Assembly: GCF_019429335.1 (NCBI RefSeq)
Contig: NZ_JAHYJB010000014.1
Location: forward strand, 1-42,008
DNA length: 42,008 nucleotides
Direction of reading: 5' to 3'
Source: Sulfurimonas sp.
GTDB lineage: Bacteria > Campylobacterota > Campylobacteria > Campylobacterales > Sulfurimonadaceae
In this document: positions 1 to 42,008 of the stretch, piece after piece
Layout of the letters: every line of letters starts with the position of its first letter
Numbering within the stretch: position 1 is the first letter of the stretch
The notes under the pieces: generated by a model
Told to the model about the DNA's origin: nothing
Seen by the model: only the letters and a program-made list of their open reading frames with translations
Databases searched by the model: none
Program-made: the position numbers and the translations under genes

Positions 1-75
1 TCTTCACACAGAATAGAACTCCAAGGCGAGTCCATGAGAAAAATGAATTCAGTGATGCAAAATTGCCCTTATTAA
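1..75 (+). CDS. IstB-like ATP-binding helper of IS21 transposase, C-terminal fragment
   Basis: Frame 1 is open from the window edge to a taa at 73-75 and gives 24 residues. These include HRIELQGESMRK, the signature found at the C-terminus of IstB proteins (usually HRIEL-GESMRK). IstB is the AAA+ helper that works with the IstA transposase in IS21-family transposition. Only the tail is present, so the ATPase motifs cannot be checked. The last residues after the signature are short and not distinctive. The call rests on the signature and on the IS21-style repeats that follow. Confidence 0.65.
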   Translation, partial: SSHRIELQGESMRKMNSVMQNCPY

Positions 76-229
76 AAACATCATCCGGCCACTTTATGCT
101 AAAATGACACTACAGAAAATATCTCTTCAGAGGTGGCCGGATGCTCTGCGCGTTTGGTGGCCAGTTTGAGCGCTATGCGCAGTCGAGTGCTCGATTCACT
201 CAGAACCCACTACTCTCAAGCTCCGTTAA
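1..229 (+). mobile_element. Right end of an IS21-family insertion sequence (partial)
   Basis: The window opens inside the 3' end of an istB-like gene, followed by non-coding DNA built on a repeated gtggcc motif: ggccac at 87-92 and gtggcc at 133-138 and 157-162. The copies at 82-92 and 133-143 are perfect 11-bp inverted repeats (catccggccac / gtggccggatg). IS21-family elements are known for several related repeats at each end. The exact terminus is not visible; I place it loosely near 229, before the sequence resembles ordinary intergenic DNA. The left end and istA lie outside the window, so whether the element is complete is unknown. Confidence 0.5.
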
Positions 230-264
230 CAACGAACTTTCAGTAAAAAAATTAATCTTTTATA

Positions 265-555
265 CTATTTCTTTCTATAGTGTGACATAAAATAGTGAAA
301 AGAGTGTTTTAGAGCTTTATTTGTTAGCTCCACAAATTCTTTTACTTCTTTGAAATTTTCTTCAGCCTTATTTGAAAGAGTTTCAAATTTTGTGTGTGCA
401 TCTTTATAAAGAGTTTCCAGCTCTTTTGCACCTATGTCAAATTGTTTTTTAGCTTCTTCACTTAGATGTGAACTTGCCACTTTAAGTTCGGCTATCTCTT
501 TTTGGAACCTAACTAACTGTTTTTTAGCTTCTTCAATCATTTCATCTCTTTTCAT
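265..555 (-). CDS. Small coiled-coil protein of unknown function
   Basis: A 96-residue soluble protein made almost entirely of charged helix: rich in Lys and Glu, with heptad-like spacing from about residue 5 to 80, then an aromatic and basic tail (HSFHYFMSHYRKK). There is no signal peptide or membrane segment. It looks like a phasin-like or apolipoprotein-like amphipathic helical protein, but I do not recognise a named family. The start at 555 is preceded by an aagg ribosome-binding site and a TATAAT-type -10 box lying inside a 7-bp inverted repeat at 575-600, which suggests its own regulated promoter. It stands alone between an IS21 end and an unassigned stretch. Confidence 0.6.
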   Translation of the reverse strand: MKRDEMIEEAKKQLVRFQKEIAELKVASSHLSEEAKKQFDIGAKELETLYKDAHTKFETLSNKAEENFKEVKEFVELTNKALKHSFHYFMSHYRKK

Positions 556-574
556 GACGTTGCACCTTTTTATT

Positions 575-600
575 GAGTTGCCTTAATTATATAGCAACTC
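575..600 (-). promoter_or_regulatory. -10 box inside a 7-bp inverted repeat (promoter/operator candidate)
   Basis: Reading leftward, TATAAT (591-586) lies about 31 bases before the ATG of the coiled-coil gene. It is exactly centred between gagttgc (575-581) and its inverse gcaactc (594-600). A dyad centred on a -10 box is a classic repressor arrangement. The -35 region is not obvious, as is common in Campylobacterota, whose sigma-70 promoters often lack one. Confidence 0.45.
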
Positions 601-648
601 TCTTAAAAAAAGATATTTATGTTGCAATAACCATGCTTTGGATGTGCT

Positions 649-831
649 ATGTTGGATGCGGAAAGTTTGAAGCATACTGTGAGTGCAATCTCAAGCCTTT
701 GGATGTTGATAGCAGAAGAAGCTCTTAGTAAAATATCAAACGAGAAAGGTGAAGAGTATACGCTTGATAATCATATCATAGCGAGCAGCAATGCTTTCGT
801 GCATAGCGACTTGCTCTGTCATATCGGGTAA
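649..831 (+). other. Unassigned stretch with a 60-codon open frame
   Basis: Between the coiled-coil gene and the response regulator there is one open frame of 60 codons, starting ATG at 649 and ending taa at 829-831. I recognise no domain, signal peptide or membrane segment in it. There is no good Shine-Dalgarno sequence before the ATG. It could be a small gene, or the remnant of a gene disrupted when the IS21 element entered nearby. I do not claim that it is translated. Confidence 0.2.
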
Positions 832-851
832 GCAGTTATAATTTTCGCAAA

Positions 852-1604
852 TTACTTTTCAAAGTGCGGCACTATTCTGTAGCCGATTCCGTAAATACTC
901 TCAATACAGTTAGCAGGCAGTTTTTTTCTCAATTTTGAGACAAGTTTTCTAACGTTAATAATGTCGAGATTTTCATTAATCGAGTTGTAGTAGTCTGTAA
1001 TATCCTCGTTTGAGTATATTTTGCCTATGTTGTCACTTAGAAGCTGTAAAAATATTATCTCATATTTTGTCAAAGTAACCATCGCGCCGTGAACATGTAG
1101 TATATTTGTCTCTTTATTAAACGTAGCAGAGCTGTTTAGCTTTATAATGGCAGAGTTGTGATGAGCGCTGTTTTCGCTGTTTTGAAGTGTGACTTTTTTC
1201 GCTGCTCTTAGAAGCACTTTTAGCAGCTCTTGGTAATCGATAGGTTTTTTTATAAACTGCTCAATGCCAAGATTTACCAAGGGAAGCAGATATTTTGCCT
1301 CATCATAAGCAGATATAATGATTACGATTTGGTTTGGGTTAATGCCGTAGATAGTTTCAACCAGCCCAACTCCGTTAAGGCGTGGCATCTGAATGTCTGA
1401 GAGAATTATGTCATAGTATTTTGACTTTTTTGTGTAGTGCTCTTTATATTTTCTAATTGCCTCTTCGCCATTTTTGGCGCTGTCGACTTGATTGAAAAAT
1501 GTTTTTAATATCTCTCTCGTATTATCTCGAATATCATCATGATCCTCTACAAAAAGAATAGATAATTTTTTCGTGTAAACCAATAACTCTTTAGAATTCA
1601 GCAT
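852..1604 (-). CDS. Two-component response regulator, OmpR-type
   Basis: A 250-residue regulator. The N-terminal receiver domain (about 13-130) has the acidic pair E20-D21, the phospho-acceptor D70 in the segment ILSDIQMPRLNG, and the conserved lysine in FIKKPI. The C-terminal winged-helix DNA-binding domain (about 150-248) ends in the usual GIGYR hairpin. It should bind DNA when phosphorylated by a partner histidine kinase. No kinase gene is next to it, so it is an orphan within this window and its signal and targets cannot be inferred. The start at 1604 is preceded by a gagtgg ribosome-binding site. Transcribed divergently from thiS. Confidence 0.9.
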   Translation of the reverse strand: MLNSKELLVYTKKLSILFVEDHDDIRDNTREILKTFFNQVDSAKNGEEAIRKYKEHYTKKSKYYDIILSDIQMPRLNGVGLVETIYGINPNQIVIIISAYDEAKYLLPLVNLGIEQFIKKPIDYQELLKVLLRAAKKVTLQNSENSAHHNSAIIKLNSSATFNKETNILHVHGAMVTLTKYEIIFLQLLSDNIGKIYSNEDITDYYNSINENLDIINVRKLVSKLRKKLPANCIESIYGIGYRIVPHFEK

Positions 1605-1699
1605 ATTACCACTCTTTAATATAATTTTTCCAAATGATTATATCCATTATTGATTCTATATTCAATAAAAAAAGATATTATTACAAGAAAAGAGTATGT

Positions 1700-1900
1700 A
1701 TGAAACTTATAATTAACGGTGAAACAAAAGAGTTTAGTGAAAATATAACTTTAGAGAAGGTGCTTCAAGAGCTTGGTTTGGCAGGCAAGGTGATGGCAGC
1801 GGCTGTCAATATGGAGATAGTAAAACAGGATAAATGGGGTGAGAATATACTAAACGATATGGATAAGTTAGAGCTGCTTGATTTTGTCGGCGGAGGATGA
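1700..1900 (+). CDS. thiS: Sulfur-carrier protein ThiS
   Basis: A 66-residue ubiquitin-fold protein of thiamine thiazole synthesis. It ends in ...FVGGG; the terminal Gly-Gly is the tail adenylated by ThiF and converted to thiocarboxylate before sulfur passes to ThiG. The frame is open further upstream to 1634, but the ATG at 1700 gives the family's usual length and N-terminus (MKLIINGE) and has an agaaaagag ribosome-binding site. It is not followed by thiG or thiH: the next gene, acpS, is on the other strand and the two coding ends overlap by 33 bases. MoaD has the same fold, but length and N-terminus favour ThiS. Confidence 0.82.
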   Translation: MKLIINGETKEFSENITLEKVLQELGLAGKVMAAAVNMEIVKQDKWGENILNDMDKLELLDFVGGG

Positions 1901-2242
1901 TTCAACCGCCACAACTGCTATTGCGTAATCCCCGTCATGTGTAATAGATAGGCTACAGTCTGAAATATTAAAATTTTTGAGCAGCCTCTGAGATAAGTTT
2001 AGTTTTGGAGCGCCGTAAGAAGTTTTATATATAGTTATATCATGGAATTTACACTCGGAGCCGATTCCAACCCCAAGAGCTTTAGAACAGGCCTCTTTTG
2101 CCGCCCAGAACCCTGATGCAGTTTTATAGTTTTTAACAAGAAGTATCTCATCGGAAGATAAAAATTTATGAAGTGCCCTCTCGCCAAAGCGTTCCATGAA
2201 GCGCTCCATGCGAGAAGTTTTAATTAGGTCTATGCCAATCAT
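1868..2242 (-). CDS. acpS: Holo-[acyl-carrier-protein] synthase
   Basis: A 124-residue phosphopantetheinyl transferase of the AcpS family. It moves 4'-phosphopantetheine from CoA to the serine of apo-ACP, activating ACP for fatty-acid synthesis. The N-terminal IGIDLIK carries the metal-binding aspartate, and FWAAKEACSKALG is the second conserved motif with the catalytic glutamate. The length is normal for the family. Its ATG follows the fliL stop codon with no spacer, so it is very probably translated from the fliL message. I recall the same fliL-acpS pairing in Campylobacter. Its 3' end is antisense to the last 33 bases of thiS. Confidence 0.93.
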   Translation of the reverse strand: MIGIDLIKTSRMERFMERFGERALHKFLSSDEILLVKNYKTASGFWAAKEACSKALGVGIGSECKFHDITIYKTSYGAPKLNLSQRLLKNFNISDCSLSITHDGDYAIAVVAVESSSADKIKQL

Positions 2243-2800
2243 CTATTGTATGACAAATTCCGTAAAGTAGATGCCTTTTATGCTGCCGTCAGTTATCATG
2301 GAGTTTAGCGTATCAATAATTTGCTCTGAAACTTTTTGCTTCCCTTTTTTGGAAGATATCTCCTCTAGCGTTTTAGAGGTTAAAATTCTGATAATTCTAT
2401 CCCTTATAACGGGAGATTTGTTATCAAGCTCTCTGCTTAACTCTTTACCGTTTAACTCTAACGAGATAGTAGCTTTTAGGTAACGTCGCCCAGCATCGCT
2501 TTTAAGATTTACGGTAAAAGTGTCAAGAGGATATAAAATACCTATTTCGCTTAGCTTTCTTGAGCCCATGTCATTCGAGTCCTCCCTAGATCTGCTAGAT
2601 GAAGCTCTTTGTTCAATTTGAGTGCTGTTTTGCTGAACTGTGTTTGTCGCCTGCTCATCATCGCTCATTAAAAGCACGGCAACTACGGCAACCGCTATTA
2701 TAATAAGTGCCATAACGGCAACTATGACTATAATCAACAGGTTTTTAGATTTTTTACCCTCATTTTGGGTATCTTCTTTGTTCTCTTTATCAGCAGGCAT
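2243..2800 (-). CDS. fliL: Flagellar basal-body protein FliL
   Basis: A 185-residue single-pass inner-membrane protein: a charged cytoplasmic N-terminus (1-19), one long hydrophobic helix (about 20-45), a Ser/Arg-rich linker, then the periplasmic FliL domain. That domain begins at YPLDTFTVNL and includes YLKATISLEL and the RDRIIRILTSKT segment typical of the family. FliL sits around the stator units of the flagellar motor and supports torque at high load. A very good ribosome-binding site (aaggaggga) precedes the ATG. It shows that the organism is probably flagellated. Directly followed by acpS. Confidence 0.93.
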   Translation of the reverse strand: MPADKENKEDTQNEGKKSKNLLIIVIVAVMALIIIAVAVVAVLLMSDDEQATNTVQQNSTQIEQRASSSRSREDSNDMGSRKLSEIGILYPLDTFTVNLKSDAGRRYLKATISLELNGKELSRELDNKSPVIRDRIIRILTSKTLEEISSKKGKQKVSEQIIDTLNSMITDGSIKGIYFTEFVIQ

Positions 2801-2867
2801 ATTCCCTCCTTGGGTTTAGTTTTGTTAGTATATCGAAATTTATGCTATTTTATAAAACTAGAGCTCT

Positions 2868-3125
2868 CTAGTCGCAAATAGTAATGTTTAACGTTTTTAT
2901 AATCTCTTCAAAAATTTTGCCTGCCATACGGTCTACATCGTCTTGGTATTCAATAACTACTACATCTTTTTTGTTTGATATTCTGCAAGTGTATGATTCT
3001 GGTTTTATAGGGTATTTTGAAGTTATTTTGTCTATTGTAGAGCAGACAAGCTCTGCCTCTTCTTTGCCTTCATATGATATAGAAATTTTTGAGAATTTTT
3101 CTTCACTTCTTACTTTTGCATCCAT
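2868..3125 (-). CDS. Small conserved protein, Pcc1-like layout
   Basis: An 85-residue protein with no signal or membrane segment. Predicted order by eye: strand (KISISYEG), helix (KEEAELVCSTID), strand (ESYTCRISN), strand (VVVIEYQDD), then a long helix (VDRMAGKIFEEIIKTLNI). This is the layout of Pcc1/CTAG proteins, small dimeric subunits of the archaeal and eukaryotic KEOPS tRNA-modification complex, including the Asp-Arg step at the start of the last helix. The match is my reading of the sequence, not a search result, and the function in a bacterium would be unknown. It lies between radA and fliL on the same strand. Confidence 0.6.
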   Translation of the reverse strand: MDAKVRSEEKFSKISISYEGKEEAELVCSTIDKITSKYPIKPESYTCRISNKKDVVVIEYQDDVDRMAGKIFEEIIKTLNITICD

Positions 3126-3204
3126 TACACTTATTCCTTTGATAATATTAAAATTCGCAAATTATACTATTAATAGTGTAAAGCGGGTTTAAATATTTGC
3201 AAAA

Positions 3205-4551
3205 TCAGTACCATTCTAAAAGTTTTGTAACTTCATCAACAACAAATGTTTTTATATTTGTTTTCTCAAGCGGTTTTTTTGAGACTAGAGCCTTTGAAAT
3301 GTCCTGCATGCTCGCTTCTCTTAATCTGATATCCATGGCATATACTTCTCTCACATCGCCAACTAGAGTGACCTCTCCTATAAAAACAGTTTTTTTTGAG
3401 ATGGCACGATTGCGAAAACTGCTTATAATTGCGGCCAAAACTGCCAAATCCGCCGATGTTTCGGTTATTTTAATTCCACCTGTAATGTTTATAAAAACAT
3501 CATATCCTGAGAGCGGAATTTCTAGTTTTCTCTCTAAAAGTGCAAGTAACATGTTGAGTCTATTTGTGTCAAAACCTGTCGCTTGCCGCTTTGAATTTGC
3601 GGTGTGTGACTCTGACACTAGTGCCTGAACTTCAAGAATTATAGGGCGAGAACCCTCCATGATAACGGTAAGTGCGGAGCCCGCCTGTTCCGAATCACGG
3701 TTGAAAAAGCGTGAACCTATATCAGTAGCGGATACGAGCCCGTCACTTCGCATCTCAAAAACTCCTATCTCGCTTGTAGGACCGAAACGGTTTTTAAAAC
3801 CGCGAAGTATTCTTAGCTCCTGCGATGAGTCCCCCTCAAAATATAAAACCGTATCAACCATATGTTCCAAAACTCTAGGCCCTGCAATTGACCCCTCTTT
3901 TGTTATATGACCTATGATGAAGATAGCTATATTTTTATCTTTTGCTATTCGCATCAGCTCAAAAGTTATCTGCCTTACTTGCGTTACAGAACCGGGAGCG
4001 GAGGAGATGTTTTCCGAATAGAGAGTTTGAATGGAGTCAATAATTATAAAATCGTAATTCCTATGTTCAAGCTCAATCAAAACCTGCTCCAACCTTATTT
4101 CGCTAAGCAGATAGAGAGAGTTATGATTTGCGCTCAGTCTGTTTGCACGCAGTTTTATCTGTCCGCTCGACTCTTCTCCCGTTACATATAGAACATTTTG
4201 TCCGCTTGAAGCTATGTCTCCGCCTACTTTTAGCAACAGAGTCGATTTTCCAACACCGGGACTTCCGCCGATAAGCGTTAAAGACCCAGGAACAACGCCT
4301 CCGCCAAGCACCATATCTAGCTCTATGCTTCCTGAACTAAACCTAAATACTTCTTCTTCTTTTATATCATTTATGCTTTGAGCTTTAGAAGATGAAGAAG
4401 AAGCTGATTTGGTCTGTTTTGCAACTTCTTGTTGATGCTCATTAAGCTCTACAAACGAGTCCCAAGCTCCGCAGTTTGTGCATTTTCCCATCCATCTTGG
4501 TGTTGTGAGTCCACAGTGCTGACACTCAAAGAGAATCTTTTTTTTTGACAT
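3205..4551 (-). CDS. radA: DNA repair protein RadA
   Basis: A 448-residue RecA-like ATPase that drives branch migration of recombination intermediates. Domains in order: N-terminal zinc finger with C10, C13, C24 and C27; a Ser/Lys-rich linker; the RecA-fold ATPase with Walker A GGSPGVGKST (95-104), Walker B IIIDS (168-172) and the RadA-specific KNRFG motif (252-256); and a C-terminal Lon-protease-like domain that acts as a scaffold rather than a protease. Full length. A palindromic terminator lies between ftsY and this gene, so it is probably transcribed separately. I recall the same radA-ftsY order in C. jejuni. Confidence 0.97.
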   Translation of the reverse strand: MSKKKILFECQHCGLTTPRWMGKCTNCGAWDSFVELNEHQQEVAKQTKSASSSSSKAQSINDIKEEEVFRFSSGSIELDMVLGGGVVPGSLTLIGGSPGVGKSTLLLKVGGDIASSGQNVLYVTGEESSGQIKLRANRLSANHNSLYLLSEIRLEQVLIELEHRNYDFIIIDSIQTLYSENISSAPGSVTQVRQITFELMRIAKDKNIAIFIIGHITKEGSIAGPRVLEHMVDTVLYFEGDSSQELRILRGFKNRFGPTSEIGVFEMRSDGLVSATDIGSRFFNRDSEQAGSALTVIMEGSRPIILEVQALVSESHTANSKRQATGFDTNRLNMLLALLERKLEIPLSGYDVFINITGGIKITETSADLAVLAAIISSFRNRAISKKTVFIGEVTLVGDVREVYAMDIRLREASMQDISKALVSKKPLEKTNIKTFVVDEVTKLLEWY

Positions 4552-4605
4552 GTAGTTTGCCTTTTGTAGATGTTTGAAGAATTATACACTCACAGTTTTG
4601 AAGAT

Positions 4606-4633
4606 GATAAAAATATGGCAAATTGCCATATTT
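4606..4633 (-). terminator. Rho-independent terminator after ftsY
   Basis: A perfect dyad with 11-bp arms spans 4611-4633 (aaatatggcaa / ttgccatattt around one central base). Read on the minus strand it is followed at once by a run of five T. It sits between the ftsY stop and the radA start and would end ftsY transcripts. Confidence 0.6.
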
Positions 4634-4672
4634 GAATATTTATATACTAAAATTTTTCAATATAGCATAACG

Positions 4673-5551
4673 TTAGTTCTCTTCTATAAAAATAGCATCA
4701 AGCAATCCGTCAACGAATTCATACTTGTCAAATGGTGTTAAATTTTCCGGTTGTTCGCCGGTTCCTACATATAAAATCGGAAGCTCCAGCGCATAGGCGA
4801 TGCTAAAGATGCTTCCGCCTTTTGCCGTTCCGTCAAGTTTTGTAATAATTATGCCGTCAATCCCTACCATTTCATTAAAGGCTTTTGCCTGAGCTATGGC
4901 GGAGTTTCCCTGTGTTCCATCAATGATAAGAAGAGTTCTGTGTGGCGCGCCGCTATGAGCTTTATCGCATATTCTGGCTATTTTTTTTAGCTCATTTGCG
5001 AGATTTGTCTGTGTGTGGAGTCGCCCAGCCGTGTCGATAATAACATGGTCAAATCCTCTTGATTTTGCCGAGTCTATGGTATCGTAAGCAACTGCAGAGC
5101 TGTCATGTCCCTGTTTTGAAGAGATTATGGGAATGTCAAGTTTTTTTGCCCAAAGAGTAAGCTGTTCGATAGCAGCTGCACGAAAAGTGTCTCCAGCGCC
5201 AAGAATAACCTTTTTGCCCTCACTTTTGTAACGGGCTGCAAGTTTTGAGATAGTAGTTGTTTTTCCAGCACCGTTTACACCGACAATAAGCTCTACGAAC
5301 GGAGAAGTGAATTCAGGCTCTTTGTACGATGTGTAGGCAAGTGTTGCGAGCAGTTTTGAGCGTAAAATATCGCGTGTTACATTGCTTTGGTATATCTCAT
5401 TTAAAATAATCTCTACAAGTGCATATTCAACGTCAGCTTCAAGTAGAATATCTTCAATTTCCTCTTTTGAAAAAGATATCTTTTTCTTTGGAACTACAGA
5501 TTTTATAGCATTTGCGGTTTTATTGAGAGATTTTTTTATGAATCCAAACAT
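4673..5551 (-). CDS. ftsY: Signal recognition particle receptor FtsY
   Basis: A 292-residue SRP GTPase that docks the Ffh-ribosome complex at the inner membrane. The N domain fills about 1-85. The G domain has the P-loop [10 protein letters not shown] (91-100), the insertion-box start GDTFRAAA (120-127), DTAGR (173-177) and TKLDG (237-241). The long acidic A domain of E. coli FtsY is missing; a short basic N-terminus ([10 protein letters not shown]) replaces it, as is usual in Campylobacterota. The ATG follows the stop of the thioredoxin-like gene with no gap, indicating translational coupling. Confidence 0.97.
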
Positions 5552-6106
5552 CTATTTGCCTAAAGCATTTCTGATGTCACTCTCTATAAACTCCTCCTCC
5601 GTAGCGCCAACGTAGTAATTTATTAGTTTTGCGTCTTTATACATCGCCATTGTCGGAATAGGAAATCTATCGCCGAGTTCGAGCTCTTTTACAAGTGCGG
5701 TTATAAGAGAGCGGTTTTGCGCGGAATTTACAAGAGTATATTTTGCGCCGTAAGTTTGAGCAAACTCTTGGAGTTTCGCATCTTCAATACCATCTTCAAT
5801 TGTTATACCGATGATAATAAGATTATCTTTGTACTTTTCCATAAGTGAGCCAAGATGCGGAGCTGCAGCGCGACATGGAGGACACCATGTTGCAAAAATA
5901 TCAAATATTACTATCTTCCCCTCAGCACCATCAAGTACAAAACCTTGAGACTCTTTTTTTACAACATACTCTTTTTTGTCAAGTGAAGTTAGCACATACT
6001 GATTTACAGATATCATATCGTTTACATCTGATTTTTTACTCTCAGAGCATCCTGTAAATAGAACTCCAGATAGCATGGATAGGAGAAAAACATATTTTTT
6101 AAACAT
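5552..6106 (-). CDS. TlpA-like thioredoxin-fold lipoprotein
   Basis: A 184-residue exported oxidoreductase. The N-terminal signal ends in a lipobox (LFTG before C20), so the protein is expected to be lipid-anchored facing the periplasm. The thioredoxin-like domain (about 40-180) has the active site WCPPC within FATWCPPCRAAAP and a later cis-proline region (FPIPTMAMYKD). It is TlpA/ResA-like and may reduce cytochrome c apoproteins or other periplasmic disulfides; the substrate is not shown. Next to ftsY, an order I recall from C. jejuni (Cj1207c-Cj1206c). Divergent from the cyclo-ligase gene with a 54-base shared spacer. Confidence 0.88.
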   Translation of the reverse strand: MFKKYVFLLSMLSGVLFTGCSESKKSDVNDMISVNQYVLTSLDKKEYVVKKESQGFVLDGAEGKIVIFDIFATWCPPCRAAAPHLGSLMEKYKDNLIIIGITIEDGIEDAKLQEFAQTYGAKYTLVNSAQNRSLITALVKELELGDRFPIPTMAMYKDAKLINYYVGATEEEFIESDIRNALGK

Positions 6107-6160
6107 TTGCTTACCTTAATTTTAGTAGAATGAGCGAAATTATAGCCACAAAGATTTTAT

Positions 6161-6733
6161 ATGCCTCTTACAAAAGCAATTTTTAGACAAAATTGTCTAG
6201 ATAAAATAAAAAACAGCCCAAAACATAACCGCATATATAAAAATGCAAAGATAAATAAAGAGCTGATAAAAGAGCTTAAAAAATTTAAAAATTTAAAAAT
6301 ACTTTTTTATACATCCCTGCCTTTTGAGGCAAACACCGCAAAATCTATAAATATTTTGAGAAAAAAATATAAAATTTTTGTTCCGTTTATGGAAGGCGAA
6401 AGTTTTAAGATGGTACCATTTAGATTACCGCTCAAGAAAAGAAAATTTGGTATTTATGAAGCGGGAAACAGTTTAAGAAAAATTAAAAAAATAGATGTAG
6501 CCATAGTGCCCGTTGTCGGCGTAGATGGAAACTTACAAAGAGTTGGTTTTGGAAAAGGGATGTATGATCGTTTCTTTGCAAAGTTAAAAAAGAGACCGTA
6601 CACGATTTTTATACAATCAGAATATTGTTACACCAAAGAGCTCATTTGTGATGATTATGACATTACTTGTGATTTGATAATTACGCCCCATGTTAGAGTG
6701 CAAAATAAAAATATGGTTATAAACAGGAAATAA
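6161..6733 (+). CDS. 5-formyltetrahydrofolate cyclo-ligase
   Basis: A 190-residue enzyme that uses ATP to convert 5-formyl-THF to 5,10-methenyl-THF, returning stored folate to the one-carbon pool. The family signature is clear near the C-terminus: GVDGNLQRVGFGKGMYDRFF, in which the glycine-rich RxGxGKGxYDR stretch binds ATP. The N-terminal half is unusually rich in Lys and Ile, in keeping with AT-rich DNA. The stop codon is one base from the rny start, and the two genes probably form an operon, as I recall for Cj1208-Cj1209. Confidence 0.92.
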   Translation: MPLTKAIFRQNCLDKIKNSPKHNRIYKNAKINKELIKELKKFKNLKILFYTSLPFEANTAKSINILRKKYKIFVPFMEGESFKMVPFRLPLKKRKFGIYEAGNSLRKIKKIDVAIVPVVGVDGNLQRVGFGKGMYDRFFAKLKKRPYTIFIQSEYCYTKELICDDYDITCDLIITPHVRVQNKNMVINRK

Positions 6734-6734
6734 A

Positions 6735-8303
6735 ATGTTAAACGAGATACTAATAGGGGGCTCAATTGCCTCTATTAGTGGGCTTGTTGGATTTTTCATC
6801 TCTAAAAAAATAACTAATGCTAATTTTGATATATATGTCGAAAAAGCTAAGGCTCAAGCCGGTGCCATTGAAAATGAAGCACAGTTGCTTTTATATAAAG
6901 CCAATATTAAATCTCAGGAGATAGAGCTAGAAGCTACAAAGTTGTATGAAAATGCAAAAGAGAGAGCTAAAGCGGATCTTTCTCGAAGAGAAGAAGATAT
7001 TGTAAGAAAAGAGCAGAGTTTCAAACGATATAAACAAAATGAAGAGCGAAGACTTCAGGATGAAGTAGCTACTCTAAAAGCAAGACAAGTTGACTTGAAA
7101 AGAAATGAAAAATCTCTAGGCTCGCTGAAAAAGAGATATGAAGAGAAGATAGATGAAGCGCTGAATGCAATTGAGCATTGCGCTGGAATGACTAAAGACG
7201 AGGCAAAGGCTGTTTTACTTGAGAAAGTAGAAGAGAAGTCGCGTGCAGATATAGCGCATGTAGTGAGACGTTATGAAAATGAGGCAAAAGTAGAAGCTAA
7301 GAAAAAGGCAAACTATATTTTGGCTCAGGCAACAAGCCGCTTTGCCGGAGAATTTGCAGCGGAGCGACTTACAAATCTTGTTTATCTCTCAGATGATGAG
7401 CTAAAAGGGCGAATAATAGGAAAAGAGGGTAGAAATATAAAAACCCTTGAAACACTTCTTGGTGTGGATATCGTAATAGATGACACTCCAAATGCTATTT
7501 TGGTAAGCAGTTTTAATCTTTATCGTCGCGCTATTGCTACCAAAACTCTTGAGCTATTGATAAAAGACGGGCGTATCCAGCCTGCTCGAATTGAAGAGAT
7601 TTACGGCAAAGTTTGTGATGAATTTGAGGCGGAGACGCTCTCGGAGGGTGAAGAGATTGTTATGAATCTAGATATAGGTGTTATGCATCCTGAACTTATA
7701 AAGCTCATAGGCAAACTTCGCTATCGTGCAAGTTATGGTCAAAATGCTCTAGCACACACTCTTGAGGTTGCACATTTGGCAGGAATTATGACTGCCGAGA
7801 TGGGCGGAGATATCAGGCTTGCAAAGAGAGCAGGGCTACTGCATGACATCGGCAAGGCACTTACCCATGAACACGAGGGAAGCCATGTAGACTTGGGTGT
7901 TGCTATTTGTAACCGTTACAATGAACACAGTGTGGTTATTAATGCTATCTATGCTCATCACGGTCATGAAGAGATTAACTCAATAGAGTGCGGAGCGGTT
8001 TGTGCCGCTGATGCGCTCTCGGCTGCAAGACCTGGAGCTAGACGTGAGGTGCTTGAGAGCTTCTTAAAGAGAGTTACTGCAATAGAAGAGATAGCTTCTG
8101 AACATACTGGTGTAAAGCAGGCCTATGCGATTAATGCAGGTCGAGAGGTTAGGGTAATCGTAAACGCTTCTCTTGTGAATGATGACGAATCTATTTTGAT
8201 GGCTAAAGAGATAGCTAAAGAGATTGAGGAGAAAGTTCAATATCCTGGCGAGATAAAAGTAAACGTAATCCGCGAGAGCAGAGCGGTTGAATTTGCCAAG
8301 TAA
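6735..8303 (+). CDS. rny: Ribonuclease Y
   Basis: A 522-residue membrane-anchored endoribonuclease that starts decay of many mRNAs. Order: one N-terminal transmembrane helix (about 4-24), a long charged coiled coil (to about 200), a KH RNA-binding domain with GRIIGKEGRN (about 226-235), and an HD metal-dependent hydrolase domain with LLHDIGK (H370 and D371 are the HD pair). Length and layout are normal for RNase Y. Campylobacterota generally use RNase Y together with RNase J rather than RNase E. A weak GC-rich stem-loop (8315-8339) follows the stop codon. Confidence 0.97.
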   Translation: MLNEILIGGSIASISGLVGFFISKKITNANFDIYVEKAKAQAGAIENEAQLLLYKANIKSQEIELEATKLYENAKERAKADLSRREEDIVRKEQSFKRYKQNEERRLQDEVATLKARQVDLKRNEKSLGSLKKRYEEKIDEALNAIEHCAGMTKDEAKAVLLEKVEEKSRADIAHVVRRYENEAKVEAKKKANYILAQATSRFAGEFAAERLTNLVYLSDDELKGRIIGKEGRNIKTLETLLGVDIVIDDTPNAILVSSFNLYRRAIATKTLELLIKDGRIQPARIEEIYGKVCDEFEAETLSEGEEIVMNLDIGVMHPELIKLIGKLRYRASYGQNALAHTLEVAHLAGIMTAEMGGDIRLAKRAGLLHDIGKALTHEHEGSHVDLGVAICNRYNEHSVVINAIYAHHGHEEINSIECGAVCAADALSAARPGARREVLESFLKRVTAIEEIASEHTGVKQAYAINAGREVRVIVNASLVNDDESILMAKEIAKEIEEKVQYPGEIKVNVIRESRAVEFAK

Positions 8304-8314
8304 TAAAACTCGTG

Positions 8315-8339
8315 CCGCCAAGCTTTAAAAAATAGGCGG
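8315..8339 (+). terminator. Stem-loop between converging rny and CDF genes
   Basis: ccgcc (8315-8319) pairs with ggcgg (8335-8339) across a 15-base loop. No T run follows closely on either strand, so this is only a weak terminator candidate. Confidence 0.25.
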
Positions 8340-8366
8340 ACACTTGCAGAACACAAAAAAAGTCTA

Positions 8367-9260
8367 TTAGTACAAATCCTCTATATCATTAATCTCTGAA
8401 TCATCATACGGGTCCATATGCATAAGCATATGTACTTTTTTATCTGCAAACAGCCTCTTTATTTTCTCTTCTAATTTGTCAGATACAAGATGTGCATCAT
8501 AAAGTGATATGCTGACGTTAAAGACGATATGAACTGAGACAAATATGTGCGATCCCGACTCTCTTGTTCTTAAATGATGGTAAGTTGTTACCGTCTTCTC
8601 ACTCTCTATAACATCCTTAATCTTTTGTATATCGTCTTCTTTAAGTGCCGCATCAAGAAGCATAAGTATTCCCTCTTTAATGATTGGCATAGCCGAGTAG
8701 ATCATATATATCCCGATACCTACGCCAAGAATTGGGTCAAAAAGCTGCTCACCGGTCATAGCAACAAGTCCAAGTGCTAGCAGAACTGCGCCATTTGAGA
8801 AGATGTCTGTTTTATAGTGAAGAGCGTCTGCTTTTATGACCATATTGCCCGTTTTTTTGGCAACTCTGTTTAGAAACATGACAAGAAAGAGCGTGATTAT
8901 TATAGAAACTAGCATCACTGCAATGCTCACACTTACAAACTCCATCTCCCTAGGATGTGCTATTTTAACAAGTGCTTCATAGAGGATGAAAACGGCAGAG
9001 AGCGATATTACAGTCCCCTCAATAACAGCTGCCAGCGGCTCTATTTTGCTTCGTCCGTAGTTAAAGTTGTCATCTGGGTCTTTTTCGGCATTGTGAAGAG
9101 CAAAGTAGTTAAAGAGGGATACGGTTAAATCCAAAAGAGAGTCTATGGCTGATGCCAAGACGGCTATCGAACCGCTTAGTATTCCGACAGTCATCTTCAT
9201 AATAACAAGCAGCGACGCAACAGATGTCGAGACAACAGTTGCTTTTTTTTCCAATCTCAT
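8367..9260 (-). CDS. Cation diffusion facilitator (zinc/iron-type) exporter
   Basis: A 297-residue inner-membrane metal/proton antiporter of the CDF family, expected to export Zn2+ or Fe2+. It has six hydrophobic helices (about 10-205) and a C-terminal cytoplasmic metal-binding domain. The four transport-site residues of the YiiP/FieF type are present: DSLLD in TM2 and HYKTD in TM5. The segment between TM2 and TM3 carries the usual NYGRSKIEPLAA. The frame is open upstream to 9635, but that extension runs antisense through cmoB and lacks family sequence; the start MRLEKK at 9260 fits the family. The metal cannot be told apart from sequence alone. Confidence 0.92.
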   Translation of the reverse strand: MRLEKKATVVSTSVASLLVIMKMTVGILSGSIAVLASAIDSLLDLTVSLFNYFALHNAEKDPDDNFNYGRSKIEPLAAVIEGTVISLSAVFILYEALVKIAHPREMEFVSVSIAVMLVSIIITLFLVMFLNRVAKKTGNMVIKADALHYKTDIFSNGAVLLALGLVAMTGEQLFDPILGVGIGIYMIYSAMPIIKEGILMLLDAALKEDDIQKIKDVIESEKTVTTYHHLRTRESGSHIFVSVHIVFNVSISLYDAHLVSDKLEEKIKRLFADKKVHMLMHMDPYDDSEINDIEDLY

Positions 9261-9289
9261 CTTTGGTCCTATCGGTTTTAGGGTACAAT

Positions 9290-9295
9290 TATAAT
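9290..9295 (+). promoter_or_regulatory. -10 box for cmoB
   Basis: TATAAT, preceded by T-rich DNA without a clear -35 box, as typical of Campylobacterota sigma-70 promoters. It lies 26 bases before the ATG chosen for cmoB. Confidence 0.45.
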
Positions 9296-9321
9296 AGAAT
9301 AAATATATTATAGTGATTAAA

Positions 9322-10212
9322 ATGAATATAAAAGAGTTAAGACAAGAGCGTTTAAGGTGGATGGGGTGGAAAAACATAGCTCCACTAAGAGAGGCTTTGA
9401 AGAGTTTAGAAGAGGGTTCGTGGGATGTTGAGCTGGATGATGCGGTTACAGTCAAAGGCAAAGCCCCAGCAAACATAGAAGAGACGGCGAGACTTATGAT
9501 GCCGTGGAGAAAAGGTCCGTTTAAGCTTTTTGACACATATATAGACTCCGAATGGAGAAGTAACGTAAAATATAACCTTTTGCGAAAATATTTTAATTTA
9601 AAAGATAAAAGAGTTGCCGATATAGGGTGCAACAATGGATACTATCTTTTTAGGATGCTTAAGGACAAGCCAAAGTCGCTTGTCGGTTTTGACCCATCCC
9701 CTCTTTTTAAAACGCAATTTGATTTTATAAACCATTTTGTAAAAAGCGATATTGTTTATGAACTTTTAGGCGTTGAACATCTGGAGTTTTACGAAGAGAA
9801 GTTTGACACTATCTTTTGTCTTGGTGTTTTGTATCACAGAAGTGACCCTGTCGGAATGTTGAAATCTCTCTATAAGGGCTTAGACAAAGAGGGAGAAGTC
9901 TTTCTTGACACCTTTTATATAGAGGGTGATGATGAGATGTGTCTCTATCCAGAGTCCACCTACTCAAAGATACCAAATATCTACTTTGTGCCTACTGTAA
10001 AGGCTCTAAGAAATTGGTGTTTAAGGGCTGGATTTAGCAGTTTTGAGGTTTTGGAGAGTTCTAAAACAGAGAGTAGCGAGCAGAGAAAAACTTCATGGAT
10101 AGAGGGCGAGTCGCTGGAGAATTTTTTAGATGAAAATGACAGCAGCAGAACAGTTGAGGGGTATCCGGCACCTGCTCGGGTTTATGTAAAATTGATTAAG
10201 GGAAAAAGATGA
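9322..10212 (+). CDS. cmoB: tRNA U34 carboxymethyltransferase CmoB
   Basis: A 296-residue enzyme that transfers a carboxymethyl group from carboxy-SAM to 5-hydroxyuridine at the tRNA wobble position, giving cmo5U. The SAM-type motif is DIGCNNGYY (about 100-108), followed by [20 protein letters not shown], which is characteristic of CmoB. The N-terminal [13 protein letters not shown] also matches the family. A GTG at 9313 is an alternative start three codons upstream; neither has a good ribosome-binding site. CmoA, which makes carboxy-SAM, is not in the window. The stop overlaps the next start by four bases (ATGA). Confidence 0.94.
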
Positions 10213-10700
10213 GCGATCAAAAAGAAGAGATATTAGATGATGATGAAGAGCTTGAGATTAACGAGTATAGAGGTAAGGACGACGTTTTATTAAAAACTCA
10301 CGAAAATATAAATCAGGAGCTTTGTGGAGAGCTGGAAAAACTTGAGCAGGGGTTTGTAAAGTTAAAGCTTGTTACCGTCTCTGAAATGATAGTTGATTCA
10401 ACAGGTCTTATTCACGGCGGTTTTATTTTTAGTGCGGCTGATTTTGCCGCGATGGCTGCGGTTAATGAGAAAAATGTCGTTTTAGTGGCAAGTGAGTGTC
10501 AATTTCTCTCTCCTGTAAAATTTGGGGATATAGTCTATTTTACGGCCAAAGTCCGCCATAAAGAGGGTAGAAAAAGAAATGTACATGTAATAGGAAATGT
10601 TCTGGACATAAAGGTTTTTGAAGGGGAGTTTAAAACAGTCGTAACAGAGAGACATGTTTTAAAACTTAAACTAAGCGGCGAAGAGGATGACGAAGAGTAG
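10209..10700 (+). CDS. Hot-dog-fold thioesterase-like protein (Cj0977-like)
   Basis: A 163-residue protein: a very acidic N-terminal extension (about 1-30), then one hot-dog domain (about 45-155) with [19 protein letters not shown], where the His-Gly-Gly and the following long helix are the hallmark of PaaI-like acyl-CoA thioesterases. It resembles in position and fold C. jejuni Cj0977, a hot-dog protein I recall as required for host-cell invasion and flagellum-co-regulated. The start overlaps the cmoB stop (ATGA). The true ligand is unknown; the role in an environmental relative is an open question. Confidence 0.82.
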
Positions 10701-10708
10701 CAAACTGA

Positions 10709-11302
10709 TTATAGGTTTGCTATCCAGTAGTCGCTGTACTGCTGCTCCTGTTTTATGGTAGTTGTCCCGCCGTGCCCTGGATATATAGTTTTATCGTAGG
10801 TTAGTTTTTTGAATTTTTCAAGAGACTCCCTCATCTCTTGCGGTGAAGAGTATGGAAAATCAGTACGTCCGATAGAGCGTTCAAATATAAAATCTCCGCT
10901 AAACATAGCATCTTCTATCTCTATTGTAGAACATCCAGGAGTGTGTCCAGGAAAATGGCTGAACTTAACTTTTAGGCCGTTAAAATCAAACTCCTGATTC
11001 GGTTCCACCTCTATATCAGGTTTTGAGGGTGGCAGATCTGGACTCCAGCTGCTTCCTTTAAGAAGCATAACATCCTCTTTTGGAGTATAAAGAGGAATCT
11101 TTAGCTTCTCTTGCAGCTCGGCATTGCTCCAGACATGGTCAAAATGTCCGTGTGTATTTAGTATAGCGACCGGATTTTTAACATTTTGGATAACCCATGC
11201 AGTAGCACCTATGCCCGGGTCTATAATAAAATCCATCTCATTAACACTCACGATATAGCAGTTTGTCTGATACTCACCCATAGCTCTTGTTTTTATTTTC
11301 AT
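10709..11302 (-). CDS. MBL-fold metallo-hydrolase (glyoxalase II-like)
   Basis: A 197-residue metallo-beta-lactamase-fold hydrolase. Metal ligands are visible: THGHFDH (HxHxDH), the His of GHTPGCS, the Asp of FSGDFIF, and the His of YPGHGG. This set binds two metals in glyoxalase II-like thioesterases; the short length lacks the C-terminal substrate domain of true glyoxalase II, so the substrate is uncertain. The frame is open to 11377, but the ATG at 11302 (MKIKTRAMG) starts the fold properly and has an aagagaag sequence upstream. Converges with the hot-dog gene, eight bases away. Confidence 0.88.
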   Translation of the reverse strand: MKIKTRAMGEYQTNCYIVSVNEMDFIIDPGIGATAWVIQNVKNPVAILNTHGHFDHVWSNAELQEKLKIPLYTPKEDVMLLKGSSWSPDLPPSKPDIEVEPNQEFDFNGLKVKFSHFPGHTPGCSTIEIEDAMFSGDFIFERSIGRTDFPYSSPQEMRESLEKFKKLTYDKTIYPGHGGTTTIKQEQQYSDYWIANL

Positions 11303-11393
11303 ACTTAAAACTTCTCTTTTTTGAGAAAATTGTAGCCTAGTAATATAAATAGATGCAAATAGCATCGTTTCGCGCATCGTTACAAATCTTTGA

Positions 11394-11399
11394 TATAAT
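11394..11399 (+). promoter_or_regulatory. -10 box for the nadE run
   Basis: TATAAT 31 bases before the nadE ATG, preceded by T-rich DNA. The aaagg ribosome-binding site follows at about 11420-11424. Confidence 0.5.
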
Positions 11400-11430
11400 A
11401 TTATTTATTAAAGTTCATTAAAGGTTAAAG

Positions 11431-12237
11431 ATGAAAAAGTATGAGCAGATATCTGAGTATCTGCAACATTTTTTAAGTGATGAAGTTCGAAAAACAGGTA
11501 TACAAAATGTTGTTTTAGGACTTAGCGGCGGGATAGATTCGGCCGTAGTTGCTCTGCTTGCCCAAAGGGTCTTTAAGGGTAATTTGCTGTGCGTGAAGAT
11601 GCCATCGCAATACTCTTCACAAAGTTCGCTTGATGATGCTGATGAGTTATGCCGTGACTTTAATATCAATGCCATAACTGTCTCCATTGAGCCAATGCTT
11701 AGAGCTTATGAGGAGTTAAATCCTGATATGGACAACTTAAGATGCGGCAACCTCTCCGCACGTCTTAGAATGAGTACTATTTTTGATATTTCGGCAAAAC
11801 AGAGAGCTTTGGTTTTGGGAACAAGCAATAAGAGCGAGCTTATGCTTGGTTATGGAACCCTTTTTGGCGACCTCTCAAGCGCAATAAACCCGATAGGCGA
11901 TCTGTATAAGAGTGAAGTTTACGAGTTGGCAGAGTATCTTGGTGTAACAAAAAGCATTATAAATAAAGCTCCATCTGCCGATTTATGGAGCGGACAGAGT
12001 GATGAAGCCGATTTGGGCTATACGTACGCAGAGCTTGACAAAGCTCTAAAGCTCTATGTTGAAGACAGATTGAGCAAAGAAGAAATTGTTGAGATGGGAT
12101 GCGACAAAGATTTGATTGAGATGATAATTGAGAGAATATTTCGCAATCAGTTTAAGAGAAAGATGCCTCTTATCGCTAAATTGACATCTAGAACGATAAA
12201 CCACGATTTTAACTATCCAAGAGATATTAGACTATAA
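11431..12237 (+). CDS. nadE: NAD+ synthetase, ammonia-type
   Basis: A 268-residue N-type ATP pyrophosphatase that amidates nicotinic acid adenine dinucleotide to NAD+, the last step of NAD synthesis. The P-loop is SGGIDS (32-37); further family segments are LGTSNKSELMLGYGT and the APSADLWSGQSDE loop. There is no N-terminal glutaminase domain, so ammonia is the expected nitrogen donor. Length is normal for this short type. It heads a four-gene plus-strand run with an aminotransferase, lpxK and argB. Confidence 0.96.
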   Translation: MKKYEQISEYLQHFLSDEVRKTGIQNVVLGLSGGIDSAVVALLAQRVFKGNLLCVKMPSQYSSQSSLDDADELCRDFNINAITVSIEPMLRAYEELNPDMDNLRCGNLSARLRMSTIFDISAKQRALVLGTSNKSELMLGYGTLFGDLSSAINPIGDLYKSEVYELAEYLGVTKSIINKAPSADLWSGQSDEADLGYTYAELDKALKLYVEDRLSKEEIVEMGCDKDLIEMIIERIFRNQFKRKMPLIAKLTSRTINHDFNYPRDIRL

Positions 12238-12247
12238 GGATGAAGCA

Positions 12248-13369
12248 ATGAAAGTTGAATTTTGTAAATATGAGAGTAGCAGAGATGCACATTCAAATGT
12301 TAGTGACGTTTTAGACGGCGAAAATAGTGATCAAGTGAAAGAGCTTGAGAAAGAGTTTATCTCATATATAGGATCAAAGTACGCGCTTGCTACTTCACAT
12401 GGGACTTCTGCGCTTCATTTGGCAATGCTGGCACTTGATTTAAAACGCGGCGACAAAGTTGTCTGTTCCGTAAATGCGCACCCTAAAGTTCCTGAGGTTG
12501 TCCGCCATTTTGATGCGGAGCCTGTTTTTATAGATATTGATTCCCAAACTTATAATATAAATCTTGACAAGCTGGAGACATATCTAGAAGACAACAAAGC
12601 CAAGAAACTGAAAGCAGTTATAGTTACTCACGTAGCAGGTCAATGCGTTGATTTGAGCAGATTGTACAATATGGCAAAGATATATGACGTAAAAATCGTA
12701 GAGGACGCAAGCGAAGCTCTGGGTGCGACATATCAAGGCAAAAAAATAGGTTCTACTGGAGCAGATATAACATGTTTTAACTTCTCGTCTCACCTAAAAA
12801 AAGATGTTTGCAACGGCGGTATGCTTGTTTCAAACAGCGAAGAGATAATAGAGCGTGCAAAACTTTTAAATTCGCACGGAATGACAAGAGATAAAGATTC
12901 GCTAGATTATGTTTATGACGTTATCGATATCGGATTTGACTACTCGATGAGCCAGTTGGATGCCGCATATATAAGAGCAAAAATTAAGGAGCAGGATAAA
13001 AACCTAAAGAGAGTTAAAGAGATAGCAGAGATGTACAACAAGGCTCTTGATGGTGTTGCTCACATCGCTATACCAAGGCCAAATAGCGATGAGCATCCAT
13101 ACTCTCTCTATATAATAAAAGTGGATAAAAATAGAGACTCTTTTGCGCTTGAACTTAAAAAACACGGCATTGAAGTCGGTCTGCACTATATACCGCTTCA
13201 TTTTTTATCATACTATAAAAACAAATATGCACTAAAAGTAAATAATTTTCCAGTCGCACTTACGACGTATCAGCAGGTTATGTCTCTTCCGATATATTCT
13301 AGTATGCAGGATAAAGAGGTTCAGTTCGTTATAGACAAAATTAAATTAGTTGCTTCAACAAGAGTTTAG
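12248..13369 (+). CDS. DegT/DnrJ/EryC1-family PLP aminotransferase
   Basis: A 373-residue fold-type I sugar-aminotransferase-like enzyme. The early SHGTSALHLAMLAL segment holds the cofactor phosphate site, EDASEALGATYQGKKIGS is the family's PLP-ring Asp region, and the lysine expected to bind PLP lies in SSHLKKDVCNGG (about residue 180). In most relatives that segment reads like K-N-x-T-x-GEGG, so this version is divergent around the cofactor lysine. Such enzymes usually aminate a nucleotide-linked keto-sugar for surface polysaccharide. Placement between nadE and lpxK hints at lipid A or LPS sugar chemistry, but no sugar dehydratase is nearby. Confidence 0.85.
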   Translation: MKVEFCKYESSRDAHSNVSDVLDGENSDQVKELEKEFISYIGSKYALATSHGTSALHLAMLALDLKRGDKVVCSVNAHPKVPEVVRHFDAEPVFIDIDSQTYNINLDKLETYLEDNKAKKLKAVIVTHVAGQCVDLSRLYNMAKIYDVKIVEDASEALGATYQGKKIGSTGADITCFNFSSHLKKDVCNGGMLVSNSEEIIERAKLLNSHGMTRDKDSLDYVYDVIDIGFDYSMSQLDAAYIRAKIKEQDKNLKRVKEIAEMYNKALDGVAHIAIPRPNSDEHPYSLYIIKVDKNRDSFALELKKHGIEVGLHYIPLHFLSYYKNKYALKVNNFPVALTTYQQVMSLPIYSSMQDKEVQFVIDKIKLVASTRV

Positions 13370-13387
13370 TTCTATGTTAGATTATCT

Positions 13388-13422
13388 GCCGCTTTATGCG
13401 GCTAGCTTTAGTGGCAAAGCGG
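13388..13422 (+). other. Spacer with mutually exclusive stem-loops
   Basis: The 104-base spacer before lpxK contains gccgc/gcggc (13388-13392 with 13398-13402), gcttt/aaagc (13405-13409 with 13416-13420) and an overlapping 7-bp alternative ccgcttt/aaagcgg (13389-13395 with 13416-13422). No T run follows. It could be an attenuator-like structure or a decayed repeat; part of it (tagctttagtg, 13403-13413) recurs at 33165-33175. Confidence 0.3.
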
Positions 13423-13473
13423 TTTATCCTCCTTGGTCGAGGGCTAGTGTAGCATTAACGGACTTGTTCGTAG

Positions 13474-14397
13474 ATGCGTAAAATAGTCGTTTTTTGGGTT
13501 GAAAAGTACTTTTACAACCCAAGCCTAGTACAAAAAGCACTCTCCTTTTTACTCCTGCCGCTTAGCTGGATTTACTGTTTTTGCATGTACCTAAGATTTA
13601 AGAGCCTCAAGAGCAGAGATTTCGGCATAGACATAATCAGTATAGGAAATTTAAGTGTCGGCGGAAGCGGCAAAACGCCTCTGGTGACTGCACTTGCTTC
13701 AAGATACAAAGACGTTGGGATAATTCTTCGCGGATATGGGCGTAAAAGCAGCGGAGTAGTAGTGGTGAGCAGCGGCGGCAAAATTTTATGCGGTGTAGAT
13801 GCAAGCGGCGATGAGGCCATGATTTATGCATATAAACTCCCGAACGCAAAAGTAATAGTCGGTGAAAATAGGGTAGATGCTATTTTAAAAGCCAAAGAAA
13901 TGGGTGCAAAAATTCTATTTTTAGATGATGCATACTCAAAACACGATATAAAAAAACTGGATATTCTTATAGATGTGCAAAGCAAAAACACATCTTGTTT
14001 GCCGTCAGGACCCTTTAGAGAGAGGTTGTGGAGCGCAAAAGAGGCTGTTATCGTAAAAGAGGGAGTTGATTTTAAAAGAGTGGTTGAACTTAAAAATAAA
14101 AGTGATAAAATGTCACTCGTAACTGCCATAGCCAGACCGCAGAGGCTGAGTGCATACCTGCCCGAGGTTGTGAGTAAAAACTATTTCGAAGACCACCACT
14201 CGTTTGTCAGAAATGAGGTTTTGGATATTCTTCAAAGAGACGGCTCAAGCTCAATTTTGGTGACATACAAAGATTTTGTAAAGCTTGAAGAGTTTAATCT
14301 GCCGCTCTCATTACTGGATTTACATGTAGAAGTTGATGAAAATATTTTTAAAATAGTAGATGATTATATAGGGAATAAAAATGCAAAAAAAGATTGA
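13474..14397 (+). CDS. lpxK: Tetraacyldisaccharide 4'-kinase LpxK
   Basis: A 307-residue membrane-associated kinase that phosphorylates the 4' position of the lipid A disaccharide. A hydrophobic N-terminal helix (about 22-40) anchors it at the inner membrane, followed by the P-loop SVGGSGKTPL (61-70) in the family-specific ISIGNLSVGGSGKTP context. Later segments (LRGYGRKSSG, GDEAMIYA, LFLDDAYSKHDIK) match LpxK, although the usual DDGFQ motif is changed to DDAYS. The ribosome-binding site is poor. The 3' end overlaps argB by 17 bases. I recall nadE next to lpxK in C. jejuni. Confidence 0.92.
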   Translation: MRKIVVFWVEKYFYNPSLVQKALSFLLLPLSWIYCFCMYLRFKSLKSRDFGIDIISIGNLSVGGSGKTPLVTALASRYKDVGIILRGYGRKSSGVVVVSSGGKILCGVDASGDEAMIYAYKLPNAKVIVGENRVDAILKAKEMGAKILFLDDAYSKHDIKKLDILIDVQSKNTSCLPSGPFRERLWSAKEAVIVKEGVDFKRVVELKNKSDKMSLVTAIARPQRLSAYLPEVVSKNYFEDHHSFVRNEVLDILQRDGSSSILVTYKDFVKLEEFNLPLSLLDLHVEVDENIFKIVDDYIGNKNAKKD

Positions 14398-15232
14398 AAC
14401 AGTTCAGACGCTTCTTGAAGCGCTGCCTTTTATAAAAGAGTTTAGAGGCAAGACTATTGTTATAAAATATGGCGGTTCGGCTCAGGAGTCTCTGCAGCTA
14501 AAAGAGAAGTTTGCAGAGGATGTTTTGCTCATGTATCTGGTTGGTATCAAACCTGTTATCGTTCACGGAGGCGGCAGACAGATAAATGAGATGCTTGATG
14601 CGCTTAAAATTGATATTAAGTTTATCGACGGTCAGCGTGTGACTTCAAAAGAAGTTATGCGAATTGTTGAGATGGTTCTAAGCGGAGAGATAAACAAAGA
14701 GATAGTTTCTCTATTAAACTCTCACGGGGCAAAAGCGATAGGAATCAGCGGAAAAGATGCCCATTTTATATCTGCAAAAGCAAAAGATTTCGCAAAATGG
14801 GGACTTACTGGAAATATCACTGATGTAAAAGCCGAGGTAATAGAGAATCTTATAACTGAGAAATTTATCCCCGTAATCGCTCCAATTGCTGCTGGTGGCG
14901 AGATGGGGCACCCTGGATTCAACATCAATGCCGATTTGTGCGCTTCATACGTTGCAAAGGCTATTGGGGCTAGCAAGATTATATTTTTGACCGATACGGC
15001 AGGGGTTTTAAACAAAGACAAAGAGCTTTTGAGCACACTTACAAAAGATGAAATAGAGGTTCTAAAGGCTGACGGTACGATTCACGGCGGAATGGTGCCA
15101 AAAGTCGATGCTTGCCTTGAAGCGGTTGAGGGCGGTGTCCAAAAAGCGCATATAATTGACGGAAGAATAGAACACTCCATGCTTTTGGAGTTGTTTACAT
15201 CTGCCGGAGTCGGCACGCAGATAGTTTTGTAA
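14381..15232 (+). CDS. argB: Acetylglutamate kinase
   Basis: A 283-residue amino-acid kinase that phosphorylates N-acetylglutamate, the second step of arginine synthesis. The ATP-binding start is VIKYGGSA, substrate-site VHGGGRQINEML follows, and the C-terminal IHGGMVPKVDACLEAV closes the nucleotide site. The N-terminal helix (QTLLEALPFIKEF) is the extension found in hexameric, arginine-inhibited enzymes, so feedback control by arginine is likely. It starts inside the last codons of lpxK and ends the nadE run, with the converging mnmC-like gene 10 bases away. argH of the same pathway is about 10 kb downstream. Confidence 0.96.
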   Translation: MQKKIETVQTLLEALPFIKEFRGKTIVIKYGGSAQESLQLKEKFAEDVLLMYLVGIKPVIVHGGGRQINEMLDALKIDIKFIDGQRVTSKEVMRIVEMVLSGEINKEIVSLLNSHGAKAIGISGKDAHFISAKAKDFAKWGLTGNITDVKAEVIENLITEKFIPVIAPIAAGGEMGHPGFNINADLCASYVAKAIGASKIIFLTDTAGVLNKDKELLSTLTKDEIEVLKADGTIHGGMVPKVDACLEAVEGGVQKAHIIDGRIEHSMLLELFTSAGVGTQIVL

Positions 15233-15242
15233 AAACTCTCTC

Positions 15243-16385
15243 TTAGCTTTTTCTAGCCATTTTATAAAAAAGTTTCAGGGTTGATATCTCTTGGGGTATC
15301 GGCTCACTGTAGAGAATATTTTGAGTAAGTATTTTTGCAAGATATGGACCAAAAACAAACCCTCTTGAGCCTAACGCATTTATAACATGTAGGTTTACAA
15401 AATAGTCCAGACTCTCAGGCGGAATTTTTGTGCCGTTTTTGATGGATGGGTGCTTTTTTAGAGTGCTCGTATAATCTACTGCTTGACCTATAACGGGAAA
15501 GTAGCTTTTTATGGTCGCTCTGGCTCCCTTGTAAATCTTTACTACTTTCAAATCATCAAGTTTCATAAGTTCGTCCGCCTGAGATAAAAGAGTCTTTATC
15601 TGCTCATCTTCACTGTTTACATAAAAAGAACATTTATCGCAGGTTGTCAAACACTCTATTTTCTCATTTTCGTGTCTCTCGTGCGTTGCGCCGATGGAGA
15701 TAGTTCCGTCTTGTTTGTTTGTGGAGATTGAGATAGATTTGTGGACGTTAAAAGGAACTTTTGTAGTTGTTTTGACATCGATTCTAAGTCCGAAAATAGG
15801 AGCTATTTTCATATATGGAATCTCTACTAACGAAGTGCCAACACCTTGAGACAGAATGACATTTTTGGCTCTTATATTTTCTAACATGTACAAACCGTTT
15901 TCAAAAATCAGCTTCTCTACATCTATTTTGTAAAAGTCACACCCCTCTATCAGTTTATTGCAGATTTGTATCGGTTCTATAACCGCCGCATTTTCATAAA
16001 AATAACCCTCAATATCTCTGAAGTTTTTTGAGATACTATGGAGTTTTTCGCTCTCAAAATAGTCATATTTTATACTGTTTTGTGAGAGTTTGTCTTCATC
16101 AAAATTACTGTTTGCAACTCTGAGGACACCTCTTTTATCTACCGCTTGCGGGAGCAGTTTTTCATAAATAGGCAAAGAGAAATTAAGAGCGTCGTTGACA
16201 AGAGAGTTGTATGGATTTTTCTGCCCAGGAAGAGGTGACAAGAAAGCTCCGGCGGCTCCGCTTGCACCTCCGGCAATGCCTTCTCTGTCAATAATGGCTA
16301 CGCTTTTGCCCTCTTTGTTTAAAAAGTAAGCTGCTGAACAGCCGGCACTTCCGGCTCCGATAATTAAAAAGTCATATGTTTTCAT
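15243..16385 (-). CDS. mnmC: MnmC-type FAD oxidase domain, stand-alone
   Basis: A 380-residue FAD-dependent oxidoreductase. It begins with the dinucleotide fold FLIIGAGSAGCSAAYFL and the ASGAAGAFLSPL segment, and ends with GARATIKSYFPVIGQ, then ALGSRGFVFGPYLAKIL and EPIPQEISTL. The last two closely match the oxidase half of E. coli MnmC, which turns cmnm5U34 into nm5U34 in tRNA. The methyltransferase half, fused in front in E. coli, is absent: the gene starts cleanly at the FAD fold. Glycine oxidase/DadA-like enzymes share the fold, but the C-terminal signature favours MnmC. Divergent from the DUF2018 gene. Confidence 0.8.
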   Translation of the reverse strand: MKTYDFLIIGAGSAGCSAAYFLNKEGKSVAIIDREGIAGGASGAAGAFLSPLPGQKNPYNSLVNDALNFSLPIYEKLLPQAVDKRGVLRVANSNFDEDKLSQNSIKYDYFESEKLHSISKNFRDIEGYFYENAAVIEPIQICNKLIEGCDFYKIDVEKLIFENGLYMLENIRAKNVILSQGVGTSLVEIPYMKIAPIFGLRIDVKTTTKVPFNVHKSISISTNKQDGTISIGATHERHENEKIECLTTCDKCSFYVNSEDEQIKTLLSQADELMKLDDLKVVKIYKGARATIKSYFPVIGQAVDYTSTLKKHPSIKNGTKIPPESLDYFVNLHVINALGSRGFVFGPYLAKILTQNILYSEPIPQEISTLKLFYKMARKS

Positions 16386-16448
16386 TTTCGTATTATAGAA
16401 AAATATGACTTAATGTCAGGTGTTAAGCAATTGTTACAATAGTGATGT

Positions 16449-16454
16449 TATAAT
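16449..16454 (+). promoter_or_regulatory. -10 box for the DUF2018-to-ubiD gene run
   Basis: TATAAT 28 bases before the ATG at 16483, followed by a cagga ribosome-binding site. No other strong promoter is seen until after ubiD, so it may drive the whole nine-gene run. Confidence 0.45.
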
Positions 16455-16482
16455 CGCCATAATATAATAAACAGGATGTTGA

Positions 16483-16764
16483 ATGTACGGACTTTTTGAA
16501 GACGAAGATGATATATTTATGGGATCTCCTAAGAGCAAATTGATGGATGTTATTTTTAATGCCAATAATGATGTTGTGAGGCACGAGTTGCAAAAATTTA
16601 TTGACAGAACTGCGGCAATCGAGCTTATGATGGCAGATAAATTTAGCCAAGATATGGATAAAGAGATTCAAAGCTATATGCACACAAACGGCGATGAAGT
16701 TGAGAATCATTCGAAAAGCTTATATATCGAGTTAATGGGTGCGATTTTATCACAAAGTGAATAA
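16483..16764 (+). CDS. DUF2018 / HP0242-like helical protein
   Basis: A 93-residue, all-helical protein with the layout of H. pylori HP0242 (DUF2018): an N-terminal acidic aromatic patch followed by IFMGSPKSKLMDVIFNA, a central helix, and a C-terminal helix ending MGAILSQSE. HP0242 is known structurally as a tightly intertwined homodimer; its job is unknown. The gene position also matches, just before a periplasmic protein and the prenyl synthase. Its stop (taa, 16762-16764) is followed directly by the TTG start of the next gene. Confidence 0.78.
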   Translation: MYGLFEDEDDIFMGSPKSKLMDVIFNANNDVVRHELQKFIDRTAAIELMMADKFSQDMDKEIQSYMHTNGDEVENHSKSLYIELMGAILSQSE

Positions 16765-17178
16765 TTGAGAAGTTTTTTACGCCTAACTGCTATTTTCACA
16801 CTTGGTTTTAGTTTCATATTTGCCAGTGATTATAGAGAAATCGAAGAAATTGTGCTAAAAAAAGATGAGCAAAAGAAAATTCTTGTAAAATACGCTGATA
16901 AAGAAAAACTTTTTAATTTCAGATGGACTCTTTATAAGAACGGCGGACTTGTTCTCTTTAGGTCATACGATAGAATTGTTGCTCAACATCTACTCTATTT
17001 GAGACATGAAAATCAGAGTTTTAGAGTTGAGCTTATGCCAAAAGGCGCCAATTATAATAACTCGGCTTATTTGCTTGTTAAATTCAAAGAGTTTAAACAA
17101 GATAGCAAAGAGGCGGTGTTTGATATTTTTCTCTTTGATAGCAAAGGTCAAGTGTTGTTAGAAGATTTTAAAAAATAG
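16765..17178 (+). CDS. Exported protein of unknown function
   Basis: A 137-residue protein starting at TTG immediately after the preceding stop. The N-terminus (RSFLRLTAIFTLGFSFIFA) is a clear signal peptide with probable cleavage after FAS or FA, giving a periplasmic protein of about 115 residues. The mature part is rich in alternating hydrophobic residues (FNFRWTLYKNGGLVLFRSY), suggesting a beta-sandwich. No cysteine for lipidation. I know no function. The equivalent slot in H. pylori (HP0241) also holds an uncharacterised protein. Probably co-transcribed with the prenyl synthase, 13 bases downstream. Confidence 0.72.
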   Translation: MRSFLRLTAIFTLGFSFIFASDYREIEEIVLKKDEQKKILVKYADKEKLFNFRWTLYKNGGLVLFRSYDRIVAQHLLYLRHENQSFRVELMPKGANYNNSAYLLVKFKEFKQDSKEAVFDIFLFDSKGQVLLEDFKK

Positions 17179-17191
17179 ATAAAGTGAGCAC

Positions 17192-18079
17192 ATGCAAAGA
17201 GTAGAGAGCGAAATAGCAAGAGTAATAAAAGAGATAAACTACGATGAAGTAAGCCGTCTTTTTGGGACACTTTCTGGCGGAAAAAGGCTTCGCGCAAAGT
17301 TGATTTTAAAGATTGCGCCTGCTAACGAAAATGCGCCTATGCTCGCTGCAATAGTAGAACTTATACATGCGGCAAGCCTGCTTCACGACGATGTGATAGA
17401 TGAAGCGACTCTAAGACGCGGAGTTGCCTCGGTGAATGCAACGGACGGCAGCAAAACAGCAGTGATGCTTGGCGATATTCTCTACTCAAAAGCCTTTACT
17501 GAACTTGTCGCGTTTGAGAAAGATGTGGCAAAAATAGTTGCATCTTCAGTAACCGCTCTTAGCAAGGGCGAGATGATGGATGTGAAGATGGCAGGCGAGT
17601 TTAACACGGACGAAGAGAAGTATCTTGACATGCTGTATCTAAAAACCGCAACTTTAATTGAGGCTGCCGCTGAAGCCTCAGCTATTTTGGCTGGAAAAGA
17701 TGCCCCGTCTCATGCGCTATATGGAAGAAATCTCGGGCTATCTTTTCAAATAATAGACGATATTTTGGATATCACGAGCAATGCAGCGACGCTCGGAAAA
17801 CCAGCGATGAACGATTTTGTAGAGGGAAAATGTACGCTGCCCTATATCTATCTTTACAGAGCTTTGGATGATAGCGACAAGCAGAGGCTGCTTCTGCTTC
17901 ATGCAAAAGTTTTGAGCGAAGAAGAGAGTTTCTGGATTAGAGAAAAGATGAAAGAGCACAAAACAATCGAGAAATCTTTTGAATTGGCAAGCAGACTCTC
18001 AAATGAGGCTATGAGCGCGGTGAGGGAAGATACGGAGCTCGTAGGTATTTTACAAACTATGATAAAAAGAAGTTACTAA
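17192..18079 (+). CDS. Trans-polyprenyl diphosphate synthase
   Basis: A 295-residue prenyltransferase of the IspA/IspB family that lengthens isoprenoid diphosphates by repeated addition of IPP. The first Asp-rich motif is LLHDDVIDEATLRRG (DDVID, 66-70) and the second is FQIIDDILDITS (about 183-194); GGKRLRAKL is the IPP-binding basic site. Neighbourhood with a UbiD-type decarboxylase suggests that it makes the menaquinone side chain, but chain length (octaprenyl or other) cannot be assigned with certainty. Its stop overlaps the hemA start by one base (taATG). Confidence 0.92.
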   Translation: MQRVESEIARVIKEINYDEVSRLFGTLSGGKRLRAKLILKIAPANENAPMLAAIVELIHAASLLHDDVIDEATLRRGVASVNATDGSKTAVMLGDILYSKAFTELVAFEKDVAKIVASSVTALSKGEMMDVKMAGEFNTDEEKYLDMLYLKTATLIEAAAEASAILAGKDAPSHALYGRNLGLSFQIIDDILDITSNAATLGKPAMNDFVEGKCTLPYIYLYRALDDSDKQRLLLLHAKVLSEEESFWIREKMKEHKTIEKSFELASRLSNEAMSAVREDTELVGILQTMIKRSY

Positions 18080-19377
18080 TGCACTATTTAAACATAAGTT
18101 TTTCACATAAAAATTCGACTATGGAAGTCAGAGAAAAGCTCTCTTACAAGGATGATGACTCAAAAAGAGGGTGTCTTACAAAGTTAAATTCTAGTCCTAC
18201 AATCAATGAGTCGATTCTGATATCTACATGTAACCGTATGGAAGTCTTTTGCAGCTGTAGCGATGTGGCTGCTGCAACACAGCATATTTTTGATATGCTG
18301 ACCGCAAGGTCTGGAATCTCGATAGACGAGTTAGAGGGAAGAGCAAATATATACGACGACAGCAGTGCTATTCACCATATTTTTTCCGTTGCCTCATCGC
18401 TTGATTCGATGGTAGTAGGCGAGACACAGATTGCAGGACAGCTGAAAGACGCTTTTAGATTTTCGTACGACAAAGGCTATTGCGGTCAAAAATTGGCTCG
18501 CGCTATGCATCATGCTTTTAAGTGTGCTGCAAAAGTCAGAAATGCTACGGATATATCTTCAAAACCCGTCTCAATAGCAAGCGTAGCAGTTTCAAAACTT
18601 AAATCTGTTCTTGATAGTGTTGAAGGCAAAAAAGCTTTGGTTATCGGCGTTGGAGAGATGTCTGAGATAACTGTAAAACATCTTCTTTCAAGCGCTGCAG
18701 ACGTCTATATAATGAACAGAACAAAAGCCAAAGCCCAAAAGCTGGCGCAGGAGTGCGGCGCTAAGGTTTTAGATATGAGTGAGCTTCCAGAAGCGGTAAA
18801 CGAATTTGAGATTCTCTTTACTGCGACGTCGGCTTCTGAGCCTATAATTACCGACGAGATTATCAAAACTTGCGATTTTGACAGATACTGGTTTGATATG
18901 GCAATGCCTCGCGACATAAGCTATCACAAGGGTGAGCGAATAAGCCTCTATGTTATTGATGATTTAAAAAATATAGTAGATGAAAATATCAGTATGCGTG
19001 AAGACGGTGCAAGAAAAGCTCACGGTATTGTAGGGCGAAGCACGGTAGAGTTCTTCGAGTGGCTAAATACGCTAAATATCGAGCCTATAATTAAAGAGAT
19101 ATATGAAAAAGCTTTTGATGCGGCAACCATTGAGTGCAGCAGAGTTATTAAAAAGGGCTATGTTCCAAAAGAGTATGAGGCTCAAATCCGCAAGATGAGC
19201 GAGCAGGTTATGAAGAGATTCCTGCATAAAATGACATCAAAAATGCGCAGCGTATCGGAGGAATCAAAAGCGGATATGGTGACAAGCGCTTTACAGTTTT
19301 TAATACAAAAAGACAAGAGTGACATGCCTGACAAGTATAGGTGTGAGCATGCCTTAAACATTATAGAAGGAAGATAA
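18079..19377 (+). CDS. hemA: Glutamyl-tRNA reductase
   Basis: A 432-residue enzyme that reduces Glu-tRNA to glutamate-1-semialdehyde, the first committed step of tetrapyrrole synthesis by the C5 route. The catalytic cysteine is C51 in STCNRMEVF. The SLDSMVVGETQIAGQLKDAF segment, the NADPH fold (ALVIGVGEMSE) and the C-terminal dimerisation helix are all present, so it is complete. It starts in the stop codon of the prenyl synthase gene. hemC, later in the pathway, lies three genes downstream in the same run; hemL and hemB are not in the window. Confidence 0.97.
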   Translation: MHYLNISFSHKNSTMEVREKLSYKDDDSKRGCLTKLNSSPTINESILISTCNRMEVFCSCSDVAAATQHIFDMLTARSGISIDELEGRANIYDDSSAIHHIFSVASSLDSMVVGETQIAGQLKDAFRFSYDKGYCGQKLARAMHHAFKCAAKVRNATDISSKPVSIASVAVSKLKSVLDSVEGKKALVIGVGEMSEITVKHLLSSAADVYIMNRTKAKAQKLAQECGAKVLDMSELPEAVNEFEILFTATSASEPIITDEIIKTCDFDRYWFDMAMPRDISYHKGERISLYVIDDLKNIVDENISMREDGARKAHGIVGRSTVEFFEWLNTLNIEPIIKEIYEKAFDAATIECSRVIKKGYVPKEYEAQIRKMSEQVMKRFLHKMTSKMRSVSEESKADMVTSALQFLIQKDKSDMPDKYRCEHALNIIEGR

Positions 19378-20682
19378 TTGAGAAGAAGCAGATCGTTTAT
19401 ACCTACAGCAAAAGAGGCGCCATCTGATGCAACTTTGCCGTCGCATAAATTTTTAATAAGGGGCGGTTTTATCAATCAACATGGTGCCGGACTTTACAAT
19501 TTTATGCCACTTGGAAAGATAGTGCTTGAAAAAATCAGAGCTATCGTAAAAGAGGAGCTTGACAATGCCGGCTGCTTGGAAGTTCAGCTTAGTTTTGTAA
19601 CTCCTATCGGTTTATGGGAGAGAAGCGGTCGCTGTGAAACAATGGGAAAAGAGATGCTTCGCATAAAAGACAGACACGAAAACGAGTTTGTGCTTAGTCC
19701 CACAAATGAAGAGGCTATGGTTGAGCTGGTAAAAAACAGAGTAACTAGCTATAAAGATTTGCCTCTAAACTTGTACCAGATTAATACCAAGTTCCGTGAT
19801 GAAGCAAGACCAAGATACGGGCTTATGCGCGGAAGAGAATTTTTAATGAAAGACGGTTACTCTTTTCACTCATCACAAGAAGATATGATAAGAGAATTTG
19901 ACTTGATGCAAGTGACATATAAAAAGATTTTCACAAGACTAGGGCTTGACTTTAGAGTAGTTGCGGCGGATAGCGGAGCAATAGGCGGAGAAGGAAGCAA
20001 GGAGTTTCACGTATTGGCAAACAGCGGTGAAGATACTCTTGTCGTATGTGAGGCATGCGATTACGGCGCAAATATCGAGACTATATTTGAGAGCGAAGAG
20101 GAGATTGATACGCTTAGAGCAAAATCTTATGATGAACTTCAAGAGCTAAGTATTGAAAAACGCTGCTCATGTGGAGCCGAGTTACATTTTAAAAAAGGGA
20201 TTGAAGTAGGACATATTTTTCAATTGGGCACAAAATATTCCGCTGCGCTAGAAGCACATTTCAGCGATGAAAACGGCAGAACTAAACCTTTTGAGATGGC
20301 AACATTCGGCATAGGTGTGAGCAGGCTTGTAGCAGCTGTTATTGAGCAAAATCATGATGAAAACGGTTGTATCTGGACAAAAGCGACTGCGCCTTATTTG
20401 GTAAATATTATGATTTCAAATATTAAAGACGCCGCTCAGGTCAGCCTTGGTGAAGAGCTATATGCAAAACTCAAAGATTCAAATGTAGATGTTATGCTTG
20501 ATGACTCCAAAGAGAGATTTGGATTTAAGATGAAAGATGCGGAGCTTATCGGTTTCCCGTACACGATTGTCATAGGTAAAGAGCTTGAAAGCGGACTGGT
20601 GCAGATATTTAACAGAAGAGCAAAAGAGAGTCTCTCCGTTAAAGCTGATGAGATTTACTCAAAAATAATGGAACTTTTGTAA
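19378..20682 (+). CDS. proS: Prolyl-tRNA synthetase lacking the INS editing domain
   Basis: A 434-residue class II synthetase of the bacterial type. The catalytic core is intact: motif 2 [52 protein letters not shown] and motif 3 [15 protein letters not shown], followed by the anticodon-binding domain. Bacterial ProRS is normally about 570 residues because an insertion of about 180 residues (INS), which removes mischarged alanine, sits between motifs 2 and 3. Here only about 40 residues (233-271) stand there. Two cysteine pairs, C224/C227 and C263/C265, flank them and might bind zinc. The frame is clean. Start is TTG with an aaggaag ribosome-binding site, directly after hemA. Confidence 0.95.
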
Positions 20683-20683
20683 T

Positions 20684-21112
20684 ATGATTTATTTTCTTAT
20701 ATATCTCTTTTTTGAGGTTCTTATTTCCGTCAATATATCATCGGCAATCGGGGGGCTAGCAACTTTTTTTGAGATAATTTTAAGCGCTTTTTTTGGAATA
20801 GCGATACTTGTTAATTTCAAATCAACACTTAGGGAAAATTTTACGGCGGTCTCTTACAGCTGCATAGATTTAAAACAGTTCCAGAGTCTAAACCTCTTTA
20901 CGATTTTTGGAGCGATACTGCTTATTGCTCCTGGATTTTTAACCGATATAATAGGTGTTTTGTTACAATTTAGCGTATTTACCACTATGCTTGTTAATCG
21001 TTATAATGTAAAATCAAACAGATGTAAAGAAGATTACGAAAACAACAATAGAGAAAAGGATATTAATGTCATCGATGTTGAAATTATTAGCGACAACACT
21101 CACGCTAAGTAG
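20684..21112 (+). CDS. FxsA-family membrane protein
   Basis: A 142-residue inner-membrane protein with hydrophobic helices at about 2-17, 30-50 and 75-105, and a charged cytoplasmic tail ending INVIDVEIIS..., the ending typical of FxsA proteins. The LLIAPGFLTDIIGVLLQF segment is the family's best-conserved stretch. In E. coli FxsA is known for easing phage T7 exclusion by F plasmid; its normal role is unclear. One base separates it from proS. Its last 47 bases overlap the start of the Dsb-like gene in another frame. Confidence 0.88.
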   Translation: MIYFLIYLFFEVLISVNISSAIGGLATFFEIILSAFFGIAILVNFKSTLRENFTAVSYSCIDLKQFQSLNLFTIFGAILLIAPGFLTDIIGVLLQFSVFTTMLVNRYNVKSNRCKEDYENNNREKDINVIDVEIISDNTHAK

Positions 21113-21896
21113 CCTCTTGTGGGCAGATTCTTCAACTCTAGAGGTTGAGAAGTTTTTAAAAGACACCTATAGCGCCAACCCGAATATAAAATCGATAAAC
21201 GTTAAGGTTACAAACGTAACAGAAGTTAAGGGATTTGAGGATTGGAGTGCATATTATGTCGAGCTTGATGCGATGCTTAAAAAAGAGAAGCGCCAAGTTG
21301 TTCAGAAGATGGTCTGGTTTTCAGACGGTAAGATTATCTCAAAAGAGCTTTTTGATTTGCAGAGCGGTCAAAATTTGAACGAGTTTGTCTCAGTGCCTTT
21401 TAAAGATGAGTTTTATAAAAAAGAGAATCTAATCTACGGAAATGCAAACGCAAAATATAAAGTTGCTATTTTTTCAGACCCGCTCTGCCCGTTTTGCAGA
21501 ACCTTTGTCCCAGAGGCGATAGAGTACATGAAAAAAGAGCCAAACAAGTTTGCAATCTACTATTTTCACTTTCCGCTAGATTCGCTACATCCTGCTGCCG
21601 TAGAGCTGGTTAAGGCCGCTATAGCGCTTGAGTTAAAGGGTAGAAAAGATGTTCTTCTTGACCTTTACAAGGTAAAAGTGGATCCTAAAGAGAAGTCGAA
21701 CGAGAAGATATTGGCAGAGTTTAACAAAGTTATGAAATCAGATATCAAGATGTTTGAACTTATGTCAAAAGAGGTTGTAGCACACTTAAAAAGTGACTTG
21801 GCTATAGCGGATGCGCTCATGGTTAACGGAACTCCTACAATTTTCTTTGACGGGCATATAGATAAAACAAAAAATAAGTATAAAGAGGCAAAATAG
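21066..21896 (+). CDS. Periplasmic DsbC/DsbG-like thiol oxidoreductase
   Basis: A 276-residue exported protein. Residues 1-20 form a signal peptide (LLATTLTLSSLLWA). An N-terminal domain (about 25-115) resembles the dimerisation region of DsbC-like proteins. The thioredoxin-fold domain follows, with active site CPFC (C141 and C144, in DPLCPFCRTF) and the cis-proline loop GTPTIFFDG near the end. It should form or rearrange disulfides in the periplasm. The ATG at 21066 has an aaaagga site upstream and overlaps fxsA by 47 bases; ATG 21075 is a less likely alternative. The hemC ATG follows its stop with no gap. Confidence 0.88.
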   Translation: MSSMLKLLATTLTLSSLLWADSSTLEVEKFLKDTYSANPNIKSINVKVTNVTEVKGFEDWSAYYVELDAMLKKEKRQVVQKMVWFSDGKIISKELFDLQSGQNLNEFVSVPFKDEFYKKENLIYGNANAKYKVAIFSDPLCPFCRTFVPEAIEYMKKEPNKFAIYYFHFPLDSLHPAAVELVKAAIALELKGRKDVLLDLYKVKVDPKEKSNEKILAEFNKVMKSDIKMFELMSKEVVAHLKSDLAIADALMVNGTPTIFFDGHIDKTKNKYKEAK

Positions 21897-22838
21897 ATGA
21901 AAAAATTGGTAATAGCAACAAGGGGGTCGCAGCTTGCACTTTGGCAGTCAAACCATATTAAAGCAGTTCTTGAAGAACAAAATCCAGGTCTTGAGGTTGA
22001 GCTTAACATTATCATAACAACTGGAGACAGGATTCAAGATAAGGCTCTCTCAAAAATCGGCGGTAAAGGCCTATTTTTAAAAGAGCTTGAAGAGGCAATG
22101 TTAAAGGGCGAGGCGCAGATAGCCGTCCACTCGCTCAAAGACGTTCCGACTGTTATGCCAGAGGGTCTGCTGTTAGCTGCAATTACCGAGAGAGAAGATT
22201 GCAGAGATGCGCTTTTATCTGAAAAATATGCAAACATAGATACTCTTCCAAAGGGTGCGGTAGTAGGAACTTCATCGCTTCGCCGCCGTATGCAGATAGA
22301 AAAGATACGTCCTGATTTGATTATAAAAGATTTAAGAGGAAATGTTGATACAAGGATAAGAAAACTCAAAAATGGCGAGTTTGATGCGATTATATTAGCA
22401 GCAGCGGGCATCAACAGACTCTCTCTCTTGGATGCGGTAAAACATGTATATCCGATATCTCTTGATGAGATGGTTCCATCTATGGGACAGGGTGCGCTTG
22501 GCATAGAGGCTGTAAATGATGCAGAAGTTTTAAAAATAGTAGCATGTCTTGAGGATGAATACAGCAGAATAGAGACTACAATCGAGAGATGTTTTGTTGA
22601 TGAATTGGAGGGCGGATGTCAGGTTCCAATAGGTGTGAATGCATCTGTTTTAGAAGATGGAAATATAAGTATTAGAGCAATTTTAGGGCTTCCTGATGGA
22701 ACAGAGATTCTAAGTGACTCTAAACTAACATCCAAAAGAGATTATCAAAATATCGGCAGAGAGATGGCTGCTGAATTTATTTCAAAAGGTGCCAAAGAGT
22801 TGCTATTACGCGCTGAAGCGATGATGGAAAATAAATAA
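21897..22838 (+). CDS. hemC: Porphobilinogen deaminase
   Basis: A 313-residue enzyme that joins four porphobilinogens into hydroxymethylbilane. The N-terminus ATRGSQLALWQS, the HSLKDVPT segment, and GTSSLRRRMQ with LRGNVDTR are the substrate-binding signatures. C241 in LEGGCQVPIG is the cysteine that carries the dipyrromethane cofactor. Length is normal. It starts directly after the stop of the Dsb-like gene and ends two bases before ubiD. With hemA upstream, the run holds two tetrapyrrole steps, which fits a heme-rich respiratory lifestyle. Confidence 0.97.
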   Translation: MKKLVIATRGSQLALWQSNHIKAVLEEQNPGLEVELNIIITTGDRIQDKALSKIGGKGLFLKELEEAMLKGEAQIAVHSLKDVPTVMPEGLLLAAITEREDCRDALLSEKYANIDTLPKGAVVGTSSLRRRMQIEKIRPDLIIKDLRGNVDTRIRKLKNGEFDAIILAAAGINRLSLLDAVKHVYPISLDEMVPSMGQGALGIEAVNDAEVLKIVACLEDEYSRIETTIERCFVDELEGGCQVPIGVNASVLEDGNISIRAILGLPDGTEILSDSKLTSKRDYQNIGREMAAEFISKGAKELLLRAEAMMENK

Positions 22839-22840
22839 AT

Positions 22841-24655
22841 ATGAAAAGAACCATCGCGTTACTAAAAAATAATAATGAACTAAGAGTAGTTGAAGAAGAA
22901 GTTGATATATATTTGGAGATTCCTCATTTAGCTTACGCAGAAGTAAAGAAAAAAGATGGCGGCAAGGCGATACTTTTTACAAACGTTGTAGACAAAAAAA
23001 ACGGCATAAAGTTTCAAGAGGGCGTGTTGATGAACGTTTTTGGTTCATATAAGCGCTGCGAGCTTATCTTTGGCAGAACAATAGAGTCTATTGCAGAGGA
23101 GATAACAAAGCTGCTGCATATGAAACCTCCTGAGAAATTTTTTGACAAAATCTCAATGGCAGGAGAACTTTTTTCACTTAAAAATATTTTCCCAAAACGT
23201 ACAACGGCTAAGGCCGCATGTCAGCAGTTAAAATATTTGGATGAGAGTATTGACCTTTATAAGCTCCCTATTCTCACTACTTGGGAGCAAGACGGCGGTC
23301 CGTTTATAACTATGGGGCAGGTCTATACACAGAGTCTTGATGGCGAGATGATAAATCTTGGAATGTACAGACTTCAGGTTTATGATAAAAATCATTTGGG
23401 TATGCACTGGCAGATTCACAAAGACTCTTCACACTTTTTTGACCAGTATCAAAAAGCAGGCAAAAAGATGCCGGTCAGCATTGCTATCGGCGGAGATCCG
23501 CTTTACACTTGGTGTGCGACTGCTCCTCTTCCATACGGCGTAAACGAGCTTTTGATGTATGGACTTATAAAAAAAGAGGGCGCAAAACTTGTAAAGTCGC
23601 TTACCACTCCGCTCTATATACCGCATGATGTTGATTACGTTATTGAGGGGTGGGTAGATACTAACGATATGAAAATTGAGGGACCGTTTGGCGACCATAC
23701 CGGTTACTATACCCTTGAAGAGCCATATCCGGTTATGCAGGTGAGTGCGATTACGATGAAAAAAGAGCGCACATATTTAGCAACAGTTGTCGGCAAGCCG
23801 CCTCTTGAGGATAAATATATGGGCTGGGCAACAGGAAAGATATTTTTCCCGCTTTTAAAAACAACCGCTCCTGATCTGCTTGATTACCATATGCCTGAGA
23901 ATGCAGGTTTTCACAATCTTATTCTTGCAAAGATGCAGCCTCACTATAAAGGACATGCAAAACAGTTTATGCACGCTTTTTGGGGTGCAGGACAGATGAG
24001 TTTTGTAAAACATGCAATATTTCTGGATGAAAAAGCTCCTAAACTTGAAAGCTACGAAGCTGTAACTGCTTATGTACTAGATAGGTTTACGCCAAAGTCT
24101 CTCTTTATTACCGAAGGGATTTTGGATGCGCTTGACCACTCATCTCCGGAGACTCTAGTTGGTGGAAAACTTGGGATTGATGCAACCGCTGCGTATAAGC
24201 TAGATGCTCCTCAGCTACTAGGTGATGAAGAACTTTTGGCAAGAGTAAAAGAGGTTATGCCTGATGCGCTCAATCTTCATCAATACATGAGAAGAACAAA
24301 AAATCCTATAACCGTGATATCTGTAAATAAAACAAAAAATGCAAAGCAATATTTTGACGCTCTTGTAGAACTTAGCATGCATATCAGGATCGTAGTTTTT
24401 GTTGATGCGCAAAAAAATGATATCTTTAATTCCTACATGTTGATTTGGAGAGTCACGAACAACATAGATGCTCAGAGAGATATTTTTATCTCAGGTTTAA
24501 TGGTCGGAGTTGATGGGACAAACAAAAACATGCTTGATGGATTCGAGAGAAGATGGCCCGATGATGTTGATTGTACTCAAAGCGTTATAGACTCTTTAAA
24601 GAGCAAAGGCATCTGGGATTTGAACGAAAAAGTGCATGAAAAGTTTCAGTTGTGA
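22841..24655 (+). CDS. ubiD: UbiD-family decarboxylase, menaquinone-type
   Basis: A 604-residue prenylated-FMN-dependent decarboxylase. EGPFGDHTGYYT followed by PYPVMQVSAIT and VGKPPLEDKYMG is the UbiD core containing the conserved Glu-Arg-Asp type active-site region. The length (about 100 residues more than E. coli UbiD) fits the Campylobacterota members, which are assigned to the futalosine route of menaquinone synthesis. The organism group makes menaquinone rather than ubiquinone, so this role is favoured, but the exact substrate is inferred. It ends the hem run; I recall hemC followed by ubiD in C. jejuni (Cj0545-Cj0546). The partner UbiX is not in the window. Confidence 0.9.
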   Translation: MKRTIALLKNNNELRVVEEEVDIYLEIPHLAYAEVKKKDGGKAILFTNVVDKKNGIKFQEGVLMNVFGSYKRCELIFGRTIESIAEEITKLLHMKPPEKFFDKISMAGELFSLKNIFPKRTTAKAACQQLKYLDESIDLYKLPILTTWEQDGGPFITMGQVYTQSLDGEMINLGMYRLQVYDKNHLGMHWQIHKDSSHFFDQYQKAGKKMPVSIAIGGDPLYTWCATAPLPYGVNELLMYGLIKKEGAKLVKSLTTPLYIPHDVDYVIEGWVDTNDMKIEGPFGDHTGYYTLEEPYPVMQVSAITMKKERTYLATVVGKPPLEDKYMGWATGKIFFPLLKTTAPDLLDYHMPENAGFHNLILAKMQPHYKGHAKQFMHAFWGAGQMSFVKHAIFLDEKAPKLESYEAVTAYVLDRFTPKSLFITEGILDALDHSSPETLVGGKLGIDATAAYKLDAPQLLGDEELLARVKEVMPDALNLHQYMRRTKNPITVISVNKTKNAKQYFDALVELSMHIRIVVFVDAQKNDIFNSYMLIWRVTNNIDAQRDIFISGLMVGVDGTNKNMLDGFERRWPDDVDCTQSVIDSLKSKGIWDLNEKVHEKFQL

Positions 24656-24740
24656 TAATTTAGTATCTTTGTTGCTGGCTATAGGGTTAATATAATAAAT
24701 GGTAATACAGCATAATCCATTATTATAAGGGACTTGGTGC

Positions 24741-24865
24741 ATGAATAAGGTTTTTATCTCTGTTTAGCCATATTTGTTCTTACCTCATTTTACGCAAATG
24801 CGGCGGTCTATAAGGGTAAAAAAGAGTTTGTGATAAAATGTGTTAAGTGTCATAAAGCAGGATAG
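24741..24865 (+). pseudogene. Decayed small c-type cytochrome gene
   Basis: After an aaggga site, ATG at 24741 reads MNKVFISV and then hits a stop at 24765-24767. Adding one T there restores a good signal peptide (..AIFVLTSFYANA) and then AVYKGKKEFVIKCVKCHKAG, with a CxxCH heme site. That second frame stops at tag 24863-24865, where one base change from a glutamine codon (cag or caa) would continue with EF. So two lesions are visible: a one-base deletion and a nonsense change. The rest of the cytochrome is not recognisable. The 329-base gap between ubiD and argH otherwise holds only a stem-loop and a promoter. Confidence 0.72.
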
Positions 24866-24884
24866 GAATTCGACTCTCTTAAAA

Positions 24885-24907
24885 TAAGATAGATTTTTTC
24901 TATCTTA
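24885..24907 (+). terminator. Stem-loop after the cytochrome pseudogene
   Basis: taagatag (24885-24892) pairs perfectly with ctatctta (24900-24907) across a T-rich 7-base loop. A clean T run does not follow, so it may be a weak terminator of the hem-ubiD transcript. Confidence 0.4.
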
Positions 24908-24944
24908 ATTACCCTCTTCATTTTGTAAAATCGTTTAATTTGGC

Positions 24945-24950
24945 TAAAAT
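24945..24950 (+). promoter_or_regulatory. -10 box for argH
   Basis: TAAAAT in the context tggctaaaatacg, 34 bases before the argH ATG at 24985, with T-rich DNA upstream. Consistent with a Campylobacterota sigma-70 promoter. Confidence 0.4.
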
Positions 24951-24984
24951 ACGAAACTTTTTTAACTACTTCAAGGAAATTATT

Positions 24985-26364
24985 ATGAACAAAATGTGGT
25001 CAGGTCGTTTTTCTGCGAGTGCATCAACTCTTCTAGATCAATTTAATGCTTCTATTATGTTTGACAGAAAACTCTATCGCGAAGATATCGAGGGCTCTCT
25101 CTCACATGCTGGGATGCTTGCAAAACAGGGGATTTTAACTGCTGAGGAACTATCTCAAATAACAAAAGGGCTCTCCCAGATAAAAGAGGAGATAGAGTCA
25201 GGGGTATTTGAGTGGAAAATATCGGATGAAGACCTCCATATGGGCATTGAGAAGCGCTTGACTGCAATTATCGGCGATGCCGGTAAAAAACTCCATACTG
25301 CAAGAAGCAGAAACGACCAGATTGCAGTAGATTTTCGCCGCTACGTATTGCGTAAAAATTTGGAAATAGTGGGTGCCGTAAAGCTTTTGATGCAGGAGAT
25401 ACTCGTTGTTGCACAAAAGCACACCCAGACGCTTCTACCAGGAATGACGCATCTTCAACATGCGCAACCTATAAACTTCGCTTTCCATTTAGGCGCCTAT
25501 CTGTCAATGTTTAAAAGAGATATTGAGAGATTTGAGAGCTCACATGCTAGAAACAACGTCTCTCCGCTTGGCTGTGCGGCACTTGCTGGAACTCCACATA
25601 AAATAGACAGAGATATGACGGCGGAGCTTTTAGGATTTAGCAGTGTAAGCGTTAACTGCCTTGATACGGTAAGTGACAGAGATTTTGCGTTGGAGATTTT
25701 GTTTAACATATCTACGATGATGATGCATATTTCACGCCTTAGTGAAGAGCTTGTTATGTGGTCTAGCTATGAGTTTAGATTTATCGAACTTAGCGATGAG
25801 TACTCTACTGGTTCTTCAATTATGCCACAAAAGAAAAATCCTGACGTACCGGAACTTCTTCGCGGAAAGACCGGGCGTGTTTACGGCTCTCTGATGGGTC
25901 TTCTTACCGTTATGAAAGCTCTTCCGCTTGCCTATAACAAAGATACGCAGGAAGATAAAGAGGGCGTCTTTGATGCGGTTGAGACTGCTGAAATTTCACT
26001 GGAAATACTAAAAGAGGCTATTAAGACTATGCAGGTTAAGGCTCATAATATGAGCAGTGCTTGTAAAATGGGGCATCTTAGTGCTACTGATTTGGCTGAC
26101 TATCTTGTTCAAAAGTGTGATATTCCTTTCAGGGAGGCTCACTTTATTACGGGAAAAGCTGTGGCAAAAAGCGAAGAGCTAAAAATTGATTTGAGCGATA
26201 TCGAGTTGAAATATCTTCAAGAGATAGATAGCAGAATAGGTCAAGACGTTCTGAAATTTCTATCAATCGAGAATTCTATGAATGCCAGAACTTCTGCAGG
26301 CGGAACATCTACACAAAGAACAGAAGAGCAGTTGGCTTATTTTAAAAACTTCTTGGAGAAATAA
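24985..26364 (+). CDS. argH: Argininosuccinate lyase
   Basis: A 459-residue enzyme of the fumarase/aspartase superfamily that splits argininosuccinate into arginine and fumarate. MWSGRF at the N-terminus, HTARSRNDQ, the [14 protein letters not shown] segment with the catalytic His, and the mobile loop [12 protein letters not shown] (about 276-287) with the catalytic Ser are all visible. The open frame begins at a TTG at 24940, but the ATG at 24985 has an aagga site and gives the family N-terminus. It completes arginine synthesis begun by enzymes such as argB upstream in the window. Confidence 0.97.
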
Positions 26365-26366
26365 TT

Positions 26367-26831
26367 ATGAGAGTAGTTGTATCACATTTAGATGGAATGA
26401 AGTTTGAAGCAAAAACAGATAAGAGCAGTTTTATAATCGACGCTCCGCAGATATCTCCGCTGGAGTATTTTTTATCTGGGATTATCTCATGTAGCGCTAC
26501 AGATATGGTGTTGCTTCCCAAAAATCAGGGCAAAACAGTTTCAAATTTAGTAATCAGCGGCGATGCTATAAGAAACGAGGATTTCCCGAAAAAGTTTAAC
26601 ACTCTTCATCTGGATTACGGTTTTAATTCGGATGGTGATGACATAGTCGCAGCAAGGTGGGTCATGGCTTCGCTAGAGACATACTGCTCAACGATTAACA
26701 CCATAAGAGACAGTGTTGCAATAACGTACTCTATAACTCATAACGGCAATAAAATTAGAGAGAATGAAAAGATGATTTCAGGCGGCGGAAGCATTCTGGA
26801 CATGGGCAAGATAGAGAGCTGTCTATCATAG
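26367..26831 (+). CDS. OsmC-family protein
   Basis: A 154-residue OsmC/Ohr-like protein. The two family cysteines are in place: C42 in LSGIISCSATDMVLL and C107 in SLETYCSTINTI. OsmC and Ohr proteins reduce organic hydroperoxides with such a cysteine pair; the arrangement here is of the general OsmC type and the substrate is not known. It starts two bases after argH and is probably co-transcribed. Its 3' end overlaps that of the converging lytic transglycosylase by six bases. The C-terminus carries an extra Gly-rich tail (SGGGSILDMG). Confidence 0.82.
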   Translation: MRVVVSHLDGMKFEAKTDKSSFIIDAPQISPLEYFLSGIISCSATDMVLLPKNQGKTVSNLVISGDAIRNEDFPKKFNTLHLDYGFNSDGDDIVAARWVMASLETYCSTINTIRDSVAITYSITHNGNKIRENEKMISGGGSILDMGKIESCLS

Positions 26832-28016
26832 TAAGCCGTACACTTTACGGTAAGAGTTAACTCTTTGCGTTACTTTTTTAAGATAGGTTTTTGGTTCGTC
26901 ATATTTTAAATCTTTAAGAAGTTTGTTGTAAACCTGCTCTGGCGTCAAGTTATTAATTACGAGCGCCGCATTTTTAGTATTGTTAGTTCTGACAAAAGCC
27001 CACGCAACATTTCCAGCTCCAGTATTATAAGCTGCTATCGTACAGTATAGGCGGCTGAGAGGGTCTTCTATTTGGTTTAGATATCTGTAGTAGAGTATAT
27101 GCAGATAAGCACTCCCCATCGTTATATTGTTTTTGCTGTCGTAGAGATAGCTTCCTGAGACGAGTTTTTTCTCTTTGTACAAGAAGTGATAAGTGTCGAT
27201 GCCCGCAGTTTTAGGAACTATCTGCATTAGGCCATAAGCAGGCACATGTGACCTTGCTCTTGGGTTGAAACTGCTCTCCGAGTGCATAATGGCAAAGACA
27301 AGCGAGAGAGGAATATTTTGCTTTTGAGATTGTGTTTTTACCTCTTCGTAATATATTTTAGACCTCTTAATCATTGTATCGCTCGGCAATGAGATATTAA
27401 GCGTATATATTTTTGTATTTTTGAGTTTGCTTGAGTCTGTTGTTTGGATATTTTTATCTTGTGTATTTTTATCTATGTAGGTTATCAGTTTCTCTTTTGT
27501 CGGCTCTTTTTCAAAAATTACGCTAGAGAGAATCGGCTCCGATTTTATCTCGCTCTCAACAACTCCTGAGGGTTTTTTTACCTCTGATAGTTTTTGCTCT
27601 AAAGGGTCGCTTTCATGGGCTTTTTTGGTGTCTGCGGTAATTGCATGCAAGAGTGCGTCTTGAAGCTTTTTTTTCGCCTCTTCTTTTGAAGATGCTATTG
27701 TCTGAAGAACTATTTTCTCCTCTTCAAAATCTACGTTAGTTCTGGTTTTTTTGTCTTTAGTGTATGCAACCCATCTTTTTTGAGTTGACATCAGAGGCTC
27801 TTCCCAGTAAATGGCAATCTCTTTTTTATAGTCGTCATAGGCTTTTTGCAGATTTGTTTGATAACTCTCAAACTCCTCCTCAACGCTTTGCTTGTAGTCC
27901 CCAAAAGCATTATTTGCATCTTCAAAACTTTGCATCTGAGCATTTTTAAATTCAGACGCGCTTTGGGCATATAGCATTGAAGAGATAAGAAGTGAGATGA
28001 AAAATTTATTACTCAT
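26826..28016 (-). CDS. Membrane-bound lytic murein transglycosylase, SLT domain
   Basis: A 396-residue exported enzyme. After a signal peptide (about 1-18) comes a long charged helical region (to about 130) with a conserved-looking W-x-E-P segment, a low-complexity linker, and a C-terminal SLT (lysozyme-like) domain (about 230-390). The catalytic glutamate is E247 in HSESSFNP, followed by the usual AYGLMQIVPKTAG and later AAYNTGAGNVAWAF. This resembles MltC in domain order. It cuts peptidoglycan with 1,6-anhydro formation. It has no clear lipobox cysteine, so it is probably soluble in the periplasm. Downstream of the HIT gene on the same strand. Confidence 0.9.
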   Translation of the reverse strand: MSNKFFISLLISSMLYAQSASEFKNAQMQSFEDANNAFGDYKQSVEEEFESYQTNLQKAYDDYKKEIAIYWEEPLMSTQKRWVAYTKDKKTRTNVDFEEEKIVLQTIASSKEEAKKKLQDALLHAITADTKKAHESDPLEQKLSEVKKPSGVVESEIKSEPILSSVIFEKEPTKEKLITYIDKNTQDKNIQTTDSSKLKNTKIYTLNISLPSDTMIKRSKIYYEEVKTQSQKQNIPLSLVFAIMHSESSFNPRARSHVPAYGLMQIVPKTAGIDTYHFLYKEKKLVSGSYLYDSKNNITMGSAYLHILYYRYLNQIEDPLSRLYCTIAAYNTGAGNVAWAFVRTNNTKNAALVINNLTPEQVYNKLLKDLKYDEPKTYLKKVTQRVNSYRKVYGLL

Positions 28017-28029
28017 ATTTTCTGCCTAT

Positions 28030-28049
28030 AGCCACAAGATGGCTTTTTT
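28030..28049 (+). terminator. Short plus-strand terminator-like hairpin
   Basis: agcca (28030-28034) pairs with tggct (28040-28044), followed by a T run to 28049. In this orientation it would stop plus-strand, that is antisense, transcription entering the HIT gene; on the minus strand it is only a hairpin in the HIT to transglycosylase spacer. Confidence 0.3.
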
Positions 28050-28404
28050 AAAACTTTCCTTTTGGGTCTGCATCGCTTAGGTGCGACCATGCGAGTTTAG
28101 CACCTCCGACTATGTGAAAGTGGAGATGTTTTACCTCCTGAGCACCATCTTCGCCAACATTTGTAATAACTCTGTAACCGCTTTTTTCAATCTTTAGCTC
28201 TTTTGTAACATCATGTATAAAACCGGTCATATTTTTCATAGTTTGCCCCGTAACCTCATTGAAGCTATCTATATGTAATTTCGGGATAACCAATATGTGA
28301 ACGGGAGCTTTTGGATTAATGTCGTGAAACGCCAGAAACTCTTTGTTTTCCAATATAACATTTGACGGTATCTCTTTGTTCACGATTTTACAAAATATAC
28401 ACAT
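28048..28404 (-). CDS. HIT-family nucleotide hydrolase (HinT-like)
   Basis: A 118-residue histidine-triad protein. The triad is HLHFHIVGG (H93, H95, H97), the active site for hydrolysis of nucleoside phosphoramidates such as AMP-lysine. The N-terminal MCIFCKIV contains C2 and C5, half of a zinc site seen in some HinT proteins, and ILVIPKLHIDSF is the usual strand. Biological role in bacteria is only partly known. Divergent from pheS with a 114-base spacer; I recall a HIT gene beside pheS in C. jejuni too (Cj0898). Confidence 0.95.
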   Translation of the reverse strand: MCIFCKIVNKEIPSNVILENKEFLAFHDINPKAPVHILVIPKLHIDSFNEVTGQTMKNMTGFIHDVTKELKIEKSGYRVITNVGEDGAQEVKHLHFHIVGGAKLAWSHLSDADPKGKF

Positions 28405-28474
28405 TTGACCCTCTTTTTTTATTTATTGTAACATATAAATTGACAAATGAAGCTATATGTAAATTATTTTTGAC

Positions 28475-28480
28475 TATAAT
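28475..28480 (+). promoter_or_regulatory. -10 box for the pheS run
   Basis: TATAAT in gactataatcg, 38 bases before the pheS GTG. A short hairpin (gaggg 28496-28500 with ccctc 28506-28510) lies in the leader just before the start and may affect translation. Confidence 0.5.
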
Positions 28481-28518
28481 CGTTCTAAAATTTAAGAGGG
28501 TAATTCCCTCAAATACGG

Positions 28519-29520
28519 GTGAGTCTATTGAAAGAGTGGTACGACGCAATAAAAGAAGCACAGAGTGTTGATAGAATCGAAGAGATTCGCATATCTGTAT
28601 TCGGCAAAAAGGGTGTTTTGGCAGCAGAATTTGCTAGAATGAAAGAAGCACCGGATGAGGAAAAATCAAAAATTGCACAAGAGTTAAACGTTCATAAAAA
28701 TGGACTTATGAACGAGCTGACTGCTAAAAAGATAGTTCTTCAGACACAAGAGCTTATCAAAAATATGAAAGCGGAGGCAATCGATGTCTCTATGTTTGGA
28801 CAAAAGCCCCAAGCAGGCGCGCTTCATCCAGTTATGGAGACTATGGATAGGATTGTGGAGTATTTTTCGTCAATGAATTTTGCCGTAAAAACCGGAACTA
28901 TGGTTGAAGATGATTTTAACAACTTTGAGGCGCTTAATCTGCCTAAACACCACCCAGCACGCGATATGCAAGATACTTTTTATTTCAAAGACGAGATGCT
29001 GCTTCGTACACACACTTCGCCTGTTCAGATAAGAACGATGATGAGCACAAAACCGCCAATTCGCATGATAGCTCCGGGAGCAGTTTTTAGGAGAGATTAC
29101 GATATTACACACACCCCTATGTTTCATCAGGTCGAGGGGCTTTTGGTTGATGAAGATGGCAAAGTATCTTTTGCAAACTTGAAGTTTATACTAGAGGATT
29201 TTTTAAAGTACATGTTTGGTGATGTCGAAGTGCGTTTTAGACCTAGTTTTTTCCCTTTCACGGAGCCCTCTGCGGAGGTAGATATCTCTTGCGTATTTTG
29301 CAAGGGCGAAGGGTGCAGAGTCTGTTCAAAAACAGGCTGGCTAGAGGTCTTGGGCTGCGGAATTGTAGATCCTAACGTTTTTGAAGCGGTTAAATATGAT
29401 AACGTAAGCGGATATGCGTTTGGCCTAGGAGTCGAGAGATTTGCGATGCTTATTCATCAGATAGGAGATCTTCGCTCACTCTTTGAGGGAGATATTAAGT
29501 TGTTGGAGCAGTTTCAGTGA
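28519..29520 (+). CDS. pheS: Phenylalanyl-tRNA synthetase, alpha subunit
   Basis: A 333-residue catalytic subunit of the alpha2-beta2 enzyme that charges tRNA-Phe. N-terminal helical tRNA-binding arm (about 1-85), then the class II core with motif 2 [18 protein letters not shown] and motif 3 [11 protein letters not shown] cysteine cluster ([12 protein letters not shown]) precedes GWLEVLGCG and is a normal feature of many PheS. Start chosen is GTG at 28519; a TTG at 28528 is an alternative. The pheT GTG overlaps the stop by four bases, which couples the two subunits. Confidence 0.96.
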
Positions 29521-31853
29521 TAGTTACTAAAAGTTGGTTAAACGAGTGGATAGATTTAAGTTCTATATCTACTGATAAATTATTAAAAAAATTAAATTCC
29601 ATAGGTTTAGAGGTTGACAGCGTTGTAAACAACAAAGTTCCTGAAAAAATCGTCTTTGGAAGAGTCGTGGAGTGTGTTAAACACCCTGAAGCCGATAAGC
29701 TAAATGTCTGTCAGGTAGATATCGGAACAAGTACACGCCAGATAGTATGTGGCGCTTCAAACGTAAGAGTTGGACTTGATGTTGTTGTTGCAACCATAGG
29801 TGCCGTTATGCCAGATGGCATGGTAATTAAGCCTGTAAAGCTTCGCGGCGTAGAGTCTTATGGTATGCTCTGTTCAGCAAAAGAGATTGGTCTAGGAGAT
29901 GTTTGCAGCGGAATTATAGAGCTAGACAGCAGTATAGGAAAGTATAAAATAGGAGAGGATGTATCTACAAATCCTATATTTAACGATGACATTATAGAGA
30001 TAGAACTCACAGCAAACCGCGGGGATTGCCTAAGCATCAGAGGAGTTGCAAGAGATTTGAGCGCTGCTTTTGATAAGCCGCTTAGAGAGATAAACACAAA
30101 AGAGGATGAAGATAAAAGAGTCGGAATTGGGCGAATTTTAACGCTTTCTCATGAGAACAATCTCGACGTAAATATCAGATATAAAGCAATAGAGCTGAAA
30201 AATCTAAATATTCCGTTTGTTACAAAGCTGAGACTGGTGCAAATAGAGGATAAGAGAGAGTCGGATATAGAGTCCCTTATTCTATATGCTATTCACAGTA
30301 CGGGCGTAATTTTAAGAGCCTACGATTTTAACTTTTTCCGTGCAAAAAACGAGACAATGGCAAGAGTTTCTCTTGGTAAAGATGAGAACGGTTTCGCATC
30401 GATTATATCAAAGAATAAAAAAGCCTCAATCGTGGGAGTGGGTCAAGATGATGCCTCAAAGGTTGTAGGCAGCGAAGGCACTATTCTGATTGAAGCTACT
30501 TATATCCCGCCTGATGTTATCTCCAAGAGGATGCAAGAGAAAAAAGTGCCTGCTTGCCCGGCATACTATAGAGCATCAAGAGGAAGCGAACCTGAATTAA
30601 ATCAAGGCCTTGACTACTGTATTAGTGTTTTAGAAGCAAACTCTGCTTCTACAGTTTACGGCGGCACTATAGAGCTTGGCGAAGTAAACGAAGATAAAAT
30701 TATAAGTGTCAGCAAAAAAGAGATTGATGAGATAATAGGCGCTGTTATAGATAGGGCGAAGATAACTAAGATTCTTAAAAATTTAGGTTTTGACACCACA
30801 AAATCATCAAGCGACAATTTTGTTGTCTCAGTTCCGAAATTTAGACACGATATATCAAATAAACAGGATATCGTAGAAGAGATAGTGCGCTTAGTCGGTA
30901 TTGACAATATTCCATCAAAGCCCTTTATCTTTGCAGAAGAGAACAGGCTGAGTGACGACTATACAAAATACAAAAAGAGACAGACATATAGACATAAAGC
31001 AGCTTTCAGCGGCTTTTTTGAGTCCGTACACTTTGTTTTTGACGAAAAAAGAGTACTCGAGGAGCATGGATTTGCTACTGTAGATGAGAGCAAAGAGCTT
31101 TTAAATCCGATTGTAAATACTCTTGACACTTTAAGAACTACGCTTCTTAGCGGACTGCTGAGAGCTGCGTCAAATAACTCCAAAAACGGTTATTCGAGCG
31201 TAAAGCTCTTTGAGGTCGGGTCTGTATTTAACTCTCAAAGAGAAGAGTCTCTGAAAATGGCTATGCTTTTTTGCGGAGATAAAGAGGCTGAGAGTATCTC
31301 AAATTGCGGTAAGCCATCAAAGGTTGATTTTGTATTTTTTGCACAAAAAGTCTCTGACATTATCGGAGCATTTGAGCTAAGAGCGGTTGAGACTAGCCAC
31401 TCTCTTTCTCACCCATTTGCGTCCGCTCAAATATTGATAGAGGGCGAAGTTGTAGGTGAGCTCTTTAGAGTTCATCCAAGCGTACAAGAGAGCTATGATT
31501 TGGACATAACTTACATGTGCGAACTGGATTTTGAAAAATTGCCATACGGTTTAAAAACTGCAAATCAGACCTCAAAATATCAGGCATCTTTTAGGGATTT
31601 GAGTATCGTTATGCCAAAAGAGATGAGTTATGAGAAGGTCAAGAGCGTAATCGATTTATCACAAACAAAGAATCTTGTAAGATTCTATCCTGTTGATAGA
31701 TACAGTGACGCCTCTTTGGGTGACAATATGAGCCTCTCGATTCGTTTTGTTCTTCAGTCGTTTGATAAAACACTGGAAGAGGATGACATAACAGGTTCAA
31801 TGGACGCGATTTTAACTGCACTTAAAAATGAGCTTGGTATAGAAATTAGATGA
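29517..31853 (+). CDS. pheT: Phenylalanyl-tRNA synthetase, beta subunit
   Basis: A 778-residue subunit of normal length. In order: an N-terminal segment [14 protein letters not shown], an EMAP/tRNA-binding OB domain (VGRVVEC-type start, about 40-150), the B3/B4 editing domain, B5 (DNA-binding-like), the catalytically inactive class II-like core, and a C-terminal ferredoxin-fold anticodon-binding domain beginning [16 protein letters not shown]3/B4 removes mischarged tyrosine. The start is GTG inside the pheS stop and the stop overlaps the aroA ATG (ATGA), so pheS, pheT and aroA form a coupled unit. Confidence 0.96.
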
Positions 31854-33121
31854 GCAGCGTTAAAGTTATAAAGGCATCGCCTTTTTCGCTTAAAATTTCC
31901 GAAATAGCACCAGATAAATCAATATCTCACCGCTGTGCTATGTTTGCTATGTTAGCAGATGGAACAAGCGAGATAACTAACTTTTTAAGAGCAGAAGATA
32001 CTCTCAATTCTTTAAATATAGTAAAAAATCTTGGCGCGACAGTTGAAGATGACGGTGTAACCATCAAGATAAGTTCTGATGGGATAAAAGAGAGCAGCGA
32101 GATACTCGACTGCGGAAATTCAGGGACAGGAATGAGGCTGTTTTGCGGGCTTTTAAGCTCAGCAGAGGGTCATTTTGTGCTAACTGGAGATGAGTACCTT
32201 AGACGTCGCCCGATGAAGAGAGTAACTTCTCCGCTTCAAGGAATCGGTGCAAAACTAGACGGCAGAAACAACGGAGATTTGGCTCCGCTAAGCATTAGAG
32301 GAGCTTCTCTTAGAGCCTTTAATTACGAGAGTAAAATCGCTTCCGCACAGGTTAAGAGCGCCATGATTTTGGCAGCACTCAGGGCTGATGGCGAGTGCAG
32401 TTACAGCGAACCAGAGCTTAGCCGCGACCATACCGAGAGAATGCTAAAAGGGATGGGTGCAGAGATAGAGGCAAATGGGTTGATTACAAGAGTAAAACCT
32501 ATGAAAAAACTTCTCTCTCCGCTAAAAATCAGAGTCCCCGCTGACCCATCAAGCGCGTTTTTCTTCGCAGTTGCAGCGGCAATTACTCCTGGCTCTGATG
32601 TAATTTTAGAGGGTGTTACGCTTAATCCTACGCGTATTGAAGCCTTTAAGGCATTGGAGAGAATGGGTGCTGATATAAGATACGAGACTACTGAAAACAA
32701 GTATGAGCCAATTGGAAATATACATCTGAAATATGCGCCGTTAAAAGCGATAACCGTTGAACACAATATCTCCTGGCTTATTGATGAACTTCCTGCTCTC
32801 TCGATAGCTTTTGCATGTGCAGAGGGTATGAGTGTAGTTAAGAACGCCGAAGAGCTTCGTGTAAAAGAGAGTGATAGAATCTCTACCGTAGTAAACGGTC
32901 TAAGAGCTTGCGGCATTGAAGTTGATGAAGTTCATGACGGCTACAGCGTAAGGGGCGGTAAGCTAAAAGAGGCTGTGATTGACAGCCATGGAGACCACAG
33001 AATTGCTATGAGCTTTATTATTGCGGGGCTTAAATGCGGTATGAGCGTGAATGATGTTGATTGTATAAACACGTCGTTTCCAAACTTTTTTGATATTTTG
33101 CGAAAGATTACTACTATTTGA
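31850..33121 (+). CDS. aroA: 3-phosphoshikimate 1-carboxyvinyltransferase (EPSP synthase)
   Basis: A 423-residue shikimate-pathway enzyme that joins phosphoenolpyruvate to shikimate-3-phosphate. Substrate-binding motifs: [10 protein letters not shown] near the N-terminus, [23 protein letters not shown], and KESDRI with DHRIAMSF near the C-terminus. Length is normal for a stand-alone AroA. The sequence around GNSGTGMRL has Gly where class I enzymes have it, so ordinary glyphosate sensitivity cannot be judged safely by eye. Overlaps pheT by four bases; a 99-base spacer separates it from ispH. Confidence 0.97.
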
Positions 33122-33182
33122 TTTGATATATTAGAAAGAATAAAAAGCTTCTAGCCGACAGGCTTAGCTTTAGTGAGGGGAA

Positions 33183-33210
33183 TTTTAAAAGAATTCACTT
33201 CTTTTTAAAA
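33183..33210 (+). promoter_or_regulatory. AT-rich hairpin directly before the ispH ribosome-binding site
   Basis: ttttaaaagaa (33183-33193) pairs with ttctttt and aaaa (33199-33205 and 33207-33210) with one bulged base, giving an 11-bp stem over a 5-base loop. It ends right before the ggag ribosome-binding site at 33211-33214, so it could modulate ispH translation or protect mRNA. Confidence 0.35.
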
Positions 33211-33220
33211 GGAGACAAAC

Positions 33221-34048
33221 ATGAAGATAGAACTTGCCGAGAGTTACGGTTTTTGTTTTGGCGTAAAAAGGGCTATTAAAATAGCTGAAGAGAATAAAAA
33301 CTCCTCGACTTACGGTCCGCTTATACATAACTCCAAAGAGATTGAACGCTTAGAGAAAGATTTCAAGGTTAGTCTGACGGATGACCACAAAAGTTTTGCT
33401 TCAGGGGAGAAGGCGGTTATACGCACGCACGGCATTCCGAAAAATGAACTTGAAGAGCTTGTTGCAAACAGGGTAAACGTTGTAGATGCGACATGTCCCT
33501 ATGTTACAAAACCGCAGCAGATTTGTCAGGAGATGAGCGAGCAGGGGTACGATATCATAATTTTTGGCGATGAAGCCCATCCAGAAATCAAGGGTGTTAA
33601 AAGCTATGCGACACACGGTGCAAGAGTTGTTACATCCCCGCTAGAACTCGAAGATTTAAAACTAAAAGAGAAGATAGCGCTTGTTGCCCAAACGACCAGA
33701 AAAGTTGAAGATTATTTAGAGATTGCAAACTATCTTATTCCTCGTTATAAAGAGGTAAGAGTATTTAACACTATCTGCAATGCAACATTTGAGAATCAGG
33801 AAGCTGTGAGAAAAATCTCTAAAAAAGCTGACGTTATGATAATTATAGGCGGGAAAAACTCATCAAATACGAAACAGCTCTTCAGTATCTCTCACGACAA
33901 CTGCAAAGACAGCTACCATATTGAAGATGAGAATGACTTGGATTGTTCATGGTTTAAGTCTAAAGAGTTTTGCGGAATCAGCGCAGGTGCATCTACCCCC
34001 GACTGGATTATTCAAAATGTTGTCAACGCAATACAAAAAAACTGCTAA
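33221..34048 (+). CDS. ispH: 4-hydroxy-3-methylbut-2-enyl diphosphate reductase
   Basis: A 275-residue iron-sulfur enzyme (also LytB) that makes IPP and DMAPP in the last step of the MEP isoprenoid pathway. The three cluster cysteines are C12 (GFCFGVKRAI), C90 (DATCPYV) and C184 (NTICNAT). Further motifs are TYGPLIHN, and SAGASTPDWII at the C-terminus. Length fits the short bacterial type. Its products feed the polyprenyl synthase encoded earlier in the window. A rho-independent terminator follows. Confidence 0.97.
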   Translation: MKIELAESYGFCFGVKRAIKIAEENKNSSTYGPLIHNSKEIERLEKDFKVSLTDDHKSFASGEKAVIRTHGIPKNELEELVANRVNVVDATCPYVTKPQQICQEMSEQGYDIIIFGDEAHPEIKGVKSYATHGARVVTSPLELEDLKLKEKIALVAQTTRKVEDYLEIANYLIPRYKEVRVFNTICNATFENQEAVRKISKKADVMIIIGGKNSSNTKQLFSISHDNCKDSYHIEDENDLDCSWFKSKEFCGISAGASTPDWIIQNVVNAIQKNC

Positions 34049-34050
34049 TT

Positions 34051-34076
34051 TCTCTCTTTTAGAGAGATTATTTTTT
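34051..34076 (+). terminator. Rho-independent terminator after ispH
   Basis: tctctct (34051-34057) and agagaga (34061-34067) form a 7-bp stem with a 3-base loop, followed after tta by six T. It closes the pheS-pheT-aroA-ispH unit. Confidence 0.65.
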
Positions 34077-34161
34077 AATAATTTCTACAATTTTTCTAAA
34101 CTCCATTCCTCCTCATAGCCTGTTTTTTACATAATTAATAAAAATATTATCAATAATTGGA

Positions 34162-34167
34162 TATACT
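34162..34167 (+). promoter_or_regulatory. -10 box for rpsA
   Basis: TATACT in tggatatactcac, 31 bases before the rpsA ATG and downstream of the ispH terminator. An agaggatagg ribosome-binding site follows. Confidence 0.4.
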
Positions 34168-34198
34168 CACGAAATTTTTATGTAACAGAGGATAGGTA

Positions 34199-35860
34199 AT
34201 GGCGTTCGATAACGAATCATTTGAAGAAGAAGAAAATTTTGCAGAGATGTTTGCTGCAAGCGAGAAACAGCAAGAGACAACTCGTATCGTAGAGGGTGAG
34301 ATTGTTGAAATCCAAGCGGATGAAAACAGAGCATTAGTAGGAGTAGGTGATAAACTAGAAGGTATTCTTAGTCTAGATGAAATTAGCGAAAACGGTACGT
34401 TAAAGTTTAACGTTGGCGATAAAATCAAGGTAATGGTTACCGGATACTACAATGAGCGTCCTAAGATATCATACAAAAAAGTTCAAGAGCAACAAAAAAC
34501 TATAGATTTTATTGATAAGCACAAAGAAGACTTTGAAGATATTATTATTGACGGTGTTATTACAAAGAAAAATCGTGGCGGCTATGTTGTAGAAGCTGAC
34601 GATGTTGCATTCTTTATGCCTCGTTCACTTGCTGCGTTTAAAGATACTGATGAAGTTATTGGGCGCAAAATAAAGGCTCAGGTTGTCAAGATTGATGAGG
34701 AGCAAAACTCTATTGTTGTATCTCGCCGCAAACTTTTCAATGACGAGCGCAAAAAGAAAAAAGAGGTTATCGACAAGCTGATGGAAGATGGCAACATTAT
34801 TGAGGGAACCATCAAGAAAATTACTAGTTACGGTATGTTCGTTGATGTTGGCGGAGTAGACGGTTTAGTTCACTACAACGAAATCAGCTACAAAGGTCCT
34901 GTAAACCCTTCTAAACTTTATAAAGAGGGCGACACCGTTATGGTTAAAGCTATCTCTTATGATAAAGATAAAAGACATCTTTCTCTCTCTATCAAAGCTG
35001 TTCAGTCTGACCCTTGGGCAGAAGTTGAGAGCGAATTAGACGAAGGCGATACAATTACTGTTACTGTTTCAAACATTGAAGCATACGGTGTATTTGTTGA
35101 CTTAGGAAACGACATTGAAGGTTTCTTACACATATCTGAAATCTCATGGGATAAAAACGTTAAAAATCCAAATGACTACCTAAAAGTAGGTCAAGAGATT
35201 GATGTTGAAGTTATAGAGATAAACCCTAAAACTCACAAGCTTCGCGTTTCACTAAAAAGACTTCTTGCAAAACCTTTTGATGAGTTTATGAAAAACTACA
35301 AAGAGGGTGATTTAATAAAAGGAACTGTAACGTCTCTTACAGATTTCGGCGCATTTGTTCGTATAGACGGTATCGAAGGGCTGTTACATAACCAAGATAT
35401 CTCATGGGACAAAAATGTTAAGTGTAAAGATATTTTAAAAGTCGGCGATGAAGTTGAAGTTAAAATAGCTAAAATCAATCCAGAAGACCAAAAAATTTCA
35501 CTAAACAGAAAAGCTCTTTTAGAGAGCCCTATTGATTCTTTTGCTAAAAACCATAAGTTAAACAGCGTTGTTACAGGAATAATTCGTGATATTAAAGATT
35601 TCGGTGTTTTCGTATCTTTAGAAGACGGCGTTGATGCGCTTATTCGCGACGAAGATCTTACTCCGCTTGAAAAAGCCTCTTTAGAGATAGGTCAAAAAAT
35701 TGAAGCAGCAATCGCTGTTATAGATACTAAACGTGACCGTATCCGTCTATCTGTTAAAAAACTTGACTATATTAAAAATCAAGCAATGCTTGATGAGATT
35801 AACGATGATGAAGCACACTCTTTAGGCGATTTAATTAAAGATAAATTTAAGCAAAAATAG
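34199..35860 (+). CDS. rpsA: 30S ribosomal protein S1
   Basis: A 553-residue mRNA-binding ribosomal protein. Six S1 (OB-fold) repeats can be read in order: two divergent N-terminal ones that dock on the ribosome, then four strong ones marked by SYGMFVDVGG, AYGVFVDLGN, DFGAFVRIDG and DFGVFVSLED. Six repeats is the full proteobacterial set. It has its own promoter candidate and follows a terminator, as expected for a highly expressed gene. The stop shares one base with the GTG of the next gene. Confidence 0.97.
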   Translation: MAFDNESFEEEENFAEMFAASEKQQETTRIVEGEIVEIQADENRALVGVGDKLEGILSLDEISENGTLKFNVGDKIKVMVTGYYNERPKISYKKVQEQQKTIDFIDKHKEDFEDIIIDGVITKKNRGGYVVEADDVAFFMPRSLAAFKDTDEVIGRKIKAQVVKIDEEQNSIVVSRRKLFNDERKKKKEVIDKLMEDGNIIEGTIKKITSYGMFVDVGGVDGLVHYNEISYKGPVNPSKLYKEGDTVMVKAISYDKDKRHLSLSIKAVQSDPWAEVESELDEGDTITVTVSNIEAYGVFVDLGNDIEGFLHISEISWDKNVKNPNDYLKVGQEIDVEVIEINPKTHKLRVSLKRLLAKPFDEFMKNYKEGDLIKGTVTSLTDFGAFVRIDGIEGLLHNQDISWDKNVKCKDILKVGDEVEVKIAKINPEDQKISLNRKALLESPIDSFAKNHKLNSVVTGIIRDIKDFGVFVSLEDGVDALIRDEDLTPLEKASLEIGQKIEAAIAVIDTKRDRIRLSVKKLDYIKNQAMLDEINDDEAHSLGDLIKDKFKQK

Positions 35861-36339
35861 TGCGAAAGATTCTAAAATGGCTCACTCCTCTCATAGCGTT
35901 AGGGGTAGCTGTTTTTATCATTTTTTTTCTTATTTCAATTAACTCAAATGAGACCTATATAAGACTCTCTCCGCTAGAGCACAAAAGCAGCGCAACAGTA
36001 GGAGAGGCTAAAAAAGTTTGGTTGAACCATTTTTCAAAGTCAGAAAAACTGGGATACTTCTATCCTGTCAATGAGGTTTTTATTCAAGTTGATTTGAATG
36101 AGAAAATAGTAAGCCAAACTGTATACAAACTCTCAGCACCGATATTGGACCCATATCAACTCTTCTGTTTAAAAGAGGAGTTAAAGCAACATCGATTAAA
36201 GTATTATCTAAAAAAAGATAAGAGCGGTGCTGAGCTGCTAATTTTCTCAAAGGACAGAGATAAACTAAATTCTCTAGTCGAAGTGTTAAAAAATTATCAA
36301 ATTTCAGCCAATGTCGGGCTGTACAAAGAGGATACGTAA
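35860..36339 (+). CDS. Single-pass membrane protein of unknown function
   Basis: A 159-residue protein with an N-terminal transmembrane helix (about 8-27) and a soluble, probably periplasmic, domain of about 130 residues. The end (LLIFSKDRDKLNSLVEVLKNYQISANVGLY) has the alternating strand-helix-strand look of a small alpha/beta fold, a little like SPOR domains, but I cannot assign it. The start is GTG overlapping the rpsA stop by one base and the stop shares a base with the serA ATG (taATG), so all three are coupled. An unknown membrane protein sits in the same place in C. jejuni (Cj0892c). Confidence 0.75.
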   Translation: MRKILKWLTPLIALGVAVFIIFFLISINSNETYIRLSPLEHKSSATVGEAKKVWLNHFSKSEKLGYFYPVNEVFIQVDLNEKIVSQTVYKLSAPILDPYQLFCLKEELKQHRLKYYLKKDKSGAELLIFSKDRDKLNSLVEVLKNYQISANVGLYKEDT

Positions 36340-37928
36340 TGCAAAAATATACTATAGTTGTTTGTGATCATATTCACGAAGCGGGTTTAGAGATGCTTCG
36401 CAATGATGAGAATATAAATTTTGTTATGGCTGCTGATGAAGACAAAGTAAAACTTTTAGACATTATCAAAAACGCTGATGTCGCAATAACAAGAAGTTCG
36501 ACTGATGTTGATGATAAGTTTATTGCTGCAGCAAAAAATATGAAAGCTATCGTGCGAGCAGGCGTTGGTGTTGACAATGTTGATATCCAAGGGTGTTCAA
36601 AAGAGGGAATAATTGTTATGAATGTTCCTACTGCAAACACTATTGCGGCGGTTGAACTAACCATGACGCATATGCTCTCATGTATGAGAATGTTTCCATA
36701 TTCACACAACCATCTAAAACATGATAGAGTGTGGAAAAGAGAGAAGTGGTACGGATATGAGATGAAGGGTAAGAAGCTCGGTGTTATCGGTTTTGGAAAT
36801 ATCGGAAGCCGCGTAGCAAAAAGAGCTCAGGCGTTTGAGATGGATATCGTCGCTTACGACCCATATATAAACCCTTCAAAAGTAACAGACTGCAATATGG
36901 TATACACTAAGAACTTTGAAGATATTTTAGCGTGCGATATTATTACTATCCACACGCCTAAAAATAAAGAGACTGTTAATATGATAGACAAAAAAGAGAT
37001 TGCAAAGATGAAAGACGGCGTGGTTTTAATCAACTGTGCTAGAGGTGGTCTCTACAACGAAGATGCTCTTTATGAGGGGCTAACAAGCGGTAAAATTCGT
37101 TTTGCAGGAATTGACGTATTTATGAAAGAACCTGCTACAAATCATCCGCTTCTTGACCTTGACAATGTAACTGTATCTCCTCACTTGGGTGCAAATACAT
37201 ATGAGTCTCAGTATAACATCGGTGTTCAGGCGGCTGAAAACGCAATTGCTGCAGCTAAGGGAATCTCTTACGCACACGCTATGAATCTTCCGATTGACGA
37301 GAGCAAAATACCGCCGTTTGTAAAACCGTTCTTGGAGATGGGGCAGAAGATTGGTTTCTTAGAATCTCAGCTTAACAAATCCCAGATTATCTCCATAAAA
37401 GTAAGCGGGCAGGGAGAGATTGCAAAATATGTAGACTCTCTTGCTACATTTGTTGCAGTAGGCGCGATGAGCCAAGTAAGTGATGACACTATCAACTATG
37501 TAAATGCTGATTTTATAGCAAAAGAGAAAGGTATCAAGGTTGAGTTTGAAGCGCTTCACGACTCATCTGTTTATAAAAATCTAATCACTATAAAACTGAC
37601 TACGGCTGAGGGCGGAACGACTACAATCAGCGCTACAATTTTTGATGATAACGTATTTAGAATCGTATCAATAGACGGCTTTGATATCGAGGTTGCTATT
37701 AAAGGCGACATGGTAATACTTAAAAACCAAGACGTTCCGGGTGTTATCGGAAACATCGGTTCTACTCTGGCAAAACACAATGTGAATATAGCGGACTTCT
37801 CGCTTGCTAGAAACGACAAAAAACAGGCACTCGCCGTTATTTTGGTTGACAGCATTATAAGTGATGTAACGCTAAGCGAACTGCTAAAAATTGACGCTTG
37901 TTTAAGCGTTCAGTACGCTAGATTATAG
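36339..37928 (+). CDS. serA: D-3-phosphoglycerate dehydrogenase
   Basis: A 529-residue NAD-dependent enzyme that oxidises 3-phosphoglycerate in the first step of serine synthesis. The Rossmann motif is GVIGFGNIGSRVA (about 148-160); NCARGGLYNEDAL and the His in PHLGANTYES are the catalytic region. After about residue 315 come the allosteric substrate-binding (intervening) domain and a C-terminal ACT domain (NQDVPGVIGNIGS), the long type usually inhibited by serine. Translationally coupled to the preceding membrane protein. Converges on the efflux operon across a structured spacer. Confidence 0.97.
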   Translation: MQKYTIVVCDHIHEAGLEMLRNDENINFVMAADEDKVKLLDIIKNADVAITRSSTDVDDKFIAAAKNMKAIVRAGVGVDNVDIQGCSKEGIIVMNVPTANTIAAVELTMTHMLSCMRMFPYSHNHLKHDRVWKREKWYGYEMKGKKLGVIGFGNIGSRVAKRAQAFEMDIVAYDPYINPSKVTDCNMVYTKNFEDILACDIITIHTPKNKETVNMIDKKEIAKMKDGVVLINCARGGLYNEDALYEGLTSGKIRFAGIDVFMKEPATNHPLLDLDNVTVSPHLGANTYESQYNIGVQAAENAIAAAKGISYAHAMNLPIDESKIPPFVKPFLEMGQKIGFLESQLNKSQIISIKVSGQGEIAKYVDSLATFVAVGAMSQVSDDTINYVNADFIAKEKGIKVEFEALHDSSVYKNLITIKLTTAEGGTTTISATIFDDNVFRIVSIDGFDIEVAIKGDMVILKNQDVPGVIGNIGSTLAKHNVNIADFSLARNDKKQALAVILVDSIISDVTLSELLKIDACLSVQYARL

Positions 37929-37934
37929 ACTAAA

Positions 37935-38037
37935 CTAACAATATGAGCAAAGCCCATATTGTTAGGTAGGGAGAAACCCCTAAGGCTACACACATCATTA
38001 GGATGTGTGAGAAATAAGCTTCCCTTTAATTTTTTTT
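37935..38037 (+). terminator. Structured spacer after serA, ending in a T run
   Basis: Three stem-loops in a row: ctaacaatatg/catattgttag (37935-37945 with 37955-37965), taggg/cccta (37967-37971 with 37978-37982), and cacacatc/gatgtgtg (37989-37996 with 38002-38009). The agggag of the second can instead pair with cttccct near 38019-38025, just before eight T (38030-38037). It most likely ends serA transcription, but it is more elaborate than a plain terminator. Confidence 0.5.
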
Positions 38038-38046
38038 AGAAAACTT

Positions 38047-39735
38047 CTACTCATCATCCAAATTAAAATGTCTATTTAAATCAGCTTTATAGAGCAGTAT
38101 CGGAACGATAATCAAGGATGCGATAACCGCTGCAATTGTTCCAAATATAAGAGCAACTCCAAGACCGCCAAATACTGCGTCACCGGCTAAAAGAGTCGAA
38201 GCAAGTATAATGGCTGCGGCGGTGAGAAAAATAGGTTTTGCGCGCGTTGCCGTAGCGTATGCAATCGCTTCAGCTTTTGGCATCTTCTCGTCTCTCATCA
38301 AAGAGGCTGTAAAGTCAATCAATAAAAGAGAGTTTCTTGAACTTATCCCGATAAGCGCTATAAAACCTATGAGCGACGTAGCAGTTAAAAAGAATGTATC
38401 CGAGGTGAAGAGATCCATTATGTAGTGTCCTACAATTACGCCGATAATTGATAAAAATGAGCCTAGAAGTATGATGCCGCTAAGTGTGTAGCTTTTATAA
38501 TAGATAACCATCAGTAAAAATATAAGCACAAGTGCTGCGATAAAAGCAGCTCCCAGCTCGACAAAAGTATCAAGAGTTACCTCCATCTCACCGTCCCAAA
38601 TCAGCTCATAAACTTGTCTGCTCTCTTTATCAGTTAGCTTAAGATTAAAGAGACCTGTTTTTTCTATCTCATATCTGTCGTCAAATGTCTTCAATATCGT
38701 ATCTCTTGCTTCCATAAGAGGGTAAACCTGAGAGACCATATCCGTCTCCGCCATTACGTTTGTCATCTTGTGGAGATTTTTGCTCATAATCATAGGGTTT
38801 GATTTTTTTGGCACGATAGAGACCAGCTCCGTAATAGGCGTCATCATGCCCATCTCATTCATCAGTTTTAGAGATGATAGTTTTGCATTAATGGCATTTA
38901 TATCTTTTGATGAGAATTTTTTGGACTCAAGGCCCAAAGAGAGGTAGATTGGTATCTGGTCGTTTGCCACATCAGAGTTTTTGACAGCTATCTGCATCCC
39001 CTCAAATGCAAGGTATAAAATGTCGTTTAGCTGTTTTATATTTACACCCGAGAGTGATGCTTTTGTGCTGTCAACTTCAACCTCAAACGTGTCATAAATA
39101 TCATCTTGCATAATCTCTACGTCAACAAGCCCAGCCGTGTTTTTAAAGACATCAGCTACTCTAAGGGAGAGCTCTCTGATGCCATCACTCTCTTGACCAT
39201 AAACTTCCGCCACAATTGCAGCTAAAACAGGAGGACCGGCAGGAGGCTCTACGAATGTGATGGTTGTGTTGCTATGGAGCTGCGTACACTCATTTTGGAT
39301 AAGCGGTCTTACTCTTTGAACCATAAAGTACGATGGCTCGTCACGGTGGTGTTTTTTTGTAAGATTTACGACTATTTCCGCCACATTTTCGCTGTTTTTA
39401 AAGTGAGAACCCTTGATTAGTCCTGCAAAATCAAGCGGAGCTCCCATGCCCAAAAATATCTCAAAATCGGTTATCTCTTTCTCTTTTTTAAGATGACCGG
39501 ATATGCACTCAGCTACTCTGGTAGTCTGCTCTATTGAGCTTCCCTCTGAGAGAGTTGCATAGATAGTGAATGTGTCGTTATTTTTCCCAGGAAGCATCTT
39601 TGCCAAAACCATCTTGCTCGGCGCAATCATAAGCACGGAGAGTATAAATGCCGCTAGCGTCGCTGCTAAGATTAGGTTTCTTTTTTTTGGGTTTTGGATA
39701 CCCTCAAAAACCGTATCTTGAAATTTTTTAAACAT
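38047..39735 (-). CDS. RND efflux permease, C-terminal half
   Basis: A 562-residue polypeptide equal to the second repeat of an AcrB-like pump: a first membrane helix (TM7 equivalent, about 19-42), a large periplasmic porter loop (to about 385), then five helices (TM8-TM12). TM10 carries GISSRNSLLLIDF, where AcrB has its essential lysine (here Arg), and KPIFLTAAAII keeps the conserved Thr. The ATG overlaps the stop of the N-terminal half by one base (TGATG on the minus strand) and has its own AGGAG eight bases upstream. It should work only together with the other half. Confidence 0.9.
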   Translation of the reverse strand: MFKKFQDTVFEGIQNPKKRNLILAATLAAFILSVLMIAPSKMVLAKMLPGKNNDTFTIYATLSEGSSIEQTTRVAECISGHLKKEKEITDFEIFLGMGAPLDFAGLIKGSHFKNSENVAEIVVNLTKKHHRDEPSYFMVQRVRPLIQNECTQLHSNTTITFVEPPAGPPVLAAIVAEVYGQESDGIRELSLRVADVFKNTAGLVDVEIMQDDIYDTFEVEVDSTKASLSGVNIKQLNDILYLAFEGMQIAVKNSDVANDQIPIYLSLGLESKKFSSKDINAINAKLSSLKLMNEMGMMTPITELVSIVPKKSNPMIMSKNLHKMTNVMAETDMVSQVYPLMEARDTILKTFDDRYEIEKTGLFNLKLTDKESRQVYELIWDGEMEVTLDTFVELGAAFIAALVLIFLLMVIYYKSYTLSGIILLGSFLSIIGVIVGHYIMDLFTSDTFFLTATSLIGFIALIGISSRNSLLLIDFTASLMRDEKMPKAEAIAYATATRAKPIFLTAAAIILASTLLAGDAVFGGLGVALIFGTIAAVIASLIIVPILLYKADLNRHFNLDDE

Positions 39736-41318
39736 CAGTGCTTCTCCTCAGCGTGAAAATCAGGTTTTTTTAACATTCTAGCCGCCAAATATGGTGTAAA
39801 AATATATGCTACAAAAAGTGAAGCGACAAGAGCAACGGGAACATTTGCGGGAATCGGTTTCATAAACTGTCCCATCATCTGCCCGACAAACGCCATTGGA
39901 ATCATCGTCATAATAATCGCCAGAGTCGCTATATTTGTCGGCGGTCCTATCTCATCCGTCGCCTCTATCATTATGTCGTCAACACTTTTGTTTGCCGAGG
40001 ATTTTGAGTGGTAGTGTCTGTGAATATTTTCAATAACGATAATAGCCGCATCAACCAAAAGCCCAAGTGAAAGAAGGAATGCAAAAAGGGTTATTCTGTT
40101 GATGGTCTGTCCTGTCAGATAAGCCACAAAAATGGTAATTGCCAAAATCGCGGGAACTGTAAAGGTTACTATAAGAGACTCTCTCCAGCCAAGCACGAGA
40201 ACTAGCAAAATCGCTATGATTACAATGGACAAAAGAAGGTGAAAGACAAGCTCGTTTACAGCTTCATTTGCTCTCTCTCCGTCGTTTCTTGTTATAACGT
40301 AGCCGATGTCGTTATTCTGTAAAAACTCTCTATAACTCTCTAGCTCGCTCTTAACTGCATCCGCGATAACTACTGCATTTGTGCCTTGAAGTTTTGAGAC
40401 GCTGAGCGTTACTTGGTTTTGCAGCGGCGAAAACTCTCCGTTATTATCTTTTTGGCTTATGCTTGCCGATTTGAAATTTTGTATGTCGTAAGAGCTTGTA
40501 ACTTTTGCGATTTGTCTTAGATAAATCGCAGAGCCCATATATTTTGCGATAATGATATTGCCTATATCATCTTCGCTCTCGATGGCATTTTTAACCCCGA
40601 GCATTATTATCTCATTCTCTTTGGTTCTGTTTTTTACAGCAGGAACGCTGTATGAGAGCGATTGAACCCCTTGGACAATCTGCCCCATTGAGATGTTGTA
40701 TCCTGAGAGTTTGTTCAGGTCTACTTCGATGTTAAACTGTCTTCTGTTTCCGCCTTTTAACTCAGTCACGGCGACGTTTTTTAGCCCGTTAATGTGGTGC
40801 TGAATATCTTTTACCCTCTCATAAAGCTCTGTTTTGCTCATGTTTTCGTTTTTTGAGTAAAAAGCTACGGATACAACTGGGATATCTACGTCGATATCAA
40901 GCGGTTTGATTATCGGATTCATCGCACCACGAGGAAACATGTCAGAGTTTTGCATGATTTTGTCATAAATCTTTAGGTTTGAGTTCTCTTTTGCCTCTCC
41001 TATAAAAAACGCTGCGTTTACGATGCCGACACTGTCCATAGCCATGCTTGAGATGTTCTCAACGCCTTTGACCTCTTTTAGTTTTCTCTCTAAGGGTTTG
41101 ACAATAACTCTTTGAATCTCGGCGGCGCTTGCTCCGGGAAGTGCGACAATTACGGTTGAGCCGCTTACTACCATCTGAGGGTTCTCTTCGCGCGGCATAA
41201 CATTTAGTGCGAGATATCCGATGGAGAGCAAAAATATGCCAAGAACAACGGTTAGCGGATTGCGCAAAAATCCTGCCGCGAGTTTTCCTGCAATATCTGT
41301 GGGTTCATAACTGCTCAT
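39735..41318 (-). CDS. RND efflux permease, N-terminal half
   Basis: A 527-residue polypeptide equal to the first repeat of an AcrB-like pump: TM1 (about 22-42), a long porter loop beginning MPREENPQ, then TM2-TM6, ending just after PYLAARML. TM4 has GLLVDAAIIVIENIHRHY: the first of AcrB's two proton-relay Asp is kept and the second is Ala, as in some heavy-metal (CusA-like) members. The substrate cannot be assigned; the porter loop looks more like multidrug types. The adaptor gene ends 10 bases upstream. Together with the C-terminal half it makes 1089 residues, the usual size of a full pump. Confidence 0.9.
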   Translation of the reverse strand: MSSYEPTDIAGKLAAGFLRNPLTVVLGIFLLSIGYLALNVMPREENPQMVVSGSTVIVALPGASAAEIQRVIVKPLERKLKEVKGVENISSMAMDSVGIVNAAFFIGEAKENSNLKIYDKIMQNSDMFPRGAMNPIIKPLDIDVDIPVVSVAFYSKNENMSKTELYERVKDIQHHINGLKNVAVTELKGGNRRQFNIEVDLNKLSGYNISMGQIVQGVQSLSYSVPAVKNRTKENEIIMLGVKNAIESEDDIGNIIIAKYMGSAIYLRQIAKVTSSYDIQNFKSASISQKDNNGEFSPLQNQVTLSVSKLQGTNAVVIADAVKSELESYREFLQNNDIGYVITRNDGERANEAVNELVFHLLLSIVIIAILLVLVLGWRESLIVTFTVPAILAITIFVAYLTGQTINRITLFAFLLSLGLLVDAAIIVIENIHRHYHSKSSANKSVDDIMIEATDEIGPPTNIATLAIIMTMIPMAFVGQMMGQFMKPIPANVPVALVASLFVAYIFTPYLAARMLKKPDFHAEEKH

Positions 41319-41328
41319 ATTTTAACCT

Positions 41329-42008
41329 TTAATCGATTACAACGGTTGCGTACATACCGGGATAAATAGATTTGTAGAGATTTTTAAATGATATTTTAAT
41401 CTTAAATGAGTGTGTCATAGGATTTGAGCTAGGTATGATTGCGCTTACGGTGCCGATTGCTTCTATGTTTTGCGAAGGAATGTTGATTTTTACCTTTTTC
41501 CCCTCTTTGATTAGAGATAGGTTGTCTTCTGATATCTCTGCAGAAATTTTTAGGTTTGTTAGGTCCGAGAGCTCAAGTGCAGGCATCCCAGGCATTGCCA
41601 TTTCGCCTACTTCTATGTTTTTTCTAACAATTACGCCGTTGTTTGGAGCGGTAATATTTAGGTAGCGGTACTGGTTTTTTACCTCTTCAAGCTGTGCCTG
41701 AGCCTGAGCGACCTGTTTTGTGGCAATAAAAATCATAGTCGCCAGATTTGCTTCGGCAAGAGCGAGATTTTCAACCTCAAATTTTGAGACCATATCTTTT
41801 TCTAATAGTCTTTTATGTCTCTCCAAATTTAACTTAACATTTGTATATTGGTTTTGATACATCTGAAGAGAGAGCTGTGCCTGAGAGATTCCAAGCTCAA
41901 CTTGAATTAGTGCAGAATCTATCTCTTTTGAGTCGATGGTATAGAGCAGGTCTCCCTTTTTAACCTCGTCGCCCTCTGATACTTTTACGTTTGTAACAAA
42001 TCCCATAA
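41329..42008 (-). CDS. RND periplasmic adaptor (HlyD/MFP family), N-terminally cut by the window
   Basis: About 226 residues of the C-terminal part of a membrane-fusion protein; the signal peptide and first residues lie beyond the window edge. The visible part starts in a lipoyl half-motif (VSEGDEVKKGDLLYTIDS), continues through an alpha-hairpin coiled coil, the returning lipoyl half (YLNITAPNNGVIVRKNIEVGEMA) and a beta-barrel domain. It bridges the inner-membrane RND pump to an outer-membrane TolC-type channel. The frame is open to the edge, so the first visible ATG is not the real start. Same strand and operon as the two pump halves. Confidence 0.9.
   Translation of the reverse strand, partial: MGFVTNVKVSEGDEVKKGDLLYTIDSKEIDSALIQVELGISQAQLSLQMYQNQYTNVKLNLERHKRLLEKDMVSKFEVENLALAEANLATMIFIATKQVAQAQAQLEEVKNQYRYLNITAPNNGVIVRKNIEVGEMAMPGMPALELSDLTNLKISAEISEDNLSLIKEGKKVKINIPSQNIEAIGTVSAIIPSSNPMTHSFKIKISFKNLYKSIYPGMYATVVID

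Follow-up and report, generated by a model that had tools for sequence, protein, structure and literature searches.

Two overlapping genes of Sulfurimonas probably encode the halves of one AcrB-like RND efflux permease

Two overlapping genes near the end of a 42,008-nucleotide stretch of Sulfurimonas sp. DNA (contig NZ_JAHYJB010000014.1; the whole stretch is called the window in the following) probably encode a functional pump built from two separate half-proteins. RND pumps are thought to stem from an in-gene duplication of a six-helix half-transporter. Our best reading of the locus is a two-subunit AcrB-like proton antiporter, i.e., a working RND efflux permease that went through one old fission and whose two polypeptides, half A and half B, would rebuild one protomer; we assign this reading a probability of roughly 85%. 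The split arrangement itself is old and conserved and is not a sequencing error.

On the minus strand of the window, the gene order is adaptor, half A, half B (Table 1), and the sequence read on this strand at the A/B junction is GAGGAGAAGCACTGATGTTTAAAAAATTT. The features described in the original prediction, namely two genes meeting in a TGATG, an AGGAG 8 nt before the second ATG and a second product opening with MFKKF, are all read directly in the sequence. The adaptor was assigned by TIGR01730 (119.7 bits, cut-off 94.9) and PF16576 (93 bits); its gene is truncated at the contig end (41329-42008), so that any channel gene beyond it is invisible in the window. Considering its count, the hairpin downstream of half B is a weak signal, with five such sites in the window compared with 3.8 expected in shuffled sequences. 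The convergent gene next to it was named serA-like by its look and by the presence of serA beside the Sulfurovum locus.

Table 1. Features of the split permease locus, in positions of the window
Feature	Position	Strand	Remarks
Half A	39735..41318	-	N-terminal half of RND permease, TM1-TM6 and first porter block (predicted); 527 aa
Half A stop codon TGA	39737-39735	-	
Half B	38047..39735	-	C-terminal half of RND permease, amphipathic helix, TM7-TM12 and second porter block (predicted); 562 aa
Half B start codon ATG	39735-39733	-	product begins MFKKF
TGATG stop/start overlap, A/B junction	39733..39737	-	A and B have one base in common
AGGAG, putative ribosome-binding site of half B	39744..39748	-	8 nt upstream of ATG
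Asp423 and Ala424 codons, half A	40047..40052	-	D423 at the AcrB D407 place, A424 at the D408 place; coordinates from codon number
Arg467 codon, half B	38335..38337	-	AcrB K940 place; coordinates from codon number
Periplasmic adaptor (membrane fusion protein)	41329..42006	-	truncated by contig end at 42008
Terminator-like hairpin	37935..37965	-	between half B and convergent serA-like gene; 14-pair stem and T-rich tail
Convergent gene downstream of half B	36339-37928		serA-like

Both halves are PF00873-type permeases by score, half A covering profile positions 10-493 with 251.3 bits and half B positions 530-1018 with 130.8 bits (cut-off 28). The halves were modelled singly with AlphaFold2 using 40 sequences each, almost exclusively halves taken from fused homologues, and reached a mean pLDDT of 80.6 (half A) and 85.2 (half B). 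The DSSP lines of both models contain an early long helix, a periplasmic block and later long helices, which we read as five membrane helices. On this reading, the models reproduce the predicted topology of six helices and one porter block per half with the split between TM6 and TM7, and taken together they would provide the twelve-helix, two-repeat layout of the family. Structural alignment by VIA-align placed residues 1-556 of half B on AcrB 522-1033 (Z 24.9, rmsd 3.2, 474 aligned), the alignment beginning at AcrB-type residue 522/523. Residues 13-519 of half A were placed on MdtF 2-500 (Z 24.8, rmsd 6.5, 461 aligned) and on AcrB 1-500 (Z 24.7, rmsd 6.9, 466 aligned); the larger rmsd of this half may be caused by domain placement in a lone half. 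Identity to AcrB-type chains ranged from 16 to 24% in the structural alignments listed. As the models cover AcrB-type residues 1-500 and 522-1033, the split sits in the TM6-TM7 loop, with half B retaining the short helix before TM7 in the model alignment. The PF00873 halves and the model alignments to the two halves of AcrB hence agree with the proposal of an RND pump split at its internal repeat. The family's usual, yet not strictly defining, single polypeptide is absent here, as two overlapping genes encode the repeats; most RND permeases hold both in one chain, according to PMC2891726. Against the HME model TIGR00914, A scores 130.9 and B 51.3 bits, the cut-off of 701.45 being set for full-length proteins and thus hardly within reach of a single half. 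A role in anti-phage defence was rejected, as PADLOC matches neither half.

The junction was compared across 81 split locus rows from ~78 distinct places (L049/L086, L051/L087 and L055/L088 being the same places), comprising the window, the 44 best half B matches of a genus and a phylum search, 33 loci picked among split copies for diversity and three named ones. Half A is directly followed by half B in every row. Relative to the end of the A stop, B starts at -1 in 50 rows, at -4 in 11, at -8 in six and within -38 to +10 in the other 14, using ATG in 75 and GTG in six rows. B is preceded by a ribosome-binding site of 4 nt or longer in 79 of the 81 rows, compared with 96 of 1,462 ATGs lying in frame inside A, B and fused genes, which served as controls in a nearly identical test; for 26 rows with several possible starts the best one was used, somewhat favouring the junctions, while the control took any motif occurrence in range, favouring the control. 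As far as sequence can tell, this pattern is that of translational coupling, retained while the exact overlap drifts, and there are strong indications that B is translated from a start of its own, in line with the re-initiation that had been postulated for the second gene. A His-rich stretch seems to open half B at its likely start in four rows (L103, L106, L109 and L127), hinting at metal binding at the cytoplasmic junction.

Alternatively, programmed frameshifting or stop read-through could yield a fused pump, with the split product being minor or incidental. The frames overlap at most loci, and in three rows (L103, L108 and L112) A and B stand in one frame across the stop, as read-through would require. 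However, the relative frame of A and B is 2 in 62, 1 in 16 and 0 in three of the 81 rows. The required shift thus differs among relatives, which speaks against a sequencing error as well as against a conserved programmed frameshift, and the latter was rejected on this ground. In addition, no slippery heptamer was seen by eye before the stop at the window's junction, and nearly every row provides B with a start and a ribosome-binding site of its own. We consider expression as a fused pump very unlikely.

The original prediction had itself named a one-base indel as the alternative to a genuine two-gene pump. In this case, the split would be a sequencing error or a fresh pseudogene of a gene fused in relatives. 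Taken alone, the junction would resemble an indel, and fused homologues do occur outside the phylum as well as in some of its own genomes. In contrast, a genus search with half B at 1e-20 returned a match in 122 of 135 genomes (75 of 79 good ones), and all matches listed lie in frames not exceeding 644 aa, including some truncated by contig ends, at 43-100% identity. Several of these split copies sit in single-contig genomes. The phylum search at 1e-12 gave a match in 185 of 397 genomes and none in 212, with frames of at most 676 aa among the matches listed (families f1, f3, f4 and f7 to f13). The same split was therefore recovered in relatives, as had been suggested as a check, for all matches listed in both searches; relatives that all carry a fused gene, named beforehand as the outcome speaking against a genuine split, were not what was found. 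Each of the six other RND genes of the window's genome forms one intact frame (1022-1057 aa), which, in combination with the split copies in single-contig genomes, renders a sequencing error not credible. Comparison of the window with 14 of 29 relatives' loci from the genus search gave dN/dS values of 0.025-0.051 for half A, computable in 12 of the 14 pairs, and of 0.040-0.083 for half B, computable in 13; these are rough values as dS was high. Both halves are under strong purifying selection. Considering the split relatives, their varying frame and this selection, the chance of an indel is next to negligible.

At 1e-20, 13 of the 135 genus genomes, including four of the 79 good ones, had no match, indicating that the pump is not essential to all of them. 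Two further weak PF00873 matches were observed in the window's genome, in frames of 531 and 832 aa with 29.6 and 23.5 bits (G000:C65:36707-37144 and G000:C50:363-806; L009 and L010); our guess is that these are perhaps other RND-superfamily proteins of SecD or MMPL type. One genus contig (G110:C73) hosts two half B matches of equal score ~7 kb apart (12233-13912 and 19458-21137), which may reflect either a recent duplication or the way the contig was assembled.

A closer look was taken at 18 selected phylum genomes with weaker or odd matches. Fused single frames of 1156-1181 aa were present in seven of seven f5 genomes examined, and a fused frame of 1077 aa in G484 (f10), while G465 gave a partial split-like match in a 412-aa frame. 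A further fused frame, of 1121 aa, came from the scan of named genomes described below (L130, a MAG). Matches between 1e-16 and the limit of 1e-8 had frames of 1011-1069 aa and represent ordinary fused paralogues, with one short exception in a 558-aa frame. Among plasmids, four of 64 records matching half B were examined, two being split (both Campylobacterota) and two, from Pseudanabaena and Roseibium, carrying single genes. The Sulfurovum mangrovi record holds TolC, adaptor, A and B consecutively, and pSULKU01 of Sulfuricurvum kujiense a TetR-type regulator, A and B. For both species, the halves already appear in public gene tables as distinct permease genes, two adjacent ones in the PLSDB table for S. 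mangrovi. In the annotation tables of L126 and L127, both split permease genes bear locus tags that do not fit the numbering of the adjoining genes; this suggests a later revision of the annotation at that spot, perhaps replacing a frameshift call. Across 33 diverse loci, an adaptor stands directly before A in 24 (matches >60 bits). A scan of named genomes was restricted to the 80 best of at least 587 loci ranked by likeness to the fused sequence L124. It retained 75 single frames >900 aa, four loci truncated at contig ends (three retaining portions of both A and B within a single frame, L198 only B) and one split locus from a Sulfurimonas MAG. Due to this ranking, split loci are under-reported, and rarer splits in other phyla may have escaped the scan.

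The first tree comprised 66 rows: 34 split ones including the window, eight fused ones of Campylobacterota and 24 of the fused ones from other phyla. All split rows fell on one side of a single branch (SH-aLRT 100), and trees of A alone and of B alone each contained one split/fused change. A mixture-model tree built from 34 of these rows supported the split clade with 100/100, and all of its 200 bootstrap trees (100%) needed a single change. The mixture-model tree also kept L116, at which a quick tree and the B-alone tree had flagged the meeting of long branches, inside the split clade. The branch leading to this clade measures ~1.0 change per site in the mixture-model tree, implying that much change accompanied or came after the fission. 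Other phyla and a sister clade have fused homologues. As the split rows form one clade and all rows outside are fused, one old fission within the phylum is the simplest reading of these unrooted trees. Distances of A and B correlate over 34 loci with r 0.94, in pairs that are not independent of each other.

The residues of the proton relay are shared out between the two halves. Asp423 and Ala424 of half A were placed by alignment to PDB chains. In half B, R467, R498 and T505 are, by local motif and the AcrB sequence, presumably the counterparts of AcrB K940, R971 and T978; R467 was likewise aligned to PDB chains, and one of these chains has Arg there as well. D423, R467 and R498 are conserved in 66 of 66 rows and T505 in 65. 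The HAE1 signature consists of D407 and D408 in TM4, K940, R971 and T978 (PMC2891726, section 10), and the window departs from it: the counterparts of D407, R971 and T978 are retained, with Ala at the D408 place and Arg at the K940 place. Arg at the latter place also occurs in one HAE1 cluster, and HME permeases have in TM4 a single Asp (monovalent type) or an extra D402 (divalent type; both PMC2891726, section 10). The window has a single TM4 Asp, as does CusA, but seven of the 34 split rows have Asp at both the D407 and D408 places. Overall, the D408 place of split rows is occupied by Ala (25), Asp (7) or Ser (2), compared with Ser in seven of eight fused Campylobacterota and Asp in 20 of 24 rows of other phyla. 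Loss of the second Asp is thus not strictly tied to the split. With Ala in this position, the proton site of the window differs from the textbook two-Asp one, and a different proton stoichiometry may result.

Each half having membrane helices and a porter block of its own, A and B could also be separate transporters working independently as homo-oligomers. Against this stands the distribution of the all but invariant relay residues over both proteins. According to PMC4359379, D407 and D408 of AcrB TM4 face K940, R971 and T978 in the other repeat and govern how the repeats engage, i.e., the counterparts act across the repeat interface. Since neither half owns the full relay set, the halves should need each other. 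The invariable adjacency of A and B in the 81 split rows and the parallel course of their distances point in the same direction, making independent transporters highly improbable.

The favoured reading of a two-chain AcrB-like pump would proceed from a permease gene fission in the TM6-TM7 loop in an ancestor within Campylobacterota. One message would now yield A and then B by translational coupling, the ribosome completing A and restarting at the overlapping or adjacent start of B, helped by the site inside the end of A. In the inner membrane, A and B would pair to one AcrB-like protomer, and three A-B pairs would presumably form the trimer docking with the adaptor and a TolC-type channel. For this assembly, the evidence is on the gene level: the adaptor adjoins A, and a TolC gene lies upstream in Sulfurovum mangrovi. 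Proton coupling would require both halves, with A giving the TM4 Asp (D423) and B the facing Arg467, Arg498 and Thr505. The parts of this scheme that we infer are the separate proteins, their pairing, the trimer, efflux and substrate. Furthermore, the fission might have created a novel type of RND pump, an obligate two-chain machine with halves that are exchangeable or dosed, with A of one operon and B of another forming hybrid pumps, or assembly being regulated. Some genomes, e.g., G009 and G037, do carry two split copies. This extension is speculative and on the whole unlikely; if true, hybrid A/B pumps could have new substrates.

Compared with known systems, the pump resembles the AcrB/MexB/CmeB-type (HAE1) and CusA/CzcA-type (HME) permeases in its half-by-half fold, the PF00873 match and the adaptor partner, and shares with them the TM4 G-x3-D-x6-E motif as well as counterparts of R971 and T978. 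It differs from them in comprising two genes rather than one and in the residues at the D408 and K940 places. A two-chain pump of this type has a precedent from the laboratory: Eda, Yoneyama and Nakae (2003) reportedly divided MexB artificially into two halves, which are reported to have worked when present together. In contrast to this construct, the split pump described here is natural, old and conserved. Fused homologues (f5, G484, MAG UBA6016; Chlorobiota, Bacteroidota, Nitrospirota, Pseudomonadota and others) are homologous to both halves, with 31-49% identity to A and 29-43% to B, and consist of one frame each, 1064-1181 aa long except for an outlier of 1444 aa. This outlier is an acidobacterial sequence (L170) extending >270 aa beyond the next longest of the set. 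Six fused f5 loci (L119-L123 and L125) carry a highly charged extension, perhaps a coiled coil, in their first 60-85 residues before the first membrane helix. The original prediction further envisaged a SecD/SecF-like two-subunit pump. The likeness holds for the gene layout, as SecD/SecF is one RND-superfamily machine of two chains with 2 x 6 helices (PMC8277102). It does not extend to sequence and neighbours, which are of the AcrB/CusA type and not Sec: half A scores 19.3 bits on the SecF model TIGR00966 (cut-off 160), half B is not listed for it, and the neighbours of the split pump are an adaptor and, in a relative, TolC.

Within the accessible open literature, most subscription journals being outside this scope, no description of a natural split of an AcrB-type permease was found. 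The available portions of PMC10092412, PMC4338810, PMC10290299, PMC8277102, PMC4359379 and PMC2891726 (including sections 10 and 11) likewise contain no naturally split AcrB-type permease. A paper on metal stress in Nitratiruptor names an RND transporter gene, for which no link to the split family was recognised (PMC10092412). What is unusual is the gene architecture; fold and proton-relay residues are largely ordinary.

For annotation, this means that pipelines expecting a permease of ~1050 aa may call the halves frameshifted or count them as two pumps. If true, a natural and conserved two-chain pump would show that evolution can do without a covalent connection of the two repeats. The split pump would thereby offer a ready system for studying how the repeats find their partners and how proton coupling is achieved when the interface is a non-covalent one.
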